56,439 bases of DNA, taken from positions 1 through 56,439 of the forward strand of contig JAAYHJ010000022.1 in assembly GCA_012735465.1 (NCBI GenBank), read 5' to 3'. The stretch is from Clostridiaceae bacterium. GTDB taxonomy: Bacteria; Bacillota; Clostridia; SK-Y3. The translations under genes and the position numbers were made by a program. Position 1 is the first letter of the stretch. The number at the start of each line of letters is the position of its first letter. Positions 1 through 56,439 of the stretch are shown piece by piece. Below the pieces are notes generated by a model. It had not been told where the DNA came from and did no database searches. It saw only the letters and a program-made list of their open reading frames with translations.

Positions 1-15
1 TACAATAGTATTCAC
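1..15 (-). CDS. 5' tip of an unidentified gene leaving the window on the left
   Basis: On the minus strand a strong AAAGGAGG ribosome site (30-23) lies 7 nt before a GTG (15-13), which opens a frame reading V/M-N-T-I-V up to the window edge. Only five codons are visible, so no function can be assigned. A short hydrophobic beta-strand start of this kind is common in Rossmann or flavodoxin folds, but that is a guess. The ribosome site and start codon lie inside the 3' arm of a 13-bp stem, described separately, which suggests control of initiation. Confidence 0.35.
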
Positions 16-82
16 AAGAGATCCTCCTTTTCAAAGGTTTTTGATGGTGATTCTATTGTATCAAAAAGTGAGGATCTCTTGT
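1..82 (-). promoter_or_regulatory. Interleaved stems covering the ribosome site of the left-edge gene
   Basis: Positions 14-26 and 70-82 are perfect 13-base reverse complements with a 43-nt loop. In minus-strand RNA the downstream arm contains the AGGAGG site and the GTG start, so pairing would hide them. Positions 1-8 and 53-60 are a second perfect reverse-complement pair of 8 bases, and the two pairs interleave, so they can only form together as a pseudoknot or else exclude each other. On the plus strand the 13-bp stem is followed by a run of seven T (82-88), so it would also act as a terminator for any leftward-originating plus-strand transcript. Confidence 0.45.
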
Positions 83-118
83 TTTTTTATCCTTAAAATG
101 TCCTACAATTATTTTACA

Positions 119-589
119 CTATGATACATGATAACTTATGCTCATAACCAGTATCCCTGCAACAATTACACCAAAAAAAATAGAAGGAAGAGCATATTTC
201 ATGCGCATATCCAGCATTGATGCAATCATTGCCCCTGTCCATGCCCCCGTCCCGGGAAGGGGAACGGCAACAAACAAGAACAGCCCAAAAGCACTATACT
301 TCATAACCGTCTCGGCTTTTTTCATGGTCCTTTTCTCCAGCCACTGTACTGCCCCCTGAAAGTACCGGGTTTTTCTTAAAAAAGAAAACAAGGGCCTCAT
401 GAACCATATGATAAATGGAACCGGTATTATATTTCCCAATACGCTGAGTATATATACCGTCTTCCAATCCATATCCATAGCCATCCCTACAGGAATCGCC
501 CCTCTTAATTCTACTACAGGTATGGATGCAATAATAAATACAGCCAGTTCATTTGGCAGCAATCCTACTAATTTTGATATAAAATCCAT
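119..589 (-). CDS. Small multidrug export family membrane protein (COG2426)
   Basis: 156-residue polytopic membrane protein resembling the Sm_multidrug_ex / COG2426 family. It shows the family pattern of an early hydrophobic helix followed by the polar ELRGAIP motif (about residue 28), a central basic loop, and a PLPGTGAWTG motif near residue 111 typical of these DedA-like proteins. About four membrane segments are visible. The cellular substrate is not established, and the 'multidrug export' name is historical. The start is an ATG at 589 with only a weak upstream GGGG. A promoter lies at 625-653. The gene is monocistronic or leads into the left-edge gene 100 nt downstream. Confidence 0.8.
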   Translation of the reverse strand: MDFISKLVGLLPNELAVFIIASIPVVELRGAIPVGMAMDMDWKTVYILSVLGNIIPVPFIIWFMRPLFSFLRKTRYFQGAVQWLEKRTMKKAETVMKYSAFGLFLFVAVPLPGTGAWTGAMIASMLDMRMKYALPSIFFGVIVAGILVMSISYHVS

Positions 590-624
590 TTCGCAAACCC
601 CATGTCTTTGTTTTTTTCTTCATA

Positions 625-653
625 ATTTTAATACATATTATAGCAAAAAGCAA
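625..653 (-). promoter_or_regulatory. Sigma-A-type promoter of the COG2426 gene
   Basis: Minus strand: TTGCTT (653-648), 17-nt spacer, TAAAAT (630-625). Transcription would begin about 30 nt before the ATG at 589. Confidence 0.55.
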
Positions 654-674
654 TGGCTAGAAATAAAGTAATAA

Positions 675-700
675 GGACAAGGTTTACGGAAACCTTGCCC
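675..700 (-). terminator. Terminator after ribU
   Basis: Hairpin with CAAGGTTT (678-685) pairing with AAACCTTG (690-697) around a 4-nt loop, extended by GG/CC. On the minus strand it follows the ribU stop by about 12 nt and is followed by a T-rich but interrupted tract. Confidence 0.6.
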
Positions 701-711
701 CAAGGCTTATA

Positions 712-1314
712 CTACCTATGCAGTATAGGTGAAATTTTTTTATATATGAGCAGGGTAACAACCGAAATAATAATGCTTTTTAAAAGATTAAAAGGCACAA
801 AGGCATAAATGATGAGCGTTTTTAAATCAACAATTGCCTTATTTGCTTCCGTTCCCATGCTTACAATGGCTTCCATCGGCAGGTTTAACACTTTTTGATA
901 CAAGGGAAGAATGATAAAATAGTTTAAAAGGGCAGCAATGGTGGTCATGGAAATGGTACCGGCTACCAATGCCATTATTGCACCGTTTTTACTCTTATTC
1001 ATGCGGTAAATAAACCCTGCCGGCAACACAAAACAGACACCCACCAGGAAATTGGCAATTTCACCGATAAAAGCAGTTCCTGTAGAAGGCATGTGCACCA
1101 GGTTTTTTATAAGCTCAATTAAAACACCGGCTAAAGGGCCCAAAGCAAAAGTCCCTACCAATACAGGAATTTCGCTTAGGTCCATCTTCAGGAATGCTGG
1201 CATGCCGGGTATGGGCGTTTCCAGGAACATGATGATGGCCGCTACTGCCGACAAAAGGGCAATTTTTACACAATAATGGGTTTTAACGCGAGTCACAGAC
1301 TGTGTACGATACAT
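712..1314 (-). CDS. ribU: Riboflavin ECF transporter S component RibU
   Basis: 200-residue integral membrane protein, the substrate-binding S component for riboflavin/FMN precursors in an energy-coupling factor transporter. Recognition rests on the RibU signature in the first third (FLETPIPGMPAFLKMDLSEIP, with the P-F-L-K-M-D-x-S-E-I-P core), followed by GPLAGVLIELIKNLVH and about six hydrophobic segments. It has no ATPase of its own here and would use the general ecfA1-ecfA2-ecfT module at 29.5-32 kb (inference from family behaviour). The start is ATG 1314 with AAGGAGG about 10 nt upstream. Control by the FMN riboswitch directly upstream independently confirms the substrate. Confidence 0.93.
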   Translation of the reverse strand: MYRTQSVTRVKTHYCVKIALLSAVAAIIMFLETPIPGMPAFLKMDLSEIPVLVGTFALGPLAGVLIELIKNLVHMPSTGTAFIGEIANFLVGVCFVLPAGFIYRMNKSKNGAIMALVAGTISMTTIAALLNYFIILPLYQKVLNLPMEAIVSMGTEANKAIVDLKTLIIYAFVPFNLLKSIIISVVTLLIYKKISPILHR

Positions 1315-1342
1315 AAAAACATACCTCCTTAAAAAATATAAT

Positions 1343-1376
1343 AAAAAATGACACCCGAATTTCTTCAGGAGTCATT
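1343..1376 (-). terminator. Attenuator terminator of the FMN riboswitch
   Basis: Minus-strand hairpin: AATGAC (1376-1371) pairs with GTCATT (1352-1347), with further pairs inside, followed by a T6 run. It lies between the riboswitch aptamer and the ribU ribosome site, the usual expression platform for premature termination when FMN is bound. Confidence 0.8.
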
Positions 1377-1407
1377 GTTCCATTGCTTTAACGGCAAAAA
1401 AACACTT

Positions 1408-1534
1408 ATCTTCTCCCATCCAGACTATAACTGTCGGTTTTGGATTCTCACCAAATCGGCCTTTCGGCTCGTGGACTTAAAGCAATTGCTTGCTTATCAC
1501 CACCGGTCGGGAATTTCACCCTGCCCTGAAGATA
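1408..1534 (-). ncRNA. FMN riboswitch (RFN element)
   Basis: Full RFN aptamer on the minus strand. The P1 closing stem is ATCTTC (1534-1529) with GAAGAT (1413-1408). Inside, in order, are the conserved GGGCAGGGTGAAATTCCCGA block, CGGTGATAAG, AGTCCACGAGCC, a variable arm, GATTTGGTGAGAATCC, and ACCGACAGTTATAGTCTGGATGG. All RFN consensus blocks are present. The RNA binds flavin mononucleotide and, with the hairpin at 1343-1376, should switch off ribU transcription when flavin is plentiful. Confidence 0.96.
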
Positions 1535-1563
1535 ATTCGTTATCCTTTTATTCAATTGACAAT

Positions 1564-1592
1564 ATTTTATCACGGTTTATTGTATTAATCAA
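1564..1592 (-). promoter_or_regulatory. Promoter of the FMN riboswitch-ribU transcript
   Basis: Minus strand: TTGATT (1592-1587), 17-nt spacer, TAAAAT (1569-1564). The predicted start is about 20 nt before the riboswitch P1 stem. Confidence 0.7.
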
Positions 1593-1623
1593 TAGTTAAA
1601 ATTATGACACAAAACTAAAATAT

Positions 1624-4090
<2,467 letters not shown>

Positions 4091-4177
4091 AGTTTCCTCC
4101 GTGTAATAAATTATTCCAATTAAGCATTTTAACACATTTATTATTTTAAATATAGTGTTTGCTTTAAAAGCATATAG

Positions 4178-4206
4178 TAGACATATCTGTTTCCAATTTG
4201 TATAAT
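4178..4206 (+). promoter_or_regulatory. Promoter of the methyltransferase gene
   Basis: Plus strand: TAGACA (4178-4183), 17-nt spacer, TATAAT (4201-4206), followed 36 nt later by the ATG of the methyltransferase. It is divergent from dusB. Confidence 0.65.
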
Positions 4207-4242
4207 AATATTTAATTATAAAGGTAAAAAAAGGAGTATGCT

Positions 4243-5094
4243 ATGGAATTTAAAACAGCAATATGCAAAGCGATCAGCAGGTTGGTTCCCGTACCACAGC
4301 ACCCTTTTAATCTGCAGAGCTCGGGAAAAGAAACTTATGCCGAATGGCAGTACAAGCGCGGGCAGGACACAATCCGCTTTTACCTGGACAAAACTACAAA
4401 GGAAGAAATGTTTCAGGATAAAGTGGTATTGGATATTGGATGCGGTGCGGCAGGTAAAACCCTTTATTACGCATCCCAGGGTGTCAAAAAGATATACGGC
4501 CTGGATGTGGTGGAAAGGTATGAAGAAGAAGCCAATGCCCTGGCACGGCAAAAGGGCCTGGAACATTTGTTCCAATTTGTAGTCGGGGATGCGGCAAAGA
4601 TGGAATTTGAAGATAACTTCTTCGATACCATCATAATGAACGATGCAATGGAACATGTGGACAAACCCTTGGAGGTTTTAAAGGAATGCTACAGGGTACT
4701 CAAGCCGGGAAGCCGGCTTTATGTAAATTTCCCTCCCTATTACCACCCCTACGGCGCCCATCTGAGTGATGCCATAGGGTTTCCCTGGATTCACCTGTTT
4801 TTCAGTGACGAAACCCTCATAAAAGTTTACAAGGATTTGGTAAAAGACCTACCTGACGGAAACAAGAGAATAAGCTTCAGAATTTCCACCGATGAAACAG
4901 GCAGGGAGTATTTTTCATACATTAATAAGATGACCATAAAAAGATTTCAACGGCTGCTTGGGCAGGTTGACTTTAACATCTATTATTACAATGAAGTCCC
5001 TCTGCGCTCTTTCATGAAGCCCCTGTGCCGGATTCCTTTTCTTAAAGAAGGCCTTGTAAAAATGGTGGTATGCATTTTTGAAAAGCCTAAATAA
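4243..5094 (+). CDS. Class I SAM-dependent methyltransferase
   Basis: 283-residue cytoplasmic methyltransferase of unknown substrate. The Rossmann-like SAM fold is clear: VVLDIGCGAAGKT (motif I, about residues 62-74), YGLDVV acidic motif II, VGDAAKMEF motif III, and IIMNDAMEHVDKP motif IV, followed by the Methyltransf_11-type YRVLKPGSRLYVNFPPYYHPYG segment. The C-terminal 110 residues are family-specific and may determine the acceptor. The start is ATG with AAAGGAG 8 nt upstream. It stands with the spore protein gene downstream (43 nt apart), possibly co-transcribed to the terminator at 5321. The class is certain; quinone, lipid or small-molecule acceptors cannot be distinguished. Confidence 0.85.
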   Translation: MEFKTAICKAISRLVPVPQHPFNLQSSGKETYAEWQYKRGQDTIRFYLDKTTKEEMFQDKVVLDIGCGAAGKTLYYASQGVKKIYGLDVVERYEEEANALARQKGLEHLFQFVVGDAAKMEFEDNFFDTIIMNDAMEHVDKPLEVLKECYRVLKPGSRLYVNFPPYYHPYGAHLSDAIGFPWIHLFFSDETLIKVYKDLVKDLPDGNKRISFRISTDETGREYFSYINKMTIKRFQRLLGQVDFNIYYYNEVPLRSFMKPLCRIPFLKEGLVKMVVCIFEKPK

Positions 5095-5137
5095 TTTACC
5101 GCAGGTATTGAAATAATAAGCTAAGAGGAGGGATCAA

Positions 5138-5305
5138 ATGGCTAAGAATAAGAAAAAGGAATACTTTATGGCCCAACCGATTGAAAAGCACACCCATGCC
5201 GCATGGGCCAATATAAGCAAAACAAAGCCCGTGTCCAATGTCAGCATTCCCAGTGAAATAGAAGTACGCAATGCAAAAGAATGGGTGGACAGCAATGAAA
5301 AATGA
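5138..5305 (+). CDS. Small DUF3787-type spore-associated protein
   Basis: 55-codon gene with a strong GAGGAGG ribosome site 6 nt before ATG. The product starts MAKNKKKEYF, has a centre of PIEKHTHAAWANI and ends with IPSEIEVRNAKEWVD. The pattern of a conserved 'AAWANI...KPVS.VSIPS...V.NAKEWVD' matches my memory of DUF3787 (CDIF630_02480 family), small proteins reported in clostridial spores. It is hydrophilic, with no signal peptide or membrane segment. The role is unknown; the spore link is established knowledge of the family, not something shown here. A clean terminator follows. Confidence 0.78.
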   Translation: MAKNKKKEYFMAQPIEKHTHAAWANISKTKPVSNVSIPSEIEVRNAKEWVDSNEK

Positions 5306-5320
5306 TTAAAAAAAACAACG

Positions 5321-5345
5321 GGGCGCACTGTATGTGCGCCCTTTA
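5321..5345 (+). terminator. Terminator after the spore protein gene
   Basis: GGGCGCAC (5321-5328), 5-nt loop, GTGCGCCC (5334-5341), then TTTATA. It is preceded by an A-rich tract. Its stem sequence is identical to that of the hairpin at 8721-8742. Confidence 0.8.
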
Positions 5346-5352
5346 TATAAAG

Positions 5353-5399
5353 AGGGACAGTTCTTTAACATTAAAGAATTAATGTTAAAGAACTTCCCT
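5353..5399. repeat. AGGGACAGTTC-type palindrome between convergent genes
   Basis: A perfect 13-bp inverted repeat (GTTCTTTAACATT at 5360-5372 and its complement at 5381-5393, 8-nt loop) is flanked by imperfect AGGGA/TCCCT ends. There is no T-run, so it is a poor terminator in either direction. The AGGGACAGTTC end resembles REP-like mobile palindromes seen in various bacteria (weak recollection). Confidence 0.5.
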
Positions 5400-5433
5400 A
5401 CTTATTGTATGGGTTTCGCAAACATATTTAAGC

Positions 5434-8400
5434 CTACGGTATAGATACCACCTCTGATAAAGGCTGCATCTTTGTTGTATCCAGGCTATCACCGTCCCAT
5501 ACAAATGCTTTTGCTACATGGCCGGTTACATCCGACGGAAGTTTAAATCCTCCCCATAAATCTTCTGTAGATCCAATAGGAATATCCTTTGCAATATAGG
5601 ATACATTTACCATCCTATTGTTTTCATCATATAGGGCAACAATGCAAAGAACCGAATCTTCCGTGTCGCCACTGTTAGTGACCTTTACATTTGCTTCCAG
5701 TAAATTCTCTGCTTCCAACTCGGTCATATTAAATGATGTCTGAATTGTATAATAACTTATTTTTTCTACCGTTACTTCGCATTTAGCAATAACCCAACCG
5801 TCCACAGTAGTTGCGGTAATGACAGCAGTTCCAGTATCCTTTGCTGTTATCAACCCCGTATCGCTTACGGTTGCTACCGACTTATCGTTACTTGACCATA
5901 GCACGGTTTTATTTTTAGCAGTTGCCGGGACTACTTCTGCAGTTAATTGATACTGCTCTCCCTTACGCAGCACAACTTTATCTTTATCCAATGTAACACC
6001 GGTTACTTCAGGGCCTGGGTCCGGTACTACTGTCGGTACAGTTGTAGATAGTCTTGCATATTCTGACGCTGTAAGAGGCAAAACGGTTCCATGACGGGGT
6101 CTTTGACTGGTTAACCGATACTCACCTTGAGGCACAGCTGTCCATTGACCCGAATCCAAATCGGTAGTTACAAAGGGCACATATCCAATACCACCGTAGT
6201 TGTCAATAAACAAGTACCACTTATCTTCAGTATTTGATTTAAAGATTAACGGTCCTTCTCCCTGGCTTATGGTCTCTTTACCAATACCCGTCACTATCGT
6301 TCTAAATTGACCAAACAGTGAATCCCCTACATCCTGGAATACCCTCTTACCGTCCGGCGCGGAAGTGGATCTGCTTCTTTCATCCTTTGTAAACCTGTAG
6401 TATTTTCCGTTGTGTTCAATTATTGTTGTGTCTATAACCGAATAGCCGGGGTTAAAGTATTCCTGTGCCGGTGTGAAATTGTAGAAATCCCTTGTTTTCG
6501 TGTACATAATCCTTTGATGAGGATTATCTGTTTTTTGCGGGGTACTGAACATTCTGGATGCCCAGAAAATCATGTATTCACCCGTATCATGATCGTAGAA
6601 TATCTCGGGGGCCCATGTGTTTCCTGCCAGCTCGGAAGATACCAGTGCCAGCCTTTGTTCCGACCAATTGACTAAATCGGTGGATTCCCAAATGGAAATG
6701 TACCTACTTCCGTTCGTTGATGCTCTCGTCCAGTCGTTGTTTCCATATATCTTTAAGTCGGTTGCAACAAGATAGAACTTATCGCCTTCCGGTGAACGTA
6801 TAATATATGCATCCCTTACGCCCTTTTCACCAAGATTTGAAGTCAGTACAGGGTTTCCGTTATTTAATTCATTGTAACGCAAAGGGTTATTCCCGTTGCT
6901 AAGGGCAAAGTAGACTTGTTCACCGTTAGCATAGCCTTCTCCTAACATATATGTCAGAAGATATCCTGCTTTTTCTTCCTGTGCCGGCATCTCGCGTACC
7001 GTTGCGAGGAAGGGTTTGGTTATCGTTGCTCCTTGCAATGTTAAGGTTGCGGTAAGCTTAACCGATACATCACCGCTGCCGTTTGCAGGACGGGTTACCT
7101 CGCCGGTAGGTGTAATTATTGAAGGATCTTCCGATTCCCATGTAATTACAGATCCGTTTTTCCCTTTAGTAGGCAGGTATAGGTTTCCTCTGACATCATC
7201 TATATGATAAACCCTCAATTCTTGCGCATCTTCAAATACTTTATCTGCCTGGGAATGAACGGTTATGTATGCCTTTGCCTTTATATCAATACCCTCAACC
7301 GTACCATATAAAGTGAAAGTCCCTTTCTCCTCTAAGTTTTTAGGATCTATTTCATCCCATGCTACACTTGCAGTTTCCGTTGTTCCGTCATTATAAATTA
7401 AAGTTACGGTATCGGGCAGCACCGGCTGGATGCCCATATATGTTTCAACATTTACCGGTTCAACACTTTCAACCTTCCAAGGCACTACGGTTACATTTGC
7501 CACTGCCTTTAACCCTAAATATTCCACTGTTCCTTCAACGGTAAAGCTGCCCGGCTCAGCGTATTTCTGCGGGTCAATTTCATCCCAGGTAACTCCTACT
7601 ACACTTGTTAATCCATCTGCAAATTTAACATTTACGACATCTGGCATTTTAGGTGTTCTTGTTGTATAAGCCACAACATCCACCGGTAAAACTTCTTCAG
7701 CTTTCGGCTGTTCCATTGTAAACAATGCTTTAATTTCTGCCTCACTCAATGCCCTGTTATAAATACGGAAATCATCTACCATTCCATTCAGGTATGGGTC
7801 TGCAGAAAACTGGGATCTTCCAATCCAGTTATTCAACGTTACACCAAGATCAGAAGGCTTTATATTCATCGCAACCTGTATGCCGGCTATATCTCCGTCA
7901 TAGTACAATGTTGCAGTATTTCCAGACAGGGTAATTGCAACATGCCTCCATGACTCTAGATTCACAGCAGTATTTCTCACTACCATGGTTTCTCCCCCGG
8001 AGGTTGCAGTTCTAATGGCATATCTAAATCTTGGGCTTGATCCCGCTCTAGGTGTCATAAACATGTATGACGTAGTATCATTTCCAAAATCAAATACCCT
8101 TGCCCAGTCTTGGGTGGCATTTACATAAATCCAAGTAGCAATTGTAAAATTATTTAAGTCTTTCACTATCCCTTTAGGCAATTCCACATACTGTTGGTTT
8201 CCGTTTAGACTAACAGCACCCATAAGTTTTCCAGTGCTCCAACCGGCACCGTTTACTAACCTTGCATGATTTCCTCTTCCAGAAGCATCATAAGCAATGG
8301 TCCCTCTGCCTTCATCAAACTTATACCATGCAACCATGTCATCTATAATGTATTCTGTGGATTCGGCTGAAGCACTTATGATACCTGCTCCCGGAAACAG

Positions 8401-8451
8401 GCTCATCAACATTGACATAATCAGTATTATTGGCAATAATTTTCTTCTCAT
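5434..8451 (-). CDS. Secreted multidomain family-43 glycoside hydrolase
   Basis: 1005-residue exported protein that probably cleaves arabinose- or xylose-containing plant polysaccharide side chains. In order: a signal peptide (to about residue 28, cut after ASA), a LamG-like concanavalin domain (38-245, starting MVAWYKFDEGRG), two Big_4-type domains (about 255-395, each with VTWDEIDP or VAWDEIDP), an atrophied Ig-like domain (405-485), a GH43 five-bladed propeller (about 495-800), a Big2 domain (815-895) and a C-terminal beta domain. GH43 candidates are Asp in GVRDAYII, Glu in WAPEIFYD and the acid Glu in SQGEGPLIF. The start is ATG 8451 with AGGAGG 6 nt upstream; an upstream in-frame start lacks a site. 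There is no SLH or dockerin, so it is presumably secreted free or wall-associated. Confidence 0.9.
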   Translation of the reverse strand: MRRKLLPIILIMSMLMSLFPGAGIISASAESTEYIIDDMVAWYKFDEGRGTIAYDASGRGNHARLVNGAGWSTGKLMGAVSLNGNQQYVELPKGIVKDLNNFTIATWIYVNATQDWARVFDFGNDTTSYMFMTPRAGSSPRFRYAIRTATSGGETMVVRNTAVNLESWRHVAITLSGNTATLYYDGDIAGIQVAMNIKPSDLGVTLNNWIGRSQFSADPYLNGMVDDFRIYNRALSEAEIKALFTMEQPKAEEVLPVDVVAYTTRTPKMPDVVNVKFADGLTSVVGVTWDEIDPQKYAEPGSFTVEGTVEYLGLKAVANVTVVPWKVESVEPVNVETYMGIQPVLPDTVTLIYNDGTTETASVAWDEIDPKNLEEKGTFTLYGTVEGIDIKAKAYITVHSQADKVFEDAQELRVYHIDDVRGNLYLPTKGKNGSVITWESEDPSIITPTGEVTRPANGSGDVSVKLTATLTLQGATITKPFLATVREMPAQEEKAGYLLTYMLGEGYANGEQVYFALSNGNNPLRYNELNNGNPVLTSNLGEKGVRDAYIIRSPEGDKFYLVATDLKIYGNNDWTRASTNGSRYISIWESTDLVNWSEQRLALVSSELAGNTWAPEIFYDHDTGEYMIFWASRMFSTPQKTDNPHQRIMYTKTRDFYNFTPAQEYFNPGYSVIDTTIIEHNGKYYRFTKDERSRSTSAPDGKRVFQDVGDSLFGQFRTIVTGIGKETISQGEGPLIFKSNTEDKWYLFIDNYGGIGYVPFVTTDLDSGQWTAVPQGEYRLTSQRPRHGTVLPLTASEYARLSTTVPTVVPDPGPEVTGVTLDKDKVVLRKGEQYQLTAEVVPATAKNKTVLWSSNDKSVATVSDTGLITAKDTGTAVITATTVDGWVIAKCEVTVEKISYYTIQTSFNMTELEAENLLEANVKVTNSGDTEDSVLCIVALYDENNRMVNVSYIAKDIPIGSTEDLWGGFKLPSDVTGHVAKAFVWDGDSLDTTKMQPLSEVVSIP

Positions 8452-8499
8452 TCTTTTCCTCCTAATCAATATTAACATTGAATTTTCCTTAGTATTATT

Positions 8500-8515
8500 G
8501 GATTACGCGGATTAC
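8500..8515. promoter_or_regulatory. Tandem GGATTAC direct repeat upstream of the GH43 gene
   Basis: GGATTAC (8500-8506) is repeated after 2 nt (8509-8515), inside the spacer of a weak minus-strand promoter candidate (TTCACT, 18 nt, TAATAC). The 9-bp repeat spacing, just under one helical turn, fits a regulator half-site pair. The rest of 8452-8718 shows no gene. Confidence 0.3.
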
Positions 8516-8720
8516 AGTGAATTGACATTTGCAGTAGTAAAAGAATTAATCATCATGGTCACTTACCATATTTTCTGATGAGGCCTATAGGGGAGCATAA
8601 TAGGTCAGTAACCGCATGATGCTAAGAGAAAACTGGCTGTTTGATGAACAAAGATGTACTTATATTTCAACTATACCACCAAATAATATCAAAGTCAACA
8701 AAAATTTGCTATTACAATAT

Positions 8721-8742
8721 GGGCGCACAAAGGCGTGCGCCC
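8721..8742 (-). terminator. Hairpin terminator after PFOR
   Basis: GGGCGCAC (8721-8728), 6-nt loop, GTGCGCCC (8735-8742). On the minus strand it lies about 9 nt after the PFOR stop. The following tract (ATATTGTAAT) is only moderately T-rich. Confidence 0.6.
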
Positions 8743-8750
8743 ATACCTTT

Positions 8751-12287
<3,537 letters not shown>

Positions 12288-12333
12288 TTAATAACTAACT
12301 GTTCCTCAGGTTATTATTATTTGATGTTATTGC

Positions 12334-12374
12334 ATACTCATACATTATTTTTACCCTTAATAATGTATAAGTAT
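12334..12374. promoter_or_regulatory. 16-bp dyad over the probable PFOR promoter
   Basis: Positions 12334-12349 and 12359-12374 are reverse complements over 16 bases with one position that becomes a G-U pair in RNA; the loop is 9 nt. A minus-strand promoter candidate (TTGATA at about 12375-12370, 18-nt spacer, TAAAAA) lies within it. This could be an operator for the PFOR gene or an RNA hairpin in its leader. It does not match the Rex consensus. Confidence 0.5.
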
Positions 12375-12400
12375 CAAAAAATACATAAAAATGGATTGTT

Positions 12401-12428
12401 AAAAAGGATGGTATGCCCATCCTTTTTT
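12401..12428 (-). terminator. Bidirectional terminator between the small membrane genes and PFOR
   Basis: AAAAAGGATGG (12401-12411) pairs with CCATCCTTTTT (12417-12427) around a 5-nt loop. T-runs are present in both readings. On the minus strand it overlaps the stop codon of the 44-residue gene. Confidence 0.75.
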
Positions 12429-12561
12429 ATGATTGGTATTTATTATTATTGTTATTATTATTATCTTCCATCTTGGAAGATTTTTTGATCAAGTAAAAAC
12501 CGCCTATAATAAACAATACCAATAATGCGATCATCAGGATTTGATCTAAGGTCAAAGACAC
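12427..12561 (-). CDS. Tiny single-pass membrane protein with Asn-rich tail
   Basis: Reading from GTG 12561, 8 nt after AAGGGGG, the frame encodes 44 residues. They comprise a short polar start (SLTLDQ), one hydrophobic helix (ILMIALLVLFIIGGFYLI), two Lys, and a tail of seven consecutive Asn ending KYQS. An alternative GTG at 12570 would add three residues but sits against the ribosome site. The stop runs into a terminator. Together with the 125-residue gene 19 nt upstream it forms a two-gene operon. Function unknown; the helix-plus-polar-tail layout is shared by many sporulation or accessory membrane peptides, which is not enough for a call. Confidence 0.55.
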   Translation of the reverse strand: MSLTLDQILMIALLVLFIIGGFYLIKKSSKMEDNNNNNNNKYQS

Positions 12562-12580
12562 ATTGTTCACCCCCTTTTTT

Positions 12581-12958
12581 TTACATAAAAAGCAGGCGAA
12601 CAACTCCTTTGTATTTGCTCCCTTGGAAATAAATCCCTACAAGGCTCCTGATCTTCTCCCTTATATCCACCAATCCATTGTTTTGCACCAGGTACAAACA
12701 AGATACATACATCAAGTAAAAAACCAGCAGATACATCCTGTCGGTCTTAAATATGGGTATGGGTGTCCTCTGCTCTCTTTTTTGAACCTGCAGCGTGAGG
12801 CTTCCCTCTTCTGATGAAACAGCAGAAAACATTACCTTCTTTTTACCGACATCCTCAAAGGGACTGACATCAAGCAATGTATAGGAAAACAAGATTTTAA
12901 AGACAATCAATAAAATAATGCCCCATGCGAGTATTGAGCGTGATTTGCCTATTGCCAT
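12581..12958 (-). CDS. Small membrane protein of unknown function
   Basis: 125-residue protein with one N-terminal membrane segment (about residues 10-30, AWGIILLIVFKILFSY), an extracytoplasmic basic stretch, and a second hydrophobic segment (about 75-92, MYLLVFYLMYVSCLYLV). I recognise no family. The start is ATG 12958 preceded by a G-rich ribosome site. It is first in a two-gene unit with the tiny Asn-tailed protein; both are membrane-located, so they may act together (inference). Confidence 0.6.
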   Translation of the reverse strand: MAIGKSRSILAWGIILLIVFKILFSYTLLDVSPFEDVGKKKVMFSAVSSEEGSLTLQVQKREQRTPIPIFKTDRMYLLVFYLMYVSCLYLVQNNGLVDIREKIRSLVGIYFQGSKYKGVVRLLFM

Positions 12959-13020
12959 GCACCCACCCCCCTACCCATAATTTATCTTGATTATGATTAT
13001 AAATATTATTATCGATGTAT

Positions 13021-13059
13021 AAAATTCTATTTAATATTATAACATAACAATAGAATTTT
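13021..13059 (+). repeat. AT-rich inverted repeat upstream of the CorC-like gene
   Basis: AAAATTCTATT (13021-13031) and AATAGAATTTT (13049-13059) are perfect 11-bp complements around a 17-nt AT-rich loop, followed by more T. It lies in the divergent region between the small membrane genes and the transporter and could be an attenuating hairpin or an operator. No confident promoter was found beside it. Confidence 0.4.
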
Positions 13060-13125
13060 TTGCTAGAGGACATATTTAATGCTTCATTATATTGTTATTA
13101 TGAATATTTAAGGAGTGTGATTTTT

Positions 13126-14373
13126 TTGGACCCTCATATTTTGGGGCAATTATTTATATTAGGGGGGCTTCTATGCTTATCGGCTTTTTTTTCTGCATCG
13201 GAAACTGCACTGACTTCTTTAAGTAAAATAAGGATACGACACATGGTGGATGAAGGAATAAAAGGAGCAACCCTTGTCAACCGTCTCACTGAAAATCCAA
13301 GCAGATTGCTGGGTACTATTCTTGTGGGTAACAATGCTGTAAATATCGGGGCATCAGCTCTTGCCACTTCCCTTGCACTTCACTTTTTCGGAAGCAGTGG
13401 CATAGGTATTGCAACATTGGTTACTACAATCCTTGTGCTAATTTTTTGTGAAATTACCCCAAAATATCTTGCGGCACAGTTTTCAGAGTCAATTGCCCTA
13501 AAAGTTGCAAAACCCATTTCTATTATCATCACCGTGCTTAATCCTATAGTCATCATTTTTACCCGTATTTCAAACATCTTTATTCGTATCTTTGGCGGAA
13601 CACCGGATAAGGCAAAACCCTTTATAACGGAAGAAGAATTAAAGACCATTGTAAGCGTAGGACAGGAAGAAGGTGTTCTTGAAGTTGAAGAAACTCAGAT
13701 GATTAATAATGTTTTTGAATTTGGAGATTTGCATGCAAAAGACGTAATGACCCAGCGAACGGATATTGTTGCCATAAGCATTAATGCAAGTTACAATGAA
13801 TTGGTTGAACTCATAAAAGAAGAACAGTTTTCGCGCATACCGATTTATAATGAAACAATAGACAATATTGTCGGTATTTTATATGTAAAAGACCTTATAC
13901 CAATCGAGGATGCACAAAAGGATTTTAACATAAAAAAATATATGCGGGAACCTTTCTTTACTTTTGAATATCAAAAAATAACCCGTTTATTCAAACAAAT
14001 GAAAAAGAACCGTTCCCACATGGCCATTGTGTTGGACGAGTATGGCGGGACTGCAGGAATAGTCACCCTTGAAGACTTGATTGAAGAAATAGTCGGTGAT
14101 ATTGAAGATGAATACGACGAAAATGAAGATGAGATTGTTGTAATAAAGGAAGGCGAATATGTTGTGTTGGGGAGTACCAAGATTGACGTATTGAACCACC
14201 TTATAGGAACAAAATTTTATTCTGAAGTATTTGATTCAATAGGAGGATTTATCATAGGAGAACTTGGCCGGTTCCCCAAACAGGGAGAACAATTGGAATA
14301 TGACGGTATCAAAATAGTCATTGAAGAAATAAATAAAAACAGGATAGAAAAAGTAAAAATACTTACAAAATAG
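13126..14373 (+). CDS. CNNM/CorC-family transporter with CBS domains
   Basis: 415-residue membrane protein of the HlyC/CorC/CNNM family, implicated in Mg2+ (or other divalent cation) efflux and resistance. A DUF21/CNNM domain with three to four membrane helices starts at [14 protein letters not shown] (about residue 18). Next come an acidic linker ([18 protein letters not shown]), a CBS pair (about 195-310; [66 protein letters not shown]) and the CorC_HlyC C-terminal domain. The start chosen is TTG 13126, 10 nt after AAGGAG, in place of an upstream TTG at 13060 without a site. 'Hemolysin' in older names is misleading. Confidence 0.88.
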
Positions 14374-14391
14374 CTTTAAAAGAATAATAAG

Positions 14392-14462
14392 TATAGCCGG
14401 AATATTTCTTTTAGCCATTGCAAATAAAAGCTTTGAGCGTTAAAGTATCTATTCCGGCTATA
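14392..14462. repeat. 13-bp perfect inverted repeat with 45-nt loop
   Basis: TATAGCCGGAATA (14392-14404) and its exact complement (14450-14462) flank a 45-nt loop between the converging CorC-like and lipid kinase genes. There is no T-run. The loop carries further short pairing (AAAGCTTT). It could be a bidirectional terminator, a small RNA or a palindromic mobile remnant. Confidence 0.45.
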
Positions 14463-14479
14463 ATGTCGTAAAGGACCGT

Positions 14480-15361
14480 TTATGGGACAAATACACTTAA
14501 ACCTCTATGAATAAAGCGTATCTTCTTTGGAACCCCTTTCCCTTCTTCTCCGTCCACACTGAACTGAACATGTTTCTCGCACTCCAACGTACATTCATCA
14601 GCCTTCATTTTCACAACGTGGGTATCGGGTAATGCTTCCCGGCTTATAACCTTAAAAAATAAACTGGCAAGGTCTATATGGGAACAATTCTTTACCATGA
14701 CAATATCCATCATTCCGTCCTGAAAGTCGGCTTCCTTGATGACATCATAAAAACCGCCCACATGCTTCCCGTTGAGTATAATAAGCAGTATTGCTTCTCC
14801 TTCCACCACCCTATCCTTTGTGGTTATCTTTATAGAAAACGGCCGGATATTTACCACTTCGGTCAATGCCTTGAGGTAATAGGCTAAGGGGCCAAAATTC
14901 CTTTTCATTTCATTATTGGTATTAAATGATACATCAACAAAAAGGCCACCGGCACAAGTGCTTAGAAAATACTGTTTTTCATCAATCAATCCTACATCAA
15001 CCTCTGTCATCTTTCCTTCCAAGATAACATCTATGGCTTCATGTAAAGATAAAGGTAAACCAAGGCAGCGGGCAAAGTCATTGCAAGTTCCTGAAGGAAT
15101 AAAGCCTACCGGTATGGATAAATTCAGCTTCATTAAAGCATTTACGGCTGTATTTAGCGTCCCGTCCCCTCCGGAAACAACAGCAAAATCATAATGTTCC
15201 TGTTCCAGGGTTGTAAGCAGCAGATTAGGCAAGCCTGTGCCAATACGGTAAGGCTGAATAATGATATCCTTTTCCTGGAACCTTTCAACAATGGAATCCA
15301 AAGCCATAGGTACCACCTGGCTTCCTGATAACGGGTTATACATTAAAATTGCTTTTTTCAC
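14480..15361 (-). CDS. Diacylglycerol/lipid kinase family protein
   Basis: 293-residue cytoplasmic ATP-dependent lipid kinase of the DagK/YegS/BmrU family, acting on diacylglycerol or a related lipid at the membrane face. Visible are the NPLSG start motif, VVSGGDGTLNTAVN (the GGDGT nucleotide-binding motif, about residue 63), PSGTCNDFARCLGLP and the C-terminal beta-sandwich. The start chosen is GTG 15361, 5 nt after GAGGTGG; GTG 15370 lies inside the ribosome site. Whether this is the phospholipid-recycling DgkB or a paralogue cannot be told. Confidence 0.88.
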   Translation of the reverse strand: MKKAILMYNPLSGSQVVPMALDSIVERFQEKDIIIQPYRIGTGLPNLLLTTLEQEHYDFAVVSGGDGTLNTAVNALMKLNLSIPVGFIPSGTCNDFARCLGLPLSLHEAIDVILEGKMTEVDVGLIDEKQYFLSTCAGGLFVDVSFNTNNEMKRNFGPLAYYLKALTEVVNIRPFSIKITTKDRVVEGEAILLIILNGKHVGGFYDVIKEADFQDGMMDIVMVKNCSHIDLASLFFKVISREALPDTHVVKMKADECTLECEKHVQFSVDGEEGKGVPKKIRFIHRGLSVFVP

Positions 15362-15423
15362 GGCAGCCACCTCATTTCTTTGCCAATAATAATATGCCTG
15401 ATATAATTATATACAAATAAAAT

Positions 15424-15446
15424 GGAGGGAAACCAAGTTTCCCCCC
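15424..15446 (-). terminator. Terminator of the trpP-ecf-ior-paaK operon
   Basis: GGAGGGAAAC (15424-15433) pairs with GTTTCCCCCC (15437-15446) with one wobble and a 3-nt loop; on the minus strand it is followed by ATTTTATTT. It lies about 45 nt after the ligase stop and closes the seven-gene unit that starts at about 22430. Confidence 0.75.
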
Positions 15447-15492
15447 TTATTGTATATTACCATATCTCCAGTATTTGGTCAATCAATGTATT

Positions 15493-16719
15493 TTAACTCA
15501 CATCGCGGTAGTCAAAAATTCTTTTTGTCTTTTTTTCGCTCCTGGGAAGTGCCCCTAACCTGACCGCTTCCACATTTACGCTCAGCCCTATGTGCTTTTT
15601 AAAATGATCTGCCACCATTCTTTCCACGCTGGACCGATGCCTTTGTCCATCCATTTCAATTCTCAGGGTCATTACGTCCTTACCGTCCACATGGGATATC
15701 AACACCTGGTATTCGCTGCTGACCCCGTCAATGGAACGGAGCAGTCCGTCAATTTGCCCGGGATATATATTTACTCCTTTTACTTTTACCATATCATCAG
15801 TCCTGCCGATAATACGGTCCAGGCGTTTATGCGGGCTGCCGCAAGAGCACCGGCCGGGTATGAGCCTTGTCAAATCCCGGGTCCTGTACCTAAGCAGGGG
15901 TGCCCCTTCCTTAGTCAGCGTAGTAATCACCAGTTCTCCAAATTCGCCTTCCGGCAAAACCTCGCCCGTATCCGGATCTATAATTTCAAAATACAAATGA
16001 TCGTCCCAATAGTGCATTCCTTCATGGAAATGGCAGTCAATAGCTATCCCCGGCCCATATATTTCCGTCAGGCCATATATGTCATAGGTTTCTATTCCTA
16101 ATTCCAATTCTATCCTTCTTCGCATTTTTTCGCCCCAGCGTTCGGAACCAAATATGCCTTTTCTTAAATGTATCTTATCCCTTAACCCTCTTTTGGATAC
16201 TTCCTCGGCAATTACCAAGCCATAGGAAGAAGTGCCTATTAATACGGTGCTTTTTAAATCCATCATCATTTGGAGCTGTTTTTCCGTATTGCCCGGGCCC
16301 ATGGGCACCGCCATGGCTCCCAGCCGTTCTACACCTGCCTGGAACCCTATGCCTGCAGTCCACAGGCCATAGCCCGGTGTAATCTGCACCCGGTCCTTTT
16401 TAGTTATCCCTGCGGTACGCATGCACCGGCACATCATTTCCGCCCACATATCCACATCCTTTGCCGTATACGGTATGATTACCGGTTTACCTGTGGTACC
16501 AGAAGAAGAGTGAATCCGAACAACATCTTCATCGGATACGGCCTGTAAGCCTAAGGGATAAGCATCCCGCAGCTCTTCCTTTGTTGTAAAAGGAAGGTGC
16601 TTTATATCCTCCATGGTACGAACTTTATCTATATCAACACCACATTGTGCAAATTTTTCTTGGTAAAAAGGACTGTTTTTAGATAACCTTTCTAATAATG
16701 ACTTAAACTTATCCAACAT
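15493..16719 (-). CDS. paaK: Phenylacetate/arylacetate-CoA ligase family enzyme
   Basis: 408-residue adenylate-forming enzyme that activates an arylacetate with ATP and CoA to arylacetyl-CoA. The PaaK-type N-terminus is short, the P-loop SSGTTGKPVIIPYT is at about residue 93, DIYGLTEIYGPGIA at about 232, the RTRDLTRLI adenylation motif at about 300, and the AMP-binding C domain (GRTDDMVKVKGVNIYP) follows. It is the last gene of the operon, 60 nt after iorB. PaaK homologues next to iorAB are recurrent. Here activation of indole-, phenyl- or hydroxyphenyl-acetate would supply or consume the IOR product. Exact substrate unproven. Confidence 0.85.
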   Translation of the reverse strand: MLDKFKSLLERLSKNSPFYQEKFAQCGVDIDKVRTMEDIKHLPFTTKEELRDAYPLGLQAVSDEDVVRIHSSSGTTGKPVIIPYTAKDVDMWAEMMCRCMRTAGITKKDRVQITPGYGLWTAGIGFQAGVERLGAMAVPMGPGNTEKQLQMMMDLKSTVLIGTSSYGLVIAEEVSKRGLRDKIHLRKGIFGSERWGEKMRRRIELELGIETYDIYGLTEIYGPGIAIDCHFHEGMHYWDDHLYFEIIDPDTGEVLPEGEFGELVITTLTKEGAPLLRYRTRDLTRLIPGRCSCGSPHKRLDRIIGRTDDMVKVKGVNIYPGQIDGLLRSIDGVSSEYQVLISHVDGKDVMTLRIEMDGQRHRSSVERMVADHFKKHIGLSVNVEAVRLGALPRSEKKTKRIFDYRDVS

Positions 16720-16779
16720 ATCTCATCTCTTTCCTTTCTTATCTCATCTAAAACTTATCTCACCCTGTCATTTTTTTAT

Positions 16780-17367
16780 CTAACACCTAACCGCATTCAT
16801 TCCCAAGCGGAAAGCCTTCCGGTTTAAATCCCTGTATCCTTCTTTTACGTTTTTAAGAATTGTTTCCTCCATAAACTCGGCACATATGGGGAGCAGGTTC
16901 AGCCCAAAAACCGCACCCAGCATTACCACATTGACCGCTTTTGCCGTCCCTGCTTCAACGGCAAGGGAATAGGCATCCACGTATTGGACATTGGGCACGT
17001 TTTCCCGGATAAAGGCTTCCAAATCTTCATGATTATACCGGGCAAGGCCAAGGGAAACAGGGACAGGATTGATCCAATACTTGTTTACAATGCATTGTCC
17101 CATGGGTGATAGGCGGTTTAAGTTTCTTACCACTTCCCCCATTTCAAAGCCCAGCAATAAATCCGCCGTACGATTTGGGATCACCGGGCCCACGTGTTCA
17201 CTGTTTATTCTTACATGGCTGGTTACACAGCCTCCCCTTTGGGCCATTCCTATGGTTTCTGCCGTCCTCACAAAATAACCGGATTTTATGGCAGCATCCC
17301 CCAGCAGGCGGGATGCCAGCACTGTGCCCTGACCTCCGACACCGGCGATGACAACATCAAACTTCAT
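16780..17367 (-). CDS. iorB: Indolepyruvate ferredoxin oxidoreductase, beta subunit
   Basis: 195-residue gamma-type subunit of indolepyruvate:ferredoxin oxidoreductase, which interconverts aryl pyruvate + CoA and arylacetyl-CoA + CO2 with ferredoxin. It starts FDVVIAGVGGQGTVLASRLLG with the POR_gamma GGQG motif, followed by ETIGMAQRGGCVTSHVRI. Its ATG overlaps the iorA stop in a 4-nt ATGA, implying translational coupling and fixed stoichiometry, so if iorA is frameshifted the partner is still made. Length matches the family (about 190-200). Confidence 0.93.
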   Translation of the reverse strand: MKFDVVIAGVGGQGTVLASRLLGDAAIKSGYFVRTAETIGMAQRGGCVTSHVRINSEHVGPVIPNRTADLLLGFEMGEVVRNLNRLSPMGQCIVNKYWINPVPVSLGLARYNHEDLEAFIRENVPNVQYVDAYSLAVEAGTAKAVNVVMLGAVFGLNLLPICAEFMEETILKNVKEGYRDLNRKAFRLGMNAVRC

Positions 17368-18530
17368 CCTTGTTCACCCCCTACAGGCACGATGGCATTG
17401 ACGGGACATACCTGGCTGCACAAATTGCATCCGTTGCACTGTGAAGAATCAATGCAAGGTTTGCCGTCTTCCATATACATGGCAGGGCATCCCAAATCCC
17501 GGATGCATTTTTTGCAGGCTATGCATCTTTCATCGATGTATAAGGGTGTGCCGGACTTTATGTTTTGGGCACAAGGGCTTTCAAAAATCACAACCGAAGG
17601 GCCTTTATGTTCCATTGCCTCCTTTGCAACAGCCACCGCTTCTTTCAGCTTCAAGGGGTCTGCCTTTTTTACATATCCGACCCCGCAGGCCTTTACAATT
17701 TCAGCAATATCTATTATCGGTGCTTCTTTACCCATTGCTGTCCTGCCAGTACCGGGATGGGGCTGGTTCCCCGTCATGGCAGTAGTGCGGTTATCCAGTA
17801 CCACAACGGTAATGTCCGCATTATTGTATACCGCATTGATTATCCCCGGGATACCGGTGTGAAAAAAGGTGGAATCCCCTATAAACGCCAGGTTTACCGT
17901 ATCCGGTTCTATCCTGTGCAAACCTTGTGCTATTGTAATGCCTGCCCCCATGCATAGGCAGGTATCCACCGTCTCCAGTGGTTTTGCATTGCCCAGGGTA
18001 TAACAACCTATGTCCCCTGAAAACACAACCTTTTTGCCCCGGCAAGCAGTTTTAAACGCATAAAAGGAAGCCCGGTGAGGGCATCCCGCGCAAAGAACGG
18101 GGGGACGCGGAGGAAGCTGTGGTAACTCCACCAAGGCTTCCTCCTCCTGTAGCTCTATCGCTAAAAAAGCACAAACTGCTTTTTTGATAAGTTCCACGCT
18201 GTATTCCCCGGCTACCGGCATATGCCCCGTCTTTTTGCCCAATATCAGGGGCGTAGGCTTACAACCTGCACTGAGCTCCCTAAGCTGTTCTTCCACCACC
18301 GGATATAATTCCTCCAATACAAGCACTTCTTCCATTTCATTTAGGAACTTAAGGGCAAGGTCTTCCGGAAACGGATGGGGCGTGCCAATCTTTAACACCG
18401 GTAGCTCAATATTTAACTCATCCATCACTTCTTTTAAATAGGCATAAGCCACACCGGATGCGGCAATTCCTTTTCTGCCATACCCGGATAAGCTGTTAAA
18501 AGAAGACCGGGAAAATAAACGGCTTAGCTC
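17364..18530 (-). CDS. iorA: IorA C-terminal part (TPP and 2[4Fe-4S] domains), -1 frame
   Basis: The frame beginning GAG CTA AGC at 18530 continues IorA after the frameshift. It encodes a pyrimidine-domain remainder (GIAASGVAYAYLKE), a linker, the TPP-binding domain (CAGCPHRASFYA; FIGDSTFFHTGIPGIINAVYN; VVVLDNRTTAMTG), and a C-terminal two-cluster ferredoxin domain (CIACKKC..GCPAMY and CNGCNLCSQVCP). All cofactor residues are intact. The first internal start, GTG 18452, has no good ribosome site and would cut a conserved segment, so independent translation is unlikely. Joined to the upstream frame the protein would be about 599 residues, the normal IorA length. Confidence 0.88.
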   Translation of the reverse strand, partial: ELSRLFSRSSFNSLSGYGRKGIAASGVAYAYLKEVMDELNIELPVLKIGTPHPFPEDLALKFLNEMEEVLVLEELYPVVEEQLRELSAGCKPTPLILGKKTGHMPVAGEYSVELIKKAVCAFLAIELQEEEALVELPQLPPRPPVLCAGCPHRASFYAFKTACRGKKVVFSGDIGCYTLGNAKPLETVDTCLCMGAGITIAQGLHRIEPDTVNLAFIGDSTFFHTGIPGIINAVYNNADITVVVLDNRTTAMTGNQPHPGTGRTAMGKEAPIIDIAEIVKACGVGYVKKADPLKLKEAVAVAKEAMEHKGPSVVIFESPCAQNIKSGTPLYIDERCIACKKCIRDLGCPAMYMEDGKPCIDSSQCNGCNLCSQVCPVNAIVPVGGEQG

Positions 18531-18540
18531 TTTTTTTTCT
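18524..18540 (-). other. A AAA AAG slippery site with stop: candidate -1 programmed frameshift
   Basis: Minus strand reads GAG AAA AAA AAG AGC TAA in the N-terminal frame, with an A8 run at 18538-18531. Slippage by -1 on A AAA AAG makes the next codon GAG, opening exactly the frame of the C-terminal half. This heptamer is the one used in E. coli dnaX. Upstream, GGAAGAG is a weak ribosome-site-like stimulator; downstream CCCGG and CCGGG can pair. A single missing A in the assembly or a real mutation would look the same. Confidence 0.6.
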
Positions 18541-19162
18541 CTTCCAATACAAGATGATTTTTATATGTCAAGCTGGGGAAAATAACCCAGCGCTGATCCT
18601 TTACAAATCCTTCTGCTTTTGATGCATCCACCCGGCCCGTCAGCTCAATGGTACTGCAGGAATGGCATATTCTCGTGGTTGCTCTCAAGATAACAGGCAG
18701 CCCAAAGTCGTGGGAAACTTTAAACGCTTCCTTTACCATTTCCTTGGCTTCTTCAGGAGAAGACGGGTCAAAGACCGGAAGGTTGGCAAACTTGCCAAAG
18801 GCACGGGTATCCTGTTCCGTCTGTGAAGAAAAGGGTCCCGGGTCATCGGCTACAAATACAATCATTGCACCCTTGATTCCCACATAGCTTAAGCTCATCA
18901 GAGGATCCGAGGCAACGTTTAACCCCACCTGTTTCATGGCCACCATGGACTTGGCACCGGCATAGGCAGCCCCTGCGGCCACTTCCAGCGCAACCTTTTC
19001 ATTAACCGACCATTCCACGTATATTCTCCCGTCCCTGTTGTATCGTGCAATTGTTTCCAACATCTCAGTGGAAGGGGTGCCCGGGTATCCGGTTACCACA
19101 TCCACCCCGGCCTCAATGGCACCAAAAGCAATCGCTTCATTACCGATTAAAAGCTCTTTCAT
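18524..19162 (-). CDS. iorA: Indolepyruvate ferredoxin oxidoreductase alpha subunit, N-terminal part
   Basis: 212 codons from ATG 19162 (AAAGGGG upstream) encode the N-terminal pyrimidine-binding domain of IorA. Visible are LLIGNEAIAFGAIEAGVDVVTGYPGTPSTE, EWSVNEKVALEVAAGAAYAG, MKQVGLNVASDPLMSLSY and a PVILRATTRICHS segment. It stops at TAA just after an A8 run, in mid-protein, with no domain boundary expected there. The rest of the protein continues in the -1 frame to 17364. The N-terminal piece alone could not bind TPP diphosphate or the FeS clusters. It is preceded by ecfT with a 36-nt gap. Confidence 0.88.
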   Translation of the reverse strand: MKELLIGNEAIAFGAIEAGVDVVTGYPGTPSTEMLETIARYNRDGRIYVEWSVNEKVALEVAAGAAYAGAKSMVAMKQVGLNVASDPLMSLSYVGIKGAMIVFVADDPGPFSSQTEQDTRAFGKFANLPVFDPSSPEEAKEMVKEAFKVSHDFGLPVILRATTRICHSCSTIELTGRVDASKAEGFVKDQRWVIFPSLTYKNHLVLEEKKKS

Positions 19163-19198
19163 TTATATATCCCCTTTGCTTAATATGCTGCACCTTTA

Positions 19199-19966
19199 CT
19201 ACATAATAAGTACGGCCAATGTAATTGTCCCCAGCAGTGCTATGACCGCATAATCCGTTTTCTTCATATCCACCCTGTTGTAATAGGAACGGGGACCTGC
19301 TCCAAATCCCCTAACTTCCATTGAAATTGCCATTTTTTCTGCTTTTTTGACTGATAAAATAAGCAGTGGAATCGCAAGGGGTATTATGATAAATAATTTT
19401 TTAAAAGGGTTTGACGTATCCGTTTCATAGCCCCTGGAACGCTGGGCTTGTAAAATCTGGTCCATTTCTTCAATAAAGGTGGGTATAAACCGCAATGCTG
19501 TCACAAGCATGAAAGAATATTTAAAAGGTACCCTGCATTTTTCCGTCAGCACCACTATAATATCCTTCATTTGAGTGGTGGTCATCAGAATAGGTATGGT
19601 GGACGTTGTGGCAAGCATCCGTAAAGCAAGCACGGCACTAAACTTAAGGCCTACATCGGTAACCCTACCCAGGTTTATAAAAGGTATGACATAAAAAAGC
19701 GTGTTCCCTTCCTTAACAAAAAAAATCTGGAACAGTATTAATACCAGGGAAAATATAAATAATCCTATAATTGCAGGAATTACTTGTTTTAGCACCCCGG
19801 ACAACCAGGCAACCAAAATGTTGCTCAAGAGAACTATAAAAATTGCCAAAGGCTCCTGAAGTATAAAACACACGCTTAAAACAGCCAGGGTCCACAGTAT
19901 CTTGGTGATTGGGTTCAACCTGTGCACCAGCGTGTCTTTAGGAATATATTCAACCAATGCAGGCAT
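19199..19966 (-). CDS. ecfT: ECF transporter T component (dedicated, tryptophan module)
   Basis: 255-residue membrane scaffold that links the two ATPases to the S component. Hydrophobic helices cover the N-terminal half. The two diagnostic cytoplasmic coupling motifs are present: AQRSRGYET (about residue 178) and SMEVRGFGAG (about 218). The start chosen is ATG 19966, 5 nt after GAAGGTG and overlapping the preceding ATPase gene by 17 nt; the longer TTG frame at 19981 is less likely. It is co-transcribed with trpP, so this is a dedicated (group I) ECF module distinct from the one at 29.5-32 kb. Confidence 0.9.
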   Translation of the reverse strand: MPALVEYIPKDTLVHRLNPITKILWTLAVLSVCFILQEPLAIFIVLLSNILVAWLSGVLKQVIPAIIGLFIFSLVLILFQIFFVKEGNTLFYVIPFINLGRVTDVGLKFSAVLALRMLATTSTIPILMTTTQMKDIIVVLTEKCRVPFKYSFMLVTALRFIPTFIEEMDQILQAQRSRGYETDTSNPFKKLFIIIPLAIPLLILSVKKAEKMAISMEVRGFGAGPRSYYNRVDMKKTDYAVIALLGTITLAVLIM

Positions 19967-20786
19967 TTTTTTCACCTTCAATCATGTACAGGATTTCCTG
20001 GAACATTTGCTCCGGCGTCATAACATTGCGAAAAAGCCCCTTTTTGCTAAATCTTTGTGCCAGGCTAAATATCTGGGGCGGACTTAGTTTGGCTTTTCTT
20101 AACACCTGTTGATTGGAATACACTTCAGCCGGCATGCCGTCCCCTAAAATACTACCTTCGCTTAGTATAATCACCCTCGAAGCATAGCTTGCCACCAGCT
20201 CCATGTTATGGGTAACCATCACAATGGTCTTACCCATACGGTTTAAATCCCCAATCATGTTCATGATTTGGATGCTTTCTTTATAATCCTGCCCGGTTGT
20301 CGGCTCATCCAGCACAATTATGTCCACGTCCAATGCAAGGATGGAAGCCAGGGCTACCCTTTGCCTCTGCCCCTTGCTCAGGGAAAAGGGGTTAGCCTCC
20401 ATGTATTCTTCCAGGCCCACTTTTTGAACCGCTTCCTGGACCCTCCTGTCTATTTCCCGGCCCGGAATCTTAAGGTTCTTCAGGCCAAAGGCAACTTCCT
20501 GTCTGACTGTGCTGCAAAAAATCTGATGGTCAGGATTTTGGAAAAGAAACCCAACATGATGCGCCAGGGTGCTTGTTTTATGCTTTGATACATCCAAGCC
20601 ATTGATATATATTTTGCCATCGGTCGGCTTTAAAAGTCCATTAAAATGTTTAAGCAGGGTGGTTTTACCTGACCCGTTTTGCCCTATAATGGCAACAAAT
20701 TCCCCTTTCTTTATGTGAAAAGAAATATTTTTTAGGATTTGTTTATCCCTTGTATAACCAAAACATAAGTTTTCTGCCCGTATCAT
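19950..20786 (-). CDS. ECF transporter ATPase (second of the tryptophan module)
   Basis: 278-residue ABC ATPase. Walker A GQNGSGKTT (about residue 35), Q-loop LFQNPDHQIF with the ECF-type QNPD motif, a signature written LSKGQRQRVA where LSGGQ is usual, Walker B IIVLDEPTTGQD, and the H-loop VTHNM. The non-canonical Lys in the signature may matter for the pairing of the two unlike ATPases. It overlaps the preceding ATPase gene by 4 nt and the T component by 17 nt, so all are translationally coupled. Confidence 0.93.
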   Translation of the reverse strand: MIRAENLCFGYTRDKQILKNISFHIKKGEFVAIIGQNGSGKTTLLKHFNGLLKPTDGKIYINGLDVSKHKTSTLAHHVGFLFQNPDHQIFCSTVRQEVAFGLKNLKIPGREIDRRVQEAVQKVGLEEYMEANPFSLSKGQRQRVALASILALDVDIIVLDEPTTGQDYKESIQIMNMIGDLNRMGKTIVMVTHNMELVASYASRVIILSEGSILGDGMPAEVYSNQQVLRKAKLSPPQIFSLAQRFSKKGLFRNVMTPEQMFQEILYMIEGEKNACIG

Positions 20787-21649
20787 TTAAAATTCCCCCA
20801 ATCCTGTAGTACTTTGCTTATTACCATATAAGCTTCATCCACCTTTAGCGGATATTCTCCGTGATACAGCCCCCGTTCCTTTAACATGTGGGCCAGCTGC
20901 GTAACCGGGGGACAGTTTATACCAAGGGGTTTTAGGATATCCTGCCGGGCAAGCACTTCCCGGCAGGACCCTTCTATCACGATTTTACCTTTATCCATTA
21001 CCATCAATCGGCTGCAGTATTGGGCAAGATACTGGATTTTTTGCTCAATTACAATTATTGTAATACCATGGTTTTCATTCAGGTTTTTTAACGTATCGTA
21101 AACTATCTCCGTGCCCTGGGGGTCCAATTCGGACGTGGGCTCATCCAATACAAGAATCTTGGGATGCAGTGCTATGGCCGATGCAATAGCCACCCTCTGC
21201 TTTTGTCCGCCCGAGAGCCGGGAAGTGGAATGGTACCTCAGGTGGGAAATGCCTGTGATCTCCAGTGCTTCTGTAATCCTTCTTTCCATCTCATGCCGCG
21301 GCAGGTTCAAATTCTCCAGTCCAAAGGCTAATTCATCTTCCACCACCATTGCCACCATTTGCGCTTCGGGGTCTTGAAAAACGCTTCCAATAGAGCCGGC
21401 CAGCACCGCACAATCATTTTCCACCGTATCCTTTCCGTCCACCCATACGCTTCCGTAAAAATCCCCCGGGTAAAAATGGGGTATAACACCGTTCATGCAC
21501 AAGGCTAATGTGGTTTTACCTGCTCCCGTCGGGCCTATGATACCTATGAAATCCCCCTGTTTTACATCCATATTTATTTGATCCAGTGCAGGAACTTTTG
21601 AACCCTGGTATACAAACGTCAAACCGGATATTTTTATAATGCTACTCAT
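20783..21649 (-). CDS. ECF transporter ATPase (first of the tryptophan module)
   Basis: 288-residue ABC ATPase with Walker A GPTGAGKTT, Q-loop VFQDPEAQMV, canonical [12 protein letters not shown] signature, Walker B ILVLDEPTSELDP, and an H-loop region written VIEQKIQ, in which the usual His is replaced by Glu-Gln. ECF heterodimers often carry one degenerate site; here the degeneracy is split (H-loop in this one, signature in its partner). It overlaps trpP by 8 nt and the next ATPase by 4 nt. Confidence 0.93.
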   Translation of the reverse strand: MSSIIKISGLTFVYQGSKVPALDQINMDVKQGDFIGIIGPTGAGKTTLALCMNGVIPHFYPGDFYGSVWVDGKDTVENDCAVLAGSIGSVFQDPEAQMVAMVVEDELAFGLENLNLPRHEMERRITEALEITGISHLRYHSTSRLSGGQKQRVAIASAIALHPKILVLDEPTSELDPQGTEIVYDTLKNLNENHGITIIVIEQKIQYLAQYCSRLMVMDKGKIVIEGSCREVLARQDILKPLGINCPPVTQLAHMLKERGLYHGEYPLKVDEAYMVISKVLQDWGNFK

Positions 21650-22202
21650 CTTTTTTCCCCAATGCTGTTTTAATAGGATAATACAATACCTGCGCCAACA
21701 CCGAGTTGACCATTGCAGTAACCACTACCACCATCAATAAATAAGTAAAGGCTGGATTGCTGGGAGTTTCTATAAAAAGGATTAAAAACTTCAAAGTGAG
21801 TACATAGGTAAGACCGCTTGCTACCGTTCCCAGCAGGGTTACGATAAAGGGTTTAAAGGAATACTTTTTAAACGAGACATTAAAAGGCGCCATAACCAGC
21901 AGCCCGGCAACTATTGCCCCTACCGGTTCACTTATGAAATTGATATAGGGTATAAGGGATTTGGTGGTAAAATGGCATACAGCTGCTGCAACCAGGCCAA
22001 TTCCCAGTACTTCTTTAAGACCGGGGCGTATCAGCAGGATTGCCAGACAATACATTCCAATGACCAGGTTGGGCGTGATACCAAAAAAGGGAGGGGTGTA
22101 CAGCCTAAGCACTGCTCCTGCCGCAATCAGTATTCCTGCCGCCACAATGTCCACTGCCTCTAAGCCCTTCTTTTGAACTTCTCTCTTTACTGTTGTTTCC
22201 AT
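21642..22202 (-). CDS. trpP: Tryptophan ECF transporter S component (TrpP family)
   Basis: 186-residue integral membrane protein resembling TrpP, the predicted tryptophan-specific S component. After a polar start (METTVKREVQKKG), about six hydrophobic segments follow. The TrpP-like stretch is LIAAGAVLRLYTPPFFGITPN.., then VCHFTTKSLIPYINFISEPVGA. The start chosen is ATG 22202, 9 nt after GGAGG; longer frames to 22340 run into the leader. Identification rests on family memory plus the leader: TRAP-type triplets upstream are what one expects for a tryptophan gene. It is the first gene of the operon trpP-ecfAA-ecfT-iorAB-paaK. Confidence 0.85.
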   Translation of the reverse strand: METTVKREVQKKGLEAVDIVAAGILIAAGAVLRLYTPPFFGITPNLVIGMYCLAILLIRPGLKEVLGIGLVAAAVCHFTTKSLIPYINFISEPVGAIVAGLLVMAPFNVSFKKYSFKPFIVTLLGTVASGLTYVLTLKFLILFIETPSNPAFTYLLMVVVVTAMVNSVLAQVLYYPIKTALGKKDE

Positions 22203-22203
22203 T

Positions 22204-22279
22204 CTCATCAACCTCCAAAATTTTTTTTTGAAGTTTAAGAAGATTGGAGCTGAGAGATGAGTCTTTAAGAGAGATGATA
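22204..22279 (-). promoter_or_regulatory. CUC-rich segment complementary to the TRAP triplets and to the trpP start
   Basis: RNA from 22261 to 22247 reads CUCAUCUCUCAGCUC, complementary to GAGCUGAG (22391-22384) and GAGAUGAG (22376-22369) in the triplet array. Its CUCAUC end is also complementary to GAUGAG (22209-22204), which lies directly between the trpP ribosome site and ATG. A second AUCAUCUCUC copy spans 22279-22270. If TRAP covers the triplets, this segment is free to mask the trpP start: a possible translational layer of control. Confidence 0.5.
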
Positions 22280-22297
22280 AAGAAATGATTATAGATA

Positions 22298-22329
22298 CAA
22301 AAAGCGGCAGGATGATAAACCCTACCGCT
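22298..22329 (-). terminator. Attenuator terminator in the trpP leader
   Basis: Minus strand: AGCGGTAGG (22329-22321) pairs with CCTGCCGCT (22311-22303) with one wobble and a 9-nt loop, followed by TTTTTG. A competing antiterminator is available: CCCAGTAGCCG (22358-22348) can pair with CGGTAGGG (22327-22320) as CCC/GGG, TA/TA, CCG/CGG with small bulges. Confidence 0.8.
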
Positions 22330-22350
22330 GTATTTTTCAAAAAATTTCGG

Positions 22351-22418
22351 CTACTGGGCTCATCTCAACTCATCTCGTCTCAACTCAGCTCAGCTTATTA
22401 ATTTACTCAACTCGTCTT
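22351..22418 (-). promoter_or_regulatory. TRAP (MtrB) binding site: NAG triplet array in the trpP leader
   Basis: Read 5' to 3' on the minus strand, triplets start 11 nt after the predicted transcription start. AAG, GAG, GAG (22418-22406) come first, then a 9-nt gap, then AAG (22396), seven GAG in an exact 5-nt register (22391 to 22359, spacers always 2 nt), CAG (22356) and TAG (22353). That is thirteen NAG, nine of them GAG. Eleven G/UAG repeats with 2-3 nt spacers is the known site for the TRAP 11-mer bound to tryptophan. The last two triplets overlap the antiterminator strand, as in the B. subtilis trp leader. Confidence 0.82.
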
Positions 22419-22435
22419 AAACTAACTTAGTAAAT

Positions 22436-22464
22436 AGTATACGTTAAGAATTATAAAATGTCAA
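22436..22464 (-). promoter_or_regulatory. Promoter of the trpP operon
   Basis: Consensus sigma-A promoter on the minus strand: TTGACA (22464-22459), 17-nt spacer, TATACT (22441-22436). Predicted start near 22429, giving a leader of about 225 nt. Confidence 0.88.
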
Positions 22465-22470
22465 TTGTTT

Positions 22471-23403
22471 TCAGAACATTTTCCTCTTTACAAATATGAA
22501 TGTCACCGTGCATACCAATACAAGGGACAACAACATGGTAAATAAAAAAGCATGGGGAGAATGTTGGAACGGCAGTTCAACATTCATGCCATAAAAACTG
22601 GCTACCATCGTTGGTAAGGACAGTACAATCGTAACGGATGTTAAAAATTTCATCACTATATTTAAATTATTCGAGATTACGGATGCAAAAGCATCCATCG
22701 TACCACTTAATATGCTGCTGTATATATTGGACATCTCAATAGCCTGTTTGTTTTCTATAATTACATCTTCCAACAGATCCTGATCTTCTTCATAAAGCTT
22801 AATGGTTCTGCCCCTCAGGATTTTTTCCATTGTAATCTCATTTGCCTTTAAGGATGTGGAAAAGTACACCAGGCTTTTTTCCAGGTCAAGCAACTGTATC
22901 AGCTCTTTATTCTTCATGGACCTGTGGAGCTGATTTTCCACTTCACTGCTTATTCTGTCTATTTGTTTAAGATACTGTAAAAACCGGGTTGCAACCCTGA
23001 AAAATATCTGCAGAACAAACCTTGTCTTCATATTTGTATAAACGGACTTTACGGTACCGTTTGAGAATTCATTGATTATTGTATTTTCCTTCAAGCATAC
23101 AGTAACAATGTTTTTATCGGTAATAATTATACCCAACGGGATGGTGGAAAAATATATTGTTTCCTCATCCTGTTGAGCCAAAGGAATATCAATAATGATA
23201 AGCGTTTGGCCATCTTCCGATTCAATTCGCGATGTCTCTTCATCATCCAACGCAGCTCTCAAAAAACCGGGATCCACATTGAGTGCCTGCACCACGCTAT
23301 CAATTTCACTTTCGGTCGGAGATACTAAATTAATCCAGCAACCATCTTCAATCCTGTCAATTTCCTGAATCTTCCCATCTATCGTCTTGTATATACATAA
23401 CAT
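22471..23403 (-). CDS. corA: CorA-family magnesium/divalent metal transporter
   Basis: 310-residue protein with a large cytoplasmic alpha/beta funnel and helical stalk, then two C-terminal membrane helices. The hallmark YGMN motif follows the first helix (SFYGMNVELPFQHS, about residues 267-280), and the tail is basic (VKRKMF). It forms pentameric Mg2+ channels in the membrane. The start is ATG with GGAGG 8 nt upstream. The stop lies only 7 nt before the trpP -35 box, so read-through into that operon is possible. Confidence 0.93.
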   Translation of the reverse strand: MLCIYKTIDGKIQEIDRIEDGCWINLVSPTESEIDSVVQALNVDPGFLRAALDDEETSRIESEDGQTLIIIDIPLAQQDEETIYFSTIPLGIIITDKNIVTVCLKENTIINEFSNGTVKSVYTNMKTRFVLQIFFRVATRFLQYLKQIDRISSEVENQLHRSMKNKELIQLLDLEKSLVYFSTSLKANEITMEKILRGRTIKLYEEDQDLLEDVIIENKQAIEMSNIYSSILSGTMDAFASVISNNLNIVMKFLTSVTIVLSLPTMVASFYGMNVELPFQHSPHAFLFTMLLSLVLVCTVTFIFVKRKMF

Positions 23404-23531
23404 TCTGCTACCTCCATTCTCTTAGTTTGTCTATTAGTTGTAGTTCGTAGATATTACCTGCATCGTTTGAATTGCGCTTTAATTTGTGCATAACGAGAAA
23501 GAGTAGCTTTTGACAGTTTAATATATCTCCA

Positions 23532-23684
23532 CTATGAGGCATTAAAGTAAATTATTCCTGGTGATGTCAAAAAATACTCTTCCCCTATCACACCCTTTTG
23601 CATTTCTCCGTGTATCCTGCCTGTACACTTTTTGCAAAAACTTCCATATATAATGCTTCGGTTAGGATAAGGATCCGTATCCAT
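23532..23684 (-). CDS. 50-residue protein with a CKKC motif
   Basis: A short gene in the roughly 510-nt space between corA and ilvB. ATG 23684 is preceded by AAAGGTGG about 9 nt upstream, and a consensus-like promoter lies 70 nt further up. The product begins MDTDPYPNRSIIYGSFCKKC and continues with a TGRIHGEMQKG segment and a hydrophobic end (FLTSPGIIYFNAS). CXXC plus a Gly/Arg/His stretch suggests a small metal- or redox-binding fold, but no partner cysteines follow. No family recognised. Gap sequence on either side (23404-23531, 23685-23754) shows no other gene. Confidence 0.55.
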   Translation of the reverse strand: MDTDPYPNRSIIYGSFCKKCTGRIHGEMQKGVIGEEYFLTSPGIIYFNAS

Positions 23685-23754
23685 TAACATCACCACCTTT
23701 AATGCGTATTCTTGCGTTTTGCTTTAAATTCTAATGCATTTACTACCTAATGAT

Positions 23755-23783
23755 AGTATACTTTTATTTAATAAAGATTGCAA
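23755..23783 (-). promoter_or_regulatory. Promoter of the 50-residue gene
   Basis: Minus strand: TTGCAA (23783-23778), 17-nt spacer, TATACT (23760-23755). Confidence 0.65.
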
Positions 23784-23875
23784 CCTATTGCTTTCTTTTA
23801 CGCGTACAAAAAATATGGGTACATGCAATGAAAGAATTATAACTTATAACTAATGTGAAAATTAATGGAGCCATC

Positions 23876-23904
23876 GCAAAAAAGGACGGACAATTATGTC
23901 CGTC
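23876..23904 (-). terminator. Terminator after ilvB
   Basis: GACGGACA (23885-23892), 4-nt loop, TGTCCGTC (23897-23904); on the minus strand it is followed by CTTTTTT. It sits 13 nt after the ilvB stop. Confidence 0.88.
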
Positions 23905-23917
23905 TTTGTGCTTTCTT

Positions 23918-25588
23918 TTATTCAACTATGCTTTCGATGATAGGTGCACCCGGCGGTACAATCGGGAATACCTTTTCATCCTTGTCTATTTCGCAGTTTA
24001 TTACCACCGGAACGGTTGTTGATGCCAGTGCTTCTTTTATGGCATCTTCCACTTCACAGTTTTGGGTAACACGTATTCCTTTTGCACCATAGGCTTCGGC
24101 AAGCTTTACAAAATCGGTTCCCCTGTCAATGGTAGTGTAGGAAAAACGGCCACCGTAAAAGAGGTCCTGCCATTGCCTTACCATCCCAAGCACGTGATTA
24201 TTAAGTATTACTACCACAATGGGTAACTTGTATTCCACTGCCGTAGCAAGTTCATTGCAGTTCATGCGAAAACTCCCGTCCCCTGCAATATTAAATACCC
24301 TTTTATCCGGCCGTGCAATTTGTGTTCCAATACATGCCCCCAGGCCATATCCCATGGTTCCAAGGCCCCCCGATGATATAAAGGTTCTGGGCCTAGTGTA
24401 TTTATAATACTGGGCAGCCCACAGCTGGTTTTGACCTACTTCCGTCGTAATAAGGGCCTCCCCTTGCGTAAGCTCATATATTTTTTCTATGACATATTGC
24501 GGTTTTAATAACGAGGAATTTTTTTCATAGTAAAGTGGATACTGTTTTTTCCAAAGCTGGATTTGCTCAATCCATTCTTTTCTTTCGTTGTTATCAACCA
24601 TCTGGCTTAGCTTATGCAGTATTTTTTTAATATTACCAACCAATGGATACTGTACGGTAATATTCTTGCCTATCTCGGCCGGGTCAATGTCTATATGCAT
24701 AATTCTTGCATTGGGTGCAAATTTTTTCACATCGCTTATCACCCTGTCGCTAAACCTTGCCCCGACGGCAATAAACAAGTCACAGTGGGAAACCGCAAGG
24801 TTTGAGGTTTTTGTCCCGTGCATCCCAATCAATCCCGTATACAAGGAGTGGGTTGACGGAAAACCGCCTAATCCCATCAATGTGGTTGCTACGGGCATAT
24901 TGGACTTGCCAACCATATCAAACAGCTCATTATGGGCATCAGCAATGCCAACCCCTCCGCCGGCCAGTATGATAGGCCGTTCTGAACGGTTAATTGCATC
25001 GGCTGCCTCTTCAAGCTCACGGGTGCTTACCCCGATGGGCTCCGGCTTGGGCTGCTCAGGTACTACCGGCTCATATTCGGTTACTGCGGCAGTAACATCC
25101 TTGCAAATGTCAACCAGTACCGGTCCCGGCCTGCCCTGCTTTGCAATTAAAAATGCCTTTCTTATTGTGGGAGCCAGTTTTTCCACGTCCTTAACAATAT
25201 AATTGTGCTTTGTAATGGGCGCAGTAATTCCTGTAATGTCCACTTCCTGGAAAGAGTCCTTTCCCAGCAGGGAGGTTGCAACCTGACCTGTAAAGGCTAC
25301 TATGGGAACCGAATCCATGTAAGCTGTAGCAATCCCAGTAACAAGATTGGTTGCACCCGGCCCCGAAGTTGCAAGGCACACGCCTACCTTGCCGGTTGCC
25401 CGGGCATAGCCATCCGCCGCATGGGCCGCTCCCTGCTCATGGGACGTAAGGATGTGTCGGATTTCATCCTGATGCTTATACAGCTCATCATAAATGTTTA
25501 GTACCGCTCCACCGGGATAACCAAATATGGTATCCACCTTTTGTTCTTTCAAACATTCTATAAAAATTTGCGCACCTGTTAATTTCAA
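23918..25588 (-). CDS. ilvB: Acetolactate synthase large (catalytic) subunit
   Basis: 556-residue TPP- and FAD-dependent enzyme that condenses two pyruvates to acetolactate (or pyruvate with 2-oxobutyrate) for valine, leucine and isoleucine synthesis. It has the catalytic Glu in TSHEQGAAHAADGYAR (about residue 46), FTGQVATSLLGKDSFQE, the central FAD domain, and C-terminal TPP motif GDGSFRMNCNELATAVEYKLPIVVVILNN. The start chosen is TTG 25588, 6 nt after GGGGGTTG, giving the family start MKLTGAQIF; TTG 25597 lies too close to the site. It is downstream of ilvD by 26 nt. No ilvN or ilvC is visible nearby. Confidence 0.94.
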   Translation of the reverse strand: MKLTGAQIFIECLKEQKVDTIFGYPGGAVLNIYDELYKHQDEIRHILTSHEQGAAHAADGYARATGKVGVCLATSGPGATNLVTGIATAYMDSVPIVAFTGQVATSLLGKDSFQEVDITGITAPITKHNYIVKDVEKLAPTIRKAFLIAKQGRPGPVLVDICKDVTAAVTEYEPVVPEQPKPEPIGVSTRELEEAADAINRSERPIILAGGGVGIADAHNELFDMVGKSNMPVATTLMGLGGFPSTHSLYTGLIGMHGTKTSNLAVSHCDLFIAVGARFSDRVISDVKKFAPNARIMHIDIDPAEIGKNITVQYPLVGNIKKILHKLSQMVDNNERKEWIEQIQLWKKQYPLYYEKNSSLLKPQYVIEKIYELTQGEALITTEVGQNQLWAAQYYKYTRPRTFISSGGLGTMGYGLGACIGTQIARPDKRVFNIAGDGSFRMNCNELATAVEYKLPIVVVILNNHVLGMVRQWQDLFYGGRFSYTTIDRGTDFVKLAEAYGAKGIRVTQNCEVEDAIKEALASTTVPVVINCEIDKDEKVFPIVPPGAPIIESIVE

Positions 25589-25614
25589 ATAACACAACCC
25601 CCATTTATAAAAAT

Positions 25615-27276
25615 CTATCCTTTAAGCACTGCCCCTGTAGAAGCAGAGGTAACAAGTTTTGCGTACCTGGCCAGGTATCCTTTTTTAACCTTAGGCTCCG
25701 GAGCCTTCCAGGCCTTTAACCGGTTTTCTATTTCTTCCGGCGCAAGCTCTACGTCAAGTTTTCCTTCAGGAATATTAATGCTTATAATATCCCCGTCCCG
25801 TACGATTGCAATAGGCCCTCCTTCCATTGCCTCCGGAGATATGTGTCCGATGGATGCACCCCGGGTAGCCCCCGAAAAACGGCCATCGGTTATCAATGCC
25901 ACATCCTTATCAAGTCCCATACCGCAGATTGTCGAGGTGGGTGAAAGCATTTCCCGCATCCCCGGACCACCTTTAGGCCCTTCATAACGTATTACAACCA
26001 CGTCACCTTTCACGATTTGTCCGCTGCGGATCGCCTGGATTGCCGCATCTTCCGATTCAAATACGCGGGCCGGTCCCCTGTGCACAAGCATTTCCTCTGC
26101 CACTGCCGATCTTTTTACCACTGCACCATCGGGAGCAAGATTACCTTTTAGCACGGCTATTCCACCGGTACTGCTGTAGGGATTATCAATCGGCCTTATA
26201 ACATCGTGATTTCGTACATATGCATCCTTTATATTTTCTTCCACGGTTTTTCCCGCTACTGTAATCAGGTAAGGATGCAAGAGCTGTTTTTTGGACAGTT
26301 CCTTCATCACAGCCTGAACCCCTCCTGCATGGTACAGGTCCTGTACGTGATAGGGTCCGGCCGGTGCCAGCTTACACAGGTTTGGAGTCCGGGCACTGAT
26401 TTCATTAACCTTTTCAAGATTAATCTTCACTCCGGCTTCATGGGCAATGGCCGGCAAATGAAGAACAGAATTTGTGGAGCATCCCAGTGCCATATCCACC
26501 GCAAGCGCATTTTCAAAAGCTTCCGGTGTCAGTATATCGCTTGGCTTTATGTCCTTTTCGAGCAGCTCCATGATTTTCATTCCCGTCATCTTGGCAAGCC
26601 TTATTCTCTCCGCATAAACCGCAGGGATGGTGCCATTGCCCGGCAGTGCCATACCAAGCGCTTCCGTTAAACAGTTCATGGAATTTGCCGTAAACATCCC
26701 GGAGCAGGAACCACAGCCCGGGCATGCATTATTTTCTATCATATCCAGCTCTTCTTCTTTCATATTCCCTGCATTGACTGCACCCACCGCTTCAAATACG
26801 CTGTTTAAATCAAGATAATTATCGCCCTTTTGCAGCGACAGCATAGGCCCACCGCTTATCACTATAGCGGGAATATCCAACCGTGCCGCTGCCATCAACA
26901 TGGCAGGTACAATCTTGTCGCAATTTGGGATAAGCACAAGGGCATCAAACCCATGGGCAAGGGCCATGGACTCAATGGAGTCCGCAATGAGCTCCCGGGA
27001 AGCCAGGGAATATTTCATACCTATATGCCCCATTGCAATTCCGTCGCATACCCCAATGGTCGGAAACTCCAGGGGTGTTCCCCCTGCCATCCGCACCCCG
27101 GCTTTAACTGCTTCCGCAATCCTATCCAGGTGAATATGCCCGGGAACCACCTCGTTTTGGGAATTTACTATCCCAATCAAGGGCCTCCTGATCTCTTCGT
27201 CCGTCAGACCCAATGCCTTTAAAAGGGAACGATGAGGTGCTTTATCCATGCCTTTTTTTACAACATCACTTCTCAC
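25615..27276 (-). CDS. ilvD: Dihydroxy-acid dehydratase
   Basis: 553-residue Fe-S dehydratase that converts 2,3-dihydroxyisovalerate and its methyl homologue to the 2-oxo acids, third step of branched-chain amino acid synthesis. Cluster ligands sit in [10 protein letters not shown] (Cys), [21 protein letters not shown] (Cys) and the FESEDAAI / [12 protein letters not shown] substrate motifs; the C-terminal [19 protein letters not shown] is intact. Start GTG 27276 with AGGAGTG upstream. First gene of an ilvD-ilvB pair with a promoter at 27394-27422. Confidence 0.95.
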
Positions 27277-27393
27277 ACTGTTTCACTCCTTTTATTCTTG
27301 TGCACGCCTCTTTATTAATATAGCCGAACCAACCGGTCCGGCCATGCATACAGTTTTAATGCAGAAATTAATATTTATATTTTATTAAATAAT

Positions 27394-27422
27394 ATTGTAT
27401 CCGTTTTCCTGTCCCGTGTCCA
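27394..27422 (-). promoter_or_regulatory. Promoter of ilvD-ilvB
   Basis: Minus strand: TGGACA (27422-27417), 17-nt spacer, TACAAT (27399-27394). The leader of about 110 nt holds an 8-bp hairpin (27323-27342) but is too short for a T-box; no other element was seen. Confidence 0.6.
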
Positions 27423-27493
27423 GTTTTTTAGGTCAATTAGTTTAAAAAAGCATTTTTCAGATATATAAAAAAGCAAAAAACATTAAATAAATA

Positions 27494-28696
27494 CTATTGC
27501 TTTCTTCTTAACTCCAATACATCCAGCGAATTTCTGGATACTAAAAGTACTTCTCTTTTGTTTTGAAACAACTGTATATCTCGAATATCTTTACTGGAAG
27601 TTGCGCTGGCTACCTCTGCCCCCCTTGGAGTAATTATGCATACATCCCTTTTATTATTAAAGGCAATAAAGTCATCCTGTACGCTTAAAAATTTAACCTC
27701 GCCATCCACTTTATAGCTCCCTTGCTTTTGGCCGTTGCGGTTTATTATTTCAATTGAGGAGTCATTGCCTATCAGGCCGCCGTCCTTTCCTCGGCCCAGG
27801 GCAATAACCACCATATCCTTTGAATCCATGTTATAGGCCTGAAGTATGCGCTCTTCAAAGGGGATGCTCCATTGCTGAATTCCTTCGCTTGAAAAACCAA
27901 CTACCTGGTTATCACCCACGGCAATAAGATCATTATCTTTATAAAAACGGATGCCTGCCAGCAGCGTATCTTCTATGACAACACCTGCATACGGCTTAAC
28001 CTCATTTAAATTAAAGAAAACTATCCCACCGGATACCTTACCCTTTTTAACATCCAATGTACATACTGCCATTCTCTTGCCATCCGGTGAAATATCCACA
28101 TCAATTATGGGATTTTCGACAGAAAACCATTTATACAGCTCCAACCCCTGGGGATTATAAACCGTCACCTTTCCCTCATATCCCTTTTCTTCCGTAACCA
28201 CGGCAAAATAACCCTTATCATTTATCTTTGCCATTTTTATAGGCTCTTCCGTTTTCTTTGTGCATATTATGGAATAATTTGTGACCACATGTACCTCTCT
28301 GCCACCCTTATCCGTTAAAAGGATGTATTTATCCGTTGTCTCAATCATGGGATTTGAAAGGGTCAGTGCAATGCTCCACTCTTCCTGCCCCTCCTTATTC
28401 ATTGCTTTTAAGCCGTCCTTACTGCAGAATACAATGTATTCTTTATATACCTTAATTTGACTTTCTGCTTCTATGTCGAAGGGTATGCTGGAAGGTTTTT
28501 GCACAACACCGGCACCCAGTTTCCCTATCAGTAGATTTTGGATTGCAGGGTGGTACCGGTTAATGTAAATGAAATAAACTCCAAAAATCAAAAGAATAAA
28601 GGCAATTATAAACGTAAAGGCTGAAAAAAACTTTTTATCCGGCGGGCTGCTCTTGTCTTCTTTTTCTTCCTTTTTAGTAAACTCATAGACCTTCAA
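27494..28696 (-). CDS. Membrane-anchored beta-propeller protein (DUF5711-like)
   Basis: 400-residue protein with a cytoplasmic basic/acidic tail (residues 1-22), a single membrane helix (about 23-45) and an extracytoplasmic region of repeated four-stranded blades. Visible repeat starts include YIVFCSKDGLKAMNKEG, YILLTDKGGREVHVV, DVDISPDGKRMAVCTLD and LIAVGDNQVVGFSSEG. This is the layout of clostridial DUF5711 proteins, function unknown; PQQ/WD-type propellers usually mediate protein contacts. Start TTG 28696 with GGGGGAG upstream. It follows truA by 43 nt and is probably the last gene of the ecfA1-ecfA2-ecfT-truA unit. Confidence 0.75.
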   Translation of the reverse strand: MKVYEFTKKEEKEDKSSPPDKKFFSAFTFIIAFILLIFGVYFIYINRYHPAIQNLLIGKLGAGVVQKPSSIPFDIEAESQIKVYKEYIVFCSKDGLKAMNKEGQEEWSIALTLSNPMIETTDKYILLTDKGGREVHVVTNYSIICTKKTEEPIKMAKINDKGYFAVVTEEKGYEGKVTVYNPQGLELYKWFSVENPIIDVDISPDGKRMAVCTLDVKKGKVSGGIVFFNLNEVKPYAGVVIEDTLLAGIRFYKDNDLIAVGDNQVVGFSSEGIQQWSIPFEERILQAYNMDSKDMVVIALGRGKDGGLIGNDSSIEIINRNGQKQGSYKVDGEVKFLSVQDDFIAFNNKRDVCIITPRGAEVASATSSKDIRDIQLFQNKREVLLVSRNSLDVLELRRKQ

Positions 28697-28739
28697 GTTA
28701 TACTCCCCCTAAACAATAAGATACAGGGTTCCATATATA

Positions 28740-29474
28740 CTAATAATATACCTCCACCAGATACAAGCCCTGGGGTGCGGCTGTAATACCTGCTTCTTTT
28801 CTATCACCTGTTTTAATTATGTATTCAATCCTTTCCACATCAATCTTTCCCACTCCTGCATATAACAGGGTTCCTGCAATAATCCGGACCATATTATACA
28901 AAAAGCCGTTGGCAGATATTTCTATAATGATTTCGTCACCCTTTTTTTCAACACTCAGGTCAAATACATTCCGTACCGTATCTTTAACCCTGCTTCCCGT
29001 AGCCATAAAGGCTCTGAAATCATGTTCCCCGATAAAAAGCTTTGCTGCCTCTTTCATACATTCCACGTCCAGGGTATAAGGCCAGTAGTACGCATAGTTT
29101 CTTTCAAAGGCCGACGGATACTTCCCATTATAGATACGGTACCTGTACTTCTTACCTTTAGCCCAGAATCGTGCATGAAAATCCCGGGGCACCTCCCGGC
29201 AGTCATAAACAACGATATCTTCCGGCAGTACACTGTTTAAAGCATAAGGCATTTTTTCCGCCGGGATTTTACTGGATGTATGAAAGTTGCACACATACCC
29301 CAGCGCATGTACCCCTGCATCGGTACGGCTGCATCCTATAACGGTAATTTCTTCTTTGGTTATCTTTTTCAACGCCTTTTCCAGGGTTTCCTGGACAGTA
29401 ATCGCATTTTCCTGCCTCTGCCAGCCATGATAATTTGTACCGTCATATTCCATCTTTAACATCAGATTTTTCAA
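28740..29474 (-). CDS. truA: tRNA pseudouridine(38-40) synthase
   Basis: 244-residue enzyme that converts uridines 38-40 of the anticodon stem-loop to pseudouridine. It has the catalytic Asp in [12 protein letters not shown] (about residue 52), an N-terminal [14 protein letters not shown] motif, KKYRYRIYN in the middle and [15 protein letters not shown] near the C-terminus. Start TTG 29474 preceded by AAGGTGAT; an ATG four codons in lacks a site. The frequent clustering of truA with the general ECF module and rplQ is seen here too. Confidence 0.95.
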
Positions 29475-29533
29475 CAGCTAATCACCTTCACAACTTATAT
29501 TCATCATACCTTAACACCTATTTAGTGACTCTG

Positions 29534-30337
29534 TTAATACCTTAAATTCCGCATAAGAAACAACACAATCATTAAGGCAAGCATAAGCCCTGCTGCCATG
29601 TAGTCACGCCTGTTAAGCTTAAGCTGCTTCATGCGCGTTCTCTTATCCCCACCCCGGTAACAACGGGACTCCATTGCAATAGCCAGCTCATCAGCCCTCC
29701 TGAAGGCACTTATAAACAGCGGAACAAGCAAGGGAACCAATCCCTTCGCCCTTTTAAACAGGTTCCCGTTTTCAAAATCAGCCCCCCTTGCCATCTGCGC
29801 TTTCATGATCTTATCCGTCTCTTCCAGGAGAGTGGGAATAAAACGCAGTGCTATGGTCATCATCATTGCCAGTTCATGGGAAGGTACCCCAATTCTTCTT
29901 AAAGGGTTTAACAATCTTTCTATCCCATCGGTCAATGCAATGGGTGAAGTGGTAAGGGTTAAAAGGGACGTGCCTACAATTAAAAAGACCAGCCTTAAAG
30001 TCATTAGCACGGCCATCTCAGCACCCTCCCAGGTTGCCCTCAGGGGACCGATGGTAAAAAGGGTCGTGCCTCCTGTCATAAACATGTTTACAAAGGCTGT
30101 GAGGGCAACAATAAAAAGCAACGGCTTTATTCCTTTTAAAACATATTTCACCGGTATTTTAGTTACATATATGAGCATAAAAGTGAATAAAAAAAACAGT
30201 GCATATCCTGTAAAGTTTCTTATTATAAAAAGAGCAATAACATACAGTATTGTGATTATAATTTTCATCCTGGGGTCCAGTTTATGTATAACCGATTCTC
30301 CAGGGAAATATTGCCCTAGTGTTATATCCTTTAACAT
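29534..30337 (-). CDS. ecfT: ECF transporter T component (general module)
   Basis: 267-residue membrane scaffold shared by several S components. It starts LKDITLGQYFPGESVIHKLDPR, has five to six hydrophobic segments, and both coupling motifs AQMARGADF (about residue 183) and AMESRCYRGG (about 222). The start is ATG 30337 with GGGGG upstream, overlapping the end of ecfA2 by 7 nt. This module likely serves ribU in this window and other vitamin S components elsewhere (established pattern for group II ECF systems). Confidence 0.94.
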   Translation of the reverse strand: MLKDITLGQYFPGESVIHKLDPRMKIIITILYVIALFIIRNFTGYALFFLFTFMLIYVTKIPVKYVLKGIKPLLFIVALTAFVNMFMTGGTTLFTIGPLRATWEGAEMAVLMTLRLVFLIVGTSLLTLTTSPIALTDGIERLLNPLRRIGVPSHELAMMMTIALRFIPTLLEETDKIMKAQMARGADFENGNLFKRAKGLVPLLVPLFISAFRRADELAIAMESRCYRGGDKRTRMKQLKLNRRDYMAAGLMLALMIVLFLMRNLRY

Positions 30338-31203
30338 TTATTTACCCCCATCCTATTGCCGCCCAACAGCCTCAGCAGTTCATTCTTGGCCTGTTCCACC
30401 GTTATGATATCTCCCCTTATCTTTATGCCCCTGCTCCTGAGTTTTCTTATCACGTGGGTAACCTGAGGAACGGATAAGCCCATTGCTTCCAGCTTTTCCA
30501 CATCTTCAAATACTTTATAGGGACTGCCGTTCATAGCAATGGTTCCTTCATACATGACAATTATACGGTCTGCCAGGCGGGCAATATCCTCCATGCTGTG
30601 GGAAACCAATATAACGGTTAAACCGGTCTTTTTATGTAAATCTTTTATTTGAAACAGTATTTCGTCTCTTCCAAGGGGGTCCAACCCGGCTGTTGGCTCG
30701 TCCAGCACCAATATTTCCGGTTTCATCGCAAGGACTCCGGCAATGGCCACTCTTCTTTTCTGGCCGCCCGATAATTCAAAAGGGGACTTACCCAGTATTT
30801 TACTATCCAGTTTAACTTGTTCCAATGCTTCATATACCCTTTTTTCTACCTCCTTGTCCGGAAGTCCCATGTTTTGCGGTCCAAAAGCAATATCCTTATA
30901 TACTGTCTCTTCAAACAACTGGTGTTCGGGATACTGGAATACCAATCCCACCTTACTCCTGATCTCCTTCAGGTTCACCTTTTTACCGGATATGTCTATA
31001 TTGTTTATATATATTTTACCGCTTGTAGGACGCAATAGCCCGTTAAAATGCTGTACCAATGTGGATTTCCCGGAACCGGTATGGCCAATCAATCCTACAA
31101 ATTCACCTTTTTTTATTTCCAGATTGATATCCTTTAATGCCTTTTTTTCAAACGGGCTGCCGGGCATATACACGTAGTCCAGATGTTGAACATTAATTGA
31201 CAT
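30331..31203 (-). CDS. ecfA2: ECF transporter ATPase EcfA2
   Basis: 290-residue ABC ATPase: Walker A GHTGSGKST, Q-loop VFQYPEHQLF, signature LSGGQKRRVAIA, Walker B ILVLDEPTAGLDP, H-loop VSHSM. The C-terminal extension (VTHVIRKLRSRGI and beyond) is typical of CbiO/EcfA proteins. Start ATG 31203 with GGAGG 7 nt upstream; the longer frame to 31236 lies inside ecfA1. Pairs with EcfA1. Confidence 0.95.
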   Translation of the reverse strand: MSINVQHLDYVYMPGSPFEKKALKDINLEIKKGEFVGLIGHTGSGKSTLVQHFNGLLRPTSGKIYINNIDISGKKVNLKEIRSKVGLVFQYPEHQLFEETVYKDIAFGPQNMGLPDKEVEKRVYEALEQVKLDSKILGKSPFELSGGQKRRVAIAGVLAMKPEILVLDEPTAGLDPLGRDEILFQIKDLHKKTGLTVILVSHSMEDIARLADRIIVMYEGTIAMNGSPYKVFEDVEKLEAMGLSVPQVTHVIRKLRSRGIKIRGDIITVEQAKNELLRLLGGNRMGVNKC

Positions 31204-31222
31204 ATATATTCCTCCAATAAGC

Positions 31223-32077
31223 CTACTTATTGTCAAGCAAATGTGCTAATTCCTCCACACATTCATCCACCGTCAGTATATCCTGCCTTATATTAATTCC
31301 TTGTTTACTTAGCTCATGAACCAATTCTGTTACCTGTGGTACATCCAACCCAACTTTTTTTAGTTTTTCTACCTGGCTGAAAATTTCCCTCGGGCTTCCT
31401 TCCATATAAATTTTGCCCTTTTCCATTACCACCACCCGATCCGACTGCACCGCCTCATCCATGTAATGGGTAATAAGTACCACAGTAATGCCTTCTTCCC
31501 GGTTTAATTTTTTAATGGTATTTATAACTTCTTTTCTCCCGACAGGATCCAACATTGCAGTAGGCTCATCCAATACTATGCATTCCGGTTTCATGGCAAT
31601 TACCCCTGCAATGGCAACTCTCTGCTTTTGACCTCCGGAAAGGAGATGAGGTGCATGTTTCCTGTATTCATACATGCCCACCACCTTCAAAGCATGGTCC
31701 ACCCTTTCCCTTATTTCAGCGGGAGATAATCCCAGGTTCTCGGGACCAAAGGCCACATCTTCTTCAACAATTGTTGCTACAATTTGATTATCGGGGTTCT
31801 GGAATACCATACCAACCGTTTGACGTATATCCCACCTGTAGTTTGCTTCATTAGTATCCATATGCTTTACGAATACCGTTCCTCCCGAAGGCAACAATAA
31901 GGCATTAAAATGCTTGGCAAGGGTTGATTTCCCCGAACCGTTATGCCCCAATATACAAACAAACTCCCCTTTATTAATTTTCAAACTTATATTGTCCAAC
32001 GCCAGTTCCGTCCCTTGATACTCGCCATTACCATAGGAATAATCGACGTTAATGGCATTAATAATTTCTTCCATCAT
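31223..32077 (-). CDS. ecfA1: ECF transporter ATPase EcfA1
   Basis: 284-residue ABC ATPase: Walker [11 protein letters not shown]-loop [10 protein letters not shown], signature [12 protein letters not shown], Walker [15 protein letters not shown]-loop ITHYMDEA. First gene of the general energising module; its promoter candidate (TATAAT near 32120, weak -35) is in the 83-nt gap upstream. Start ATG 32077 with GAGAGG 5 nt upstream; a second ATG follows immediately. Confidence 0.95.
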
Positions 32078-32160
32078 AAGACCTCTCTTGGTGTATTTTT
32101 AATATAATATATATTATACTGTATTTTGGATAATATAGAAACATTTTTTTAGGGACCTGC

Positions 32161-33027
32161 TCAATTACATTCCCACCGTGCTGTTGCACCGCAGGGAAGA
32201 ACCAAGCCCGAGGCGGATACGGGCAATCCAATCTCGTCAGTGCTTATTCGTCCCCCGTACCTTTCTCCCACCGTTAAAGCCAGTATGTTTTTTAGTACGG
32301 TGGGAGCAAAACCCGTTGTATAAGAATTGATTAAAAAAAACAAGGGTTCAGGCGAAAGAACTTCCGTACTTTCTTTTACCAACCGGTACAGTTCATCTTC
32401 AATCTTCCATACTTCCCCTCCCGGGCCACGACCGTAGGAAGGTGGGTCCATGATTATGGCTTCATACTGGCGTCCCCGCCTCTTTTCCCTTTGTACAAAT
32501 TTAAGGACATCATCCACAATAAACCGCACGGGACGTTGTCCAAGCCCTGACAAGGCCAGGTTTTCCTTGGCCCAGGCAACCATTCCCTTTGCAGCATCCA
32601 CGTGGCATACTTCCGCTCCTGCAAAGGCAGCCGCCACCGTTGCTCCTCCCGTATATGCAAATAGGTTCAAAACCCGAACAGGCCTTTTGCTCCTTTGAAT
32701 CTTTTCTATTATCCTTTTCCAGTTTACCGCCTGCTCGGGAAACAGTCCCGTATGCTTAAACCCCATGGGTTTTACATAAAAGGACAGCTTGTTATAGGAA
32801 ATTTTCCACCGTTCAGGTATCTGTCCAAAAAACTCCCAACTGCCGCCTCCGCTTTTGCTCCTATGGTAATGCCCGTGAACTTTTTCCCATAGGGCTGTTT
32901 CAGCTTTAATAGGCCATATCACCTGTGGATCGGGCCGCCTCAGTATATATGTCCCCCATCTTTCCAGCTTCTCACCGTCTCCCGTATCTATCAATTCGTA
33001 TTCCTTCCAATCATCTGCTAACCACAT
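32161..33027 (-). CDS. Class I SAM-dependent rRNA methyltransferase-like protein (COG1092/RlmI type)
   Basis: 288-residue protein with an N-terminal beta region (EYELIDTGDGEKLERWG), a central methyltransferase fold with VLNLFAYTGGATVAAAFAGAEVCHVDAA (motif I), FIVDDVLKFV and the base-methylation motif IMDPPSYGRG (about residue 195). It resembles the catalytic part of RlmI-like 23S rRNA cytosine methyltransferases but lacks a recognisable PUA domain. Start ATG with GGAGAG upstream. It stands between rplQ and ecfA1 with its own surroundings. The specific nucleotide is not predictable. Confidence 0.82.
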   Translation of the reverse strand: MWLADDWKEYELIDTGDGEKLERWGTYILRRPDPQVIWPIKAETALWEKVHGHYHRSKSGGGSWEFFGQIPERWKISYNKLSFYVKPMGFKHTGLFPEQAVNWKRIIEKIQRSKRPVRVLNLFAYTGGATVAAAFAGAEVCHVDAAKGMVAWAKENLALSGLGQRPVRFIVDDVLKFVQREKRRGRQYEAIIMDPPSYGRGPGGEVWKIEDELYRLVKESTEVLSPEPLFFLINSYTTGFAPTVLKNILALTVGERYGGRISTDEIGLPVSASGLVLPCGATARWECN

Positions 33028-33114
33028 CTGTTTTCTCTCCTCTTTGACCGACTGCAGTTAAAATCCATTATTATTCTTTGTACAATAACGTTATATTATC
33101 AGCCTAAACAAAAG

Positions 33115-33141
33115 AAAGCAGGTGCCCTACGGCTCTGCTTT
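33115..33141 (-). terminator. Terminator of the S10-spc-alpha operon
   Basis: AAAGCAG (33115-33121) pairs with CTGCTTT (33135-33141), with additional GCC/GGC pairs inside; on the minus strand it is followed by CTTTTGTTT. It lies about 35 nt after the rplQ stop. Confidence 0.8.
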
Positions 33142-33177
33142 CCAGTTTTAAGCCTTATTGTTAACGCTCATTAAATC

Positions 33178-33519
33178 CTAAACCAACTCTATGATGGCCA
33201 TTTCGGCTGCATCCCCTCTTCGAGGTCCTATTCTTACAATGCGGGTATATCCTCCCTGCCGATCTGAATACTTAGGTGCAATCTCATCAAATAGTTTTTT
33301 AACCACGTCTTCTTTTGTTATATATGCAAGAGCCTGCCTTCTGGCATGAAGAGAGCCTTCTTTTCCCAGAGTAATCATCTTATCTGTCATGCTTCTTACT
33401 TCCTTTGCCCTTGTTGCCGTCGTCTCAATTCTTCCATGTTCCAGTACGGCTGTAACAAGATTTCTCAGCATCGCAATTCTATGATCGGTCGGCCGGCCCA
33501 GCTTTCTTGTACCAGGCAT
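33178..33519 (-). CDS. rplQ: 50S ribosomal protein L17
   Basis: 113-residue L17, located near the exit tunnel of the 50S subunit. The family start [20 protein letters not shown] and the C-terminal [22 protein letters not shown] are intact. ATG with AAAGGAGG upstream. Last gene of the large ribosomal operon, 78 nt after rpoA, followed by a terminator. Confidence 0.98.
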
Positions 33520-33597
33520 ATTACATATACCTCCTTTGCTCTAATCTGTTTTATATGCTTTTTATCCCAATCATTCCCGTTTTCCTTGGAACAATTG

Positions 33598-34545
33598 CTA
33601 CTCCTCATTTGGTGCAAGTTTTAAGCCCAGTGCATCTAGCTTTTGAATAACTTCTTCCAGGGATTTCTTACCCAGGTTTCTAACCTTCATCATATCTTCT
33701 TCACTTCTGCTTATCAGGTCTTCCACGGTATTAATACCCGCACGTTTCAGGCAATTGTAGGACCTTACGGACAGATCAAGCTCTTCAATGGTCATTTCCA
33801 ATACTTTTTCTTTCTTTGTTTCTTCCTTTTCCACCATAATTTCTGTATTCTTTGCCTGATCTGACAGATCAATAAACAGGTTAAGGTGCTCGCTCAAAAT
33901 TTTAGCTCCAAGGCTGATTGCCTCATCCGGTTTTATAGTCCCATTTGTCCAGACTTCCAGAGTTAACCTGTCATAGTCGGTAACCTGCCCGACACGAGTA
34001 TTCTCCACCGTATAATTCACCTTATGCACAGGAGTATAAATGGAGTCCACCGGTATCAACCCAATGGGCTGTCCGGGTATTTTATTTTTTTCCGCAGGAA
34101 CATATCCTCTACCCTTGTTCAAAGTAATCTCCATATATACTTTTGCATCTTCATTTAAAGTTGCAATGTGAAGGTCCGGGTTTAAAATTTCCACATCGGC
34201 ATCCGCTTTAATATCCCCTGCTTTTATTTCTCCTTCGCCTTCATGCTCTATATATACTACTTTTGGGCCATCGGAATGAATCTTTGCTGCAATATTCTTG
34301 ATATTTAAAATAATTTCCGTTACGTCTTCCTTTACCCCTGGCAATGTAGAAAACTCGTGTAATACACCTTCAATTTTAACAGATGTTGCTGCAACTCCCG
34401 GTAAGGATGATAACAGAATCCTTCTTAACGAATTGCCTAATGTGATACCATAGCCCCTTTCAAGAGGCTCTACCACGTACTTACCATATGTCCCGTTTTC
34501 ATTAATTTCGACGCACTCAACTTTTGGTTTTTCAATTTCTATCAT
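33598..34545 (-). CDS. rpoA: RNA polymerase alpha subunit
   Basis: 315 residues, the family norm. The N-terminal assembly domain has [25 protein letters not shown]; a charged linker (EKEETKKEK) leads to the C-terminal domain ([24 protein letters not shown]) that contacts UP elements and regulators. The start chosen is ATG 34545 ([10 protein letters not shown]) after a GGGAGGG site; the longer frame to 34599 is not conserved. It lies between rpsD and rplQ as in all Firmicutes. Confidence 0.97.
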
Positions 34546-34621
34546 TATATATAACCCTCCCCTGACTGCCTTTTTCACGTTTCCATATTTCGAGGGCAAT
34601 TTTATTTTTATTTATATATTA

Positions 34622-35248
34622 TTATTTAGAATAATACTCAACTATTAAGTGTTCTTGTATAGGCAAATCAATATCTTCTCTAGCAGCCAGATTGACCACC
34701 TTTGCTTCAAGCGTATCGCGATTGAGATCCAACCACTTTGGAACAGGCTTTCCATCTGTTTGTGCCAGTATTGATTTAATCTTTTCCAGACCCCTGCTCT
34801 TTTCACGAATGGCAATAACTTCACCTGGGCTTACAAGATAAGAGGGAATGTTGACCTTCTTACCATTCACGGTAAAATGTCCATGCCGTACCAACTGTCT
34901 TGCTTCTGCCCTGGATGTAGCAAATCCCAATCTATATACAACATTGTCCAGCCTGCTTTCAAGGATCTGCAAAAGGTTTTCACCGGTAATACCTTTTCTC
35001 TTGGATGCCATTTCAAAATATTTCTCGAACTGGCTTTCCAAAACACCATAATATCTTCTTGCTTTTTGTTTTTCCCTTAACTGAATACCGTACTCCGACA
35101 GCTTCTTTCTGCTTTGGCCGTGCTGTCCGGGTGCATAATTTCTCCTAACAACTGCACACTTATCAGTATAGCATCTTTCCCCTTTAAGATACAGTTTTTG
35201 TCCTTCTCTCCGGCAAAGCCTGCATACTGCTCCAGTATATCTTGCCAT
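34622..35248 (-). CDS. rpsD: 30S ribosomal protein S4
   Basis: 208-residue primary 16S rRNA binder. The N-terminus keeps the zinc-binding cysteines ([14 protein letters not shown]), and the S4 RNA-binding fold ([40 protein letters not shown]) is central. In several bacteria S4 represses the alpha operon; no obvious separate leader is seen here. Confidence 0.98.
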
Positions 35249-35301
35249 GTATATTTACACCTCCTATAATTCTAACAAATTATGCAAATCTTTTTTCAAC
35301 A

Positions 35302-35694
35302 TTATACTCTTCTTCTCTTAGGCGGTCTACAACCATTATGTGGAATAGGAGTAACATCCTTGATCAGGCTAACCTCTAATCCGGCAGCTTGAAGTGCCCT
35401 TATGGCAGCTTCCCTACCTGCTCCCGGTCCTTTTACATATACCTCAACAGTTTTCATTCCATGTTCCATTGCTGCCTTTGCAGCCGCTTCAGCAGCCATC
35501 TGTGCAGCATAAGGTGTGCTTTTCCTGGAGCCTCTGAATCCCAAACCGCCGGAGCTAGCCCATGAAATTGCATTACCGGCTACATCGGTAATGGTAACAA
35601 TTGTATTATTAAAGGTTGAACGGATATGTGCTGCTCCACGTTCAATATTTTTCCGTTCACGGCGTTTACGAGTAACACGTTTAGTTTTAGCCAT
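35302..35694 (-). CDS. rpsK: 30S ribosomal protein S11
   Basis: 130-residue platform protein of the 30S subunit. Conserved segments [35 protein letters not shown] and the C-terminal [16 protein letters not shown] are complete. 19 nt downstream of rpsM. Confidence 0.98.
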
Positions 35695-35713
35695 CCTTCT
35701 CTATTCCCTCCTT

Positions 35714-36082
35714 TTACTTCTTCTTACCGGCAACAGTTCTCTTAGGACCTTTTCTGGTTCTGGCATTTGTCTTTGTCCTTTGTCCCCTGACAGGCAAACC
35801 TCTTCTGTGCCTTAATCCCCTGTAACAGCCAATTTCAATCAGTCTCTTAATGTCAAGGGAAACTTCTCTTCTTAAATCACCTTCAATTTTATAATTCTTA
35901 TCAATTGCTTCCCTTAACTTTGAAATCTCATCATCTGTTAAGTCCCTAACCCTTGTATCAGGGTTAATACCCGTCATCTTGAGAATTTCATTGGACCTGC
36001 TGCGGCCAATTCCATATATATACGTTAACCCGATCTCAATCCGCTTATCTCTTGGTAAGTCAACGCCTGCGATTCTCGCCAT
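35714..36082 (-). CDS. rpsM: 30S ribosomal protein S13
   Basis: 122-residue head protein contacting the P-site tRNA and 50S subunit. Starts [20 protein letters not shown]; the basic tail [16 protein letters not shown] is present. The start chosen is ATG 36082 after AGGAGGTG; the ATG at 36094 lies inside the ribosome-site region. A 93-nt gap separates it from rpmJ. Confidence 0.97.
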
Positions 36083-36175
36083 TCTACTATACACCTCCTA
36101 GACTATCCTTAAACACCATAACAACAAATAATTTATACACCACGAACACAAAAACACAGCAGCAATATAAAAACC

Positions 36176-36289
36176 TTATCCCTGCTTTTGTTTATGTTTG
36201 GGGTTCTCACAGATTACCCTGATTCTTCCCTTACGTCTAATAATCTTGCATTTTTCACAAATTGGTTTAACAGACGGTCTTACTTTCAC
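36176..36289 (-). CDS. rpmJ: 50S ribosomal protein L36
   Basis: 37-residue zinc-ribbon protein. GTG 36289 follows AAAGGAGGG. The product begins [14 protein letters not shown] and has the C-X2-C-X12-C-X4-H zinc site, so it is the zinc-binding form. Between infA and rpsM as usual. Confidence 0.96.
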
Positions 36290-36311
36290 CGCTATCCCTC
36301 CTTTAGAAACG

Positions 36312-36530
36312 TTACTTTGCTCTCCATGTAATCCTACCGCGGGTTAGATCATAAGGAGATAGCTCTACCGTTACCTTATCCCCCGGAAGAATCCGTATAA
36401 AATTCATCCTTAGTTTTCCGGATATATGAGCAAGTATCCTGTGTCCGTTTTCCAGTTCCACCTGAAACATTGCATTAGGCAATGTCTCAACAACCTTACC
36501 CTCAACTTCTATGACATCTTCCTTTGCCAA
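36312..36530 (-). CDS. infA: Translation initiation factor IF-1
   Basis: 72-residue OB-fold factor that occupies the 30S A site during initiation. The start chosen is TTG 36530 (product [13 protein letters not shown], the exact family start), 8 nt after AAAGGAGG. The ATG at 36536 sits only 2 nt from that site and would add two residues. Ends GRITWRAK. 22 nt before rpmJ. Confidence 0.96.
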
Positions 36531-36584
36531 GGCCATAACCTCCTTTAAATGCAAATCATACGATCCCCGTTTCCATCTTTTTCA

Positions 36585-36857
36585 TTATTCTACCTCTTCC
36601 AACATGGCTTTTAAACTTTTTCTTATTTCAGAGTTACTAACCTTTTGCTTTGCAATTAGTTTTTCACCAATGGTACGGTCAACTTTTCCGGTAAGCCGTA
36701 TATGCTTTATCTTTTTTTTCTTGGGCTTCTCTATTTTTCTCAAGTCTCCATCGCATAGATAAACATAGTTTTCATCAATCTTTTCTATAACGATGAAGTA
36801 CTTCCCTTTATCCCTCCCAGCCATCGAATACACGATTTGCCCGGGATATATATCCAT
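36585..36857 (-). CDS. KOW-domain RNA-binding protein (L14e-like)
   Basis: 90-residue protein. The KOW-like beta core (GQIVYSMAGRDKGKYFIVIEKIDENYVYLCDGD) is followed by a very basic KPKKKKIKHIR stretch and a helical end. It resembles eukaryotic/archaeal L14e/L6e-type proteins and is found in clostridial genomes exactly here, between map and infA. Probably binds rRNA or ribosomes; role unproven. Confidence 0.88.
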   Translation of the reverse strand: MDIYPGQIVYSMAGRDKGKYFIVIEKIDENYVYLCDGDLRKIEKPKKKKIKHIRLTGKVDRTIGEKLIAKQKVSNSEIRKSLKAMLEEVE

Positions 36858-36883
36858 TCATATCACCTCTGCCGATTGTATCA

Positions 36884-37630
36884 TCAAGCACCGGTCAGTA
36901 TTTCCGGATCGCCTTTTGTAATTAAAATGGTATGCTCATAATGGGCAGACAAGCTCCCATCGGCTGTAACAACCGTCCAGTTATTCGGCATGATCCTTAC
37001 ACGGTAATCTCCCGCATTTACCATTGGTTCAATTGCAAGTGTCATTCCGCTGACCAATCTTGGTCCCCTGCCGGGGACACCATAATTAGGGACCTGAGGA
37101 TCTTCATGCATGTTTTGTCCGATACCATGTCCTACAAAATCCCTTACCACTGAATAACCGTTTTTTTCCACATATCTTTGTATGGCGGCTGAAATATCTG
37201 ATAAACGCCTTCCCTCCACTGCATAGGCAAGGCCTTTGTAAAAGCTTTCCCGTGTCACTCTTATCAGCCTGAGAGCCTCTTCCGAGCATTTTCCCACCGG
37301 GTGGGTCCGTGCTGCATCCCCATGGTATCCCTTATACATTGCGCCGATATCAATACTTATAATATCGCCATCTTTTAACTTTCTTAAACCAGGAATACCA
37401 TGAACAACTTCATCATTTAAAGAGGCACATATACTTGCTGGAAACCCATTATAACCTTTAAAGGATGGAATTGCACCTTGACTTCTTATATATTTTTCTG
37501 CTATACTATCCAGCTCTTCAGTAGTAATACCGGGCTGGATTGCCTTTTCTACAAGATTATGAGCTTCGTACACAATCCGTCCGGCTTCTCTCATGTATTC
37601 AATTTCCTGAGCAGCTTTAATAGTAATCAT
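36884..37630 (-). CDS. map: Type I methionine aminopeptidase
   Basis: 248-residue dinuclear metal enzyme that removes initiator Met. Metal ligands are visible in [19 protein letters not shown] (two Asp), [18 protein letters not shown] (His), AIEPMV (Glu) and YEHTILIT (Glu). It starts 1 nt after the adk stop codon. Confidence 0.97.
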
Positions 37631-37631
37631 G

Positions 37632-38267
37632 TCACTCTACCCCAAGTGCTTTAAATACTTCCCTTGTGGTATCCCGTACTTCTTCCTGGCCATAGGCTAC
37701 AACCAATAATCCTTTATCTTCATAATATTTTTTGAGCGGCTCTGTTTGCTTGCGATATACTTCCAACCGGTTTTTAACCGTTTCAGGTGCGTCATCTTCA
37801 CGCATTATCAGTTCTCCGCCGCATACATCACATACATTTTCCACCCGTGAAGGTTTATAAATAATATGATAGGTTGCACCGCACCGGCTGCACTGTCTCC
37901 TGCCGGACATTCTTTCTATAATCTTTTCCTCGGCTACTTCAATGCTGAGAACCTTATCAACCGTTATCCCCATTTTTTCCAATGCATCGGCCTGGGGAAC
38001 CGTTCTTGGGAAGCCATCCAATATGAAGCCCTTTTGGCAATCCGGGTCTTCCAGGCGTTCCTTTACAATCTCAATCACAACTTCGTCGGGTACCAACAGA
38101 CCCCTGTCAATGTACTGCTTGGCTTCTTTACCAAGTTCAGTGCCCTGGCGAAGTGCATTTCGGATCATCTCCCCCGTAGAAATGGTGGGTATACCATATT
38201 TATTTGAAAGCACTTCTGCCTGAGTACCCTTTCCGGCGCCCGGTGCTCCCAACAGTATTATTCTCAT
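37632..38267 (-). CDS. adk: Adenylate kinase
   Basis: 211-residue phosphotransferase (2 ADP to ATP + AMP). P-loop [21 protein letters not shown] and LID domain with a four-cysteine zinc site ([15 protein letters not shown]) typical of Gram-positive enzymes. The start chosen is ATG 38267 ([10 protein letters not shown]); the in-frame ATG at 38300 would overlap secY. Confidence 0.97.
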
Positions 38268-38292
38268 GACTTTTGCCCCCATTCCGTCAACT

Positions 38293-39564
38293 TTATTCAA
38301 GGAAACCTTTGTAATGTCTCATAAGCATCTGTGATTCTACTTGCTGTACCGTTTCTAATGCAACACTTACCACGATCAACAGGCTGGTTCCTCCAACTGC
38401 CAAACCGCTGAGCTTTATACCATAGTTAACAAATATCGGAAGCACTGCAATAAAGCCTAAAAAGACTGCTCCTGCCAATGTAATCCTGGATAGTACCCTG
38501 TTTATATAATCAGATGTCGGCTTACCTGGACGGATTCCCGGTATAAAGCCCCCATTTTTCTTCATGTTATTGGCAATCTCAATAGGATTGAAGTAAATTG
38601 CAGTATAGAAGTAAGTGAAGAATATGATCAGGAAAAAGTAAGCTACACCATAGAACCATGAGCTTGGAGAAATAAAGTCTAAAAACTTACGCCAAAAGGT
38701 TCCTGCTGCCGGTTGTGTGAAAAACTGTGCAATGGTAGAAGGAAAAGCCATGATGGACATGGCAAAGATTATCGGGATTACCCCTGCCATGCTAACCTTA
38801 ATGGGTATATGCGTGCTTTGTCCTCCGTACATTTTTCTTCCAACCACTCTCTTTGCATATTGAACCGGTATTCTTCTTTCTGCCTGATTCATTATAACAA
38901 CAACTGCCACAACTGCTAATGCAAAGATGATAAATAGTATTAGCGTGAATATGTTCAGATTCCCATTTACATAGTTTGCATATAATGCCTGGACCATTGC
39001 AGGACCTCTTGAGACAATACCTGCAAAAATCAGCAATGAAATACCATTCCCTATTCCTTTTTCCGTGATCTGTTCACCCAACCACATTAAGAATGCGGTT
39101 CCTGCTGTAAATGTAAGAGTAATGGTAATGTAGGAAAGAACTCCCCGCTGCGTGATTGCACCGCGAAGTGCAAAGTATAAACCCGTTGCCTGTATAAATC
39201 CCAATATAACCGTTCCGTACCTGGTGTACTGGGCAATTTTCTTTCTTCCTTCTTCGCCTTCCTTTGCCAATCTTTCAAGGCTGGGAATTGCAACCGTCAA
39301 AAGCTGTATTATGATGGAAGAATTGATATAAGGTGTTATGCTCATGGCAAAAATAGTGGCATTACCAAAAGCACCACCTGTCAATGTATTCAGAAGCCCA
39401 AATAAAGAATTATCCGCACCTACTAATTGCTGGAGTGCCTCCTTATTCATACCCGGTACGGGAATAAATGAGCCCAGCCGGAAGATAATCAGCATTAAAA
39501 TCGTATACAGCATTTTCTTCCTTAAGTCAGGTATTTTCCAGGCATTCCTTAAAATCTGAAACAT
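38293..39564 (-). CDS. secY: Protein translocase subunit SecY
   Basis: 423-residue channel of the Sec translocon with ten membrane helices. Conserved plug and loop motifs PYINSSIIIQLL, RIPVQYAKR (loop C5 ribosome/SecA contact) and GGFIPGIRPGKPT are intact. ATG 39564, 1 nt after the rplO stop. Confidence 0.98.
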   Translation of the reverse strand: MFQILRNAWKIPDLRKKMLYTILMLIIFRLGSFIPVPGMNKEALQQLVGADNSLFGLLNTLTGGAFGNATIFAMSITPYINSSIIIQLLTVAIPSLERLAKEGEEGRKKIAQYTRYGTVILGFIQATGLYFALRGAITQRGVLSYITITLTFTAGTAFLMWLGEQITEKGIGNGISLLIFAGIVSRGPAMVQALYANYVNGNLNIFTLILFIIFALAVVAVVVIMNQAERRIPVQYAKRVVGRKMYGGQSTHIPIKVSMAGVIPIIFAMSIMAFPSTIAQFFTQPAAGTFWRKFLDFISPSSWFYGVAYFFLIIFFTYFYTAIYFNPIEIANNMKKNGGFIPGIRPGKPTSDYINRVLSRITLAGAVFLGFIAVLPIFVNYGIKLSGLAVGGTSLLIVVSVALETVQQVESQMLMRHYKGFLE

Positions 39565-39565
39565 A

Positions 39566-40006
39566 TTAGATCACCTCTACCTTTCCTCCAGCTGCTTGAA
39601 TCTTTTCAACAGCCGATTTGCTGAACCGGGCAGCTCTTACAGTAAGTTTCTTTGTCAACTCACCTCTGCCGAGAATTACCACACCGTCTTTTATCCTACT
39701 GATTACTCCTGTTTCTTTCAGCAATTCAGGGGTAACCGTGCTTCCATCATCAAACCTGTTTAGTTGCTCAACATTTACTTCCACATACTGCTTTGCAAAT
39801 ATATTTGTAAAACCTCTCTTTGGAATACGTCTGTACAAAGGCATCTGGCCACCTTCAAAGCCCGGTCTTACACCTCCGCCGGAGCGGGCATTCTGACCCT
39901 TATGACCTCTACCTGCTGTTTTACCGTTTCCAGAGCCATGGCCACGGCCTTTACGCATAGGTTTTTTTCTTGAGCCTGGTGCAGGCTGTAATTCAAACAA
40001 TTTCAT
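39566..40006 (-). CDS. rplO: 50S ribosomal protein L15
   Basis: 146 residues. The glycine/lysine-rich start ([28 protein letters not shown] type) penetrates the 23S core; the globular C-terminal half ends [17 protein letters not shown]. Confidence 0.98.
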
Positions 40007-40025
40007 TTGCTACACCTCCTCTTTT

Positions 40026-40205
40026 TTATAATTCTTCAACCTCTACCAAATGCGGTACTTTATTCACCATACCCCTGATCTGAGGGGTGTCTTCTTTTAT
40101 AACAACATCTCTTGTCTTCTTCAGTCCCAAAGCTTTAACGGTTGCAATCTGGTCATCCTTGCAGCCGATAACGCTTCTAACCAATGTGATTTTGAGCTTA
40201 GCCAA
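40026..40205 (-). CDS. rpmD: 50S ribosomal protein L30
   Basis: 59-residue L30. TTG 40205 follows GGAGGGGACT; product [40 protein letters not shown]. Located between rpsE and rplO as expected. The non-ATG start makes it easy to miss. Confidence 0.95.
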
Positions 40206-40217
40206 TTAAGTCCCCTC

Positions 40218-40721
40218 CTAACCTAACAGTTCTTCTATCGTCTTGCCTCTCATCTTTGCTACATCTTCTGCCCTCTTTAATTTCTTTAACCCGTCAATTG
40301 TAGCATTTACCATGTTTCTTGGGTTGTTAGAACCTAAAGATTTTGTACGGATATCACGAATTCCTGCCAGCTCCAAGACCGCTCTTACCGGGCCACCGGC
40401 TATTACTCCGGTACCGGGACCGGCCGGCTTTAAAAGTACGCAGCCTGCTCCAAATTCACCTATAATTTCATGGGGAATGGTTGTATTGACTATTGGGACA
40501 CTGATAAGATTCTTTTTGGCATCCTCAATCCCCTTGCGGATGGCATCAGGAATTTCCGCCGCTTTTCCCATTCCACAGCCCACGTGTCCGTTTTCATCTC
40601 CCACTACAACCAGGGCACTGAAACGGAAGGTTCTACCACCCTTTACAACCTTAGCTACACGATTAATATTTACAACCTTTTCTTTTATATCCAATGCGCT
40701 TGCGTCTATACGCTGTGCCAT
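40218..40721 (-). CDS. rpsE: 30S ribosomal protein S5
   Basis: 167-residue S5, at the mRNA entry site and involved in decoding fidelity. Motifs [47 protein letters not shown] and [13 protein letters not shown] are intact. Confidence 0.98.
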
Positions 40722-40734
40722 AATGTCCCTCCTT

Positions 40735-41100
40735 TTAAAAATCTAATCCGGCTTCCCGAGCTCCTTCTGCAAGCTCTTTCACCCTACCGTGGTAAATGTA
40801 TCCGCCTCTGTCAAAAGTTACTTTCTTTATGCCCTTTTTCAAAGCCCTTTTTGCAATCAGCTTGCCAACTTCCCGTGCAGCTGCCTTGTTTCCACCATAT
40901 CCCAAATGCTTTAATTCTGCATCCAGCGTGGATGCGGATACAAGCGTATGTCCTGCATTATCATCAATAATCTGTGCATATATATTTTTTAGGCTTCTGT
41001 AAACATTCAGTCTTGGCCGTTCCGCAGTTCCAAATACTTTTTTGCGTACCCTTGCATGACGTCTAAGCCTTGCTTCATTGCTACCTGGCTTATTAATCAT
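40735..41100 (-). CDS. rplR: 50S ribosomal protein L18
   Basis: 121-residue 5S rRNA-binding protein; [23 protein letters not shown] start and [26 protein letters not shown] end match the family. Confidence 0.98.
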
Positions 41101-41118
41101 TTATACTCACTCCTTTCC

Positions 41119-41661
41119 TTACTTCTTGCCGGTCTTACCTTCCTTACGACGGATAACTTCTGTCTCATACTTAATACCCTTACCCTTATATGGTTCAGGC
41201 GGCCTCTTGCTCCTAATCTGCGCGGCAAATTCGCCTACCGCCTGCTTATCTGCACCTTTTACAATAATCTTATTGGGCGCAGGAACTTCCACAGTAATTC
41301 CAGCAGGTTCTTCCATTTCTACGGGATGGGAATAACCCAACGAAAGCACCAGTTTTTTGCCTTGTTTTTGTGCCCTGTAGCCGACGCCATTAATTTCAAG
41401 GTTCTTTTGGTATCCGGCAGTAACACCTGTAACCATATTTGCAATAAGGGTCCTTGTCAGCCCATGCAATGCTTTATGCATTTTTATATCACTTGGTCTT
41501 TTAACTATAACACTTCCGTTTTCCACTTTTATTATCATATCTTTATGAAGTTGCTTGGTAAGAGTACCATTAGGTCCCTTAACAGTTACAACATTATTTC
41601 CTTCCACACTAACGTTTACACCTGCAGGTATAGTTATGGGCATTCTTCCAATTCTAGACAC
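41119..41661 (-). CDS. rplF: 50S ribosomal protein L6
   Basis: 180 residues with the duplicated L6 fold; ends with the signature [28 protein letters not shown]. Near the sarcin-ricin loop on the 50S subunit. Confidence 0.98.
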
Positions 41662-41691
41662 TTTTCACACCTCCTTAGGCCTATATGTTTC

Positions 41692-42090
41692 TTACCAGAT
41701 GAATGCCAGCACTTCGCCACCCACCTTGGCTTTTCTGGCTTTTTTATCAGTCATGACACCCTGTGATGTTGAGATGATCGCAATACCCAAACCGCCAAGT
41801 ACCTTGGGGATTTCATCCTTACCGGCATACACTCTCAAACCGGGTTTACTGATTCTTTTTAAACCTGTAATAACTTTTTCCTTATTGGCACCATACTTAA
41901 GATTAACTCTAAGGATACCCTGCTTCCCGTCTTCAATATACTCATAGCTTTTAATGTACCCTTCTTCTAACAATATATCTACGATAGCCTTCTTTAAATT
42001 CGAAGCTGGAATATCTACAGATTCATGTTTCGCAGAATTAGCATTTCTGATACGGGTTAACATATCTGCAATTGGATCAGTTATCTGCAT
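41692..42090 (-). CDS. rpsH: 30S ribosomal protein S8
   Basis: 132-residue 16S central-domain binder; starts [17 protein letters not shown] and ends with [27 protein letters not shown]. In E. coli S8 represses the spc operon; no mimic site was identified here. Confidence 0.98.
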
Positions 42091-42119
42091 TTGTCCTACC
42101 TCCTTCCATCATATCCCGA

Positions 42120-42305
42120 TTACCAACTTGCCTTTTTCACCCCAGGAATTTGCCCCTTGTAGGCTAGTTCTCTGAAGCATATGCGGCATATACCAAATTT
42201 TCTAAGATACGCATGTGGTCTTCCACAAATTCTACACCTGTTATATGCTCGTGTGCTGAATTTCGGCTTTCTTTGCTGTTTTAATATCATTGCCTTCTTT
42301 GCCAC
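42120..42305 (-). CDS. rpsN: 30S ribosomal protein S14, zinc-binding type
   Basis: 61-residue type-Z S14 with the CRICG..CRIC four-cysteine zinc site and ending [13 protein letters not shown]. Start GTG 42305 behind GAGGAGGG. Confidence 0.97.
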
Positions 42306-42319
42306 ACATTTCCCTCCTC

Positions 42320-42862
42320 TCAGCTTTTCTGGAACGGCGCACCCATAAGAGCCAGCAGTTCTCTTGCTTCTTCATCGGTCTTCGCCGTTGTAACAAAAAT
42401 AATGTCCATACCTCTAACTTTTTCTACCTTATCGTAATCAATTTCAGGGAAAATCAACTGGTCCTTAATACCTAAAGCATAATTCCCTCTTCCGTCAAAG
42501 GAATTAGGATTGATGCCTCTGAAGTCTCTGACCCTTGGCAATGCCACGTTAAAAAGTCTGTCCATAAACTCATACATCTTATTATTACGAAGGGTTACTT
42601 TACAGCCTATTTTCATTCCCTGTCTTACTTTAAAAGCTGCAACCGATTTCTTTGCCTTTGTAATAGCAGGTCTTTGTCCCGTAATCATCGCAAGTTCATT
42701 CATTGCCGTATCAAGAGCCTTGGGGTTTTCCTTTGCATCTCCAACGCCCATGTTTATAACTATCTTTTCTAACTTTGGAATCTGCATTGGGCTTTTATAG
42801 TTGAACTTTTTCATAAGTGCTGGTGCAACTTCATTTATATATAAATCCTTCAATCTTGCCAT
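42320..42862 (-). CDS. rplE: 50S ribosomal protein L5
   Basis: 180-residue 5S rRNA protein; [20 protein letters not shown] and the C-terminal [20 protein letters not shown] segments are complete. Confidence 0.98.
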
Positions 42863-42888
42863 CTAATAGTCTACCTCCTTTCAAGAAC

Positions 42889-43212
42889 TTATTCGTTAAA
42901 TACCTCTCCGCAGTGCTTGCAATACCTGACTCTATCGCCATTTTCCAATATTTTCTTTGCAAGGCGGGTGGGCTTATGACATCTATTGCATACATGCATT
43001 ACCTTGCACGCATATATGGGAGCTTCCTGGTGAATAATACCTCCTGGCTGGCCTTGTCTGCGGGGTTTCGCATGCTTTGTAACCATAGCCACGCCTTCAA
43101 CAATAACCTTTCCTTCCTTTGGGAACACCCTCAATACTTTACCCTTTTTTCCCTTGTCTTTACCGGAAAGAACAATTACAGTATCTCCTTTTTTAACATT
43201 TACTTTAGCCAA
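42889..43212 (-). CDS. rplX: 50S ribosomal protein L24
   Basis: 107-residue assembly initiator with KOW motif (GDTVIVLSGKDKGKKGKVLRV) and an HVCNRCHKPTR..YCKHCGE zinc-like C-terminus. TTG 43212 (product MAKVNVKKG) is 8 nt after AAGGAGG and fits the family; ATG 43230, overlapping the rplN stop, would place the ribosome site inside the gene. Confidence 0.94.
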   Translation of the reverse strand: MAKVNVKKGDTVIVLSGKDKGKKGKVLRVFPKEGKVIVEGVAMVTKHAKPRRQGQPGGIIHQEAPIYACKVMHVCNRCHKPTRLAKKILENGDRVRYCKHCGEVFNE

Positions 43213-43229
43213 TTTTGCCACCTCCTTCA

Positions 43230-43598
43230 TTACAGTACTTCCGGGGCTAATGATAAAATCTTCATATATTCCTTATCTCTCAGTTCCCTTGCTACCGGGC
43301 CAAATATACGTGTACCCCTTGGGTTCTTGTCCTCACGTATAATTACCGCTGCGTTTTCATCAAACTTTATATATGAACCATCGGGTCTTCTCAGGCCCTT
43401 TACAGAACGGACAATCACTGCTTTTACAACTTCACCTTTTTTAACAACTCCGCCGGGTGTTGCTTTTTTAACGGAAGCAACCACTACATCTCCAATATTG
43501 GCATATTTTTTAACGGATCCGCCCAGCACTCTGATACACATTAGCTCTTTTGCTCCGGTGTTATCAGCTACCTTTAAAAGCGTTTGTTGCTGAATCAT
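43230..43598 (-). CDS. rplN: 50S ribosomal protein L14
   Basis: 122 residues; starts [27 protein letters not shown] 43598 chosen (8 nt after GGAGG, canonical length) over ATG 43604. Binds 23S rRNA at the subunit interface. Confidence 0.97.
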
Positions 43599-43624
43599 GG
43601 ACATATCCTCCTTTCAAGCTAATA

Positions 43625-43882
43625 TTATTTTGCTTTTTCAACGATTTCCACCAATCTCCATCTTTTTTCCTTGCTTAAAGGCCTTGTTTCCATTACCTTT
43701 ACCCTGTCTCCAACAGAACATTCGTTATTTTCATCATGAGCCTTTAATTTATAGGTCCTTTTAACAATCTTTCCATAAAGCGGGTGCTTAATATGGCTTT
43801 CAATTGCAACAACGATTGTCTTATCCATTTTATTGCTGACTACTCTGCCGATTCTAACCTTTCTGTTGCCTCTTTCACTCAC
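43625..43882 (-). CDS. rpsQ: 30S ribosomal protein S17
   Basis: 85-residue OB-fold 16S binder; GTG 43882 behind [25 protein letters not shown] and [13 protein letters not shown] are intact. Confidence 0.97.
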
Positions 43883-43907
43883 GAAAGCTACCTCCTTTCA
43901 AAACTAG

Positions 43908-44120
43908 TTAAAAAACAGACTCCTTTGCTTCCTTCAATTCTTTTTCACGAAGGACGGTCTTGACACGAGCTATTGTTCTCTTTACTTCTCTAATTCGCAT
44001 GGGATTCTCCAGCTGATTTGTTGCATGCTGAAATCTCAGATTAAACAGCTCAGCCTTTAATTCCCTTAACTTTTGCTGCAATTCAACCGGTGTTAATTCA
44101 CGTAACTGATTAGCCTTCAT
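43908..44120 (-). CDS. rpmC: 50S ribosomal protein L29
   Basis: 70-residue helical protein at the tunnel exit; [26 protein letters not shown] and the [12 protein letters not shown] end match. Overlaps rplP by 11 nt. Confidence 0.97.
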
Positions 44121-44556
44121 CTACTTCACCACCCATTTCATCCTTATCACGATCACGAGCGACAAATTTGCATTTTATAGGAAGTTTATGCGCTGCCAAA
44201 CGCAATGCTTCCCGAGCAATATCTTCCGACACACCGCCTATTTCAAACATAATTCTTCCCGGCTTTACAACAGCCACCCAGTACTCGGGAGAGCCTTTAC
44301 CGCTACCCATACGTGTTTCAGCAGGCTTTTCGGTTACAGGCTTATCAGGGAATATCTTAACCCATACCTTACCGCCTCTTTTGATGTAACGCGTCATAGC
44401 TACCCTGGCTGCTTCAATCTGATTGCTCGTAATCCAAGCAGGCTCTATTGCTTGTAAGCCATATTCTCCGTAAGTAATTGTATTACCCCTGCTGGCTTTA
44501 CCTTTCATGCGACCTCTCATTACCCTGCGGTATTTAACTCTTTTCGGCATTAACAT
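44110..44556 (-). CDS. rplP: 50S ribosomal protein L16
   Basis: 148 residues; [19 protein letters not shown] start and the A-site proximal [20 protein letters not shown] are complete. Starts in a TAATG overlap with rpsC. Confidence 0.98.
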
Positions 44557-45224
44557 TATTGCTTTCCTCCTTCCTCGCGATTCGCCTTTTTGCTTTCAGG
44601 AAGAACCTCCCCTTTATAAATCCAGACTTTTACCCCTAATTTTCCGTAGGTGGTATCTGCTTCCCAAAATCCATAATCAATATCTGCTCTTAACGTCTGT
44701 AAAGGAATGGTACCTTCATGATAATGCTCGGTTCTGGCAATTTCTGCACCACCAATACGACCTGCAACCTGGGTCTTAATTCCCTTTGCACCCAACTTCA
44801 TTGCTCTTGCCATTGCCTGCTTTAGTGCTTTTCTGAAAGAAATTCTTTTTTCCAACTGGGCAGCAATATTTTCGGCAACCAGCTGTGCATCCAATTCAGG
44901 AACTTTTATTTCAATTATATTCACGGAAACGCTTTTACCGGTCATTTTCTCCAGTTGCTGCTTTAATTTGTCAATCTCCGAACCGCCTCTGCCGATGATT
45001 ATTCCCGGCTTGGCACCATGAATGTTTATCTTAATACGATTTGCAGCTCTTTCGATTTCTATTTTTGAAATACCGGCCGAAAACAACGTCTTTTTAATGA
45101 ACTTCCGTATTTTGTAATCTTCTATTAAATAATCTGCAAAAACATTATCATTTGCATACCATCTGGAGTCCCAGTCCTTAATAATACCTACTCGTAAGCC
45201 ATGTGGATTTACCTTCTGACCCAT
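44556..45224 (-). CDS. rpsC: 30S ribosomal protein S3
   Basis: 222 residues; [22 protein letters not shown] start, KH domain ([22 protein letters not shown]) and C-terminal domain complete. Lies at the mRNA entry channel. Confidence 0.98.
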
Positions 45225-45245
45225 CCTCCAACCTCCTTTTCAATT

Positions 45246-45581
45246 TTATTCCTTTTCCTTCAATACCAGCGTGATATGACTTGTTCTTTTCCTGATTCTA
45301 TATGCTCTTCCGTGAGCCCTCGGTCTGATTCTCTTTAAAGTTGGCCCTTGGTTTGCATAAGCCTCAGCAATATACAGTTTTTCCACATCCATATCATGAT
45401 TATTTTCAGCATTTGCAATTGCAGACTTCAAAAGCTTTTCCAATATCTCTGAGGCTGCTTTTGGAGTATGCCTTAAGATTGCCAATGCTGTTCCAACGGG
45501 CTTGTTTCTAATCAAGTCAATGACGATTTTTACTTTCCTTGGTGATATACGAGCATATCTAAGTACTGCCCTAGCTTCCAC
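45246..45581 (-). CDS. rplV: 50S ribosomal protein L22
   Basis: 111 residues; GTG 45581 lies 7 nt after GGAAGGAGG and gives the family start [20 protein letters not shown]. The longer frame to 45611 would contain its own ribosome site. The tunnel hairpin ([21 protein letters not shown]) is intact. Confidence 0.95.
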
Positions 45582-45671
45582 AAAAACTCCTCCTTCCATA
45601 ATAACATGCACATCCCGTCATGCACTAACCAAAAAACACTGTTTTAGTGCAAAACCCACTGCACCCGGGAT

Positions 45672-45950
45672 TTATTTTACACCGGTTGTCTTTTCTCCGG
45701 CATGACCTCTAAATGTCCTCGTTGGGGCAAATTCTCCCAGCTTATGTCCAACCATGTCCTCTGTAATATATACAGGTACATGTTTTCTTCCGTCATGGAC
45801 CGCAATGGTATGTCCAACCATCTCGGGGAATATTGTAGAACGTCTGGACCAGGTCTTTATAACCTTTTTTTCTCCGGCTTCATTCATCTGCTTAATCTTC
45901 TTTAAAAGCTTTTCATCAACGTAAGGTCCTTTTTTCAGGGATCTACTCAC
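45672..45950 (-). CDS. rpsS: 30S ribosomal protein S19
   Basis: 92 residues; GTG 45950, 7 nt after GGAAGGAGG, gives [40 protein letters not shown] and [12 protein letters not shown] conserved. The longer frame to 45968 includes the ribosome site, as in rplV. Confidence 0.96.
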
Positions 45951-46004
45951 TTTAAAGCCTCCTTCCATATTACAATTAGTATATTACCGCCGTCCGATTA
46001 CTAT

Positions 46005-46835
46005 CTATACATTTCTTCTCTTTACTATAAATTTATCCGACTTCTTATTCTTCTTTCTGGTCTTATATCCGAGGGCAGGTTTACCCCATGGAGTAACAGG
46101 ACTTGGTCTTCCAATAGGAGACTTACCTTCACCACCACCGTGCGGATGGTCAACAGGATTCATAACAACACCACGAACCGTTGGTCTCCAGCCCATATGC
46201 CTTTTTCTTCCTGCTTTACCTATTGTGACGTTTTCATGATCAATATTTCCTACCTGACCAATGGTTGCTTTACAATTCAAACGAATCATTCTTACTTCTC
46301 CGGAAGGCAGTCTGACCTGTCCATATTCTCCTTCCTTTGCCATAAGCTGTGCGGCATTTCCTGCAGCCCTGACCAATTGGCCCCCTTTACCGGGCTTCAG
46401 TTCAATATTATGAATCAGGGTACCTATAGGAATATCCTTCAGCTCCAGTGCATTCCCCGGCTTTATATCGGCGCCCTGGCCGGACAATATCGTATCGCCC
46501 ACCTTAAGCCCCAGAGGAGCAATGATATATCTTTTTTCCCCGTCTTCGTATTGAACAAGCGCTATATTTGCCGTTCTGTTTGGGTCATATTCAATCGTCA
46601 ATACAGTCGCCGGAATACCATCTTTATCTCTCTTAAAATCAATGATTCTATATTTTCTTTTTACTCCGCCACCTCTGTGACGTACCGTGATCCTACCATA
46701 TGAGTTTCTACCGGCCTTTTTCTTCAAGGTTTGAAGCAAAGATTTTTCTGGTTCAACTTTGGACAATTCCTCAAAAGTTAATACAGACATAAATCTTCTT
46801 GCCGGAGAAGTAGGATTATACTTCTTTATTGGCAT
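46005..46835 (-). CDS. rplB: 50S ribosomal protein L2
   Basis: 276-residue peptidyl-transferase-centre protein; the catalytic-region motif [14 protein letters not shown] is intact. ATG 46835 ([14 protein letters not shown]) preferred over TTG/ATG frames to 46844. Confidence 0.98.
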
Positions 46836-46871
46836 CCTTATCAACTCCTTACCATTATTTTACGTCTTTTT

Positions 46872-47168
46872 TTACGCCATACCTTCAAAGAACTCAATAG
46901 TCTTACTATCCTTTGTAAGTTTCACAATAGCTTTTTTCCAATCAGGTCTTTTACCTGAATACCTTCCCATTCTCTTAACTTTACCAAGAATTCTCATTGT
47001 GTTTACCGATTCAACTTTAACACCAAACAATTCTTCAACCGCTTTCTTAATTTCTATTTTATTAGCATCCAGTGCAACTTGAAAGGTGTATTTTCTATCG
47101 GCAATCTGGTCCATACTGTGCTCGGAAATAATGGGACGGATAATGATATCATGGGCGTCTCTCATCAT
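46872..47168 (-). CDS. rplW: 50S ribosomal protein L23
   Basis: 98-residue tunnel-exit protein that docks SRP and trigger factor; [16 protein letters not shown] start. ATG 47168 is 7 nt after GGAGG and overlaps the rplD stop by 4 nt. Confidence 0.97.
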
Positions 47169-47788
47169 GCATACACCTCCTCAATCTTTGCAACTGCATC
47201 TTTCGTAAGAACAAGTTTTGTATGATTTAGTATATCATAAACATTTAACGTTCCTACCATGGTGGTTGTTACACCCGGGATATTTCTTGCTGATTTTACA
47301 ATTACCTCATCTTTTTCAGGTAATACTATCAGCGCCTTGGTATCTATATTCAGGTTATTTAAAACCTTTACCATTTCCTTTGTCTTAATGGTATCAAGGG
47401 TCAGATTATCCAATACAAAAATATCATTTTCTACTACCTTTGAGCTAAGAGCAGATTTCAGAGCCAGTCTCTTTAACTTCTTGTTCAATGTAAAACGATA
47501 GCTCCTTGGCTTTGGCCCTAAGGCGACACCACCTTTTACCCACTGGGGAGCACGGATACTTCCTTGCCTTGCTCTTCCCGTACCTTTTTGTCTCCAGGGC
47601 TTTTTGCCTCCCCCACGGACTTCTGCTCTTGTCTTTGTGTTGTGGGTTCCCTGCCTTTGGTTTGCCAGATAATTTACAACTACCTGATGGAGAACTGCTT
47701 TATTTACTTCTACTCCAAAAATGCTGTCATTGAGTTCTATGTCTCCAACCTGCTTGCCGCTCATATCGTATAAAGCCACTTTTGGCAT
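47165..47788 (-). CDS. rplD: 50S ribosomal protein L4
   Basis: 207 residues; [21 protein letters not shown] start and the tunnel loop ([31 protein letters not shown]) intact. In E. coli L4 also represses its own operon through the S10 leader; the structured leader upstream of rpsJ makes that worth testing here (inference). Confidence 0.97.
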
Positions 47789-47818
47789 CATACATCCTCC
47801 TTTCTTATAAATCTTCTA

Positions 47819-48448
47819 TTATCCTTTTACTGCATTTCTAATAACTAATAATCCACCCTTAGGTCCAGGTACAGAACCTTTTACTAAAAGAAGGTTTCTC
47901 TCAGCATCAGCCCTTACCACAACAAGGTTTTGAATTGTTACTTTTGTTGCTCCGAGATGACCAGGTAGTTTTTTACCTTTAAAAACCTTACCAGGGTCCG
48001 TAGCAGCTCCCATTGAACCTGCACCCCTATGATATCCTGAACCGTGGGCCATTGGTCCCCTATGGCTTCCCCAGCGCTTAATGGCACCTGCAAAACCTTT
48101 ACCTTTACTGATGCCTGATACATCCACTTTCTCGCCGGCTGTAAAAATGTCCACTTTAATTTCATCACCTACATTCAGCTGATCGGCGTTTTCCAGCTTA
48201 AGCTCTTTCAAATATCTTTTATAGCTTACCTTTGCCTTGTCGAAATGACCTTTTTCAGGTTTGTTTACTTTTCTTTCTTCCTTATTAATAAAACCAACCT
48301 GAACTGCGCTATAGCCGTCATTTTCAACCGTCTTTTTCTGAACAACCGTACAAGGTCCGGCTTCTATAACCGTTACCGGGATCAACTTGCCTTCTTCATC
48401 AAATAGCTGGGTCATTCCAATTTTTCTACCTAAAATTGCTTTCTTCAT
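47819..48448 (-). CDS. rplC: 50S ribosomal protein L3
   Basis: 209-residue assembly initiator; [28 protein letters not shown] start and the PTC-reaching [21 protein letters not shown] loop intact. Confidence 0.98.
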
Positions 48449-48527
48449 TCATTGCACCTCCTAAATTGGTTATTGGTTCGTATTACGAACGTGACCAAGA
48501 TTTTTTATAAACAACATCTACCCTATT

Positions 48528-48839
48528 TTACAGCTTAATCTCTATATCAACACCTGCCGGCAAGTCAAGCCTCATCAGGGCATCAACGGTCTTCGGTGTT
48601 GGCATCAGGATATCAATCAGCCTTTTATGGGTCCTCATTTCAAACTGTTCACGGGAATCCTTATACTTGTGAACAGCCCTTAGGATTGTGATAATCTCCT
48701 TTTTTGTTGGTAACGGTATGGGGCCCGACACCTTTGCTCCTGTCCTTTTTGCAGTTTCAACAATTTTTTCAGCGGACTGATCCAATAACATATGATCATA
48801 CGCCTTTAACCTTATTCTGATTTTTTGATTTGCTGCCAT
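48528..48839 (-). CDS. rpsJ: 30S ribosomal protein S10
   Basis: 103 residues; [30 protein letters not shown] start and [33 protein letters not shown] end. ATG 48839, 7 nt after GAAGGAGG. First gene of the operon; no str operon (rpsL, fusA, tuf) lies upstream. Confidence 0.98.
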
Positions 48840-48879
48840 ACATTTCCCTCCTTCAATCGTACGTTAACTTTTAATACGC

Positions 48880-49156
48880 ACGACAGCAGTAAAAAACTGT
48901 ACACTGTGCCGGGTGTTTCATACTACCCTATAATTAAACCCAGATTAACGTCAGAAAAAGACATAACCTGGGCTAGAATGCTACATAATAGCACACTCCA
49001 TCCGCTCATGAACAACTTAACCGGACCGCCCCCTCAGCGGTCAGTATACCAGTCAAATTGCATGAGGTATTAAAGTGTACAGTGACTCTGTCGCCCGGTT
49101 TCATGAATCGGACATTCTCCGTGGAAATTCCCCAGTTTATAACCGGCAACCTTCCA
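48880..49156 (-). ncRNA. Candidate structured leader RNA of the S10 operon
   Basis: Minus-strand RNA between the promoter and rpsJ. An outer stem pairs 49088-49093 with 48881-48886 (CGACAG/CTGTCG, plus a wobble). Separated by a small internal loop, a 10-bp stem pairs 49074-49083 with 48896-48905. These enclose three hairpins: 49024-49042 (GACCGC/GCGGTC), 48978-48994 (GTGCTA/TAGCAT) and 48939-48972 (13 bp with one bulge, CCCAG/CTGGG at its base). Upstream, 49122-49156 forms a further hairpin (TGGAA/TTCCA with an inner CCGGTT/AACTGG). There is no protein-coding frame of note. A ribosomal protein may bind it to control the operon (inference). Confidence 0.6.
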
Positions 49157-49186
49157 CATCATCGTATGCCATGTCACAACTATTTT

Positions 49187-49215
49187 ATATTACATGATAA
49201 AGTCGAATTTTGCAA
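49187..49215 (-). promoter_or_regulatory. Promoter of the S10-spc-alpha operon
   Basis: Minus strand: TTGCAA (49215-49210), 17-nt spacer, TAATAT (49192-49187). The predicted start near 49180 gives a leader of about 340 nt before rpsJ. Confidence 0.65.
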
Positions 49216-49302
49216 GGGGTTTTTTTATTTTTTTACTGTTTATTATTCCCATACGAACCATTTCATTATGCATTTGCATACAATAGTCTTGAGGTGATAA
49301 GA

Positions 49303-49509
49303 ATGAGGCCAAATTCCCAATTGGACCCTGTACGCCTGGCTGTTATTGCTGCATTTTTCACGTTGTTAGGGGATTTTATTGCATTTATATTAGCCATAGA
49401 CGAATTGCAAAAACAAAAAGTAGAAGAACAAAAGGATATGGAGCTGTTGAAGCAGCAAATACGGGACCTTCAAAAGCACCTGGAAAAATATAATAATTGC
49501 ATTGGTTAG
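49303..49509 (+). CDS. Small membrane protein with C-terminal coiled coil
   Basis: 68 residues from ATG 49303, 7 nt after GAGGTGAT. One hydrophobic helix (LAVIAAFFTLLGDFIAFILAI, about residues 12-32) precedes a heptad-like charged helix (DELQKQKVEEQKDMELLKQQ and onward, ending LEKYNNCIG). No family recognised. It diverges from the ribosomal operon, and its promoter region therefore abuts the S10 promoter. A scaffold or oligomeric membrane peptide is plausible, no more. Confidence 0.65.
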   Translation: MRPNSQLDPVRLAVIAAFFTLLGDFIAFILAIDELQKQKVEEQKDMELLKQQIRDLQKHLEKYNNCIG

Positions 49510-49612
49510 ATTAGAATTAATTTGAATATATATTATGGACAGTACAAAATATATAGTATAATAGTATATACATTTAGGGTAATTTTACATTATTTACTGA
49601 AGGAGATACGGT

Positions 49613-50590
49613 ATGAGAACCATCACAATAAAAGAAAACGATGCCAATCAACGTATTGACAAGTTCCTGCAAAAATATTTTAAAACAATGCCCTTATCCA
49701 TGATTTATAAGTTTATAAGAAAAAAAAGAATAAAAGTAAATGGTAAGAAGGTTGATATAAACTACAGGCTTGCAGAAAATGATACGGTTTTTCTTTATAT
49801 TAATGATTCTTTTTTTGAGGAATCCACGCCGGACGATACTTTTATGTCCACTTCTCCCAGCATTGATATTGTTTACGAGGACAAGAACATACTTTTGGTC
49901 AATAAAAAACCCGGCATGATAGTGCATTCAGATGATAAAGAACAGGTTGATACGCTTATTAATCGCATCAAAAGTTATTTATTTCACAAGGGGGAATATA
50001 TGCCCGAGGAAGAGCACACTTTTGCTCCTGCCCTCTGCAATCGCATTGACCGCAATACGGGCGGTATTGTTATTGCTGCAAAAAATGCCGAAAGCCTGCG
50101 CATTATAAATGAAAAAATAAAAAATAAAGAGATCAGAAAGTTTTATTTATGTACGGTCAAAGGCATTCTCGCTAAAAAAGAAGGTTACTTAAATGACTAC
50201 TTAATAAAGGACCAGCGTATAAATAAAGCATTTGTTTTTCAGTCTCCCAAGAAGGGAGGCAAGGAAATCATAACCAGGTACAAGGTTTTAAAGGAAAAGA
50301 ACAATTTCAGCCTGCTGGAAGTGGAGCTTACCACCGGGCGTACTCACCAGATACGAGCCCATCTTGCATCCATAGGCCATCCTCTCATTGGTGACGATAA
50401 ATATGGGGACCCTTCCCTTAACCGGGCCCTTGGGCTTATGCACCAGGCATTGTACTCTTATAAACTGGTATTTGATTTTAAGACCCCTGCCGGAAAGCTG
50501 GATTACTTAAAAGGAAAAGTGTTTGCATTGGATAAAAACCTGCAACGTATACTGTTTGACAAAATTGTCAATACTTCCAATACTACATAA
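49613..50590 (+). CDS. RluA-family pseudouridine synthase
   Basis: 325 residues. An N-terminal S4-like RNA-binding domain ([35 protein letters not shown]) leads to the pseudouridine synthase domain with catalytic [15 protein letters not shown] (about residue 143) and the late [27 protein letters not shown] motif. The target is a 23S rRNA or tRNA uridine, as for RluC/RluD; which one cannot be told. ATG behind GAAGGAGA. glgC follows 51 nt later and may be co-transcribed. Confidence 0.92.
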
Positions 50591-50641
50591 ACCAAACGAA
50601 CCCGATGCACTGTGCATTACAGGGGACAAAGGAAGGTTTTT

Positions 50642-51874
50642 ATGCAAGACAAGGAATGTATTGCTTTAATCCTTGCAGGTGGACAAGGCAAAAGACTGGG
50701 CATACTAACCAAGAATAATGCAAAGCCTGCCCTCCCCTTTGCAGGTAAGTACCGTATTATAGATTTTTCGTTGAGCAATTGCTATAATTCAAATATTGAC
50801 ACCATAGGCGTGATTAGCCAATACCAGCCCTTTGCTTTAAATTCTCATATCGGGCTTGTACATACCTGGTTTAGGGACCGGGAAAACAGCGGCGTATTTC
50901 TGCTTCCTCCCTACACAAGTCAGAAAGGAGGTGTATGGTACAAGGGGACGGCCAATGCGGTATTTCAAAATATTGAATTTATAGAAAGGTATAACGCCAG
51001 ATACGTACTTATTTTATCGGGCGATAATATTTACAAGATGGATTATTCTATCATGCTCAAGTATCATAAAGAAAAAAAGGCCGAGGCCACCCTTTCTGCC
51101 ATAAGGGTACCCTGGAATGAAGCAGGCCGTTTTGGCATAATAAGTACCGATGGGCAAAACAGGATTGAATCCTTTGAAGAAAAACCAGGGGTACCTAAAA
51201 ATAATCTTGCATCAATGGGGGTTTATATTTTCAACTGGGACATTCTGCGAAAATACTTAACTGAAGATGAACAAGACCCTAAATCAAGCAAGGACTTTGG
51301 CAAAGATATCATTCCCAAAATGCTTAGGAACCAGGAAAGAATATATGCATACCCTTTCAGCGGATACTGGAAAGATGTGGGTACCATTGAAAGCTTATGG
51401 GAAGCAAATATGGATTTATTGTCCGATAAGCCAAGGCTTGATATTTATGATTTGGACTGGAGGATTCATTCTCCAAGCCCGACCTGTCCTCCAAACTTTA
51501 TCGGGCCCCATGCAAAAATACGCCGTTCCATAATAAGTGAGGGCTGTGTGATTCTTGGAGAAGTGGAACACTCGGTCCTGTCCCCGGGTGTTCATGTGGG
51601 AATTGGTTCCATAATCCGAAATTCGGTTATCATGTCCGATGTAAAAGTGGGCTGCAAAACAGTAATTGAAAATGCAATCATAGGTGAAAAAACCGTCCTT
51701 TGCGACGGCTGCCGCATTGGTATTTCATCATATAAAGCGTCAGGACATCCTGTCATCACTGTAATTGGCGAAAAGGTTACAATAGCTGAAAACTCTAAAA
51801 TAATTAAAAATATAAGGGGCAGACAAGATCGTCCACCCCTGGTATCCATGCCTGTTTACGGCAAATATTTATGA
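50642..51874 (+). CDS. glgC: Glucose-1-phosphate adenylyltransferase
   Basis: 410-residue ADP-glucose pyrophosphorylase for glycogen synthesis. N-terminal nucleotidyltransferase: [26 protein letters not shown], the [12 protein letters not shown] catalytic Asp, [23 protein letters not shown]-terminal left-handed beta helix repeats ([19 protein letters not shown]..). ATG 50642 after AAAGGAAGG; upstream in-frame start discarded. No glgD or glgA is adjacent. Its last 19 nt overlap the convergent SLH gene. Confidence 0.93.
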
Positions 51875-53463
51875 TAAATCCTGTACATGATAACCGCAAC
51901 TTCAGCTCGTGTTGCCGTACCAAGAGGATTGATTTTATTGTCGCTGCCCTGGATAATTCCCTCTTTTATAAGGGAAGCCACTCCCTGCACCGCATATTCG
52001 GATACCATTGATGCATCATTAAACTGCTGCAGGTCATCCCTCGTACCGGATAAGGTAATCTTGCCAATCTTTGCTAAAGCTCTTGCCGCCATCAGCATCA
52101 TATCCTGGCGTGAAATATTTTCTTCCGGATTAAATTTATTATCACCCACACCGGCAGTTAAACCGAGTTGTTTAGCAATACCAATTTCCTTATAGTAGTA
52201 CTTGTCCGGTTTAACATCATCAAAATTGGAATCCGGTTCACCGGTTAATCCCAGGGTTCTGACCAAAAGTACCATAAAATCCGCACGGGTAATATTGTTT
52301 TGCGGGCTATAAGTCGTATCGGAAGTCCCCTTGATTATCCCTTTGGATGCCATAAACTCAATATATTTTCTTGCCCATTCATGGTTTTGCAAATCATTGA
52401 AAGTCTTTTTATAGTAGGTCAATGCATATTTATTAAAGCGGTTAACAGTAAATATCATCTGCCCCGTACTGCTGTCATATCGGGCACCCGCCAATGCTGC
52501 TGCACCCTGTTCATTAATCTCATATACCTCCAACAGCTCCGGCATATCCTTTTCTTCGGCTGTCAGACTGTACGGTATTATAACGGTGGCAGATACATCG
52601 GGATTGATTGTTTTATCGCCTGCTTTTGCAGTTATTTCTATCACAGGCCTGCTTCCTATTCTTTGCTTCAGTTCTTCATTTATTCCGGCCTGGGATGCGG
52701 TACCCAGTATTATTTCAATATTGGACGCTCCGCCCAAGGTACCGGCTGTAAACATATTACCCGGTGCTTCCAATGCAGCAACAGGAGTACTTATTTCTAT
52801 TCTAAAATTAGCCCCCTTGTCATGCAGATAAGAGGATGGAAGCTCCAGGGAATAGTACCCGGCCCCCTCTACTTTAGATAATTCTATAACTACTGTCCTG
52901 ATTCCATCCGCATCTTGCTTTGCCATAGAAAAAGCATTATCCAGGGTATTCTTGCTGATGGTCGCCCTTGCAGTACCATTGCTTGATACGGGCTTAAGTG
53001 TAATGGTTGCCTTACCGTCTACCAATGTAACAGAAGGTTCAGCAACCGAACCGCCGCCTGAACCGCCGGAGCCACTGCCAGGGTCGCCGCCGGGGTTACC
53101 ACCGGGGTCACCGCCACCGGATTTCTTTTTTACTTCAAAGGTTTTTATAACAACTTCCGAACCTATACCCACCTGAACGGTGTATGTTCCTTCCGGTACT
53201 ATATTTTTATCTTCCGAAAGAGTAATGGTCTTTGAAAACTCTGGCCCTTTAAGCGTCTGTACATACAGCACGGATTTGTCTGGGCGAAAAATCGTCAGGG
53301 TTACTTCCTTCAACGTAGTGGTTCCGGATATGGTTAGCACATCCCCCGGTTGTTTGTCCGGAATATCGTCCAACTGTATAGCCTGTGATGCAAGCACATT
53401 GAAAGGGAACAACGCAATAAAGAGTGTAATGATAATAAGTACACTTAGCGTTCTTTTTTTCAT
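51856..53463 (-). CDS. SLH-domain surface protein
   Basis: 535-residue exported protein. Signal peptide (to about residue 25, LNVLASQA-type cleavage), a beta-sandwich domain (about 30-112; similar to the A module of the neighbouring repeat protein), a Gly/Pro/Asp-rich linker (about 115-140), a second beta region (145-345), then three S-layer homology motifs (about 360-535; e.g. [54 protein letters not shown], each followed by NITRADF / ISRQDMM / ATRAEVA). These bind pyruvylated wall polysaccharide. Start ATG 53463; promoter upstream. Confidence 0.9.
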
Positions 53464-53506
53464 TGCATAATCCTCTTCTTTCTTTGAATTTTAGTGTTAT
53501 ACATTG

Positions 53507-53535
53507 ATTTTACCATAATAATAGCCTGTAAACAA
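53507..53535 (-). promoter_or_regulatory. Promoter of the SLH protein gene
   Basis: Minus strand: TTGTTT (53535-53530), 17-nt spacer, TAAAAT (53512-53507). Confidence 0.5.
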
Positions 53536-53570
53536 GAATCCCTTTCAGCCAGCCAGCTTTGTTTTAAGCA

Positions 53571-53610
53571 TAAAAGAATGAACCTGGGATATCCCAGGTT
53601 CATTCTTTTA
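53571..53610 (-). terminator. 40-bp perfect palindrome ending the repeat-protein gene
   Basis: 53571-53590 and 53591-53610 are exact reverse complements with no spacer (centre GGGATATCCC). In RNA it forms a very stable hairpin followed on the minus strand by TTTTATG, 8 nt after the stop codon, so it should terminate in both directions. Confidence 0.75.
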
Positions 53611-53618
53611 TGTCATCT

Positions 53619-56439
53619 TTAATTCATCATCTTAGATTCTGCAAGAATGATAGGAGCTGTGCCCGTATCACTGTCAAACTTATTGAATACAAATACTTCT
53701 ACCGTGTATTCTTCATTTCCTGGATCCAACACATTAAACATTACTGTAACAGTTAGTTCGGATGTAATATCCTGTTTGACAGCTGTGATAGTCATTGGAG
53801 TACTACCCTTCATCAACTGGAATACCACTACTTCCTGGCCTTCATGATCCGGGGTTCCTTCAACACGCTTCACATTTACGGTTGCCCAGATTCCACCTAC
53901 TCTTTCAAGGCTTCCAACCGGTATAATTTCAAAGGGTTTCTTCTTTGAAACAACGTATTCAAAGGTTGTTTCGAAAGGTTCTTCAACACCCAACGCTGCA
54001 ATGTTTATAACGTATGTGCCGTCCATTTCTGTTCTTGGAGTAAATACAAACCTGAACTTTCCATCTTCCATGCTGGTTGTCTGGCTAACGTAATCAATTT
54101 CTCCCTCAGGATTATATACTCTTATGGTAACTTCCTTGTTGCTGCCGCTGCTTACCTTACCCTCAACGATAACCATACCGGTTTCAGGATCAACTTCTAC
54201 TGTTACATCACTTATGATTACTACTGGCACTTCCTCTTCTACTGTGATTATACATGTATCCGTAAATCCTCCGTCCGCTGTTGTTACGGTAATAATTGCC
54301 GTTCCTGCTCCTACTGCCGTTACTACTCCGTCCTGATCAACAATTGCTACCTGCTCATTGCTTGAACTCCAGGTTACCGCCTTGTTGGTTGCATTCTCAG
54401 GTTCTACCGTAGCTGTGAGCTTAAGGGTATCACCTATCTTAAGCGTTGCTTCTTCTTTATCAAGGCTTACCCCTGTTACCGGCACAGTTACTTCATGCTC
54501 ATACTTGAAGGTGGTTACATAAGGTTCTGCCAGGCCCCGTGCTCCAAGTTTTACAGTGTATATGCCGCCTTGCACTTTAACATTAAGAGTAAATACAAAG
54601 GTGAACTTGCCGTCTTCTTTACTGGTTGTCTGGCCGATGAAATCATGGAATCCGTTGGGATCCAATACCTGTATGCTAACATATTGTCCACTGCCGCTGC
54701 TTACCTTACCTTCTACAATAACCTTATCGATTATATAATCTACTCTTACTGTTACGTCACTGATGGTTACTTCTGTAGGTGCCTCTTCTACCGTGATTGT
54801 ACATGAAGCTGTGAATCCGCCGTCCACAGTTGTTACAGTGATAATTGCGGTTCCTACTCCTACTGCTGTAACCACTCCATTTTCAACCGTTGCCACATTT
54901 TCATTGCTGGAACTCCAGATTACTGCCTGGTTGGTTGCGTTCTCCGGTTCAACCTTTGCCGTAAGTTGAAGGATGTCACCTATCTTAAGCGTTGCTTTTT
55001 CTTTATCAAGGCTTACCCCTGTTACCGGCACAGTAACTTCGTAATCATATTCGAAAGTGGTTTCATAAGGTTCTTCCAATCCTACTGCTCCAAGTTTTAC
55101 AGTGTATGTGCCTTTAATTCCTAATCTTGATGTGTATACAAATACGAACTTTCCATCTGCCCCACTGGTTGTCTGACCAATGTAATCTATGTCGTCGTCG
55201 GGAGTATATACTACTATTGCAACATATTGTCCACTACCGCTGCTTACCTTACCTTCTACAGTAATTCTACCGGTTTCAGGATCAACTTTTACTGTTACGT
55301 CACTGATGGTTACTACTGTCGGTGCCTCTTTTACCGTAATGGTACATGTAGCCGTAAATCCGCCCTCCACTGTTGTTACAGTGATAATTGCCGTTCCTGC
55401 TCCTACTGCTGTCACTATTCCGTTTTGATCAACCGTTGCCACGCTCTCATTGCTGGAACTCCAGGTTACTGCCTTGTTGGTCGCATTCTCCGGTTCTACC
55501 GTAGCTGTAAGTTGAAGGATTTCACCTATCGTAAGTGTTGCTTCTTCTTTATCAAGGCTTACTCCTGTTACCGGCACAGGTAATTCGTACTTGAAGATGG
55601 CTTCATAAGGCTTTGCCACTCCTACTGCTCCAAGTTTTACGGTATATGTGCCTTCTATTTGATTAAACAATGTAAATTCAAATCTAAAGATACCGCCTTC
55701 TCCGCTGGTTGTCTGGTCAATATAATCATTATTTCCATTAGGATCAATTACAACCACCGTAACTTCTTTACCGCTACCGCTGCTTACCTTACCTTCAATG
55801 ATAACTTTACCGGTAGCAGAGTCAACTTCTATCGTTACATTCTCGATGGTTACTTCTATCGGCGTTTCTTCTACCGTAATGATACATGTATCCGTCAAAC
55901 CTCCGTCCACCGTTGTTACGGTGATAGTTGCCGTTCCTGCTCCTACTGCTGTCACTATTCCATTTTCAACCGTTGCCACACTCTCATCGCTGGAACTCCA
56001 GGTTACTTCCTGGTTGGTTGCATTCTCCGGTTCTACCGTAGCTGTAAGTTGAAGAATTTGGCCTACCTTAAGCGTTGCTTCCTTTATATCAAGGCTTACT
56101 CCTGTTACCGGCACAAATGCTTCGTATTCATACTCAAATTCGTCTTCATAAGGTTCTTTCACTCCTGCAGCTCCAATTCTTATGGAATATGTGCCGCTAG
56201 CTCCAGTCCTTGGAGTAAATTCAAATCTGAACTTTCCATCTTCCACGCTGGTTGTCTGACCTATATAGTCAAGATTTCCCTCAGGATCAAATACCTGTAT
56301 GGTCACTTCATTACCGCTGCCGCTGCTTACCTTACCTTCCACTGTAACCTTTCCGGTTTGAGAATCAACTTTTACTGTTACGTCACTGATGGTTACTACT
56401 ACCGGTACTTCTTCTACCGTGATTATACATGTATCAGTA
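53619..56439 (-). CDS. Large exported repeat protein: alternating Big2 and beta-sandwich modules (5' end outside)
   Basis: The frame is open to the right edge, so the N-terminus, including any signal peptide, is missing; 939 codons are visible. Five copies of an about 90-residue beta module (each with VEGKVSSGS, QTTS..DGKF.F, GTY.VKLGA.G..EPY..TF.Y) alternate with four Big2 Ig-like domains (VTGVSLDKEEATLKIGD.L.LTATVEPENATN.AVTWSSSN..VA..). The last about 115 residues form a separate beta domain without repeats or SLH motifs. Such Ig-like strings usually build cell-surface or extracellular stalks. It is next to, and shares a domain with, the SLH protein, so the two may assemble together (inference). 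Confidence 0.85.
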   Translation of the reverse strand, partial: TDTCIITVEEVPVVVTISDVTVKVDSQTGKVTVEGKVSSGSGNEVTIQVFDPEGNLDYIGQTTSVEDGKFRFEFTPRTGASGTYSIRIGAAGVKEPYEDEFEYEYEAFVPVTGVSLDIKEATLKVGQILQLTATVEPENATNQEVTWSSSDESVATVENGIVTAVGAGTATITVTTVDGGLTDTCIITVEETPIEVTIENVTIEVDSATGKVIIEGKVSSGSGKEVTVVVIDPNGNNDYIDQTTSGEGGIFRFEFTLFNQIEGTYTVKLGAVGVAKPYEAIFKYELPVPVTGVSLDKEEATLTIGEILQLTATVEPENATNKAVTWSSSNESVATVDQNGIVTAVGAGTAIITVTTVEGGFTATCTITVKEAPTVVTISDVTVKVDPETGRITVEGKVSSGSGQYVAIVVYTPDDDIDYIGQTTSGADGKFVFVYTSRLGIKGTYTVKLGAVGLEEPYETTFEYDYEVTVPVTGVSLDKEKATLKIGDILQLTAKVEPENATNQAVIWSSSNENVATVENGVVTAVGVGTAIITVTTVDGGFTASCTITVEEAPTEVTISDVTVRVDYIIDKVIVEGKVSSGSGQYVSIQVLDPNGFHDFIGQTTSKEDGKFTFVFTLNVKVQGGIYTVKLGARGLAEPYVTTFKYEHEVTVPVTGVSLDKEEATLKIGDTLKLTATVEPENATNKAVTWSSSNEQVAIVDQDGVVTAVGAGTAIITVTTADGGFTDTCIITVEEEVPVVIISDVTVEVDPETGMVIVEGKVSSGSNKEVTIRVYNPEGEIDYVSQTTSMEDGKFRFVFTPRTEMDGTYVINIAALGVEEPFETTFEYVVSKKKPFEIIPVGSLERVGGIWATVNVKRVEGTPDHEGQEVVVFQLMKGSTPMTITAVKQDITSELTVTVMFNVLDPGNEEYTVEVFVFNKFDSDTGTAPIILAESKMMN
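53920..56439 (-). repeat. Tandem ~540-bp coding repeats
   Basis: The VPVTGVSLDKE segment recurs near 54480, 55022, 55568 and 56108, a period of about 537-546 bp (180 codons: one beta module plus one Big2). DNA similarity between copies is high over Big2 parts and lower over the others, so unequal crossing-over could change copy number and assemblies may be unreliable here. Confidence 0.85.

Follow-up and report, generated by a model that had tools for sequence, protein, structure and literature searches.

The window, by which we mean the whole 56,439-nt stretch of DNA that was analysed, carries on its minus strand a putative operon that runs from trpP through the genes of an ECF transporter and iorAB to a paaK-like ligase gene. 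It is headed by a leader with a promoter, an array of NAG triplets and an attenuator:

22464-22298, minus strand: leader, between corA (end at 22471) and trpP
22436..22464, minus strand: promoter of sigma-70 type, TTGACA-17-TATACT, 11 of 12 consensus bases
22354..22413, minus strand: candidate TRAP-binding array of 11 NAG triplets, called from the triplet pattern and the co-occurrence of arrays with mtrB
22317..22361, minus strand: antiterminator, fold of -9.7 kcal/mol, 5′ strand starting inside the last GAG triplet
22298..22329, minus strand: intrinsic terminator and T5 run, 11-bp stem (22329-22303), -17.0 kcal/mol
22203..22257, minus strand: hairpin sequestering the trpP Shine–Dalgarno sequence (SD) and first ATG, -13.8 kcal/mol, with counterparts in six further TRAP-type trpP leaders
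21642..22202, minus strand: trpP, S component of an ECF tryptophan transporter (PF17099 TrpP, E 1.2e-8)
20783..21649, minus strand: ecfA1 ATPase (PF00005)
19950..20786, minus strand: ecfA2 ATPase (PF00005)
19199..19981, minus strand: ecfT transmembrane component (PF02361)
18524..19162, minus strand: iorA, N-terminal part (TIGR03336 positions 1-212, E 2.9e-93)
17364..18452, minus strand: iorA, C-terminal part (TIGR03336 positions 240-595, E 7.9e-129)
16780..17367, minus strand: iorB (PF01558; IOR beta families below their cut-off)
16722..16761, minus strand: weaker TRAP-like array over the paaK ribosome-binding site (RBS): GAG AAG TAG GAG AAG, 8-nt gap, GAG GAG
15493..16719, minus strand: paaK-like AMP-forming arylacetate-CoA ligase (PF00501/PF14535)

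The ligase scores 433 bits against TIGR02155, under the cut-off of 646, and trpP has an alternative in-frame start at 22208. The reading frame of iorA changes at an A8 run near 18538 (18524-18545), splitting the gene in two; as it is a single open frame in relatives (L007, L009, L010 and L015), the break may be an assembly error, or it may reflect mutation or slippage. Elsewhere on the minus strand of the window lie an FMN riboswitch (1404-1537, 121 bits) and an S10-Clostridia ribosomal protein leader (49088-49170, 39 bits).

A triplet array between promoter and attenuator

From its 5′ end, the array consists of GAG (22413), GAG (22408), a 9-nt gap, AAG (22396), seven GAG in strict 5-nt register (22391-22359) and CAG (22356). 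The CAG adjoins a TAG at 22353, so that at most one of the pair is usable, leaving 11 usable triplets, nine of them consecutive with 2-nt spacers and the other two beyond the gap. Measured against a TRAP site of about 9-11 NAG triplets, mostly GAG or UAG, with 2-3-nt spacers, the array departs in one spacer. Its chain-scan score is 8.0, whereas none of 100 first-order shuffles of the 56-kb window exceeds 5.7. In the 2.32-Mb genome, the leader is the sole match to the pattern KAG(NN)x5, exact or with one mismatch, in a search by pattern that arrays with 3-nt spacers or gaps would escape. The last GAG and the bases that follow it can pair with the 5′ arm of the terminator, so that the antiterminator overlaps the last triplet and competes with the terminator, as in a TRAP leader. 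With a terminator of far greater stability than the antiterminator, the leader may show high basal termination. The leader ATGs reach stops within a few codons, as judged by eye, and a leader peptide was rejected.

T-boxes sense uncharged tRNA, not free tryptophan. In Firmicutes, Trp T-box leaders also attenuate tryptophan genes (PMC2494555); unlike these, the trpP leader matched neither a T-box nor any other family at gathering thresholds in an Rfam scan of the window, and no T-box turned up when nine trpP loci were scanned.

The first-pass annotation of this DNA had described a consensus promoter and an intrinsic terminator with a T5 run, and both are there, the latter as an 11-bp stem followed by TTTTT. 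It had counted thirteen NAG triplets with seven GAG in a 5-nt register; the register stands, but the thirteen include poorer triplets. Its antiterminator is present and slightly longer than drawn, spanning 22361-22317. The RBS hairpin at trpP, the array at the paaK start and the iorA frameshift are additions to that annotation.

In overall arrangement, the leader resembles that of B. subtilis trpEDCFBA, which has a NAG array after the promoter, an antiterminator over the last triplets, a terminator and a hairpin over the RBS of the first gene (PMC3913778; PMC4347634). The two differ in target, trpP-ECF-ior-paaK here and trpE there, and in spacing: the B. subtilis trp array has 2-3-nt spacers (PMC3913778), whereas the clostridial array is split in two by a gap, as are those of the relatives L007-L010 and L142. 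On its sequence and predicted folds, together with the mtrB gene and the comparisons given below, the leader is very probably a TRAP-dependent, tryptophan-sensing attenuator.

The regulator gene and the leaders of relatives

That tryptophan-bound TRAP switches this operon off, as the first-pass annotation had proposed, gains support from two sides. First, the regulator gene mtrB, which that annotation had named as the thing to look for, is encoded in the host genome (profile match, E 5.2e-38). The protein scores 134.8 bits against an NCBIfam MtrB cut-off of 117, gives strong phmmer matches to solved TRAP structures and mostly retains the MtrB core GLTRG/DTKFHH/EKLDKGE/IAQFTE/TSAIKVRGKA; the gene is on contig C71, flanked by dnaE and a phosphofructokinase-like gene (neighbours named by eye from translations). 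A search for anti-TRAP (rtpA) in seven genomes of the order, run without a positive control, returned no match, which may be a further difference from B. subtilis.

Second, the leader is kept in relatives, with its triplets, antiterminator and terminator retained though the bases differ. TrpP relatives were drawn from 20 genomes; in two of these, L021 and L026, the contig does not include the leader. Triplet arrays stand just upstream of trpP in L007 (Petroclostridium), L008, L009 (Pseudobacteroides) and L010, and all four genomes encode mtrB; counted over loci with the leader on the contig, arrays are found in 4/4 with mtrB versus 0/14 without (one-sided chance 1 in 3060, computed by hand). 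L015, which lacks mtrB, has no leader array; its four triplets lie scattered some 370 nt upstream of trpP. A terminator–antiterminator pair is found in L007, L008, L009 and L010, and L142 has the same geometry more weakly; in five leaders, the 5′ end of the antiterminator lies within the last GAG or beside it despite differing bases. These leaders were compared fold by fold, the MAFFT alignments of attenuators and RBS hairpins being out of register.

Predicted translational sites at trpP and paaK

The hairpin at trpP leaves the SD with an unpaired probability of 0.19 in the window and of 0.00-0.20 across the window and the six other TRAP-type trpP leaders; the median over 44 control sites, a set that still contained TRAP-type leaders themselves, is 0.41. 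The window value is 0.20 in both computed states, TRAP-free and TRAP-bound, and only L142 shifts clearly between them (0.49 versus 0.20). Since the computed folds show no opening of the SD in the TRAP-free state, the case for a translational switch is weaker than that for the attenuator, and we infer a TRAP-driven switch at this SD only from its likeness to the trp leader of B. subtilis.

Control by TRAP bound to the leader might be exerted mainly on translation, with the RBS hairpin as the working part and the terminator of minor importance. The hairpin is retained in 7/7 TRAP-type trpP leaders examined, including those of L131 (array at 4312-4344) and L132 (4479-4516), which have an array before trpP and no obvious terminator or attenuator hairpin upstream and where TRAP control is perhaps by translation only; B. 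subtilis trpP, too, is controlled at translation (a reference in PMC4347634). We nevertheless regard this as unlikely for the window, which like L007-L010 keeps a strong terminator and a competing antiterminator over the last triplet, an arrangement that is hard to explain without attenuation.

The array over the paaK start points to a further site. In B. subtilis, TRAP blocks translation of the tryptophan-linked gene ycbK, and trpP, which encodes its transporter as a single gene, is not known to have a TRAP site other than the translational one. Triplets over the RBS serve TRAP to block translation of B. subtilis trpP (yhaG) and trpG, which are also linked to tryptophan (PMC4347634). The clostridial trpP differs from its B. 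subtilis counterpart in belonging to an ECF complex and in having an attenuator; the candidate site at paaK is of the same type as the B. subtilis trpP, trpG and ycbK sites. The window copy is weak: its chain score is 3.7, and 0.4% of 86-nt stretches taken at random from the window score at least as high. Stronger paaK-start arrays are found in other genomes with mtrB. The paaK start was scored in 30 genomes that encode a close PaaK; it reaches at least 3.0 in 17/19 with mtrB versus 0/11 without, a cut that was picked after the scores were seen; the rank test, which is independent of the cut, gives p 8e-6 (Mann–Whitney), and limiting the comparison to the five mtrB-lacking loci next to iorAB gives p 6e-4. 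In most loci with mtrB, no other place in a 3-kb stretch scores as high as the paaK start. Close PaaK is also commoner in genomes with mtrB (23/44, p 5e-6). By comparison across genomes, the paaK start thus has triplets over its RBS that are tied to mtrB, as expected of a translational site of the trpG/trpP type.

Tryptophan supply and the direction of the pathway

Among 391 Clostridia genomes, mtrB is present in 89, about a quarter of the sample. Exact five-triplet arrays occur in 47/89 genomes with mtrB versus 24/302 without (p = 7e-19, with an odds ratio of 13, against p = 0.065 for the reversed pattern as control); the genomes counted are related, so these p-values overstate independence, a bias that the reversed-pattern control shares. 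Many of the 24 array-bearing genomes without mtrB have simple GAG-rich repeats. The arrays examined in other mtrB-encoding genomes often precede trpE, trpG, trpD, trpB or trpB-like genes, and they also precede ECF-type trpP (L131, L132 and L142) and single-gene trpP-like transporters (named by sequence resemblance); several others precede unrelated ORFs or no ORF. One genome, L142, has the gene order array-trpP-ecf-iorA, and two, L135 and L191, have strong arrays at paaK after iorB. The trpB-like genes behind the TRAP-type arrays of L143, L144, L154 and L165 are about 30% identical to TrpB and are possibly TrpB2. In L129 (4643-4675, minus strand), a 7-triplet array lies over the start of a 234-aa methyltransferase-like ORF, either an unexpected TRAP target or chance.

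The trpEGDCFBA operon of the host (L065:1646-8516, contig C22; gene order by translation) has a leader with a T-box and no TRAP array, which again sets it apart from B. subtilis. Five genomes of the same family (L159, L166, L167, L169 and L170) have arrays at trpE. The host Trp proteins share 70-83% identity with their counterparts in G050, a genome of another family (locus L141), and about 45-55% with those in same-family genomes; the G+C content of the host trp contig, 0.42, equals that of the window (0.42). The host trp operon is probably a horizontal replacement of a TRAP-controlled one. In G050 itself, the leader of trpE (L141:4180-4700, minus strand) seems by eye to combine a T-box-like sequence with a TRAP-type array after it, possibly a tandem control that senses both tRNA and tryptophan.

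We propose the following mechanism, in which binding, the response to tryptophan, the direction of the enzymes and co-transcription are what we infer from the features above. With tryptophan plentiful, the MtrB ring would load tryptophan and wrap the 11 NAG triplets; with the last GAG triplet wrapped, the antiterminator would be blocked and the terminator would form, stopping transcription of trpP-ecfA1-ecfA2-ecfT-iorA-iorB-paaK. Transcripts that escape would probably also be poorly translated, with the hairpin hiding the trpP RBS, and at paaK TRAP binding to the second array over the start would block translation. With tryptophan scarce, TRAP would release the RNA and the operon would be expressed, importing tryptophan and probably also making it from indoleacetate: PaaK would form indoleacetyl-CoA, which IOR would reductively carboxylate to indolepyruvate. 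Such a shut-off by Trp-TRAP argues that IOR and the AMP-forming ligase run anabolically here, as does the role in tryptophan supply of the other targets identified.

In Bacteroides, IOR next to an AMP-forming ligase may serve biosynthesis (PMC13285125), and conversion of aryl acids to aromatic amino acids has been reported for the methanogen M. maripaludis (cited in PMC4162585). In contrast to both, IOR and ligase here lie with a tryptophan transporter in one putative operon, for which TRAP control is predicted. The same genes could instead serve aromatic amino acid fermentation, with tryptophan entering and indoleacetate and ATP produced, TRAP merely limiting the process; IOR is widely annotated as fermentative (for example, PMC5817080), and the operon includes a tryptophan importer. 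This seems to us improbable, since the breakdown of tryptophan would then be switched off by tryptophan itself, the other TRAP targets found are tryptophan supply genes, and AMP-forming ligases such as this one have been argued to favour acyl-CoA synthesis (PMC13285125), the direction in which the M. maripaludis precedent also points. That the array is a functionless purine-rich repeat, as the GAG-rich repeats of genomes without mtrB might suggest, or the site of another RNA-binding protein is very improbable, given that it is unique in the genome, lies between promoter and attenuator and belongs to a class whose members, both in trpP leaders and at the start of paaK, co-occur specifically with mtrB.

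The first-pass annotation had held TRAP control of such an operon to be undescribed. TRAP control of Trp transporters is in fact known, from B. subtilis trpP/yhaG (references in PMC4347634); the ECF type and the IOR-PaaK targets appear to be new. That annotation also assigned no role to the IOR/ligase pathway, for which repression by Trp-TRAP would argue biosynthesis. In the open-licence literature, we found no paper joining TRAP with Clostridia or with indolepyruvate/PaaK, and paaK and IOR are not among the TRAP targets found there. The mechanism is of a known kind, and its targets appear to be new.

To our knowledge, TRAP is a textbook regulator that has been studied almost only in Bacillus. 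A broader and more novel reading, to which we give a probability of roughly 0.6, is that in many Clostridia TRAP directly controls indoleacetate-to-tryptophan salvage (IOR plus arylacetate-CoA ligase, often with a Trp ECF transporter) by operon attenuation and a block at the paaK start, and that in this lineage the trp operon was given to a T-box while TRAP was kept for salvage and uptake. TRAP would thereby gain a candidate new class of target in Clostridia, IOR-PaaK, and a single genome would divide labour between a tRNA-sensing T-box for biosynthesis and a tryptophan-sensing TRAP for uptake and salvage. The direction in which IOR-PaaK runs in these anaerobes is disputed, and regulation by TRAP would itself predict tryptophan synthesis from indoleacetate.
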